DNA of 37,703 bases from Actinomycetota bacterium (GTDB lineage: Bacteria; Actinomycetota; Actinomycetes; Mycobacteriales; JACQDL01), in NCBI GenBank assembly GCA_016201065.1, contig JACQDL010000010.1:1-37703 (forward strand). Reading direction: 5' to 3'. Each line of letters begins with the position of its first letter. The first letter of the stretch is position 1. Below, piece after piece: positions 1 through 37,703 of the stretch. The translations under genes were made by a program, and so were the position numbers. The notes below the pieces were generated by a model. That model saw only the letters and a list, made by a program, of their open reading frames with translations, made no database searches and was not told the origin of the DNA.

Positions 1-130
1 CCTCAGGCGAGGGCAGGTGATCCGACGGAAGCACGAGAAGGCCCAGTGGCTCAGTTCAAACGAGAACGGCGGCGCAGCCGCCACGAGTACATCGGCTCAA
101 CCGCGCAAGCCTGACGGCTCCCAAGCACGC
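1..130. other. Left window edge, no supported gene
   Basis: No reading frame here shows recognisable protein features. The stretch lies beyond the truncated end of the antitoxin remnant (131-373, minus strand) and is probably part of the same deletion scar next to tRNA-Leu, or the edge of a gene cut off by the window. I see no repeat or hairpin worth naming. Confidence 0.4.
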
Positions 131-373
131 TCATATGCACTCGCGGGCCTGGGCCTCGGCCTCCTCCCGCAGCGCTGGCGGGAGCCGGAACGTCACCTGC
201 GGCGAGGTGCTGGCCCGCCCGGTCAGCGACGGCCGCCCACGTGAGGTATTGGCGTGCACGTCGGCGACGGCGGCATCGACGTACGGCTGGGTGATCCGCC
301 GACCCTTGCGGTCGCGGATCTCCTCGTGGTCGAGATCGACATCGGGCCCGGGTGCGAGCTCGTACCTGGGCTG
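131..373 (-). pseudogene. Ribbon-helix-helix antitoxin-like gene fragment
   Basis: The minus-strand frame reads YELAPGPDVDLDHEEI, then GRPSLTGR and SPQVTFRLPPALREEAEAQA. This is the layout of actinobacterial CopG-type ribbon-helix-helix antitoxins: an acidic leader, a GRPSL linker and then the beta strand and first helix of the DNA-binding fold. The start codon is missing because the frame runs straight out of the integrase fragment upstream. The 3' end is also cut: after EAQAREC I a stop appears before helix 2 is complete. No toxin gene is visible. It is a non-functional remnant broken at both ends, probably left when an element integrated at the adjacent tRNA decayed. Confidence 0.6.
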
Positions 374-380
374 CTTCCGT

Positions 381-647
381 GTGCCCGGCGGCGCTGCGCC
401 CGCCCCGGGCGTTGCGGCGGGCCACCACATGGGTCCGGACGTGCTCGACCAGCCGCTGCACGTCCGACGGGGTGGGTTCGTCCAGACGCCGGTCGCCCCA
501 CTGTTGGACGATCCGGTTCCAATACGACCCGTGCACCCGCCGTGTCCCCGCACCGACCCCTTCGGCGACGACGGGCACGTACGCGGCGAACGTCGGCACC
601 GCCCGCCGCGGCGCGGCCGAACCGAGCAGGGTGGTCACGACGACCAT
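381..647 (-). pseudogene. Tyrosine recombinase (phage-type integrase) N-terminal fragment
   Basis: From an ATG at 647 the minus strand encodes about 89 residues resembling the SAM-like core-binding domain of tyrosine recombinases. They include AAYVPVVAEGVGAG, YWNRIVQQWGDRRLDE and the helix ending in ARRNARGGRSAA. Similarity stops at about position 381, where another frame (the antitoxin remnant) takes over. The catalytic C-terminal domain (R..HxxR..Y) is absent from the window. The fragment lies about 100 bp from the 3' end of tRNA-Leu and on the same strand, the usual place for the integrase of a tRNA-targeted element. I read it as an attachment-site scar. Confidence 0.6.
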
Positions 648-747
648 CCCACGGGCATACGAGCACCCGTCGTGGGCGCGGGGAGCCGGTGGTCGAAGCT
701 GCTTGACCACCGGTACGTCAGATCAAGCAGGTGTGTTGGGTTTGTTG

Positions 748-832
748 TGTCCGAGGGGGGACTTGAACCCCCACGCCCGTTAAAGGGCACTAGCACCTCA
801 AGCTAGCGCGTCTGCCATTCCGCCACCCGGAC
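748..832 (-). tRNA. tRNA-Leu (anticodon GAG)
   Basis: The 85-nt minus-strand sequence folds as a class II tRNA. The acceptor arm GTCCGGG pairs with CTCGGAC (one G-T wobble) and the discriminator is A. The anticodon stem CTAGC/GCTAG encloses the loop TTGAGGT, giving anticodon GAG. There is a long variable arm (TGCCCTTTAACGGGCG) and a T arm GGGGG-TTCAAGT-CCCCC. The 3' CCA is not encoded. It reads CUC/CUU leucine codons. A promoter lies just upstream and integrase debris lies at its 3' side. Confidence 0.95.
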
Positions 833-863
833 CCGCGGCGTCGAACCACCGCTGCGGGTGGTC

Positions 864-892
864 ACTGTATCCGACCGGGCCGGGCCGCTCAA
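864..892 (-). promoter_or_regulatory. Sigma70-type promoter of tRNA-Leu
   Basis: Read on the minus strand, a -35 box TTGAGC (887-892) and a -10 box TACAGT (864-869) are separated by exactly 17 bp. This places transcription start about 25 nt before the mature tRNA. The same -35 hexamer and spacing recur before the T4SS-like operon at 24057. Confidence 0.6.
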
Positions 893-960
893 ACGAGCAA
901 CCCCAGACCAGCCGACCGGCCAGGCGTCGAAAACCTGGCGCTCACTGGTAGGAAGGTGAC

Positions 961-2283
961 GTGACCGACACTGCCAGCACCGGGCGGGTGACCGCCGAGG
1001 ACGAGGTCGTCGAGCTGTGCCGCGACATGATCCGGATCGACACCACCAACACCGGCGACACCCGGACCAGCGCGGGGGAGCGGAAGGCCGCGGAGTACGT
1101 CGCCACGAAGCTCGCCGAGGTCGGCCTGGAACCGACCCTGCTGGAGTCCGAACCGGGTCGGGCGAGCGTCGTCGCCCGGATTGCCGGTGCCGACCCCGGC
1201 CGGGGCGCGCTGCTGATCCACGGCCACCTCGACGTGGTACCGGCCGACCCGTCGGAGTGGTCGGTGCACCCCTTCGCCGGCGAGGAACGCGACGGCTACC
1301 TGTGGGGTCGCGGCGCGATCGACATGAAGGACATGGACGCGATGACCCTCGCGCTCGTCCGGCAGTGGATGCGCGAGGGGAGGCGGCCGCCCCGCGACAT
1401 CGTGCTCGCCTTCGTGGCGGACGAGGAGGCCGGCGGCGCGAAGGGTGCCCGGTGGCTGGTCGACCACCACCCGGTCCTCTTCGACGGGTGTACCGAAGCG
1501 ATCAGCGAGGTGGGCGGCTTCTCGGTCACCGTCGGTGACCTGCGGCTGTACCTGATCCAGACCGCCGAGAAGGGGCTGGCGTGGATGCGGCTGACGGCCG
1601 CCGCCCGCCCCGGCCACGGTTCGATGCTGCACGACGACAACGCCGTCGTCGCCCTCACCGCAGCCGTGACCAGGCTCGGCCAGCACCGCTTCCCGATCGT
1701 CGTCACCGACACCGTCCGGGCCTTCGTCGACGGACTGTCGGAGGTCCTCGGAGTTCCCCTGGACCCGGCCGACCCGCAGCTCGCCAGCCGCCTCGGCGCG
1801 GTCGCTCGCATGATCGGCGCCACCCTGCGCAACACGGCCAACCCGACGATGCTCGCGGCCGGATACAAGGCCAACGTCATCCCCGGCACCGCCGAGGCGG
1901 TCGTCGACGGTCGCTTCCTCCCCGGCCAGGAGGCGGAGTTCACCCGGCAGGTCGACGAGATCATCGGCCCGGACGTACGCCGGGAGTGGCTGGTGCACGA
2001 CCATGCCGTGGAGACCTCCTTCGACGGGCCGCTCGTCGAGGCGATGGCCGCCGCGCTGCGGGCCGAGGACCCGCAGGCCCGCCCGCTGCCGTACCTGATG
2101 AGCGGCGGCACCGACGCGAAGTCCTTCGCCCGGTTAGGCATCCGCTGCTTCGGGTTCTCGCCGCTGCTGCTCCCGCCCGACCTCGACTTCGCCGCGCTGT
2201 TCCACGGCATCGACGAGCGGGTGCCCACCGACGCGCTGCGGTTCGGGGTGCGGGTGCTCGATCGCCTGATCACCGCAAGCTGA
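961..2283 (+). CDS. M20 family metallopeptidase (ArgE/DapE/CPG2 type)
   Basis: A 440-residue zinc hydrolase of the M20 family, which cleaves amide bonds in N-acyl amino acids or peptides; the actual substrate cannot be told. Metal and catalytic motifs are in order: HGHLDVVP, GRGAIDMKD with the bridging Asp, DEEAGG with the catalytic Glu, SEVGG and GGTDAK. A dimerisation (lid) domain lies between the last two. The length fits the family. The GTG start at 961 is supported by AGGAAGG a few bases upstream. The gene stands alone, transcribed away from tRNA-Leu, and ends at a strong hairpin shared with the convergent DUF5703 gene. No signal peptide is visible, so it is probably cytoplasmic. Confidence 0.9.
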   Translation: MTDTASTGRVTAEDEVVELCRDMIRIDTTNTGDTRTSAGERKAAEYVATKLAEVGLEPTLLESEPGRASVVARIAGADPGRGALLIHGHLDVVPADPSEWSVHPFAGEERDGYLWGRGAIDMKDMDAMTLALVRQWMREGRRPPRDIVLAFVADEEAGGAKGARWLVDHHPVLFDGCTEAISEVGGFSVTVGDLRLYLIQTAEKGLAWMRLTAAARPGHGSMLHDDNAVVALTAAVTRLGQHRFPIVVTDTVRAFVDGLSEVLGVPLDPADPQLASRLGAVARMIGATLRNTANPTMLAAGYKANVIPGTAEAVVDGRFLPGQEAEFTRQVDEIIGPDVRREWLVHDHAVETSFDGPLVEAMAAALRAEDPQARPLPYLMSGGTDAKSFARLGIRCFGFSPLLLPPDLDFAALFHGIDERVPTDALRFGVRVLDRLITAS

Positions 2284-2317
2284 CCGGATCGGGGGCGGTT
2301 GCTGGCACGCCAGGATC

Positions 2318-2339
2318 GGCCACGCTGGTCAGCGTGGCC
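2318..2339. terminator. Perfect hairpin between convergent genes
   Basis: GGCCACGCT and AGCGTGGCC form a perfect 9-bp stem around a GGTC loop. It lies 35 bp after the M20 stop and 14 bp after the DUF5703 stop on the other strand. There is no T tract, as is common for actinobacterial terminators. It is placed to act in both directions. Confidence 0.6.
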
Positions 2340-2352
2340 ACCTGGCCGCCGG

Positions 2353-2559
2353 TCAGGACGGCGGGCCAGGGAGCCGGTGCGTGGACCGCTCGCGCCGCAG
2401 CCACACCCGCCGGGTGCCGTCCGCGTGCAACCAGACCTTTGCCAGCTCCCAGCCGCCGTACTCGGCGTGCAAGGTGAGCTGCACCGCTGCGGTCCGCCGG
2501 TCCGTATCGGACGGGATCCGCAGCGGTGCGTACTCCCACTCGGCATCTGCCGGGTCCAT
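2353..2559 (-). CDS. DUF5703 family small protein
   Basis: A 68-residue soluble protein matching the short DUF5703 family of actinobacteria. An N-terminal strand (WEYAPLRIP) is followed by AVQLTLHAEYGGWELAKVWLHADGTRRVWLRR, in two strands with the conserved H-EYG-WEL pattern. No function is known for the family. The ATG at 2559 has no ribosome binding site; a CATACT hexamer lies 7 nt upstream, which suggests leaderless translation. It runs in the same direction as the RecD2-like gene, 86 bp downstream of it, and converges with the M20 gene. Confidence 0.75.
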   Translation of the reverse strand: MDPADAEWEYAPLRIPSDTDRRTAAVQLTLHAEYGGWELAKVWLHADGTRRVWLRRERSTHRLPGPPS

Positions 2560-2566
2560 GCCCCGG

Positions 2567-2572
2567 AGTATG
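2567..2572 (-). promoter_or_regulatory. Putative -10 box, leaderless DUF5703 gene
   Basis: CATACT on the minus strand lies 7 nt before the ATG, so transcription would begin at or next to the start codon. No ribosome binding site is present. Confidence 0.4.
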
Positions 2573-2645
2573 CCCGTTTGGCGTTGTCCCGTCTTCCGTT
2601 GCCGGGCCGTTCACCCCGACTACACCGGGGTTGCCACGGCGGCGG

Positions 2646-4595
2646 TCAGACCTCGGGTCGGTCGCCGGCAGCCGCAAACTCCTCCGCGAGCAGCGTCCGC
2701 AGCCGGCTCCGCCGCGGCCGGGCACCGATCTCGCGGACCGCCCGGGCCAGCGCCGGGCCGGCGGCGTGCACGATCGACAGGTGCCGCTGGGCACGGGTCA
2801 ACGCCGTGTAGACCAGCGGGCGCGACAGCATCCCACCCGCCTCGGCCGGGAGCACCGCCACCACCGCCGGCCACTCCGAGCCCTGCGCCCGGTGCACGGT
2901 CACCGCCCAGCCGTGCCGGAGGTCCGCCAGCGCCTTGCCGGTCACCTCCGCCGGTCCGCTGGCGAACTCCACGGTGACCGTCCGGTCGGCCGCCCGGCTC
3001 ACCACCCCGATCTCTCCGTTGGCGAACCCCACCGGCTCGGCGTCGAGATGGTTCGCGACCGCCACCACCCGGTCACCCGGGTCGAACCCGGAAACCGTGC
3101 CCGAGCCGGGGTTCAGCCGCGCCTTCAACGCCCTGTTCAGCTCGATCGTGCCGGCCGGGCCCCGGTGCACCGGGGTCACCACCTGCACATGGTCCGCGGG
3201 CACCCCCAACGCCCGCGGGATCGAGTCGGTGACGAGCTGCGCCACCCGGTGGGCCGCCTGTGCCGAGGAACCCGCGGGGACGACGACGACCTCCCGGTCC
3301 GCGGAGTCCACCGCGGGCAGCGTCCCGGACCGCACCCCGGTCGCGAGCCTGGCGATCGCACCCCCCTCCGCCTGCCGGTACAGCGTGGTCAGCTCGGTGA
3401 CCGGCACCACCCCGGACTCGACCAGGTCCGCGAGCACCCGCCCGGGACCGATCGACGGTAGCTGCGCCGGGTCACCGACCAGCAGCACATGCGTGCCGTC
3501 CGCGCACGCCTCCAGCAGCGCGGCGGCGAGCTCGGCGTCGAGCATCGACACCTCGTCGATCACCACCACGTCCGCCTCCAGCGGGTCGGCCTCACCGTGC
3601 CGGAACCCGCCGGTCATGCCCTGCGCGCCGAGCAGGCGGTGGATCGTGCTGGCCGGCGAGTCGGTCAGCTCCTCCAGCCGCTTGGCCGCCCGCCCGGTCG
3701 GTGCGGCCAGCGCGACCGCCTTGCCGTGCCGCTCGGCCAGCCGGACGACGGTGGCGACGGTGCGGCTCTTGCCGGTGCCCGGGCCACCGGTGAGCACTGA
3801 CACACCGTGCCGGAGGACCGCCGTGACCGCGCTCCGCTGGACGTCATCCAGCCGGACGTCATCCAGCTCGGCGTCGCCCAGCTCGGTGTCGCCCGGCTCG
3901 CCCGCACCGCGTCGGGTCCGCCGACCCGTGGTCGACGGCGCCAGCGGGCGGGCGGTGGCCACCAGCCGGCTGACCGCCTCCGCGATGCCGGCCTCCGCCA
4001 TCGCGTACCGGTCCAGGGTCAGCAACCCGTCCTCGACCGCGAGCACCGCGCCGGTCTCCTCCGCGGCGGCGACCGCCGTGCCCGGATCGGCGATCCCGTC
4101 CGCCACCAGCGCCGCGTGCACCTGGTCGACCGGCCAGGCGGTGTGGCCGTCCCGCGCCGCCCGGACCAGCGCCCGCGCGACGAGTGCGCGACCGCGCCGC
4201 GGATCGTCCCGGCCGACCCCCGGCAGCACCGCCACCGCGAGCCGGTCGGCCTCCACCACCCGCACGTCGGGCAGCTCCAGCAGCCGCCACGGGTCGTCGC
4301 GGAGCACCCCGGCGGCCCCGGCACCGAGCACCTCGACGGCACGGCCGGCGGTCCGCGCCGGCAACCCGACCGGCACGACCAGCTCGGCGATGTCGTAGAC
4401 CGGCAACGCCCCGATCCAGCCGGACAGCAGCCGCTCGGCACGCGAGGCACCCACCTTGGGCAGGTTGCGCAGCTTCTCCACGGTGACATCCGCCGGCCCG
4501 GTGATCCCCGCATCGAGGAGCTGACCGGCGAGCAGCGGACCGACCCCCGGCCACAGCCCAGCCGCGCAGAACTCGGTGAACGCCGACCCCGACAT
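2646..4595 (-). CDS. RecD2-like 5'-3' DNA helicase (SF1B)
   Basis: A 649-residue superfamily 1B helicase. A helix-hairpin-helix region at the N-terminus (LPKVGASRAERLLSGW) resembles RecD2 rather than the RecBCD subunit RecD. Helicase motifs follow: Walker A GGPGTGKS, motif II VVIDEVSMLD, motif III LVGDPAQLPSIGPG, motif IV TTLYRQAEGG, and motif VI VYTALTRAQRHLSIV with its arginine finger. RecD2 enzymes unwind DNA 5' to 3' and are linked to repair and replication fork processing. The protein is somewhat shorter than typical RecD2 proteins. The frame stays open far upstream, but the ATG at 4595 is chosen because the protein fold begins there and a TAGGCT -10 box lies 8 nt before it. No recB or recC is present. 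Confidence 0.88.
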   Translation of the reverse strand: MSGSAFTEFCAAGLWPGVGPLLAGQLLDAGITGPADVTVEKLRNLPKVGASRAERLLSGWIGALPVYDIAELVVPVGLPARTAGRAVEVLGAGAAGVLRDDPWRLLELPDVRVVEADRLAVAVLPGVGRDDPRRGRALVARALVRAARDGHTAWPVDQVHAALVADGIADPGTAVAAAEETGAVLAVEDGLLTLDRYAMAEAGIAEAVSRLVATARPLAPSTTGRRTRRGAGEPGDTELGDAELDDVRLDDVQRSAVTAVLRHGVSVLTGGPGTGKSRTVATVVRLAERHGKAVALAAPTGRAAKRLEELTDSPASTIHRLLGAQGMTGGFRHGEADPLEADVVVIDEVSMLDAELAAALLEACADGTHVLLVGDPAQLPSIGPGRVLADLVESGVVPVTELTTLYRQAEGGAIARLATGVRSGTLPAVDSADREVVVVPAGSSAQAAHRVAQLVTDSIPRALGVPADHVQVVTPVHRGPAGTIELNRALKARLNPGSGTVSGFDPGDRVVAVANHLDAEPVGFANGEIGVVSRAADRTVTVEFASGPAEVTGKALADLRHGWAVTVHRAQGSEWPAVVAVLPAEAGGMLSRPLVYTALTRAQRHLSIVHAAGPALARAVREIGARPRRSRLRTLLAEEFAAAGDRPEV

Positions 4596-4603
4596 GGCCC
4601 AGG

Positions 4604-4609
4604 AGCCTA
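4604..4609 (-). promoter_or_regulatory. Putative -10 box, leaderless recD2-like gene
   Basis: TAGGCT on the minus strand lies 8 nt before the ATG at 4595, with no ribosome binding site between. It fits the TANNNT leaderless pattern seen at other genes here. Confidence 0.5.
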
Positions 4610-4724
4610 GGGCATCCGCCCGCACCGGAGGGCTGTTCGGAGGAGGCGTGGACGGCCGGACGATGGCCCCGCCGGACTGTTTCCGGCGTGTTTTCGTGAT
4701 CTCTGGCGACGTGATCGCACCCGC

Positions 4725-4732
4725 CATACTGT
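4725..4732 (+). promoter_or_regulatory. Possible promoter of the molybdenum hydroxylase operon
   Basis: In the 192-bp divergent region between the helicase and coxS-like genes, CATACTGT (4725-4732) contains a TACTGT -10 candidate. Start would fall about 50 nt before the ATG at 4788, leaving room for the good AGGAGGG ribosome binding site (4777-4783). The -35 region is not convincing. No operator or riboswitch could be recognised. Confidence 0.35.
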
Positions 4733-4787
4733 GAGCGCAGTCACCGCGCATCGCCGCGGCCAGACCGTCCACCCCACAGGAGGGTCC

Positions 4788-5264
4788 ATGGCACGGATCG
4801 ACGTCACTGTGGACGGAGTGCGCTACACCGACGAGGTCGAGCCGCGCACCCTGCTCGTCCACTACCTGCGAGAACGACTCGGCAAGGTCGGCACACCGAT
4901 CGGCTGCGACACCTCCAGCTGCGGCGCGTGCACAGTTCACCTGGACGGGATCAGCGTGAAGAGCTGCACCGTGCTCGCGGTGCAGGCCGACGGCGGCCAG
5001 ATCACGACGATCGAGGGGCTGGCCCCCAACGGCGAGCTGCACCGGATGCAGCAGGCGTTCCACGACAACCACGCCCTGCAGTGCGGGTACTGCACCCCTG
5101 GGATGATCATGGCGGCGGTCGACCTGCTGCGCACCAACCCCGACCCGACCAACCAGGAGATCCGGGACGGGCTGGAGGGCAACCTGTGCCGGTGCACCGG
5201 CTACCAGAACATCGTGCGGGCCGTGCGTGCGGCGGCCGCAACGCCGACGGGGGTGACCGGATGA
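4788..5264 (+). CDS. Molybdenum hydroxylase [2Fe-2S] small subunit (CoxS-like)
   Basis: A 158-residue iron-sulfur subunit that passes electrons from the molybdenum site to FAD. The N-terminal ferredoxin-like domain has cysteines 40, 45, 48 and 60 ([10 protein letters not shown]...C). The C-terminal four-helix domain has cysteines 99, 102, 134 and 136 (CGYC and CRC). All eight ligands for two [2Fe-2S] clusters are present and the length is typical. The ATG at 4788 follows AGGAGGG at a good distance. It is the first gene of an operon in which every later junction overlaps or nearly touches; its stop overlaps the next start (ATGA). Confidence 0.93.
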
Positions 5265-7696
5265 CCCAGACCGTGCCAACGGAGTCCGCGAACGGCACCC
5301 GCGAGATCGGCAGGGCGCGCCGCCGCAAGGAGGACGCCCGGCTGGTCACCGGCCGCACCAGGTGGACCGACAACATCACCCTGCCGGGCATGCTCCACCT
5401 CGCGTTCGTCCGCAGCCCGATCGCGCACGCCCGGATCACCCGGATCGACACCAGCCCGGCCGCGGGCATGCCCGGCGTGGTCGGTGTGTTCACCGCCGCC
5501 GACCTCGGCGCCGAGGGGATCGGCCTGCCGTGCGCCTGGCAGGTCACCCCGGACATGAAGGCACCGCAACGCCCCCCGCTGGCCTCCCAGACGGTGCATT
5601 TCGCCGGCGAGGGGGTGGCCGTCGTCGCGGCCCGCACCGCCGCCGAGGCCCGGGACGCCGCCGACACGGTCGAGGTCGACTACGACCCGCTGGAGCCGGT
5701 CCTCGACATGGAGGCCGCGCTCGCCGACGGAGCCAACCTGGTCCACCCCGAGCTGGAGACCAACCGCAACGCGCTGTGGGTCTTCGACTCCGCCGGAGCC
5801 GGCAGCGGCGGCAACGTCGACCACGCGATCACGGCGGCCGAGGCCGACCCCGACTCGGTGGTGATCCACCGCCGGTTCCGCCAGCAGCGGCTCGTGCCGG
5901 CCTTCATGGAGCCCCGCTCCACCGTCGTCGACCCGACCGGTGAGCAGCTGACCATGTGGTCGGCGACCCAGGTGCCGCACATCCTCAAGACGATGACCGC
6001 CCTGTCCCTCGGCATCCCCGAGCACAAGCTCCGGGTGATCGCACCGGACGTCGGCGGCGGCTTCGGCGGCAAGCTCGCGGTGGCCCCCGAGGAGATCGTC
6101 ACCCTCCTGGTGGCCCGCAAGCTCGGCAAGCCGGTGAAGTGGACCGAGACCCGCTCGGAGTGCATGCTCACCGCGCACCACGGCCGGGACCAGATCCAGG
6201 ACCTCACCCTCACCGCCGGCCGGGACGGCACCGTCACCGGCCTGAAGGTGGACCTGCTCGCCGACATGGGTGCCTACCTCGGTCTGGTGACCCCGGGCGT
6301 GCCGCTGCTCGGCGCGTTCATGTTCAACGCGATCTACAAGTTCCCGGCCTACCGCTTCTCCTGCACGAACGTCTTCACCACCAAGACCCTCACCGACGCC
6401 TACCGGGGCGCCGGCCGACCCGAGGCGACCTTCGCGATCGAACGGATGATGGACGAGCTGGCCGCCGAGCTCGGCATGGACCCGATGGACGTGCGGAAGA
6501 AGAACTGGATCCGGCACGAGGAGTTCCCGTTCACCACCGTCGCGACGCTGGTCTACGACTCGGGCAACTACGAGGCCGCCACCGCACGCGCCGAGGAGCT
6601 CTTCGACTACCCCGCGCTCCGCCGCGAGCAGGCCGAACGCCGCCGCTCCGGTGACCCGGTCCAGCTCGGCATCGGGATCTCCACCTACACCGAGATGTGC
6701 GGGCTGGCCCCATCCCGGGTGCTCGGCGCACTGGCGTACGGCGCCGGCGGCTGGGAGCACGCCAGCATCCGGATGCTGCCCACCGGCAAGGTCGAGGTGG
6801 TCACCGGCAGCTCACCGCACGGCCAGGGGCACGAGACCGCGTGGAGCCAGATCCTCGCCGACCAGCTCGGGGTGCCGTTCGAGGACATCGAGGTGCTGCA
6901 CGGCGACACCCAGGTCTCGCACAAGGGGTTGGACACCTACGGTTCCCGTTCCCTGTCGGTCGGCGCGATCGCCATGGTCAAGGCCGCCGACAAGGTGATC
7001 GAGAAGGCCCGCCGGATCGCGGCGCACCTGCTGGAGGCGGCCGAGGGCGACATCGAGTTCCACGCCGGCACCTTCTCGGTGAAGGGCTCACCCGACGCCA
7101 GGACCACCATCCAGGAGATCGCCCTGGCGGTGTTCGCGGCACACGACTACCCCGAGGGGATCGAGCCGTCCCTGGACTCCGACGCCACCTTCGACCCGGA
7201 GAACTTCTCCTTCCCGCACGGCACCCACCTCTGCGCGACCGAGGTGGACACCGAGACCGGAGCGGTCCGGCTGCGCTCCTACGTCGCCGTCGACGACGTC
7301 GGCAACGTGGTCAACCCGCTCATCGTCGAGGGGCAGGTGCACGGCGGCCTGGCCCAGGGCATCGCCCAGGCCCTGTACGAGGAGGCGATCTACGACAGCG
7401 ACGGGAACCTGGTGACCGGCACCCTGGTGGACTACCTGCTGCCGGCCGCCCCTGACCTGCCCGACTTCACCACCGAGCGGACCACCACCCCGGCCACCAG
7501 CAACCCGCTGGGCGTCAAGGGCGTCGGGGAGGCCGGTGCGATCGCCTCCACACCGGCCGTGGTCAACGCGATCCTCGACGCGGTCCGGCACCTCGGGGTG
7601 ATCGACATCCCGATGCCATGCAGCCCGGAGCGGGTGTGGCGGGCCCTGCGCACCGCCCGCGGCGGCACGGCCCACACGGCAGGAGGCCCGGCGTGA
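5261..7696 (+). CDS. Form II molybdenum hydroxylase large subunit (CoxL-like)
   Basis: An 811-residue catalytic subunit of the xanthine oxidase/CO dehydrogenase family, binding the molybdenum cofactor. Visible motifs are [10 protein letters not shown], the active-site loop AYRGAGR at 380-386, GQGHETAW, and VKGVGEAGA with the conserved catalytic Glu at 757. The loop AYRGAGR defines form II. Form I CO dehydrogenases, which clearly oxidise CO, have AYxCSFR with a cysteine that binds copper. The substrate is therefore uncertain: an aldehyde, a heterocycle or another carbonyl compound is as likely as CO. No signal peptide is seen, so it is cytoplasmic and probably held at the membrane by the CoxG-like protein. 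Confidence 0.93.
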
Positions 7697-8580
7697 TCCC
7701 CGCACCCTTCGACTACCTCCGGCCCGCCACCCGGGCGGAGGCCATCGCGGCGCTACGCGACCGCGGCGAGGACGCCAAGGTCCTCGCCGGCGGGCAGAGC
7801 CTCATCCCGCTGCTCCGGCTCCGGCTGGCGGCACCCACAGCGCTGGTGGACATCAGCCGGATCGAGGGGTTGCGCGGCGTCCACCGTGCCGGCGACACCC
7901 TGGTGATCGGCGCGGCGACGTCGCACGACGAGGTGCTGCGGCACCCGCTGGTCACCGAGCACTGCCCGCTGCTCGCCCAGGCCGTCGGCACCGTCGCCGA
8001 CCCGGCGGTGCGGCACCGCGGCACCCTCGGCGGGGCGCTGGCGCACGCCGACCCGGCTGGGGACCTGCCGGCGGTGGCGGTGGCCCTTGAGGCGCAGCTC
8101 GTCCTCGCCGGCCCGGCCGGCGAGCGGACCGTCCCCGCCGGCGAGTTCTTCGTCGACTACCTGGAGACCGTGCTGCAGCAGGACGAGCTGCTCACCGAGA
8201 TCCGGGTGCCGGTGCCCGGCACCGGCTGGGGCACCCACTATGAGAAGTTCCACCGGGTCGCCCAGGCGTGGGCCATCGTCGGCGTCGCGGCCCTAATCCG
8301 CCGGGACGGCGACACCATCACCGACGCCCGGATCGGGCTGACCAACATGGGCCCGACACCGGTCCGGGCCCGCGCCGTCGAGCAGGCCCTCCTCGGCACC
8401 TCGGTGCACAACGGTGGGATCGCCGCCGCGGCGGAGTACGCCGCCGAGGGCACCGCACCCACCGGTGACCTGGCCGCCCAACCGGACTACCGGCGGCACC
8501 TGGCGCGGGTGCTGACCCGGCGGGCCGTCGAGCGGGCCGCCGGCACGCGGGGCACGGCCGAGCCGGTCACCGCCGGGTGA
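7693..8580 (+). CDS. Molybdenum hydroxylase FAD subunit (CoxM-like)
   Basis: A 295-residue FAD-binding subunit accepting electrons from the small subunit. The family motifs are AGGQS (32-36, LAGGQSLIPLL) and TLGGALAHADPAGD (111-124), which wrap the FAD pyrophosphate. The C-terminal CO_deh_flav_C region begins near FHRVAQAWAIV. The GTG start at 7693 overlaps the large-subunit stop (GTGA), and an AGGAGG lies just upstream within that gene. Gene order small-large-medium differs from the medium-small-large order of the Oligotropha cox cluster. The product completes the S-L-M core enzyme. Confidence 0.92.
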   Translation: MIPAPFDYLRPATRAEAIAALRDRGEDAKVLAGGQSLIPLLRLRLAAPTALVDISRIEGLRGVHRAGDTLVIGAATSHDEVLRHPLVTEHCPLLAQAVGTVADPAVRHRGTLGGALAHADPAGDLPAVAVALEAQLVLAGPAGERTVPAGEFFVDYLETVLQQDELLTEIRVPVPGTGWGTHYEKFHRVAQAWAIVGVAALIRRDGDTITDARIGLTNMGPTPVRARAVEQALLGTSVHNGGIAAAAEYAAEGTAPTGDLAAQPDYRRHLARVLTRRAVERAAGTRGTAEPVTAG

Positions 8581-9491
8581 GGGCCGAGGGCGGCCTGCTT
8601 CCGGCCGGGGTGGACACCCCGGCCGGCCTGGCCGCGCGGCTGGCCGAGCTGCGGTACCTCGCCGACGACGGGCTGGCCACGGCGGCGTTCCTCGCCCTGA
8701 AGCTGCACCGCCCGCTCTTCTGCGAGGGCGAGGCCGGAGTCGGCAAGACCGAGCTGGCCAAGGCGCTGGCCGCCCTGCTGGACGCCCCGTTGATCAGGTT
8801 GCAGTGCTACGAGGGGATCGACGCCAGCCAAGCCCTGTATGACTGGGACTTCCCCCGCCAGCTGCTGCACCTGCGGGCCGCCCAGGCGGTCGGCGTGGGC
8901 AGCGTCGACGCGCTGGAGGCGGAGCTGTACGACCGGCGGTTCCTGCTCGCCCGGCCGCTGCTGGCCGCCCTGGAAACCTCGCCGGTGGTGCTCCTCATCG
9001 ACGAGGTGGACCGCGCCGACGACGAGTTCGAGGCGTTCCTGCTCGAGGTGCTCTCGGACTTCGCGGTGACCGTGCCGGAGATCGGCACCATCCGGGCCGA
9101 CGTCCCACCGGTCGTCGTGCTCACCTCCAACCGCACCCGGGACGTGCACGACGCGTTGAAGCGGCGCTGCTACTACCACTGGATCGAGCACCCGACGTTC
9201 GCCCGCGAGGTGGAGATCGTCCGACTTCGGGTGCCGGCCGCCTCCGACCGGCTCACCGCCCAGGTCACCGCCGCCGTGCACGCCCTGCGCGGGGAGGGGC
9301 TGCTGAAACCGCCGGGCATCGCCGAGACCATCGACTGGGTTGAGGCGCTGGCCGCGCTCGGCGCCGACCACCTCGACCCCGCGCTCGCGGCGGCGACCCT
9401 CGGCGCGGTGGTGAAGTACCGCGAGGACGCGCAACGGGCCGCCGCGATGGACCTGGGTGCGGCGGTGGCCCGGGCGGTCGCCAATGGGTAG
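8577..9491 (+). CDS. MoxR-family AAA+ ATPase (CoxD-like maturation factor)
   Basis: A 304-residue AAA+ ATPase of the MoxR/CoxD group. Walker A is GEAGVGKT (51-58), Walker B is VVLLIDEVDRAD (137-148), and a sensor region VVVLTSNRTRDVHDALKRR carries the arginine finger. In cox clusters CoxD acts with the VWA protein CoxE in late assembly of the active site, so it may remodel the hydroxylase here. Its GTG start overlaps the FAD-subunit stop (GTGA), and its end overlaps the VWA gene by 8 bp, consistent with a working pair. Confidence 0.9.
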   Translation: MRAEGGLLPAGVDTPAGLAARLAELRYLADDGLATAAFLALKLHRPLFCEGEAGVGKTELAKALAALLDAPLIRLQCYEGIDASQALYDWDFPRQLLHLRAAQAVGVGSVDALEAELYDRRFLLARPLLAALETSPVVLLIDEVDRADDEFEAFLLEVLSDFAVTVPEIGTIRADVPPVVVLTSNRTRDVHDALKRRCYYHWIEHPTFAREVEIVRLRVPAASDRLTAQVTAAVHALRGEGLLKPPGIAETIDWVEALAALGADHLDPALAAATLGAVVKYREDAQRAAAMDLGAAVARAVANG

Positions 9492-10656
9492 CGGTGCCGG
9501 CGCGGGCGCCGTCGGCGTGCTCGTCGCGCTCGGGATCGCGCTGCGGGAGACCGGCGTGCCGGTCGCGCCGGACCGGGTCGCCGAGGCGGTGCGGGCAGCC
9601 GCCGAGCTCGACCCGACCCTCCGTGCGGACCTGTACTGGGCCGGTCGGTTGACGCTGTGTTCCGGACCGGAGCACTACCCGCGCTACGACGCCGTCTTCG
9701 ACGCCGTGTTCCGCGGCGAATGGCCACGGACCCGCCGGCACCGCCCGGCAGTGGTACACCCGCGCCCGCTGGCGGCACAGGCCGCGACACCGCCCGGTGA
9801 CGGCGACGTCGGGGCTGGTGCGCCGGTGCCGCTGCGGTCGATGGCCAGCGGCACGGAGCTGCTCCGGCACCGGGACATCGGCACCCTCACCGCGGCCGAG
9901 CGGGCAGCGCTGGACCGGGCGCTCGCGGCGCTGGCGCTGCCCGGCGAAAGCCGGGCGTCCCGACGCTGGCAGCCGGCCGGCCGGGGTCGGGTCGACCCGC
10001 ACCGCACGGTCCGCGCGGTGCTGCGCGGCGGCGGCGAGCCGTGGCGGCTACCGCAGCGCCGGCATCGCACCCGGCCCCGCCCCGTGGTGCTGCTCGTCGA
10101 CGTCAGCGGGTCGATGAGCGGCTACGCCGACGCGCTGCTGCGCTTCGCGCACGCCGCGGCCCGGCGGCGGGCCGGCAGCACCGAGGTGTTCACCATCGGC
10201 ACCCGGCTGACCCGGGTGACCCGCGAGCTCACCAGCCGCGACCCCACCACGGCGATGGCCGCCGTCGGCGCGGCGGTCCCCGACTACTCCGGCGGCACCC
10301 GGCTGGGCAGCCTGCTCGCCCGGTTCCTGGACGAGTACGGGCAGCGTGGCACGGCCCGTGGCGCCATCGTGGTGATCATGTCCGACGGCTGGGAGCGGGG
10401 CGACCCGGCGGTGCTCGCCGAGCAGATGGCCCGGCTGTCCCGGCTCGCCCGCCGGGTGGTGTGGGCCAACCCGCGCAAGGGGCGACCCGGCTTCGCGCCG
10501 CTCGCCGCCGGCCTGGTGGCCGCCCTGCCGTACGTCGACGACTTCGTCTCCGGGCACAGCCTGGCCGCGCTGGAGCACCTCGCCCGGGTCGTGGTGGGGG
10601 ACGCGGACGGGCCGGTGCGGACCCGGTCGTACCGGGAGGTGTTCCTCGATGCGTGA
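9484..10656 (+). CDS. VWA-domain protein (CoxE-like)
   Basis: A 390-residue protein. An alpha-helical N-terminal half is followed by a von Willebrand factor A domain with the MIDAS motif DVSGS (VVLLVDVSGSM, Asp near residue 206) and a later strand IVVIMSDGWERGD. CoxE/MoxR pairs act together in maturation of metal enzymes. The ATG at 9484 is chosen over an upstream in-frame ATG because it starts just within the end of the preceding gene. The stop overlaps the xdhC-like start by 8 bp. No membrane segment is visible. Confidence 0.88.
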   Translation: MGSGAGAGAVGVLVALGIALRETGVPVAPDRVAEAVRAAAELDPTLRADLYWAGRLTLCSGPEHYPRYDAVFDAVFRGEWPRTRRHRPAVVHPRPLAAQAATPPGDGDVGAGAPVPLRSMASGTELLRHRDIGTLTAAERAALDRALAALALPGESRASRRWQPAGRGRVDPHRTVRAVLRGGGEPWRLPQRRHRTRPRPVVLLVDVSGSMSGYADALLRFAHAAARRRAGSTEVFTIGTRLTRVTRELTSRDPTTAMAAVGAAVPDYSGGTRLGSLLARFLDEYGQRGTARGAIVVIMSDGWERGDPAVLAEQMARLSRLARRVVWANPRKGRPGFAPLAAGLVAALPYVDDFVSGHSLAALEHLARVVVGDADGPVRTRSYREVFLDA

Positions 10657-11767
10657 CATCCTCGGCTCCCTGCGCGAGTGGTACGCCGACGGCCGGCCGT
10701 TCGGCCTGGCCTCGGTGGTTGCGGTCAGCCACAGCGCCCCCCGGCAGCCGGGCGCCGCGATGGCCGTCGGCCCTGGTGGGGAAGCGGTCGGCAGCGTCTC
10801 CGGTGGCTGCGTCGAGGGCGCCGTCTACGAGCTGGCGACCGAGGTGCTGCGCACCGACGAGCCGGTCCTGCAGAGCTACGGATACAGCGACGCCGACGCC
10901 TTCGAGGTCGGTCTGACCTGCGGCGGCACGGTCACCGTCTTCGTGCAGGCCCTGGAGCGCGACCGGTTCCCGCAGTTCGGCGAGGTGCTGGAGTCGGTGG
11001 AACTGCGCGAACCGGTGGCGCTGGCGACCCTCGTCAACGGCGCCGAGCTGGGGCAGCGGCTGGCGATCTGGCCCGACCGGACCGCGGGCACGCTGGGCAA
11101 CGCCGGGCTGGACGCCGCGGTCACCGACGACGCCCGCGGGATGCTGGAGCACGGTACGACCGGTGAGCGCCGCTACGGCCCGACCGGGCAGCGGCGTCGG
11201 GACGAGGTGACGGTCTTCGTCGAGTGCTACGCGCCACCGCCCCGGATGCTCGTCTTCGGCGCCATCGACTTCGCGGCGGCGATGGCCCGGCTGGGGACCT
11301 TCCTCGGCTACCACGTCACGGTGTGCGACGCCCGCGCGATCTTCGCGACGAGACGGCGGTTCCCGCACGCCGACGAGGTGGTGGTCGAGTGGCCGCACCG
11401 GTACCTCGCCCGTACCACGGTCGACGAGCGGACCGTGATCTGCGTGCTCACCCACGACCCGAAGTTCGACGTACCGCTGCTGGAGATCGCGCTGCGCACG
11501 CCGGCGGGGTACGTCGGCGCGATGGGCAGCCGCCGCACCCACGACGAACGGTTGGCGCGGCTGCGGGAGGTCGGCGTGACCGACCCGGAGCTGGCCCGGC
11601 TGCGCTCACCGATCGGGTTGGACCTCGGCGCCCGCACCCCCGAGGAGACCGCCGTCGCGATCGCCGCCGAGATCGTCGCCGAACGCTGGGGTGGCTCCGG
11701 CCGGCCGTTGGGCGGAACCGCCGGCGCGATCCACCGCGCACCACCCGAGCCGGCGCGCCACAGGTGA
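10649..11767 (+). CDS. XdhC/CoxF-family molybdenum cofactor insertion protein
   Basis: A 372-residue protein of the XdhC family, which binds molybdenum cofactor, protects it during sulfuration and delivers it to the hydroxylase. The N-terminal XdhC/CoxI domain has GSVSGGCVEGAV and GLTCGGTV with their conserved cysteines. The C-terminal Rossmann domain begins at MLVFGAIDFAAAMARLGTFL and ends near GYVGAMGSRRTHDERLARLR. Both domains are present, so this is the long CoxF-like form. It overlaps the VWA gene by 8 bp and the next gene by 4 bp. Its presence shows that the operon carries its own cofactor handling. Confidence 0.92.
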   Translation: MRDILGSLREWYADGRPFGLASVVAVSHSAPRQPGAAMAVGPGGEAVGSVSGGCVEGAVYELATEVLRTDEPVLQSYGYSDADAFEVGLTCGGTVTVFVQALERDRFPQFGEVLESVELREPVALATLVNGAELGQRLAIWPDRTAGTLGNAGLDAAVTDDARGMLEHGTTGERRYGPTGQRRRDEVTVFVECYAPPPRMLVFGAIDFAAAMARLGTFLGYHVTVCDARAIFATRRRFPHADEVVVEWPHRYLARTTVDERTVICVLTHDPKFDVPLLEIALRTPAGYVGAMGSRRTHDERLARLREVGVTDPELARLRSPIGLDLGARTPEETAVAIAAEIVAERWGGSGRPLGGTAGAIHRAPPEPARHR

Positions 11768-12384
11768 CCGCCGCGCACGGGCCATCCCGGCGCGGTGTCG
11801 CCGGCCTCGTGCTCGCGGCCGGCGCCGGCCGCCGCTTCGGCACGCCGAAGGCGCTGGTGCTCTTCCGGGGCGAGCCGCTCGTGCTGCGGGCCCGCCGGCT
11901 GCTCGCTGACGGCGGGTGCGCGCCGGTGCTGGTGGTGCTCGGCGCCGAAGCGGACCGGGTCCGCGAGGTGGCGGCGCTACCGGACGCGGTGCACAACCCG
12001 GACTGGGCCCGCGGCATCGGGTCGTCGCTGCGGGCCGGCCTGGCCGCGCTGCCCGCCACAGCCGCCGCGGTCGTGGTGGGGCTGGCCGACGAACCGCTGG
12101 TCGGTGCCGTGGCGGTACGGCGGCTCATCGCCGCCTTCGACGCGGGCGCGCCCGCCGCGGTGGCGACCTATGGCGGCCAGCCGCGCAACCCGGTGCTGCT
12201 CTCCCGTGAGGTCTTCGATGCGGCGGCGGCGCACGCCGTGGGTGATCGCGGTGCCCGGGCCTGGCTGCGGGCGAACCCCGGGCTGGTGAGCGGCGTACCG
12301 TGCGACGACACGGGCGATCCGCTCGATGTGGACACGCCCGCCGACCTCGCCACAGCGCTCGCGCGAGCCGAAGGAGGACCCTGA
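11764..12384 (+). CDS. MobA-like nucleotidyltransferase (molybdenum cofactor cytidylyltransferase, MocA type)
   Basis: A 206-residue NTP transferase. The nucleotide-binding motif GLVLAAGAGRRFGTPKALV is at the N-terminus, ADEPLVG near the middle carries the metal-binding Asp, and VDTPADLATAL closes the fold. Placed between XdhC and CoxG it is most likely MocA, which adds CMP to molybdopterin to make the cytosine dinucleotide cofactor used by this enzyme family. MobA (GMP) or an unrelated sugar nucleotidyltransferase is less likely. The GTG start overlaps the preceding stop (GTGA). It ends 2 bp before the next start. Confidence 0.85.
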   Translation: MTAAHGPSRRGVAGLVLAAGAGRRFGTPKALVLFRGEPLVLRARRLLADGGCAPVLVVLGAEADRVREVAALPDAVHNPDWARGIGSSLRAGLAALPATAAAVVVGLADEPLVGAVAVRRLIAAFDAGAPAAVATYGGQPRNPVLLSREVFDAAAAHAVGDRGARAWLRANPGLVSGVPCDDTGDPLDVDTPADLATALARAEGGP

Positions 12385-12386
12385 CC

Positions 12387-13085
12387 GTGCGGTTGGACCA
12401 CGAGTTCACGATTCCGGTACCGGCGGCGCGGGCCTGGCCGGTCCTGCTCGACATCGAGCGGATCGCCCCGTGCCTTCCCGGCGCCACGATCACCAGGGTC
12501 GAGGGGACCGACTTCGAGGGAAAGGTCAAGGTCAAGGTCGGCCCGATCACGGTGACCTACACCGGTCAGGCCTCCTTCACCGACATCGACGACGCCACCA
12601 CCCGCGCGGTGATCAAGGCGCGGGGCAAGGAGGCGCGGGGCTCCGGAACCGCCAACGCGACGATCACCGCACAGCTCCACGACGAGGGCGAGACGACCCG
12701 GGTGACAGTCCGCACCGACCTCGCGATCACCGGCCGGCCCGCGCAGTTCGGCCGCGGTGTGCTCGTAGATGTCGGCGCGAAGCTGCTGGGGCGGTTCGCC
12801 ACCAACCTTGCCGAGCAGCTGTCCGTAGCGGAGATCGGCGAGGCCAAGACCGCCCCAGCGACGGGTGCCGACGCCGACGCCGACGGCGGGCCCACCCCAC
12901 CCACCGGCACCAGCTCGGTCCGCGCCGCCCAGGCCACCCGACCCGGGTCGCACCAGCCCGATGACGCGATCGACCTGCTGGCGGCGGCGGGGCTGCCGGT
13001 CCTCAAGCGGGTCGGGCCGATCCTGGCCGGGGTCGGTCTGGTCCTGACCGTGCTGGTCATCTGGCTCCGGCGGCAGCGAAGGTGA
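12387..13085 (+). CDS. CoxG-like SRPBCC protein with C-terminal membrane anchor
   Basis: A 232-residue protein. Residues 1 to about 150 form a CoxG/SRPBCC domain (DHEFTIPVPAARAWPVLLD, LPGATITRVEG, VGPITVTYTGQASF, ARGKEARGSGTANATI). A Pro/Ala/Asp-rich linker follows, then one membrane helix near the end (VGPILAGVGLVLTVLVIWL) and a basic tail. CoxG is known to recruit CO dehydrogenase to the cytoplasmic membrane, and the same role is likely here. The GTG at 12387 has a strong AAGGAGGA 8 nt upstream. It is the last gene of the operon. Confidence 0.9.
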   Translation: MRLDHEFTIPVPAARAWPVLLDIERIAPCLPGATITRVEGTDFEGKVKVKVGPITVTYTGQASFTDIDDATTRAVIKARGKEARGSGTANATITAQLHDEGETTRVTVRTDLAITGRPAQFGRGVLVDVGAKLLGRFATNLAEQLSVAEIGEAKTAPATGADADADGGPTPPTGTSSVRAAQATRPGSHQPDDAIDLLAAAGLPVLKRVGPILAGVGLVLTVLVIWLRRQRR

Positions 13086-13161
13086 CTCGCAACATACGGT
13101 CACGGTCACGTTACGAAACCCGCCCACGGATCGCCCGAGGGTTCCCGCCTTCGTCCATTTG

Positions 13162-13193
13162 CGGTAGAGAGTGCTGATCATCCTCTTCTACCG
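13162..13193. promoter_or_regulatory. Dyad-symmetric element before the ABC importer operon
   Basis: CGGTAGA (13162-13168) and TCTACCG (13187-13193) are perfect inverted arms. Inner GAG/CTC pairs and a TGATCA palindrome (13175-13180) lie at the centre. It sits 12 bp before the GTG of the ABC ATPase gene. This fits an operator for a LacI- or GntR-type repressor of a sugar uptake operon, or a hairpin at the translation start. No repressor gene lies next to it. Confidence 0.45.
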
Positions 13194-13205
13194 GTCGGAG
13201 CCGCC

Positions 13206-14465
13206 GTGGCCGATGTCACGCTCCAGCACCTCGGGAAGGTGTACCCGGATGGCACCCGAGCGGTCACTGACCTCGATCTGGTGGTTGCCGACGGGGAGTT
13301 CCTCGTTCTCGTCGGTCCGTCCGGGTGCGGCAAGACGACGGCGCTGCGGATGGTGGCCGGCCTGGAGGAGATCACCGAGGGGGAGGTACGGATCGGTGAC
13401 CGGGTGGTCAACCGGGTACCGTCCCGCGACCGTGACGTGGCGATGGTGTTCCAGAGCTACGCGCTCTACCCGCACCTGAAGGTCCGCGACAACATCGGCT
13501 TCGGCCTGCAGCTGCGCAAGCTGCCCAAGGACGAGATCGCCCGGCGGGTCACCGCCGCGGCCCGCGTGCTCGGCCTCGAGGAGTACCTGGACCGCAAGCC
13601 GCGCAACCTTTCCGGCGGGCAGCGGCAGCGGGTCGCCATGGGGCGTGCCATCGTCCGCGAGCCGCAGGCGTTCCTGATGGACGAGCCGCTGTCCAACCTC
13701 GACGCGAAGCTGCGGGTGCAGATGCGCGCGGAGATCGCCCGCCTCCAGCGGGACCTCGGCACCACCACGATCTACGTCACGCATGACCAGATCGAGGCGA
13801 TGACGCTCGGCGACCGGGTCGCCGTGATGCGGGGCGGCCGGCTGCAGCAGGTCGACCGGCCGCAGCTCCTCTACGACCACCCGGTGAACCTGTTCGTCGC
13901 CGGCTTCATCGGCTCTCCGGCGATGAACCTGTTCCGGGCGGTGGTCACCGCCACGGCCGGCGGCCTGGCGCTGGTCGCCGGCGCTCACCGGCTCGACGTG
14001 CCGCCGGCGCTGCTGGCCCGGCGGCCGGCGCTGCGCGGGTATGTCGACCGGGAGGTCGTGGTGGGCATCCGGCCGGAGGAGCTGGCGGATGCCGCGCTCA
14101 CCCCGGCCGCGCCCGGTGCCCGCCTGACCTCGACGGTGGACCTTGTCGAGGCGATGGGCTCGGAGATCCTGGCGCATTTCACCCTGGACGCGCCCGCGGT
14201 CATCACCGAGGACACCCGTGAGCTGGCCCGCGACGTCGGCGACGAGGCCGCGGTGACGCGCGCCACCCAGGCCGTGATGGTCGCCCGGTTCAGCGCGCGA
14301 TCCCAGGTAAGGGAGGGCGAGCGGGTCGAGGCGGCGGTGGACACCGAGCGCCTGCACATGTTCGACCCCAGCACCGGACTGTCGATCGGCGACGCCATGA
14401 CGGTCGGGATCGACACAGAGAAGAACGACACAGAGAAGAACGACACAGAGAAGGGGGAGCGATGA
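13206..14465 (+). CDS. Sugar ABC transporter ATP-binding protein (MsmK/UgpC/MalK type)
   Basis: A 419-residue ATPase subunit energising carbohydrate uptake. Walker A is GPSGCGKTT, the signature is [16 protein letters not shown], Walker B is [12 protein letters not shown], and the switch histidine is in [13 protein letters not shown]. The C-terminal half is the OB/TOBE regulatory domain typical of MalK-like subunits. The GTG at 13206 follows GGAG at 13197. The extreme C-terminus is a low-complexity DTEKN tandem repeat encoded by three 15-bp units, unlike the rest of the protein. The stop overlaps the binding-protein gene (ATGA). Unlike many actinomycete importers that share one distant MsmK, this operon has its own ATPase. 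Confidence 0.92.
14412..14456 (+). repeat. 15-bp tandem repeat, three copies
   Basis: Three units of GACACAGAGAAGAAC (the third ending GGG) encode [15 protein letters not shown] at the C-terminus of the ABC ATPase. The unit is less GC-rich than its surroundings, so it is probably a recent slippage expansion. Confidence 0.85.
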
Positions 14466-14485
14466 GACACCCGATGAGACACCCG
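14462..14485 (+). repeat. 12-bp tandem duplication of the start codon region
   Basis: ATGAGACACCCG occurs twice in a row, giving two start codons and an MRHPMRHP N-terminus in the binding lipoprotein. It lies just after the ATPase tail repeat. Confidence 0.85.
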
Positions 14486-15793
14486 AGGAAGGTCACTGCG
14501 GCGCTGGCTGGACTCACCCTGGCGCTGACGGCCTGCGGTTCGGGTGACACGGGGGGGACGGCGGCGACGGCTGCGCCCTCCGGTGTGCGCCTGCCCAACC
14601 TTGCCGGCCAGAGCGTCGAGGTGGCGGCGGTGTGGTCCGGCGCGGAGCAGGCAAGCTTCACCGAGGTGCTGCGCGCCTTCGAGGCGAGGACCGGAGCGAC
14701 GACGAGGTACACCTCGACCGGCGACGACATCGCCACCGTGCTCGGCACCCGGGTCAAGGGTGGCGCGCCACCGGACGTGGCGATCCTCCCGCAGCCCGGG
14801 CTGCTCAACCAGCTCGCCGGCCAGGGCAACCTCAAGCCGGTCGGCAGCGACGCGGCCACCGGGGTGGCCGCGAACTTCGCACCGATCTGGCAGACCCTCG
14901 GCAGCGTCGACGGGAAGCTCTACGGCGTGTGGTTCAAGGCCGCCAACAAGTCGACGGTCTGGTACCGCACGACCGCCTTCGCCCAGGCCGGCGTGACCGA
15001 ACCGGCCAGCTGGGATGCCTTCGTCCAGACCGCCCAGACGATCGCCGACTCCGGCACCACGCCGGTCTCGGTCGGCGGCGCCGACGGCTGGACGCTGACC
15101 GACTGGTTCGAGAACGTCTACCTGCGCACCGCCGGCGCGGACAGCTACGACAAGCTGGCCAGGCACCAGATCCCGTGGACCGACCAGTCGGTGAAGACCG
15201 CGCTGAGCACGCTCGCCGCGGTGTGGGGCAAGAAGGGCCTGCTCGTGCCGGGGGCGAGCCAGACCGACTTCCCGACCTCCGTGACCCAGGTGTTCTCGGC
15301 CAACCCGAAGGGCGCGATCGTCTACGAGGGCGACTTCGTCGCCGGCGTGATCTCCTCCGACACCCCCGCGAAGGTGGGCACCGACGCGAAGTTCTTCAAC
15401 TTCCCCTCGGTCGACGCCTCGCCACCCTCGGTGGTTGGCGGGGGCGATGTCGCGGTCGCGATGAGGGACACCGCCGGGGCGCAGGCGCTGCTGACCTTCC
15501 TGGCCAGCCCGGAAGCCGCGGCGATCTGGGCGAAGCGCGGCGGCTTCACCTCGGCGAACAAGAACCTGCCGCTGTCGACCTACCCCGACGACACCAGCCG
15601 GAAGATCGCCCAGGCGCTGGTCAACGCCGGGGACGCCTTCCGGTTCGACATGTCCGACCTGGCTCCGGCGGCGTTCGGCGGCACCCCGGGCAAGGGTGAG
15701 TGGAAGCTCCTGCAGGACTTCCTCACCAACCCGGCCGACGTCAACGGCACCGCCCAGAAGCTGGAGGCCGCCGCGGCGGCGGCGTTCAGGTGA
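14462..15793 (+). CDS. ABC transporter substrate-binding lipoprotein (carbohydrate type)
   Basis: A 443-residue extracytoplasmic binding protein. The signal peptide ([17 protein letters not shown]) ends in the lipobox LTAC, so the mature protein is lipid-anchored at the Cys near residue 25. The rest has the family 1 solute-binding fold, with [27 protein letters not shown] and [26 protein letters not shown]. Carbohydrate uptake is likely, but the sugar is not identifiable. The first 12 bp are duplicated, giving two in-frame ATGs (14462 and 14474). The upstream GGGGGAG favours the first, although the second would give a more usual signal peptide length. The start overlaps the ATPase stop. Confidence 0.92.
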
Positions 15794-17133
15794 CGCCGTC
15801 CGGCCCGGCCCCGTCTGGCCCGGTCGGGGCTGGCCCGGTCGGGGCTGGCCCGGGACGGCGGGTGCCGTGGCTGGCGCTCGCCTTCCTGAGCCCGGGCCTG
15901 GTCATGCTCGCCGCGCTGGTGGTCTACCCGATCGGCTACACGACGTGGCGCAGCCTGCGGGATGCCTCCGGCCGCAGCTACCTCGGCCTGCACAACTACG
16001 TCACGATGTTCCGCTCGGACTCCACCCGCACCGCGATCGGGAACAACGTGATCTGGCTCCTCGTCGCGCCGACGGTCGTCACCGCGCTCGGCACGGTGTT
16101 CGCGGTGGTCACCGAGCGGGTGCGCTGGGCCACGGCCTTCAAGCTGGTGCTGTTCATGCCGATGGCGATCTCGTTCCTGGCCGCCGGGATCATCTTCTCC
16201 CTGGTCTACGCCGACAACCCGGACCGAGGGTTGGCCAACGCCACGGTGGTCGCGGTGCACGACGTCGTCAGCCCCGCCGCGGCGTACCCGGGCGCCCGCC
16301 CGCGTGACCCCGGCCCGTTCACCCAGCAGGCCGACGGCAGCCTGCGCAGCTCCCGCGGCTACCAGCCGGGCGAGTCGGCACTGGTCGGACTCGTCGGTGT
16401 GCGCCCCACCAGCCTGCCGGCCGGCCGGGTGCCCGCCGTCCCCACGGCGGCCACGCCGGGCACCGTGGGCGGCACCGTCTGGTTCGACTTCGTGCCCGGC
16501 GGTGGTGGCGTACCCGGCGCGATCGACCCCGGTGAGCGGGCGTTGCCGGGGGTGGTCGTGCAGGCCGTCCGGGACGGCACCGTGGTCGCGACGGCGCGGA
16601 CCGGCGACCGGGGTGAGTTCCGGTTCGGCGGGCTGCCGCCGGCGACCTACACGCTGCGGCTCCCCGCGTCGAACTTCACCGAGCCGTTCGCGGGCTTCGT
16701 CTGGCTCGGTCCGACGCTGGTGACCTGGTCGATCATCGGCGGCTACGTGTGGATGTGGACCGGGTTCGCGATGGTGCTGATCGCCGCCGGCCTGGCCGCG
16801 ATCCCCCGGGAGGCGCTGGAGGCGGCCCGGGTGGATGGCGGCACCGAGTGGCAGGTGTTCCGCCGGGTCACCGTGCCGCTGCTGTCCCCGGTGCTGGTCG
16901 TGGTGCTCGTGACATTGATGATCAATGTGCTGAAGGTCTTCGACCTGGTGTTCATCCTGGCCCCGCAGTCGTCCCAGGACGACGCGAACGTCCTGGCGCT
17001 GGAGATGTGGCGGGTGTCCTTCGGCGGCGGGCAGGACCAGGGGCTGGGCAGCGCGCTCGGGGTGTTCCTGTTCCTCCTCGTGCTGCCGGCCATGATCTTC
17101 AACGTTCGTCGGTTCCACCGGGGGCAGCGATGA
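15790..17133 (+). CDS. ABC sugar permease (MalF type) with inserted extracytoplasmic beta domain
   Basis: A 447-residue inner-membrane permease; related permeases are usually around 300 residues. The N-terminus is a Gly/Pro/Val repeat and membrane helices follow at about 27-50, 84-108 and 117-140. An insert of about 170 residues (141-312) then separates helix 3 from the remainder. Within it, residues 226-291 (GGTVWFDF, ALPGVVVQAVRDGTVVATA, TGDRGEFRFGGLPPATYTLR) resemble the SdrD B-type/carboxypeptidase-regulatory-like prealbumin fold. The permease core resumes at WLGPTLVTWSIIGGYVWMW, and the ATPase-coupling EAA loop is EALEAARVDGGTEWQVFRRV (341-360). The insert lies where E. coli MalF has its P2 loop, which contacts the binding protein. 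GTG start overlapping the lipoprotein stop. Confidence 0.88.
   Translation: MTPSGPAPSGPVGAGPVGAGPGRRVPWLALAFLSPGLVMLAALVVYPIGYTTWRSLRDASGRSYLGLHNYVTMFRSDSTRTAIGNNVIWLLVAPTVVTALGTVFAVVTERVRWATAFKLVLFMPMAISFLAAGIIFSLVYADNPDRGLANATVVAVHDVVSPAAAYPGARPRDPGPFTQQADGSLRSSRGYQPGESALVGLVGVRPTSLPAGRVPAVPTAATPGTVGGTVWFDFVPGGGGVPGAIDPGERALPGVVVQAVRDGTVVATARTGDRGEFRFGGLPPATYTLRLPASNFTEPFAGFVWLGPTLVTWSIIGGYVWMWTGFAMVLIAAGLAAIPREALEAARVDGGTEWQVFRRVTVPLLSPVLVVVLVTLMINVLKVFDLVFILAPQSSQDDANVLALEMWRVSFGGGQDQGLGSALGVFLFLLVLPAMIFNVRRFHRGQR
15815..15855 (+). repeat. 15-bp tandem repeat at the permease N-terminus
   Basis: The unit CTGGCCCGGTCGGGG occurs at 15815-15829 and 15830-15844, with a partial third copy to about 15855. 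It encodes the repetitive GPVGAG segment before the first membrane helix. Confidence 0.8.
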
Positions 17134-18011
17134 GCCACCGGACAGCGGCCGGCGGACCGCCGCGGGGTGTGCCCAGCCGGGTGGCCAACCGGCTGGGCAG
17201 CGGCGCGGTGCAGCTCCTGCTGGTGCTCGTCGCGGTCGGCTGGTTGGTCCCGACCATCGGCCTGGCGGTCTCCTCGCTGCGCTCGGCGGAGGACAACAAC
17301 GCCACCGGATGGTGGACGGTCCTCACCAGGCCGGCGCAGCTCACGATCGGCAACTACCAGAAGGTCCTCGACAACCCGCAGATCGTCCAGTCGTTCTGGA
17401 ACACCGTGCTGATCACCGTGCCGGCCACCCTGCTGGTCGTGATCTTCGGGGCACTCGCGGCCTACGCCTTCGCCTGGATCGACTTCCGCGGCCGGGACCT
17501 GCTCTTCATCGGGGTCGTCGGCCTGCTCGTCGTCCCGATCCAGGTTGCGCTGATCCCGGCCGCGGTGCTCTTCGGCATGCTGCACATCTTCGGTTCGATC
17601 ATCAGCGTGATCGCCTTCCACGTCGCCTTCGGGCTGCCATTCGCGATCTTCCTGCTCCGCAACTTCTTCGCCGGGATCCCGCGTGACCTGCTGGAGGCGG
17701 CCCGGATGGACGGCGCGGGGGAGTGGCGCATCTTCCGCAAGGTCATCCTGCCGCTCGGGCTCCCGGCGCTGGCCTCGCTGGCGATCTTCCAGTTCCTGTG
17801 GGTGTGGAACGACCTGCTGGTGGCGCTCGTGTTCGCCGACTCCGACTCCGCCCCGCTGACCGTGCTCCTGCGTGGCCAGACCCGCCAGTTCGGCTCGAAC
17901 ATCGACATCCTCGCGCCCGGCGCGTTCCTGTCGCTGGCCGTGCCGCTCATCGTCTTCTTCTCCTTCCAGCGGTACTACGTGCAGGGTGTCCTGGCTGGCT
18001 CGGTCAAGTAG
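17130..18011 (+). CDS. ABC sugar permease (MalG type)
   Basis: A 293-residue second permease of the importer with the usual six membrane helices. The coupling EAA loop reads RDLLEAARMDGAGEWRIFRK and the C-terminus is FSFQRYYVQGVLAGSVK, typical of MalG-like subunits. It has no insert, unlike its partner. The ATG overlaps the preceding stop (ATGA), with GGGGGCAG upstream. It is the last gene of the operon, and its TAG stop is also the first half of the -10 box of the next gene. Confidence 0.92.
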   Translation: MSHRTAAGGPPRGVPSRVANRLGSGAVQLLLVLVAVGWLVPTIGLAVSSLRSAEDNNATGWWTVLTRPAQLTIGNYQKVLDNPQIVQSFWNTVLITVPATLLVVIFGALAAYAFAWIDFRGRDLLFIGVVGLLVVPIQVALIPAAVLFGMLHIFGSIISVIAFHVAFGLPFAIFLLRNFFAGIPRDLLEAARMDGAGEWRIFRKVILPLGLPALASLAIFQFLWVWNDLLVALVFADSDSAPLTVLLRGQTRQFGSNIDILAPGAFLSLAVPLIVFFSFQRYYVQGVLAGSVK

Positions 18012-18014
18012 CGT
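18009..18014 (+). promoter_or_regulatory. Putative -10 box, leaderless sucraseferredoxin-like gene
   Basis: TAGCGT overlaps the permease stop codon (18009-18011) and lies 7 nt before GTG 18022. This supports 18022 as the start, rather than GTG 18013, which overlaps the box, or GTG 18028. Confidence 0.5.
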
Positions 18015-18021
18015 GCAGGCT

Positions 18022-18933
18022 GTGCCGGTGACGATCACCTCCCCGGAGTGCAGCCGGGCGTCGGAGGCCGACGACGAACCGCTGGCGGGCACCGCGCCGA
18101 CCGGGCCAGGCTCCTGGCTGCTCATCGAGCACCCGGGACCCTGGCCCGCCAGGGACGCCTGGCGGGCGCTCCCACCCGCCGCCGCGGAGGTCTGCGCCCG
18201 GGCCCGGGCACTCGGGATCTCCGTCGGGCTGATCCGGCGTGCCCACCATCGGCGGACCCCGCCGCCGCGGCAGGTCATCCTCGCCTCGTTGCGTGGCGAG
18301 CGCCCGTGGCTGGAGTCCACCGAGCTGGCCGACCTCACCGGCATCACCGGCATCGACCTGGCCGCCCTGGCCGCCGGCCAGCAGCCCCGGTTCGGGCCAC
18401 CCGGTCCGCCGCGGCTCCTGCTGGCCTGCACCCATGGCCGACGTGACCGCTGCTGCGCCCGGCTGGGCCGCCCGGCCGCCGCCGCGCTCGCCGACCACTT
18501 CGGCGACCTCGTCTGGGAGAGCACGCACCTGGGTGGGCACCGGTTCGCGGCCAACCTGCTGTGCCTGCCGGACGGCACCGTACACGGTCGGCTCACCCCA
18601 GACACCGCCGTCCCGGTGGCCCGCGCATGCCTGGCCGGGAAGGTCGTGCTGCCGCACTACCGTGGCCGGGCCGGGTCGCCCGCCCCGGTGCAGGCCGCCG
18701 AGCACACCGTGCGCGTGCACCTGGCCGAACACCGGGTCGACGCGGTGCGGCCACCCGCCGGCAGCACCGGCAGCACCGGCACCGTCCGGCTGACCGTCGG
18801 CGCGGACGAGTACGAGCTCGCCGTGCGCGCCACGCCCGACGAGCCACGCTGGACGTCCTGTGACGACGCCGGGCCCACGCCGACGCCGCGGTACGAGGCC
18901 AGACTCGTGGCGAGCTACCTACGCTCGGGATAA
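18022..18933 (+). CDS. Sucraseferredoxin-like (Apd1/Aim32-type) thioredoxin-fold Fe-S protein
   Basis: A 303-residue protein of the sucrase/ferredoxin-like family. The core carries LLACTHGRRDRCCARLG (Cys136, Cys144, Cys145) and THLGGHRFAANLL (His169, His173). The yeast relatives Apd1 and Aim32 bind a [2Fe-2S] cluster through two Cys and two His with these same motif types, so a redox Fe-S role is likely, although the bacterial function is unknown. It is probably cytosolic, as no signal peptide is seen. It is read separately from the ABC operon from a leaderless promoter. Its last 19 bp overlap the convergent aldo/keto reductase gene. Confidence 0.85.
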   Translation: MPVTITSPECSRASEADDEPLAGTAPTGPGSWLLIEHPGPWPARDAWRALPPAAAEVCARARALGISVGLIRRAHHRRTPPPRQVILASLRGERPWLESTELADLTGITGIDLAALAAGQQPRFGPPGPPRLLLACTHGRRDRCCARLGRPAAAALADHFGDLVWESTHLGGHRFAANLLCLPDGTVHGRLTPDTAVPVARACLAGKVVLPHYRGRAGSPAPVQAAEHTVRVHLAEHRVDAVRPPAGSTGSTGTVRLTVGADEYELAVRATPDEPRWTSCDDAGPTPTPRYEARLVASYLRSG

Positions 18934-19886
18934 CCCAGCGGCGGCGCCGACACGTCGTCGAGGGCCTCCCGGATCTCCACCGGCAGGACCACCTGCTCGG
19001 CCGCGAGCGACGCGACGAGTTGCGCGGCGGTGCGAGCCCCCACGATCGGCGCGACCACACCAGGCCGATCCCGGACCCACGCCAGCGCGACGGCGAGCGG
19101 CGAGGTGCCCAGCCCATCGGCGGCCGTGGCCACCGCCTCGACGATCCGCGACCCCGCCTCGTCCAGATGCCGGCCGACAAACTCAGCCAGCTGCGGGGAG
19201 GCCGCGCGGGAGTCCGACGGCGTGCCGTAGCGGTACTTGCCGGTGAGAACCCCCCGGCCGAGCGGGGACCAGGGCAGCAGGCCGACCCCGGCGTGCGCGC
19301 AGGCCGGCACGACCTCCCGCTCGACACCGCGCTCGACCAGGGAGTACTCGACCTGGCTGGCCACGATCGGGGCCCGCCCCGGCCAGGACCGTTGCCAGGT
19401 CGCCGCCGCCGCGAGCTGCCACCCGCAGTAGTTCGCGACACCGACGTAGCGGACCCGCCCGGAGGAGACCGCGTGGTCGGCGGCCGCGAGCGTCTCCTCC
19501 AACGGCACGTCCGGGTCGTAGCCGGGCAGCTGCCACAGGTCGATGTGGTCGGTGTGCAGGCGGGACAGCGAGGCGTCCAGGGTGGCGAGCAGGTGGCCCC
19601 GGGAGGCGCCCCGACCCATCGCACCCGCCCCGGCCCGACCGAAGGCGTTGGTCGCCAGGGTGATCTCGGAACGTGGCACCACGTCACGCAGCAGCCGGCC
19701 CACGATCCGCTCGCTGGCGCCCTCGCAGTACACATCCGCCGTGTCCAGCAACGTGCCGCCAGCGTCCCGGAACGCCGACAGCTGGGCGGCCGCGTCGTCC
19801 TCGTCGGTGTCCCGGCCCCAGGTCATCGTCCCCAGGGCGAGCCGGGAGACGACCAGGCCGCTGCGCCCCAGCACCCGCTGCTCCAT
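18915..19886 (-). CDS. Aldo/keto reductase family protein with altered catalytic tetrad
   Basis: A 323-residue (beta/alpha)8 protein of the aldo/keto reductase superfamily. It has the family entry LALGTMTWGRDTDED, LLDTADVY, a NADPH-binding C-terminal region VVAPIVGARTAAQL, and full length. Of the catalytic tetrad, Asp48 and Tyr53 are present. The lysine is replaced by Asn80 (ITLATNAFG; the usual form is LATK) and the histidine by Pro121 (DLWQLPGYD; the usual form is DLWQxH). Both codons are unambiguous in the sequence given. It may have lost reductase activity or bind NADPH for another purpose. The ATG at 19886 has a TAGGTT box 8 nt upstream. It is divergent from the LLM gene and convergent with the Fe-S gene. 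Confidence 0.88.
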   Translation of the reverse strand: MEQRVLGRSGLVVSRLALGTMTWGRDTDEDDAAAQLSAFRDAGGTLLDTADVYCEGASERIVGRLLRDVVPRSEITLATNAFGRAGAGAMGRGASRGHLLATLDASLSRLHTDHIDLWQLPGYDPDVPLEETLAAADHAVSSGRVRYVGVANYCGWQLAAAATWQRSWPGRAPIVASQVEYSLVERGVEREVVPACAHAGVGLLPWSPLGRGVLTGKYRYGTPSDSRAASPQLAEFVGRHLDEAGSRIVEAVATAADGLGTSPLAVALAWVRDRPGVVAPIVGARTAAQLVASLAAEQVVLPVEIREALDDVSAPPLGYPERR

Positions 19887-19894
19887 GGCCGCAC

Positions 19895-19900
19895 AACCTA
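19895..19900 (-). promoter_or_regulatory. Putative -10 box, leaderless aldo/keto reductase gene
   Basis: TAGGTT on the minus strand lies 8 nt before ATG 19886, with no ribosome binding site. Confidence 0.5.
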
Positions 19901-19973
19901 CCGGTGCGACGGCACGGAACGGCTCGACGGGGCCGCGTGTCAGCCCGGACCGGATCGCGCCGGGGCCACCCTC

Positions 19974-19979
19974 TAGGGT
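19974..19979 (+). promoter_or_regulatory. Putative -10 box, leaderless LLM oxidoreductase gene
   Basis: TAGGGT lies 7 nt before ATG 19987, with no ribosome binding site. It is divergent from the aldo/keto reductase promoter, about 75 bp away. Confidence 0.55.
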
Positions 19980-19986
19980 TGCCGCC

Positions 19987-21036
19987 ATGCGGCTGGGTCT
20001 CAACCTCGGATACTGGGGCGGCGGTGACGCCGCCGACGACCTCACGCTCGCGAAGGAGGCCGACCGGCTGGGCTTCGCCGTGGTGTGGGCGGCCGAGGCG
20101 TACGGTTCGGACGCGCCGACCGTCCTCGCCTGGGTGGCCGCGCAGACCAGCCGGATCGACATCGGCAGCGCCGTCATGCAGATCCCGGCGCGCAGCCCGG
20201 CGATGACCGCGATGACCGCCGCCACCCTGGACCGGTTGTCGGCTGGCCGGTTCCGGCTCGGCCTCGGGGTGTCCGGTCCGCAGGTGTCCGAGGGCTGGCA
20301 TGGCGTACGGTTCGACCGGCCGCTGGCCCGCACCCGGGAGTACGTGGAGATCGTCCGCCGCGCGCTGCGCCGGGAACGGGTCCGGTACGCCGGGGAGCAC
20401 TACACCCTGCCGCTGCCCGGTGGGGCCGGGAAGGCACTCACCCTGACCGTGCACCCGATCCGCGACCACCTACCGCTGTACCTGGCCGCCGTCGGCCCGA
20501 AGAACGTCGAGCTCGCCGGTGAGATCGCCGACGGCTGGCTGGCGATCTTCTTCGCCCCGGAGCACGCCGCCGCGCAGCGGGCCGGGCTCGCCGCCGGCCG
20601 GGCTCGGGTCGGCGCCACGCTCGAGGGGTTCGACATCGTGCCCAGCGTGCCGGTGGTGATCGGTCCTGACCCGGAGCGGGCCGCCGACCCGATCCGCGGC
20701 TACGCCGCGCTGTACCTGGGTGGGATGGGCAGCCGGCAGACGAACTTCTACAACGCGCTCGCCGTCCGGATGGGCTACCACCGGGCCGCCGCCGAGATCC
20801 AGGAGCGTTACCTGGCGCGAGACTACGCCGCCGCGGCCGCGGCGGTGCCCTGGGAACTCATCGACTCCACGTCGCTGGTCGGGCCGGTGGAGCGGGTGGC
20901 GGAACGGATGCAGGCCTACGCCGAGGCGGGGGTGACGACGCTGTCGGTGACCTGCCCTGCCGGCGACCTGGACGCGCGGTTGGACACGCTGCGTGATGTC
21001 GTACGGGCCGCCGAGCGTTCCGGGGTGACCGAATGA
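19987..21036 (+). CDS. LLM class (luciferase-like) F420-dependent oxidoreductase
   Basis: A 349-residue TIM-barrel flavin/F420 oxidoreductase. It begins MRLGLNLGYWGGGD and has LAKEADRLGFAVVWAAEAYGSDAP, a typical cofactor pocket around IDIGSAVMQIPARSPAMTAM, GRFRLGLGVSGPQVSEGWHG, and LPLYLAAVGPKNVELAGEIADGW. Actinobacterial members usually use coenzyme F420; the substrate is unknown. Translation probably starts on a leaderless transcript. The stop overlaps the uppP start (ATGA), so a core envelope enzyme is translationally coupled to it. Confidence 0.9.
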   Translation: MRLGLNLGYWGGGDAADDLTLAKEADRLGFAVVWAAEAYGSDAPTVLAWVAAQTSRIDIGSAVMQIPARSPAMTAMTAATLDRLSAGRFRLGLGVSGPQVSEGWHGVRFDRPLARTREYVEIVRRALRRERVRYAGEHYTLPLPGGAGKALTLTVHPIRDHLPLYLAAVGPKNVELAGEIADGWLAIFFAPEHAAAQRAGLAAGRARVGATLEGFDIVPSVPVVIGPDPERAADPIRGYAALYLGGMGSRQTNFYNALAVRMGYHRAAAEIQERYLARDYAAAAAAVPWELIDSTSLVGPVERVAERMQAYAEAGVTTLSVTCPAGDLDARLDTLRDVVRAAERSGVTE

Positions 21037-21854
21037 ACCTGGTCCAGGCGGCCGTGCTGGGGGTGGTCCAGGGGTTGACCGAGTTCCTCCCGATCTCCTC
21101 CACCGCGCACCTGCGGATCGTGCCGGCCATCCTCGGCTGGCCGGACCCGGGCGCGGCGTTCACCGCGGTCATCCAGCTCGGCACGATGCTGGCGATCCTG
21201 GTCTACTTCTGGCGGGAGATCAGCCGGATCACCGTGGCCTGGACCCGGGGGTTGGTGAACCGGGAGGTCCGCTCCTCGCTGGAGGCGCGGATGGGGTGGT
21301 ATGTGATCTTCGCCACGATCCCGATCGGGCTCATCGGCCTGGCGTTCTCCGACCAGATCGAGACCGGTGCCCGCAACCTGTGGCTGATCGGCGCGGCCTT
21401 GATCGCCCTCGCCCTCGTGATGCTGCTCGCCGACCGCACCGGCACCCGGGCGCGGGGCGAGAAGGACCTCACCCTGCGTGACGGGCTGCTGGTGGGGTTG
21501 GCCCAGGCGGCCGCGCTCGTGCCGGGGGTCTCGCGGTCCGGGTCCACCATCACCGCCGGCCTGTTCCTGGGGTTGCAGCGGGAGGCCGCCGCCCGGTTCT
21601 CCTTCCTGCTGTCGATCCCGGCGGTCGTGCTCTCCGGCCTGTTCGAGCTGCGCAAGATCGGAGACTCCGGCGGACCCGGACTGGCCGCCACGGCGGTCGC
21701 CACCCTGCTGGCGTTCGGGTCCGGGATCGCCTCGATCCGCTGGCTGCTCCACTACCTGGCGCGGCACAGCACGGCGGTGTTCGCCGGTTACCGGGTGATC
21801 GTCGGCCTGTTCATCCTCAGCCTGCTCGGCAGCGGCCTGCTGGCCGCGACCTGA
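21033..21854 (+). CDS. uppP: Undecaprenyl-diphosphatase (BacA/UppP)
   Basis: A 273-residue integral membrane protein that dephosphorylates undecaprenyl pyrophosphate so the lipid carrier for cell-wall synthesis can be reused; it also confers bacitracin tolerance. Both family motifs are present: GLTEFLPISSTAHL near residues 14-27, carrying the catalytic Glu/His region, and PGVSRSGSTITAGL in the second half. Hydrophobic helices run through the length, which is typical. It is coupled to the LLM gene by ATGA overlap, with no strong ribosome binding site of its own. It starts the conserved row leading towards mshC. Confidence 0.96.
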   Translation: MNLVQAAVLGVVQGLTEFLPISSTAHLRIVPAILGWPDPGAAFTAVIQLGTMLAILVYFWREISRITVAWTRGLVNREVRSSLEARMGWYVIFATIPIGLIGLAFSDQIETGARNLWLIGAALIALALVMLLADRTGTRARGEKDLTLRDGLLVGLAQAAALVPGVSRSGSTITAGLFLGLQREAAARFSFLLSIPAVVLSGLFELRKIGDSGGPGLAATAVATLLAFGSGIASIRWLLHYLARHSTAVFAGYRVIVGLFILSLLGSGLLAAT

Positions 21855-21893
21855 CCCGCCACCGGGCGGCGCACCGCCAAGATCGCAGCGACG

Positions 21894-21899
21894 TAGAGT
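21894..21899 (+). promoter_or_regulatory. Putative -10 box, leaderless histidine phosphatase gene
   Basis: TAGAGT lies 6 nt before GTG 21906, in the short gap after uppP, with no ribosome binding site. Confidence 0.55.
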
Positions 21900-21905
21900 G
21901 GTGCG

Positions 21906-22613
21906 GTGCCGACCGTGCTGCTCGTCCGCCATGGCCTCACCGAGGTCACCGGCACCACCCTGACCGGCCGCACGCCCGGCGTCGACCTCGACGACCGTGG
22001 CCGGTCCCAGGCGGCCGCCGTCGCCGAGCGGATAGCGGCGGTCCCGCTGGCGGCCCTGGTGACCAGCCCGCTGGAGCGGTGCGTGCAAACGGCGGAGGCA
22101 CTGTCCCGCGACGGCGTGCGGCCGCAGCTGGATGAGCGGTTCGTCGAGGTCGGGTACGGCGAGTGGACCGGCCGGCGGCTGACCGAGCTGAGCCGCGAGC
22201 CGCTGTGGCGGACCGTGCAGCAGCACGCGTCCGCCGCGACGTTCCCCGGCGGCGAGGCGCTGGCCGCCATGCAGTCCAGGGCGGTGGCCGCGATCCGGGA
22301 CTGGAACGACCGGGTCGGGGAGGCCGCGACGTACGCCGTGTGCAGCCACGGTGACGTGATCAAGGCAATCCTCGCCGATGCGCTCGGTCTGCACCTGGAC
22401 CAGTTCCAGCGGATCGTCGTGCACCCATGCTCGGTGTCGGTCGTCCAGTACACGCCGACCCGGCCCTTCGTGATCCGGATCAACGACATCGGCGGCGCCG
22501 TCACCGACCTGGTGCCGGCCAAACGGGGCCGGCGGCGGCGCCGGTCGGCCGACGCGGTCATCGGTGGCGACGCGGGTGTTCCGGCCGGGCCAGCGCCGGA
22601 ACGCGGGCGTTGA
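21906..22613 (+). CDS. MSMEG_4193-family histidine phosphatase (putative phosphomutase)
   Basis: A 235-residue member of the histidine phosphatase superfamily. The phospho-accepting RHG (residues 8-10) is followed by LTSPLERCVQTAEAL-type helix sequence (here VTSPLERCVQTAEAL), a catalytic Glu region VGYGEWTGRRL, and the second histidine in CSHGDVIKAIL. A basic/Gly-rich C-terminal tail follows the domain. The MSMEG_4193 group is found next to DUF3090 and SCO1664 genes and mshC in actinobacteria; the substrate is unknown. The GTG start at 21906 fits a leaderless transcript. Confidence 0.9.
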   Translation: MPTVLLVRHGLTEVTGTTLTGRTPGVDLDDRGRSQAAAVAERIAAVPLAALVTSPLERCVQTAEALSRDGVRPQLDERFVEVGYGEWTGRRLTELSREPLWRTVQQHASAATFPGGEALAAMQSRAVAAIRDWNDRVGEAATYAVCSHGDVIKAILADALGLHLDQFQRIVVHPCSVSVVQYTPTRPFVIRINDIGGAVTDLVPAKRGRRRRRSADAVIGGDAGVPAGPAPERGR

Positions 22614-22618
22614 CCGCG

Positions 22619-22624
22619 TAGGGT
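22619..22624 (+). promoter_or_regulatory. Putative -10 box, leaderless DUF3090 gene
   Basis: TAGGGT begins 6 bp after the phosphatase stop and lies 7 nt before ATG 22632. It would give DUF3090-SCO1664 its own internal promoter. Confidence 0.55.
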
Positions 22625-22631
22625 CGAGCCC

Positions 22632-23195
22632 ATGCCTCGCCAGGTGTACTTCTTCGACCGCCCGGACCGGTTTGTCACCGGTACCGTCGGCGAGCCCGGC
22701 GACCGGACCTTCTACCTCCAGGCGAGCGGGGAGGGACGGACGGTCAGCGTAGCGCTGGAGAAGGTCCAGGTCTCGATGCTCGCCGACCGCCTCGAGGAGC
22801 TGCTCGAGGAGGTCATCCGGCAGCTCAGCGAGGAGCTGCCGACGGAGACCGGGCCGACCGACGCGGACCCGCTCGACTCGCCCGTCGAGGAGGAGTTCCG
22901 GGTCGGCGCGATGGGGCTGGCCTGGGACGGCGAGGCCAGGCTGGTGGTCATCGAGGCCCAGGCGGCCGGGGAGCAGCCCGCCGACGAGGCCACCATCCTC
23001 GCCGACGTCGAGGACGGCCCGGACGCTCTCCGGGTACGGATCTCCGCCGAGACGGCCCGGGCGTTCATCGAGCGGGCGCGCCGGGTCGTCTCGGCCGGAC
23101 GGCCGCCCTGCCCGCTGTGCGGCGGCACGCTTGACCGCGCCGGGCACATCTGCCCGCGCCAGAACGGTTACCGACGCGCCAAACCGGACCCGTGA
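22632..23195 (+). CDS. DUF3090 family protein (TIGR03847 type)
   Basis: A 187-residue actinobacterial protein of unknown function. The N-terminus PRQVYFFDRPDRFVTGTVG is characteristic, followed by YLQASGEGRTVSVALEKVQV. The acidic middle and the strand EEEFRVGAMGLAWDGEAR also fit. The C-terminus is a zinc-ribbon-like CPLCGGTLDRAGHICPRQNG. It is always found with the SCO1664 gene and usually near mshC. It overlaps the next gene by 4 bp (GTGA). Confidence 0.92.
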   Translation: MPRQVYFFDRPDRFVTGTVGEPGDRTFYLQASGEGRTVSVALEKVQVSMLADRLEELLEEVIRQLSEELPTETGPTDADPLDSPVEEEFRVGAMGLAWDGEARLVVIEAQAAGEQPADEATILADVEDGPDALRVRISAETARAFIERARRVVSAGRPPCPLCGGTLDRAGHICPRQNGYRRAKPDP

Positions 23196-23956
23196 CCGGT
23201 CCGCTCGCCCGGGAGCCCGAGCGTCGGGTGCTCGACCCACATGTCGACGCCCCGACGGTGAGCCTTGAGTTGCTGCGCACCGGCACGCTGACGGTCCGCG
23301 GCCGGCTGACCAACGCGAGCAACGCGACCCTGTACTGCGAGGCGTCGACCGCGTCACTGAGCGCGGCGTGCGTGTACAAGCCGGTGCGCGGCGAGCGACC
23401 CCTGTGGGACTTCCCGGACGGCACCCTCGCGGAGCGGGAGGTCGCCGCGTACCTGGTCTCCGAGACGATCGGGTGGAACGTCGTGCCACCGACGGTGCTG
23501 CGCGAGGGCCCGTTCGGCGTGGGGATGGTCCAGCTCTGGATCGAGGGGGCCGAGGAGGAGGATGTGGTGGCGCTGGTCCGCTCCGGCTCAGCACCACTGC
23601 GCCGGATGGCGGTCTTCGACGCAGTGATCAACAATGCCGACCGGAAGGGCGGGCACCTCATCCCGGCGCCCGGTGGTCACGTGTTCGGCGTGGACCATGG
23701 GGTCGCCTTCCACACCCAGGACAAGCTGCGCACGGTGCTGTGGGGCTGGGCGGGGCAGCCGCTGACCGAGGAGGCGGCCCGGGCGTTGGAGCTGTTGCGG
23801 GAGGCGCTCCGGGCCGAGCTGGGTGATCGGCTGGGTGAGATGTTGACCACCTCCGAGGTCTCGGCCACGACCCACCGGGTCGAGCGGCTGCTGCGGACCG
23901 GACGCCACCCGGAACCGTCAGGTGACTGGCCACCGGTGCCATGGCCGCCGTTCTGA
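23192..23956 (+). CDS. SCO1664 family protein (PI3/4-kinase-like fold)
   Basis: A 254-residue protein. Sequence signs of a degenerate lipid/protein-kinase-like fold are a YKPVRGERPLWDFPDGTLAERE segment (invariant Lys and Glu), DAVINNADRKGGHLI (catalytic-loop-like Asp and Asn) and VFGVDHGVAFH (a metal-binding DHG in place of DFG). All three are intact, so phosphotransfer is possible, but no substrate is known. It is coupled to DUF3090 by GTGA overlap. In related genomes mshC commonly follows; here a 7-kb T4SS-like locus lies between them. Confidence 0.9.
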   Translation: MTGPLAREPERRVLDPHVDAPTVSLELLRTGTLTVRGRLTNASNATLYCEASTASLSAACVYKPVRGERPLWDFPDGTLAEREVAAYLVSETIGWNVVPPTVLREGPFGVGMVQLWIEGAEEEDVVALVRSGSAPLRRMAVFDAVINNADRKGGHLIPAPGGHVFGVDHGVAFHTQDKLRTVLWGWAGQPLTEEAARALELLREALRAELGDRLGEMLTTSEVSATTHRVERLLRTGRHPEPSGDWPPVPWPPF

Positions 23957-23992
23957 GCAGCCAACGGCGCCGCCCAGCTCGCCCGGTCGGCG

Positions 23993-24043
23993 CGTTGTAC
24001 CGGTATGTCGGCCCCCTCGGCCTAGGCTCTTGCCGACACAACG
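23993..24043. terminator. Imperfect inverted repeat after the SCO1664 gene
   Basis: CGTTGT (23993-23998) and ACAACG (24038-24043) form an outer stem. TGTCGGC (24006-24012) and GCCGACA (24032-24038) form an inner stem, with a short bulge on the 5' side. Lying 37 bp after the SCO1664 stop and just before the next promoter, it may end the upstream transcript. Confidence 0.4.
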
Positions 24044-24056
24044 TCTCAACACCAAC

Positions 24057-24085
24057 TTGAGCACTTGCGGTACGTGGGCTATTAC
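24057..24085 (+). promoter_or_regulatory. Sigma70-type promoter of the T4SS-like operon
   Basis: -35 TTGAGC (24057-24062) and -10 TATTAC (24080-24085) are separated by exactly 17 bp. Transcription would start near 24092, about 55 nt before ATG 24148. The -35 box and spacing match the tRNA-Leu promoter, so this operon is probably read by the housekeeping sigma factor. Confidence 0.5.
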
Positions 24086-24147
24086 CGCTGGTCACCGATG
24101 TGGTGTACTCAGCATGGAGCCGCCCCACTCCGCAGCGAGGAGGAACC

Positions 24148-24393
24148 ATGAACAACCTGTCTGCCGGTGGTATCAGCACCGGGGGCCTGGAGACTTTCCT
24201 CCGCGAGAACGTCGTGAACGTGCTGATCCTCCTGGTCGCGGCCGGACTGCTGCTGCTGGCCAACAAGGGCGAGTATCGCCAGGCGATGACCCGGGTCGGG
24301 ATCGTCATCGCGGCGCTGTTCGTGCTCGGCCTGGCGGTCAGCGGCCGGGCCACCGCGCTGGCGAGCTGGGCCGTCGGACTGGTCACGGGCTAG
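24148..24393 (+). CDS. Small two-helix membrane protein (VirB2/TrbC pilin-like candidate)
   Basis: An 81-residue protein with two hydrophobic helices: VNVLILLVAAGLLLLA at about 25-42 and VGIVIAALFVLGLAV at about 51-66. A short basic loop between them contains KGEYRQAMTRVG. Size, topology and place at the head of a T4SS-like operon fit a VirB2/TrbC-type pilin or a small TcpE-like membrane subunit, but I see no diagnostic motif. The ATG at 24148 follows AGGAGGA at a good distance. It is the first gene after the promoter at 24057 and is followed 27 bp later by another small membrane protein. Confidence 0.75.
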   Translation: MNNLSAGGISTGGLETFLRENVVNVLILLVAAGLLLLANKGEYRQAMTRVGIVIAALFVLGLAVSGRATALASWAVGLVTG

Positions 24394-24420
24394 CCACGAA
24401 AGTCTGAGGCCTCGGTTACA

Positions 24421-24863
24421 TGCGGGTGCAGACCGACGACGACGTCTACGCCGTCGACAATCACTGGCTGGGTCCGCCCGGCCGTACGTTCGCCTGGCGG
24501 GCGCGGTACTCCGCCTACGCCGTGTTCGGGGGCGCGCTCCTCCTCGTCCTGGCCATCGAGCGGCGGGCCGGAATCGGGTTCGGCTTCTGGTCGACCGCCT
24601 ACGCCATCCTGATCACCGTCGTGATCACCCGCGCCATGATGGGTCTGGTCAACCACGACCGTCCCGTCCGGACGCTGTTCGTCGTGTTCGCGCATGAGAT
24701 CGCCGCACCGCGCCGGAGCACGGAGGGCCATCGCGGCCTGCTCCAACCACGACGCGTTCCGATTCGTCGCCGTCACCCCGGAATGGAGCTGCTTGCCGAT
24801 GTTCGCCAGGATGCGATCCGGGCGCGCCGAGAAGCCCGCGGAGCGCCCGGCTACCTCGGGTAG
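24421..24863 (+). CDS. VirB3/TcpE-like two-helix membrane protein
   Basis: A 147-residue protein of which the first ~95 residues are convincing. A polar start (VYAVDNHWLGPPGRTFAWRA) is followed by two helices (SAYAVFGGALLLVLAI and STAYAILITVVITRAMM) and HDRPVRTLFVVFAHEIAAPR. This layout is like VirB3/PrgI/TcpE subunits, which precede VirB4 in T4SS operons. The last ~50 residues are Arg-rich, with poorer third-position GC than the overlapping VirB4 frame, so the real end may be earlier or a frameshift may lie near 24700. Homology to TcpE is inferred from position and topology. Confidence 0.6.
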
Positions 24864-27483
24864 CGAGCGGTACACGCCCGACATCGCGGTCCGGGAGATC
24901 GTCGACAACCTCACGATCACCCGGGACCGGATCGTCGCGTGGTATCTGCTCGCCCCGCAGCCGTGGTCGTTCCGCTCCGACCGGCAGCGGGAGAGCGTGA
25001 TCGTCGACGGGGCGATGCGGCTGGCCAAGCTCAACGGTCGGCGGATGCACATGCGACGCACCTCCCGCCCGTACCCGGTGCGGGCCTGGGCCGAGGCACT
25101 CGACCGCAACACACCCGACCCGCTGCCGGGAGTGCCCGGCAACGGGTGGTCGGACTTCGTCGTCTCCGAGCAGATGCACCTGCAGGGCCGCTCGCTGGCC
25201 GACCCGGAGACCTACCTCGGTGTCGCGCTGAGCCGGCGCTCGCCCATGGACCGGCTGCTGCACCGGGCGGCCCGCTGGCGGATGGCGGGCCGGATGATGG
25301 GCCCGATGGCCGACCACGAGCTCGCCGCGCTGGACCGCGAGCTCGCCGAGCTGGACTCGGTGCTGGCCGGACCTGGGCTGGAGGCCATGCCGTGCACGCC
25401 CGGGCAGATGGAGTGGCTGCTGCACCGCTCCTGCTCGCTGGGCATGCCGGCGCCGCTGACCCTCCCCGCGGTGAGATCGGCCCACTGGGTCGGCGAGGAC
25501 ATCGCCGAGTTCACCGACCGGGTGCACTGGTACGCCGAGCCGTATGACCAGGTGCTCACCGTGGCGGGCCAGCACGAGGGGCGGCAGCTCGCCCGCTACG
25601 TCGCGGTGCTCACCTTCGGCCGGATGGGCGAGCTGGACATTCCCGGTGGCTCCGAGCCCTACCTGCAGAAGGCGGACCGGCTGCCCTACCCGGTGGAGTG
25701 GTCGGTGACCTTCGACGTGGTGGACGGACAGCTGATCACCGGTGAGATGCAGCGGCAGATGGCCCGCATCGCCAGCCAGAAACGGCACTACGAGGCGGAG
25801 CACGGAATCCGGGCGCCGCTGTCGCTGGACCGGCAGGCCGCCCGCGCCCTGGAGATCGAGGACGAGCTCGCCTCCGGTTTCGACGGCCTCAACACCCGGG
25901 TGCACGGCTGGTGGCGGTGCGCGGTGTCCGGTCGCACCCGCGCGGAGGCCATGGAACGGGCCCGGCAGGTCACCGACCTCTACGCGCCGACCATCTCGGT
26001 GATCCACCCCTACGACCAGTACCGGATGGCGCGCGAGTTCATCCCCGGCGAGCCACTGGCCAACGCCGCCCACCGCCGCCGGATGTCGGTGATCACCACC
26101 GCCGCGGGGGTGCCGGCGGCCACCGCCGCGGTGGGCGACCGGCGCGGCGTCCACCTCGGTGAGACCTGTACCGCCTCGCGCCGGCCGGTGATGTGGGACC
26201 CGTGGTACGCGATGGAGGTCCGGGAGAAGTCCGGCCTGACCCCGATCGTCGGAGACCTCGGTTCCGGCAAGTCCACCCTGGTCGGGCAGATCGTGTACAA
26301 GACGGTCCGGCAGCGGGTGCCATGGGTGATCCTCGACCCGTCCGGGCCGCTGGCCCGGCTGTGCAAGCTGCCCGAGATCGCCCACCACGCGCGGGCGGTG
26401 AACCTGCTCAACGCCGCCCCCGGCTCGCTGAACCCGTACCGGGTGGTCGCCGAGCCGCGGTTCGAGCACTTCCTGGACGAGCGGGACCCGGAGAAGGCCT
26501 GGCACAAGGCGAAGGCGCTCGCCGGCGCCACCAGACGGTCGCTGACCACCGACATCCTGCGGCAGTGGATGCCGCCGGAGATCGCCGACGACCGCGCCAC
26601 CCGGGTGGCTCTGCTCAAGGCGGTCCGGGCGGTCGGCGGCGAGTCCACCAACCACCCCGGCCTGGTGATCGAGGCGTTGCGGCAGATCGGGGACGGGTTG
26701 TCGGAAGCCGCCCAGGCCGCGGCCGAGTTCCTGGACGCCGCCCGGGAGATGCCGCAGGCCCAGCTCGTCCTGCCCGAGGTGCGCGAGCTCGGCGCCGCCG
26801 ACGAGGACGACCTCGGCGACAACCACGAGTTCTATCTCACCGTGCTGACCATGCCGGGCCTGGTGCTCCCGCTCGACGGCGCGGACCGCCGGGACTGGAC
26901 CGACGAGGAGCGGTTCAGCTTCCCCCTGCTGCACCTGGCCTCCTGGCTGACCCAGCGGTCGATCTACGACCGGGACCGGCACGAGCGCAAGGGCGTGGCC
27001 TTCGACGAGACCTGGGTCCTGACCCGGTTGTCGTCCGGCCGGGCCCTGGGCAACCGGACCGCCCGCGACACCCGGAAGTTCAACACCCGGGCGCTGTGGG
27101 CCTCCCAGAACGGCGGCGACCATCTCGCGGCCGGGATCGGCAACCTGGTCGGCGCCTCCTTCATCGGACGTACCACCGAGGCCGAGGCGCAACGCGACGC
27201 GCTGCGGATGGCCAAGATCGAATGCGGTGTGGGGTACGAGGAGACGCTGGCCAAGCTGTCCCCCCAGTCCAGGCGGGCCGAGGGGCGCAGCGGGTTCCGT
27301 GAGTTCATCTTCGCCGACGGCGACGGTGGCGTGGAGAAGATCCGGATCGACATCGAGGCGCACCCCCAGCTCAAGGCCGCGCTGGACACCACCGCCGACC
27401 CGACCAAGGTCCGCCGGCGGGCCCGCCAGCAGGTGCCGGCCGAAGGCGAGACCGCGAGCGACGAGATCGAGGTGCTCGCGTGA
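24799..27483 (+). CDS. VirB4/TraC-like conjugation-type AAA ATPase
   Basis: An 894-residue ATPase resembling the VirB4 energiser of type IV secretion systems. The N-terminal half (to about residue 470) is the VirB4-type membrane-docking region. The motor domain has Walker A GDLGSGKST (485-493), Walker B VAFDETW (Asp736, Glu737) and the glutamine motif LWASQNGGD. The region between them (DNHEFYLTVLTMPGLVLPL) is an insert. The C-terminus is basic, then acidic. ATG 24799 has GGAG 10 nt upstream; ATG 24694 in the same frame is possible, because codon use already looks coding there. It overlaps the previous gene by 65 bp and the next start by 4 bp. No VirD4-type coupling protein is nearby. Confidence 0.85.
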   Translation: MFARMRSGRAEKPAERPATSGSERYTPDIAVREIVDNLTITRDRIVAWYLLAPQPWSFRSDRQRESVIVDGAMRLAKLNGRRMHMRRTSRPYPVRAWAEALDRNTPDPLPGVPGNGWSDFVVSEQMHLQGRSLADPETYLGVALSRRSPMDRLLHRAARWRMAGRMMGPMADHELAALDRELAELDSVLAGPGLEAMPCTPGQMEWLLHRSCSLGMPAPLTLPAVRSAHWVGEDIAEFTDRVHWYAEPYDQVLTVAGQHEGRQLARYVAVLTFGRMGELDIPGGSEPYLQKADRLPYPVEWSVTFDVVDGQLITGEMQRQMARIASQKRHYEAEHGIRAPLSLDRQAARALEIEDELASGFDGLNTRVHGWWRCAVSGRTRAEAMERARQVTDLYAPTISVIHPYDQYRMAREFIPGEPLANAAHRRRMSVITTAAGVPAATAAVGDRRGVHLGETCTASRRPVMWDPWYAMEVREKSGLTPIVGDLGSGKSTLVGQIVYKTVRQRVPWVILDPSGPLARLCKLPEIAHHARAVNLLNAAPGSLNPYRVVAEPRFEHFLDERDPEKAWHKAKALAGATRRSLTTDILRQWMPPEIADDRATRVALLKAVRAVGGESTNHPGLVIEALRQIGDGLSEAAQAAAEFLDAAREMPQAQLVLPEVRELGAADEDDLGDNHEFYLTVLTMPGLVLPLDGADRRDWTDEERFSFPLLHLASWLTQRSIYDRDRHERKGVAFDETWVLTRLSSGRALGNRTARDTRKFNTRALWASQNGGDHLAAGIGNLVGASFIGRTTEAEAQRDALRMAKIECGVGYEETLAKLSPQSRRAEGRSGFREFIFADGDGGVEKIRIDIEAHPQLKAALDTTADPTKVRRRARQQVPAEGETASDEIEVLA

Positions 27484-29438
27484 GCCGACCGACCCGCCGT
27501 GGCGGGTGGGCCGCTGGTGGCCGGCTCAGGCTGAGGGCGCTCGCCCTCGTGCTCGCCGTCGTGGCCGCGCTCGTCGTCACCCCGGCTGTGGCCTACGCCC
27601 TGCCGGGCGACCCGGAGGCACCCGCGCCCGAGAAGCCGGGCGACGGCACCCTCGGCTGGCTCGACAGCCAGGGCGGCCCGAGCCTCGACGGGTCGGTGTA
27701 CGGCAGCTACGGCTACGCCGGCCTGCGCTGGTACACCTACGACCTTGGTGTCGGCGGCGATCTGCGTGACCCGTGGGCCGTGGTCGACACCGGCTTCGGC
27801 AACTGGATGTTCACCGTGGCGAAGTTCATGGTCGCGAGCGCGAACTCGCTGCACCAGGCCAACCGGCCGGACTCGCTGACCGGCCTGGACCCCGTCCTGA
27901 CCAAGGGCACCTCAACGGTGCACGACGCGTTGTTCCAGCCGTTCCTGCCGATCGCCCTGCTGCTGCTGGCGGTGCTGCTGCTGTGGCGCACGCACCGCTC
28001 GGACCTGCCGGCCAGCATCCGGGCGGTCGGCTGGGCGATCCTGGTGATGACGATCGCGATCGGGCTGTTCCAGTACCCCGTCCGCGCGGTCAACGCCGTC
28101 GACCAGGCCGAGTCGGGGACCATCGCGCAGATCGACAACGGCTTCGCCCAGTCGTCGGGGTTGGCCGGGAACGCGACGCTCGCCCAGAGTGAGACGCTGG
28201 TGGACACCGTGCTCTACCGGCAGTGGCTGCGCGGGGAGTTCGGCAACCCGGACTCGGTCGTGGCCAAGAAGTACGGGCGGGACCTGCTCGACGCGCAGGC
28301 ATACACCCGCAACGAGCGGCTGCTGCTGGACAACCGCCCCGACTCGGCCACCGCGCTGGCGCTGCTGAAGAACGGGAAGTACGTCGACACCGCCGGGCGG
28401 GTCAAGGCCGAAGACCCGACGGCGTACGAGTACCTCAGCGGCCACGGGCACAGCCGGATGGGTGCCGGGTTCGTCGCCGTCGCGGTGGCCGCGCCGACGG
28501 CCGGGTTCCGCGCCGTGGCCGACCTCCTGGTCTTCGCCGCCCGGATCATCCTGCGGCTGCTGGTCATCTTCTTCCCCGCGCTGGCGGTGGCCGGGATCCT
28601 GGTGCCGGGACCGGTGCGCACCGCCTTCGTGGCCGGTGCCGCGGCCCTGGTCAACAGCGTCGTGTTCTCCCTCGGCGCGGGTCTCAACGCGCTCGCCGCG
28701 AACATCCTGCTCGGGCCGGACGTGCGTCTGCCCACCTGGCTGGCGGTGGTCTTCCTCGGCATCATCTCGCTGATCATGTGGCGGGCGTTCAAACCCTTCC
28801 GGCACCTGACCGTGATGGTCAACCCGAACCACAACTTCGCCGCCGGCGCGCTGTCCTTCGGCGCCGCGGGCGGGATGTTCCGCCGGTTCGCCTCGGCCGC
28901 CGCCGGCGCCTACGTGGGCACCCGCGCCGCCCGCGACGACGACGAGCCGGACCCGGTGACCCGCAGGTTCCGGCCAGAGACCCATTCGGTCCCCGATCCC
29001 GGCGGTACCGAGCAGACCGTCCGGGTGACGTCGGTCCGGATGGACACCGACGATGTGGGCCTCCCCGGTGTCGGTGCCAGCTCGCCGCTGGCGTTGCCGG
29101 CGCCCCGCTCCGGCTCCCGGACGGTCGGCGCGCCCCGGGGCCTCACCGGCGGACGCACCGAGGATCTGCGGGTCTTCCTCTCCCCGTCGCACGGCGGCGA
29201 CCACGGCACCGACGGTCGGGCGGCGGTGCACGTGACCGAGACCCTCAGCGGCGAGGATCGGCTCCGCCCGGCTGGCGAGGACGCGGCCTTCCGGGACGTG
29301 TTCCGCCCCGGTCACCGGCCCGAACACGCCGGCCGCACGGAGTCGCTGCGGGCCACCGACGCCGAGGTGGTCGACGGCCGAGAGGTGTACGTGATCTACC
29401 GGCCAGGCGGAGGGATGGAGGCTCGTGATGTCCGTTGA
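27480..29438 (+). CDS. VirB6/TrbL-like polytopic membrane protein
   Basis: A 652-residue protein with an N-terminal signal/anchor segment (LRALALVLAVVAALVV, then AVAYALPGD) and an extracytoplasmic region of about 110 residues. Two helices follow at about 157-202 (FLPIALLLLAVLLLW, AILVMTIAIGLF), then a second extracytoplasmic stretch. A cluster of hydrophobic helices lies at about 325-430 (including LRLLVIFFPALAVAGILV and WLAVVFLGIISLIMW), and a polar, probably cytoplasmic, tail of some 190 residues ends the protein. Placement directly after VirB4 and the topology fit VirB6/TrbL, the T4SS channel component. The GTG start overlaps the VirB4 stop (GTGA). Confidence 0.75.
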   Translation: MSRPTRRGGWAAGGRLRLRALALVLAVVAALVVTPAVAYALPGDPEAPAPEKPGDGTLGWLDSQGGPSLDGSVYGSYGYAGLRWYTYDLGVGGDLRDPWAVVDTGFGNWMFTVAKFMVASANSLHQANRPDSLTGLDPVLTKGTSTVHDALFQPFLPIALLLLAVLLLWRTHRSDLPASIRAVGWAILVMTIAIGLFQYPVRAVNAVDQAESGTIAQIDNGFAQSSGLAGNATLAQSETLVDTVLYRQWLRGEFGNPDSVVAKKYGRDLLDAQAYTRNERLLLDNRPDSATALALLKNGKYVDTAGRVKAEDPTAYEYLSGHGHSRMGAGFVAVAVAAPTAGFRAVADLLVFAARIILRLLVIFFPALAVAGILVPGPVRTAFVAGAAALVNSVVFSLGAGLNALAANILLGPDVRLPTWLAVVFLGIISLIMWRAFKPFRHLTVMVNPNHNFAAGALSFGAAGGMFRRFASAAAGAYVGTRAARDDDEPDPVTRRFRPETHSVPDPGGTEQTVRVTSVRMDTDDVGLPGVGASSPLALPAPRSGSRTVGAPRGLTGGRTEDLRVFLSPSHGGDHGTDGRAAVHVTETLSGEDRLRPAGEDAAFRDVFRPGHRPEHAGRTESLRATDAEVVDGREVYVIYRPGGGMEARDVR

Positions 29439-30018
29439 CGGGTTCGGTCGGATCTGGCGCTGGCCGCTGTACACACCGCGCCGGTTCTTCTCGGTGCTGC
29501 TCTCCCTCCTGATCCTGATCGCCCTCTCCAACATGATCTTCGGAAAGCACGGCGGGGTCCGGCCGCCCGGCGCGGCGGCCGCAGCCGGACCGGCCGCCAC
29601 CACGGCACCGACCGTCCCACCCGGGAGCGTGCCCGGTGACACGCCGACCATCCCGGTCGTGGAGCCGCCGCTCACCGTGTCACCGCTGGTGTCCCCGCAA
29701 CCGGCCGGGCAGGACGCCGCGCGGCAGGTCGCCGACACCGCGACCGCGTTCACCCGCGCCTGGGCCGACCACACCCGGCCGGTGGCCCAGTGGCTGGCGC
29801 AGGTGACCTCTTTCGCCGACCCGGAGTTCGCCGCGCAGCTGCAGACCACCGACCCGGCCAACGTCCCGGCCAACGCGGTGACGGGCGCCGCACAGCCGGT
29901 CGTCGTCAACTACGCCAGCGCCTCGGTCGAGGTGCCGACCGACGCGGGCGTGGTCGTCGTGGTCCTCGTCAACGACGGCCGCAGGTGGCTGGTCACCGAC
30001 ATCAGGCCGAAGCGGTGA
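29428..30018 (+). CDS. VirB8/TcpC-like single-pass membrane protein
   Basis: A 196-residue protein with a short cytoplasmic start and one membrane helix (FFSVLLSLLILIALSNMIF, about 20-38). A Pro/Thr/Val-rich linker follows, then an extracytoplasmic domain from about residue 95 (AARQVADTATAFTRAWADH to RRWLVTDIRPKR). Its helix-then-sheet order suits an NTF2-like fold as in VirB8 or the Gram-positive TcpC. This assignment rests on topology and context, not on a diagnostic motif. ATG 29428 is preceded by GGAGGGATGGAGG and overlaps the previous gene by 11 bp. Confidence 0.65.
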   Translation: MSVDGFGRIWRWPLYTPRRFFSVLLSLLILIALSNMIFGKHGGVRPPGAAAAAGPAATTAPTVPPGSVPGDTPTIPVVEPPLTVSPLVSPQPAGQDAARQVADTATAFTRAWADHTRPVAQWLAQVTSFADPEFAAQLQTTDPANVPANAVTGAAQPVVVNYASASVEVPTDAGVVVVVLVNDGRRWLVTDIRPKR

Positions 30019-31049
30019 GCGCGCCCCCGCTGAGCCTCGACCGGCCAGCCGGCGGCGACCTGCTGGCCCGCCGGAGCCGAGGCCGGCGCCGGTTGCTCCT
30101 GCTGCTGGTCGCCGCGCCAGCCATCGCGGTGGTGATCGTGGTCACCCTGCTCGCCGGCCTGATCGGCGCCGGCGTGACCGGCCCCGCCATCGGGTTCGGC
30201 TCGCTGGCATTCGATCCGAACTCCACCGCACCGATCACGGTCAACGACCCGCGGCTGGCCGACCTCAACCAGGAGCAGCTGCACAACGCGGTGAAAATCA
30301 TCGCCACCGGGATGCAGCTGGCGACCCCACCCCGGGCCTGGATCGTCGCGCTGGCCACGGCCAGCCAGGAGTCCAGCCTGGTCAACGTCGACCATGGCGA
30401 CCGGGACTCGCTCGGTCTGTTCCAGCAACGCCCCAGCCAGGGCTGGGGCACGCCGGTACAGATCATGGACCCGGCCTACGCGACCCAGCAGTTCCTGCAG
30501 CGGCTGCTCCAGGTCCCGCACTGGCAGAACCTGCCGCTGACCGTCGCCGCCCAGACCGTGCAGCGCTCGGCGTTCCCGAACGCCTACGCCCGATGGGAGC
30601 GGCGCGCCGCCGCCCTGGTCGAGGATCTGGTGCAGTCGCTGCCCGCGACCGGCCCCATCAACAGCACGCTCGTCCGCACCACGATCACCTTCGCCCGCCA
30701 GCAGCTGGGCAAGCCGTACCTGTGGGGGGCCACCGGGCCGGACTCCTTCGACTGCTCGGGGCTGACGCTTCGAGCCTGGCAGGCCGCCGGCGTGCTGCTG
30801 CCCCGGACCTCACGCGAGCAGTGGAACGCCGGACAGTACCTGCCGGTCAGCCGCGCCCAAGCCGGTGACCTGCTGTTCTGGGCCTACGACACCGGCGATC
30901 CGGGCACGATCCACCATGTCGCCATCTACCTGGGCAACGGCACCATCGTCGAGGCCCAGCAGGCCGGCGTGCCGGTACAGATCCGACCGTTCTCCTTCGC
31001 CGAAGGTGGGTTGATGCGGTACGCCGTGCGGGTGTCCCCGACGCACTGA
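30015..31049 (+). CDS. Membrane-anchored lysozyme-like plus NlpC/P60 (C40) peptidoglycan hydrolase
   Basis: A 344-residue protein with a basic N-terminus and one membrane helix (about 27-50). A lysozyme/transglycosylase-like domain follows with ATASQESSL (catalytic Glu119) and SLGLFQQRPSQGWGTP. The C-terminal NlpC/P60 domain has catalytic Cys247 (DSFDCSGLTLRAW) and His301 (IHHVAIYLGNG). Both wall-cutting activities face outward. T4SS operons usually include such a hydrolase (VirB1, or bifunctional TcpG-like enzymes in Gram-positives) to open a path through the wall. The GTG overlaps the previous stop (GTGA). It is the last gene, followed by two hairpins. Confidence 0.88.
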   Translation: MSAPPLSLDRPAGGDLLARRSRGRRRLLLLLVAAPAIAVVIVVTLLAGLIGAGVTGPAIGFGSLAFDPNSTAPITVNDPRLADLNQEQLHNAVKIIATGMQLATPPRAWIVALATASQESSLVNVDHGDRDSLGLFQQRPSQGWGTPVQIMDPAYATQQFLQRLLQVPHWQNLPLTVAAQTVQRSAFPNAYARWERRAAALVEDLVQSLPATGPINSTLVRTTITFARQQLGKPYLWGATGPDSFDCSGLTLRAWQAAGVLLPRTSREQWNAGQYLPVSRAQAGDLLFWAYDTGDPGTIHHVAIYLGNGTIVEAQQAGVPVQIRPFSFAEGGLMRYAVRVSPTH

Positions 31050-31060
31050 ACCGGATCACC

Positions 31061-31105
31061 GCCGCCGTTGGCCACCACGGCGGCCGGCGGGAGGCTCGCC
31101 GGCCG
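31061..31105. terminator. Two consecutive perfect hairpins
   Basis: GCCGCCGT (31061-31068) pairs with ACGGCGGC (31077-31084). CGGCCGGCG (31081-31089) pairs with CGCCGGCCG (31097-31105). The two stems share 31081-31084, so they exclude each other. They lie between the T4SS-like operon and the mshC promoter and probably terminate the upstream transcript; no T tract follows. Confidence 0.6.
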
Positions 31106-31110
31106 CCAGG

Positions 31111-31116
31111 TAGCGT
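31111..31116 (+). promoter_or_regulatory. Putative -10 box, leaderless mshC
   Basis: TAGCGT lies 6 nt before ATG 31123, with no ribosome binding site. Its presence separates mshC expression from the T4SS-like operon upstream. Confidence 0.55.
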
Positions 31117-31122
31117 GATGCC

Positions 31123-32349
31123 ATGCAGTCCTGGCCTCGCCCGAATGTTCCGCGGTTGCCCGGAACCGGTCAGCCCTTGCGGCTGCATGACACCGCCACG
31201 GGCGAGATCCGGCCGACCGCCCCCGGCGCCACCGCGCGGATGTACGTCTGCGGCATCACGCCCTACGACGCCACCCACCTCGGGCACGCCGCGACCTACC
31301 TGGCCTTCGACCTGATCCACCGGCTCTGGCTGGACGCCGGGCACGACGTGCACTACGTGCAGAACGTCACCGACGTCGACGACCCGCTGCTGGAGCGTGC
31401 CGCGCAGACCGGCGAGGAGTGGTCCGTGCTGGCGGCACGGGAGATCGAGCTGTTCCGGACCGACATGACCGCGCTGCGGATCCTGCCACCCCGGGAGTAC
31501 GTCGGCGCGGTCGAGACCGTCGGCGAGGTCGCGGACGGTGTCAGCCGGCTGCTGGCGTCCGGCGCCGCCTACCTGGTCGACGACGACCTGTACTTCTCCC
31601 TCGAGGCGGCGCCCCGGTTTGGCTACCAGTCCGGGCTGGACACCGCCTCGATGCTGACGCTGGCCGCCCAGCGGGGCGGCGACCCGGAGCGGGCCGGGAA
31701 GAAGGACCCGCTGGACCCGCTGCTCTGGCGCGCCGCCCGACCGGGGGAGCCAGCCTGGGACTCCGAGCTCGGTCCCGGCCGGCCGGGCTGGCACATCGAG
31801 TGCGCGGTGATCGCGCTCAACCGCCTCGGTGATGTCATCGACCTCCAGGGTGGCGGGGCCGACCTGGCCTTCCCGCACCACGAGATGTCCGCCGCGCACG
31901 CGGAGTGTCTCACCGGGACGTGGCCGTTCGCGCGGCACTACGTGCACGCCGGAATGGTGTGCCTGGACGGCGAGAAGATGTCCAAGAGCCGGGGCAACCT
32001 GGTGCTCGTCTCGCGACTGCGGGAGTCCGGCGTCGACCCGGCGGCCATCCGGCTGGCGTTGCTGGCCGAGCACTACCGGGCCGACCGGAGCTGGACCTCG
32101 GAGCGTCTGGCGCAGGCCCAGGACCGGCTGACCCGATGGCGAGCCGCGGTGGACCGGCCCGCCGGACCGGGCGCCGCACCACTGCTGGCCGAGGTGCGCG
32201 CCCTGCTTGCCGATGACCTGGCCACGCCGGCCGCGCTGGCGGCGGTGGACCGCTGGGCGGCTGAGGCGACGACCTACGGCGGTTCCGCCGCGGCCGCGCC
32301 GGGCCTGGTCCGGGAGCTGGTGGACGCCCTGCTCGGCGTCGCCCTGTAG
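31123..32349 (+). CDS. mshC: Cysteine:GlcN-Ins ligase MshC (mycothiol biosynthesis)
   Basis: A 408-residue paralogue of cysteinyl-tRNA synthetase that joins cysteine, via cysteinyl-AMP, to glucosaminyl-inositol, the third step of mycothiol synthesis. The zinc Cys43 (MYVCGITPY), the HIGH-type motif HLGH (52-55) and the KMSKS motif (285-289) are all present. It lacks the tRNA-binding C-terminal domain of CysS, so the length fits MshC. It starts from a leaderless promoter. Its stop codon lies at the edge of a 76-bp repeat copied from a flavin reductase gene. Confidence 0.95.
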
Positions 32350-32418
32350 TACGGAAGGGTGTAGCTCGTGCCGGCGGCGGTGACGCGGTTGCCGGTCACC
32401 TGCATGAGCGGGTTCAGG

Positions 32419-32424
<6 letters not shown>
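32349..32424 (+). repeat. 76-bp direct repeat, copy A (flavin reductase 3'-end fragment)
   Basis: This 76-bp segment matches 36251-36326 with three differences by eye. It corresponds to the last ~25 codons of the flavin reductase gene at 36236-36832 (minus strand, RDLNPLMQVTGNR to TSYTLPY). It starts at the last base of the mshC stop codon and contains the stop codon of the UvrA-like gene. With copy B it brackets the UvrA-VOC-AraC segment. Confidence 0.85.
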
Positions 32425-34854
<2,430 letters not shown>

Positions 34855-34925
34855 CGTGTCTCCCTCCGTTGGGCGGGGCCGCCTTCACGGTCCCCGTCGG
34901 CGTCGCCTGGCTCGATCTGGCCAGC

Positions 34926-34991
34926 GTCGGTCTGCGGCGGCACGCCGAGCAGGGCGGCGTACACCGCCTTGGCCGTCGCCAGGTCGGACGG
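34926..34991 (-). pseudogene. Fragment of a second VOC/glyoxalase gene
   Basis: Between the VOC gene and the UvrA-like gene, the minus strand encodes SDLATAKAVYAALLGVPPQTD. This is typical of the first alpha helix and following loop of VOC domain proteins (D-x-AKA-x-Y). No start codon precedes it and similarity ends after about 21 residues. It is a remnant of another VOC gene joined directly behind the stop of the intact one. Confidence 0.5.
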
Positions 34992-34992
34992 C

Positions 34993-35403
34993 TCAACGCA
35001 GCTCGTTGATGCGGATCAGGTTCCCCGCGGGATCGCGGAAGGCGCAGTCGCGGACCCCGTACGGCTGCTCGGTCGGCTCCTGGACGACGTCGGCGCCGCT
35101 GGCCTCCAGCCGCGTGAAGACGCCGTCGAGGTCGGCGGTGGCCAGGGTGACGCGGGCGTAGGTGCCCTTGGCCATCATCTCGACGATGGTGCGGCGCTCG
35201 CCGTCGGTGATGCCGGGGTCGGCGGCCGGCGGCTCCAGGACGATGGACGTGCCGGGCTGGTCGGCGGGGCCGACCGTGATCCAGCGCATCCCGCCGTATC
35301 CGACGTCGTTGCGGACCTCGAAGCCGAGGGTGTCGCGGTAGAAGGCCAGGGAGGCGTCCGGGTCGTTGTGCGGGAGGAAGGTCCAGTGAATGGTGATGTC
35401 CAT
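34993..35403 (-). CDS. VOC (glyoxalase/bleomycin-resistance fold) protein
   Basis: A 136-residue vicinal-oxygen-chelate protein. Paired beta-alpha-beta-beta-beta modules are visible: IHWTFLPHNDPDASLAFYRD with TLGFEVRND, then YARVTLATADLDGVFTRLEA with CAFRDPAGNLIRINE. Metal-type residues are His near the start of module one and Glu in the last strand. Members bind or modify small compounds or sequester drugs; its ligand is unknown. The ATG at 35403 lies 5 bp after the AraC-type gene with no clear ribosome binding site, so translation is probably coupled. It forms an operon with that regulator and the UvrA-like gene. Confidence 0.88.
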   Translation of the reverse strand: MDITIHWTFLPHNDPDASLAFYRDTLGFEVRNDVGYGGMRWITVGPADQPGTSIVLEPPAADPGITDGERRTIVEMMAKGTYARVTLATADLDGVFTRLEASGADVVQEPTEQPYGVRDCAFRDPAGNLIRINELR

Positions 35404-35408
35404 GGCGG

Positions 35409-35858
35409 TCAGGCTAGTTGCGGCTCTGTGACCCGCGCTTCTCGATTCCTGATCGGTCTGGTCACCTGTTTCGCGACGCACGACGGCATCCCCGCCGTCG
35501 CGAGCGCCGCGTGACGCCGGTAGGTGCTGGGCGGCATACCAACCAACTCGGTGAAGCGAGTGCTGAAGGTGCCCAGCGACGCGCAGCCGACCGCGAGACA
35601 GACCTCGGTGACGCTGAGGTCGCCACGACGCAGCAGCGCCATCGCCCGCTCGATACGCCGCGTCATCAGGTAGGCGTACGGCGACTCGCCGTAGGCGAGC
35701 CGGAACTCGCGGCTGAGATGCCCGGCCGACATGTGCGCGCCGCGGGCGAGCGCCTCCACGTCCAGCGGCTGCGCGTACTCCCGGTCGATCCGGTCGCGGA
35801 CGCGGCGCAGCCGCGCGAGGTCGCGCAGGTGCTGCGCCGCGGCGGGTCTGCTTGTCAC
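35409..35858 (-). CDS. AraC-type transcriptional regulator (DNA-binding domain only)
   Basis: A 149-residue protein consisting almost entirely of the AraC/XylS DNA-binding domain. The first helix-turn-helix is LDVEALARGAHMSAGHLSRE and the second is LSVTEVCLAVGCASLGTFST followed by RFTELVGMPPSTYRR. There is no ligand-binding domain, so it is a MarA/SoxS-sized regulator, perhaps controlling the VOC and UvrA-like genes behind it. The GTG start at 35858 is chosen because the domain begins shortly after it; no strong ribosome binding site is seen. Confidence 0.85.
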   Translation of the reverse strand: MTSRPAAAQHLRDLARLRRVRDRIDREYAQPLDVEALARGAHMSAGHLSREFRLAYGESPYAYLMTRRIERAMALLRRGDLSVTEVCLAVGCASLGTFSTRFTELVGMPPSTYRRHAALATAGMPSCVAKQVTRPIRNREARVTEPQLA

Positions 35859-36026
35859 CTGCGAGATCGTGCCACGTCGCGCCGGAGGTGCCCAGCGCCG
35901 CTGGAGCCAGCCACGCGACCAGTTCGTCTTCATCACCGGGCCGTCGCTGGCTTCGGCATGTCTTCGCGCCGAGGGAACCTCGCCTCCTGCTGGCGGAGGT
36001 GCGCGCCCTTCCCGGCGTCGCCATGT

Positions 36027-36047
36027 GGGTGTCGACGCCACGTTCCC
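36027..36047 (+). repeat. 21-bp direct repeat, left copy
   Basis: GGGTGTCGACGCCACGTTCCC is repeated exactly at 36175-36195 (written here only once, 21 bp read as GGGTGTCGACG then CCACGTTCCC). The two copies bracket the 69-bp flavin reductase fragment at 36083-36151. The surrounding 35859-36082 has no convincing gene. Confidence 0.8.
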
Positions 36048-36082
36048 GACGGGCCGAGGCGTCGGACCGGACGCGCCGAGCC

Positions 36083-36151
36083 CGTCGCGTTGTCCGGCGT
36101 GACGAAGCCCGAGTAGCAGGCACCGAGCTTCCACACGCCCTCCGCCTGGTC
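36083..36151 (-). pseudogene. 69-bp internal fragment of a flavin reductase gene
   Basis: The minus strand encodes DQAEGVWKLGACYSGFVTP followed by DNAT. It matches DQAEGVWRLGARYSGFVTP plus DNAT of the intact flavin reductase (36521-36589) with six base differences in 69. Flanking codons do not match. It is a decayed middle part of a second reductase copy, whose 3' end may be repeat copy A at 32349-32424. Confidence 0.75.
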
Positions 36152-36174
36152 ACCCCTCGGCACCCCCCGGCGGC

Positions 36175-36195
36175 GGGTGTCGACGCCACGTTCCC
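36175..36195 (+). repeat. 21-bp direct repeat, right copy
   Basis: Exact second copy of the 21 bp at 36027-36047, 148 bp downstream. It lies between the 69-bp gene fragment and the 3' end of the intact flavin reductase. The rest of 36152-36235 shows no gene. Confidence 0.8.
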
Positions 36196-36235
36196 CAACG
36201 GACCGTTCACCACACCGCAGCCGCCGGCGCGATGA

Positions 36236-36832
36236 TCACCGCGGCGCGTGGTATGGAAGGGTGTAGCTCGTGCCGGCGGTGGTGAAGCGGTTGCCGGTCA
36301 CCTGCATGAGCGGGTTCAGGTCACGCTGGGGCGAGGCGTCGGAGTCGAACGCCTGCTTGTCGAAGGCCGCGGTCTCGACCTGGCCAACAGCGAGCGCATG
36401 GTCGCCGCCGAGGTCGAGGCGCGCGACGATGCGGCAGGACAGCCACCCCAGACCGGTGACCAGCACCGGGCCATGCTCGCTCGCCGCGTGGTCGAACTTC
36501 AGGCCGGATGCGACGAGCTTCGTCGCGTTGTCCGGCGTGACGAATCCCGAGTAGCGGGCACCGAGCCTCCACACGCCTTCGGCTTGGTCGCTGGTCGGAA
36601 CTGACAACGTGAATCCGCCACCGTGCTGCAGGTTGGTGTGTGTCGTCCAGCGTTTCATGACCGCGATCAGCACCTGCTGTGGGTCGGTGGAGACCGACGT
36701 GGCGTTCGAGACCGGGATGACGTCAGGCTCGCCCGATGGACTGCGGGTCCCGATCAGGTAGGCGACCCTGGGCGCGAGCAGTCGGTGCGCCTTCCGCAGC
36801 GGGCCTTCCAGGATGGACATCACGCGCCCCAT
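36236..36832 (-). CDS. Flavin reductase family protein (FMN-binding split barrel)
   Basis: A 198-residue protein of the flavin reductase/flavoredoxin family, which binds FMN and reduces flavin with NAD(P)H or serves a monooxygenase. Visible features are AYLIGTRSPSGEPDVIPVSN, STDPQQVLIAVMKRWTTHTN (flavin phosphate contacts), GGGFTLSVPTSDQAEGVWRL and GPVLVTGLGWLSCRIVARLD. The start is either ATG 36832 or ATG 36820 (MSILEGPLRKAH); neither has a clear ribosome binding site. It lies 25 bp after the unrecognised gene upstream, so the two may be cotranscribed. Two other places in the window carry pieces of this gene. Confidence 0.85.
   Translation of the reverse strand: MGRVMSILEGPLRKAHRLLAPRVAYLIGTRSPSGEPDVIPVSNATSVSTDPQQVLIAVMKRWTTHTNLQHGGGFTLSVPTSDQAEGVWRLGARYSGFVTPDNATKLVASGLKFDHAASEHGPVLVTGLGWLSCRIVARLDLGGDHALAVGQVETAAFDKQAFDSDASPQRDLNPLMQVTGNRFTTAGTSYTLPYHAPR
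36251..36326 (+). repeat. 76-bp direct repeat, copy B (3' end of the intact flavin reductase)
   Basis: This is the original context of the repeat: the last ~25 codons of the complete flavin reductase gene. Copy A lies 3.9 kb away at 32349-32424, in the same orientation. By eye, 73 of 76 bases agree. Confidence 0.85.
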
Positions 36833-36857
36833 CCGTGCCGGGCCGTCGCCGCCCCCG

Positions 36858-37268
36858 TCACGAGGGTGATTCCCGCTGGCCCCAGCCGGGAGTCTGGACG
36901 AGGGCCGTCAGCGGGCCGCCCGCGTCGTGGATCACGATCCGCAGTTCGTCGGCCATCGGCTCCAGCAACGCCCAGTCGAGTGGGCCGCGGACGAAGAACG
37001 CTTCCGCCTGCGTCCGGACCGCCAACGCCCGCAACCGAGCGACCACCGCACCGACGGGTGGGCCGCCGTCCGCGCCGTTGACGTCGACCTCGACGGTGTC
37101 CAGGAGGAAGTACCCGATCCGGGCAGCAGCCACCGCCACCGCCACCCGTTCCTCACTGCGAACCGTGGGGTCCATCCGCCGCGCGACCGCCAGCACACCG
37201 ATCCCGAACGGATGGCCCCGCCACGCAACCGGCTCGCCAGGCGCCGCCGCCTCACCCGGAACGTCCAT
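36858..37268 (-). CDS. Unrecognised protein
   Basis: A 136-residue frame with high third-position GC, starting at ATG 37268 (MDVPGEAAAPGEPVAW). It contains GIGVLAVARRMDPTVRSEER, ARIGYFLLDTVEVDVNG, ARLRALAVRTQAEAFFV and DELRIVIHDAGGPL. The alternation of a strand, an acidic/arginine turn and helices loosely recalls the N-terminal domain of serine recombinases, which is found alone in some actinomycete proteins, but the catalytic serine motif is not convincing. No membrane segment is seen. It probably shares an operon with the flavin reductase. The frame stays open upstream to 37427, but that part is Cys/Val-rich and unlikely to be coding. Confidence 0.5.
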   Translation of the reverse strand: MDVPGEAAAPGEPVAWRGHPFGIGVLAVARRMDPTVRSEERVAVAVAAARIGYFLLDTVEVDVNGADGGPPVGAVVARLRALAVRTQAEAFFVRGPLDWALLEPMADELRIVIHDAGGPLTALVQTPGWGQRESPS

Positions 37269-37703
37269 CACGACCACCGCTGCCCGGCATCGACCAACCC
37301 CACACCAGCGGCCGACCGGCGCGCACCAGCACACGGCCACACCGACCCGCACACCCCCACAGAGCGCACCCACCGGATCATGATCGTGACCCGCGATCGG
37401 CATTCCAACCACGGCTTTCTGCGCCACTCACGTCAGCTAGCATCCCCACCGTCACCATCTCCCCACTCAGCGCGGCAACCCCGTCGGATTGGGGGGCAGG
37501 GCCGTCAGCGGGCTCGCTCCCTTGGCAGCAGGCCCTGCTGCATCAGGTGCCCGAGCCCGGCGCAATGCCCGGGACTTAAGAGCTTTCGGGTGGTGCATGG
37601 GGCTGAAGGTTTTGGTTACGGTGTGTGATTCCGGGTTGGGGCATGCCTGGGACCGGGCTGTCGTGCCCGGATGACGGCCGGTTCCGGGGCCGGCTGGGAA
37701 TAG
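37269..37703. other. Right window edge, no supported gene
   Basis: No convincing gene. It holds a CAC-rich stretch (37300-37370) and a tight hairpin GCAGCAG-GCC-CTGCTGC at 37525-37541. From about 37560 to the end there is a less GC-biased stretch with TTAAG and TTTTGG, which might contain a promoter. A short frame at 37489-37674 shows no family resemblance. Confidence 0.4.

Follow-up and report, generated by a model that had tools for sequence, protein, structure and literature searches.

Missing tetrad residues in an aldo/keto reductase encoded near the mycothiol ligase gene of an actinobacterial genome

Aldo/keto reductases (AKRs) are usually annotated as reductases on the basis of fold alone. 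In the standard mechanism, a tyrosine acts as the acid, a lysine lowers its pKa, a histidine orients the carbonyl, and a Ser-Asn-Gln set of contacts holds the nicotinamide. Replacement of the histidine is tolerated in known AKRs, namely Kv-beta (AKR6), which keeps the lysine and has Asn for the histidine, and AKR1D1 (5-beta-reductase), in which the tetrad histidine is naturally replaced by Glu while the lysine is kept, and in which the chemistry is now C=C reduction. Lysine mutants of AKRs are generally inactive. Among the described bacterial enzymes, AKRtyl (AKR12D1) is an active, octameric tylosin reductase whose catalytic residues include Tyr53 and His130, and in which the nicotinamide amide is contacted by Ser160, Asn161, and Gln186 (PMC10923870). 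The Kv-beta proteins, which offer a precedent for a binding or regulatory AKR with slow catalysis, are slow yet functional enzymes (PMC9317154). In the literature searched, with most subscription journals outside the search, no bacterial AKR pseudoenzyme of the kind considered below was found.

The window AKR compared with described AKRs

The AKR analysed here is encoded within a stretch of 37,703 nucleotides (the window) of contig JACQDL010000010.1 from an Actinomycetota bacterium. The gene and its active-site codons, numbered as in a preliminary description of this DNA, are as follows.

18915..19886, minus strand: AKR orthologue, ATG at 19886, 323 aa, open frame without internal stop
19728..19745, minus strand: tetrad residues Asp48 (GAC) and Tyr53 (TAC), both kept
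19647..19649, minus strand: codon 80, AAC (Asn), where orthologues have AAG/AAA (Lys); end of strand beta-3
19524..19526, minus strand: codon 121, CCC (Pro), where orthologues have CAC/CAT (His); just past strand beta-4
19434..19436, minus strand: codon 151, GCG (Ala), where orthologues have Ser; nicotinamide-amide contact

These codons bear out the preliminary description, which had reported Asp48 and Tyr53 as kept, Asn80 in place of the tetrad lysine, and Pro121 in place of the tetrad histidine within an uninterrupted frame, although the interval that it assigned to the protein (19500-19740) spans only the middle of the gene. Its further statement that the NADPH site looks intact holds in part: Asn152 (AAC), Gln178 (CAG), and the WSPLGRG and GAR motifs are retained, but Ala replaces Ser151, the remaining nicotinamide contact, a change absent from that description. 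Thus, of the residues expected of a competent AKR, the aspartate and tyrosine are present, the lysine and histidine are absent, and the Ser-Asn-Gln contacts are incomplete. Each of the three altered codons lies one base away from the expected residue (AAG to AAC, CAC to CCC, and, for Ser, for example TCG to GCG).

Membership of the AKR fold is evident from a full-length match to the Pfam profile Aldo_ket_red (PF00248; residues 15-311, model positions 1-288 of 291, 205.8 bits) and from structural matches. An AlphaFold model built with 41 sequences shows a confident AKR barrel with a mean pLDDT of 91.7; strand beta-3 spans residues 76-80 of the model, and strands 3, 4, and 5 end at or just before residues 80, 121, and 151, respectively, as is usual in AKRs. 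The best structural matches are AKRs at Z of about 40, from DON-detoxifying bacteria, AKRtyl, and Kv-beta. Closest in both sequence and structure are the deoxynivalenol-pathway AKRs DepB and 7utf (40-42% identity, Z about 41), in which, unlike in the window AKR, the aligned lysine and histidine are intact. AKR12D/AKRtyl (8jwk, 8xr2; 39% identity, Z about 40) shares the barrel and, by alignment, the cofactor contacts: Asn161 and Gln186 of AKRtyl correspond to the retained Asn152 and Gln178, whereas Pro121 aligns with the catalytic His130 and Ala151 with Ser160. Kv-beta (31% identity, Z about 40) is more remote, and the beta-subunit-like role raised in the preliminary description finds no support, the window protein scoring 130 bits against a cut-off of 365 for the NCBIfam Kv_beta model; no channel gene was seen beside the AKR gene. 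AKR1D1, which resembles the window protein in its naturally replaced histidine, is distant in sequence. A backup copy was considered and rejected: the only two other AKRs of the genome (40% and 36-39% identical) belong to other subfamilies, and both have the lysine and histidine.

Conservation and recurrent loss of tetrad residues among orthologues

Residue conservation was assessed in an alignment of 275 distinct AKR sequences, that is, the window protein and 274 other orthologues, made up of 80 relatives together with further sequences drawn from the order, from the class, and from two individual families. Among the genomes compared, that of the window is the sole member of its genus and family; families are referred to by codes (f4, f34, and the like). 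With the window counted, Asp48 is present in 275/275 sequences and Tyr53 in 273/275. Among the 274 other orthologues, residue 80 is Lys in 257 and Thr in 17 but in no case Asn, residue 121 is His in 262 and in no case Pro, and residue 151 is Ser in 257. A subfamily with conserved Asn and Pro is consequently rejected (0/274 carry either residue). Of all 275 sequences, that of the window alone is missing both Lys80 and His121. Its nearest relatives, about 75% identical and from other families, have both. As judged from this alignment, the Asn80/Pro121 change belongs to the window's lineage, represented by the family's single sampled genome, and the window AKR is the most stripped form found in the orthologue group. 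That every close homologue carries Lys and His is the outcome that the preliminary description had named as refuting its proposal of a changed function, but the nearest genomes compared belong to other families and are not sister strains.

The departures of the window protein are confined almost entirely to the active site. Of the 124 columns conserved at 90% or above, 121 are unchanged and the exceptions are Lys80, His121, and Ser151; at 85% or above (141 columns) there are four departures, these three plus the conservative Leu184Val. Seven rare residues are found in the window AKR, equal to the median of the set. Its terminal branch exceeds the median but ranks no higher than 60th of 262, and the distance from root to tip falls short of the median. 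On column counts and branch length, general decay or fast evolution of the protein was rejected. Since Lys80 and His121 were noticed precisely for their oddity, their clustering is in part a selection effect and any test of it would be biased; Ser151Ala is the sole independent addition.

Tetrad residues are also missing in other lineages. In all 17 species of family f4 (L113, L114, L141-L155), which fall in one genus by code, residue 80 is Thr and Asn152 is replaced by Gly, residue 178 is Glu in 15/17, and the loop past residue 80 is shorter by about 8 residues or more. The possibility that Thr80 in L113 and L114 reflects an alignment slip at this deletion was rejected, all 17 members having Thr in the same local context. 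In family f34 (L282-L302), the residue at 121 varies between related species while Asp, Tyr, and Lys are retained: 11/21 members carry Gln, Ala, Asp, Ser, or Gly in place of His. One member of family f55 has Gln121. Parsimony on a FastTree phylogeny built without the scored columns, and with modest support near the window, requires two changes between Lys and not-Lys and five between His and not-His. On this tree, Lys80 and His121 have been lost independently in separate lineages. Closely related Ala121 copies from three f34 species have dN/dS values of 0.04-0.14 at dS 0.07-0.10, low values that indicate that tetrad-deficient forms are maintained; a close Thr80 pair in f4 gives 0.10 at dS 0.18. 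Most altered copies sit in the same conserved neighbourhood, with synteny holding in both f4 and f34, and they are therefore orthologues rather than paralogues.

Repeated loss of tetrad residues across lineages suggests that ordinary carbonyl reduction is not the whole function of this AKR. One syntenic orthologue group, present in most sampled Actinomycetia genomes, includes members unable to run the textbook mechanism yet under purifying selection, and so provides a natural experiment on the role of an AKR once carbonyl reduction is gone; such repeated loss within one syntenic family is of greater interest than the window gene by itself.

Further substitutions at these positions were noted. 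The catalytic Tyr53 is replaced by Phe in two orthologues, L098 and L154, the latter also with Thr in place of Lys80. Eleven class-level orthologues (L176, L181, L198, L201, L203, L204, L211-L213, L216, and L220) have Cys at the Ser contact, and in nine of these the adjoining Asn is replaced by Asp; L252, L254, L257, and L261 have Gly at the Ser and Gln contact positions.

Gene neighbourhood

The genes surrounding the AKR gene in the window are as follows.

17872..18933, plus strand: Suc_Fer-like Fe-S gene (PF06999, 68.4 bits), convergent to the AKR gene with a 19-bp overlap
19987..21036, plus strand: F420-dependent LLM oxidoreductase of the Rv3520c type (TIGR03559, 409 bits, cut-off 335), divergent from the AKR gene
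21033-21854, plus strand: UppP (NCBIfam, over cut-off)
21906-22613, plus strand: MSMEG_4193-type phosphomutase, PGM (NCBIfam, over cut-off)
22632-23195, plus strand: DUF3090 protein (NCBIfam, over cut-off)
23192-23956, plus strand: SCO1664 family protein (NCBIfam, over cut-off)
31123..32349, plus strand: mshC, mycothiol ligase (TIGR03447, 663.7 bits, cut-off 485), anchor of the neighbourhood

In most orthologue loci the LLM gene adjoins the AKR gene, and linkage to LLM, UppP, or both recurs in most of them; synteny with UppP, the phosphomutase, and DUF3090 is likewise seen in orthologue loci. With 66-75% identity over 313-323 residues and LLM and UppP adjacent, the window AKR belongs to this syntenic orthologue group. 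Its counterparts in, for example, Geodermatophilus, Blastococcus, Micromonospora, and Lentzea share that identity over their full length and the same divergent neighbours, but these orthologues beside LLM-UppP-PGM-DUF3090 nearly all have Lys80, His121, and Ser151, where the window protein has Asn, Pro, and Ala. SCO1664 is invariably found near msh genes (PMC4255298), and the AKR group stands out as a conserved neighbour of mshC that is still to be explained; in the literature searched, nothing was found that ties this AKR to mshC.

Competing readings of the altered active site

With the lysine, histidine, and serine gone but the predicted fold and the other contacts remaining, the favoured reading is that of a disabled reductase which persists for the sake of binding or sensing, and altered tyrosine-dependent chemistry is its main rival. 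On balance, and with considerable reserve, we regard the window AKR as probably a folded NADP(H)-binding protein of this disabled kind, which has been retained beside the LLM-UppP-PGM-DUF3090-mshC cluster to serve a conserved, non-canonical role. The gene, the syntenic and only copy of an old actinobacterial AKR, has through changes at three codons lost its catalytic lysine and histidine together with a contact to the nicotinamide. Without the lysine the tyrosine would not be activated, without the histidine the carbonyl would not be positioned, and ordinary NADPH-dependent carbonyl reduction would be lost or would proceed very slowly. The protein is probably still able to fold, to oligomerise, and to bind NADP(H), with Asp48, Asn152, Gln178, and the phosphate-side loops as its cofactor contacts, perhaps more weakly or in a different pose; it is the folded barrel and the remaining contacts that suggest that cofactor binding may persist. 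A binding or redox-sensing role may already be present in the orthologue family besides, or instead of, carbonyl reduction, and the main reason to posit such a role is that tetrad-deficient orthologues in other lineages are under purifying selection in the same neighbourhood. Counting against the disabled-reductase reading is the retention of the full tetrad and nicotinamide triad in 222/262 sequences, so that reduction is presumably the usual function. A broader proposal, which we consider doubtful, is that the selected function of the AKR throughout the mshC/UppP neighbourhood is not carbonyl reduction but binding or scaffolding for the cluster in response to NADP(H), which would explain why the protein is retained although its Lys, His, and nicotinamide contacts have gone repeatedly in separate lineages.

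The near-invariance of Asp48 and Tyr53, even in deficient copies, is a better fit to residual tyrosine-dependent chemistry than to a purely structural role, and it is the strongest point in favour of the window protein being an oxidoreductase of altered but real activity. Such an enzyme would work through Tyr53 and the bound NADPH on activated substrates, quinones and alpha-dicarbonyls, for which Lys and His are dispensable. The precedents of Kv-beta and AKR1D1 argue in the same direction, as does f34, whose members keep Lys, Tyr, and Asp while residue 121 varies; the window AKR, however, is without the lysine as well as the histidine and has lost a nicotinamide contact besides, and the general inactivity of AKR lysine mutants makes this account unlikely, if worth serious consideration. 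Rather less probable is an early stage of functional loss, in which the enzyme has become dispensable in the window lineage and its gene has started to decay. Confinement of both changes to that lineage is consistent with such an account, as is the absence of an orthologue from some groups of the order under the cut-offs applied, 104/399 genomes of the order being without a match at E of 1e-100 or below and many f7 members again without one at 1e-85, yet random decay should reach structural columns, whereas the three changed columns are all of the active site, and the branch length is ordinary, the frame open, and the predicted fold confident. The preliminary description had likewise preferred changed function to decay; the placement of the departures, one Leu-to-Val change apart, agrees with that preference, the want of conservation of Asn80 and Pro121 among homologues does not, and the independent recurrence of tetrad loss elsewhere, in copies under selection, partly rescues the idea. 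Error in sequencing, assembly, or binning is highly improbable: the genome is a 65-contig draft and the single representative of its family, such that its bases have no cross-check, but three independent single-base errors would be needed, all in active-site codons, with no frameshift or anything else unusual across 969 bases, at a locus with the expected synteny and for a protein placed normally in the tree. Slightest of all is the likelihood that the AKR works with the Suc_Fer-like Fe-S protein, a partnership raised in the preliminary description from the convergent overlap. That overlap is real (18915-18933), but the Fe-S gene adjoins the AKR gene in the window alone (0 of about 130 orthologue loci with flanks), making a conserved partnership unlikely and leading to its rejection on synteny, and convergent genes are not co-transcribed.

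The true start of the Suc_Fer-like gene is probably inside the open reading frame at 17872..18933. At 15700-17133 lies a sugar ABC permease-like open reading frame whose translation has an apparent long extracytoplasmic insertion. Between SCO1664 and mshC, at 24694-29438, are two large open reading frames of 929 and 652 aa, the former of which weakly matches a conjugal-transfer ATPase (TcpF, 76 bits, cut-off 1100).
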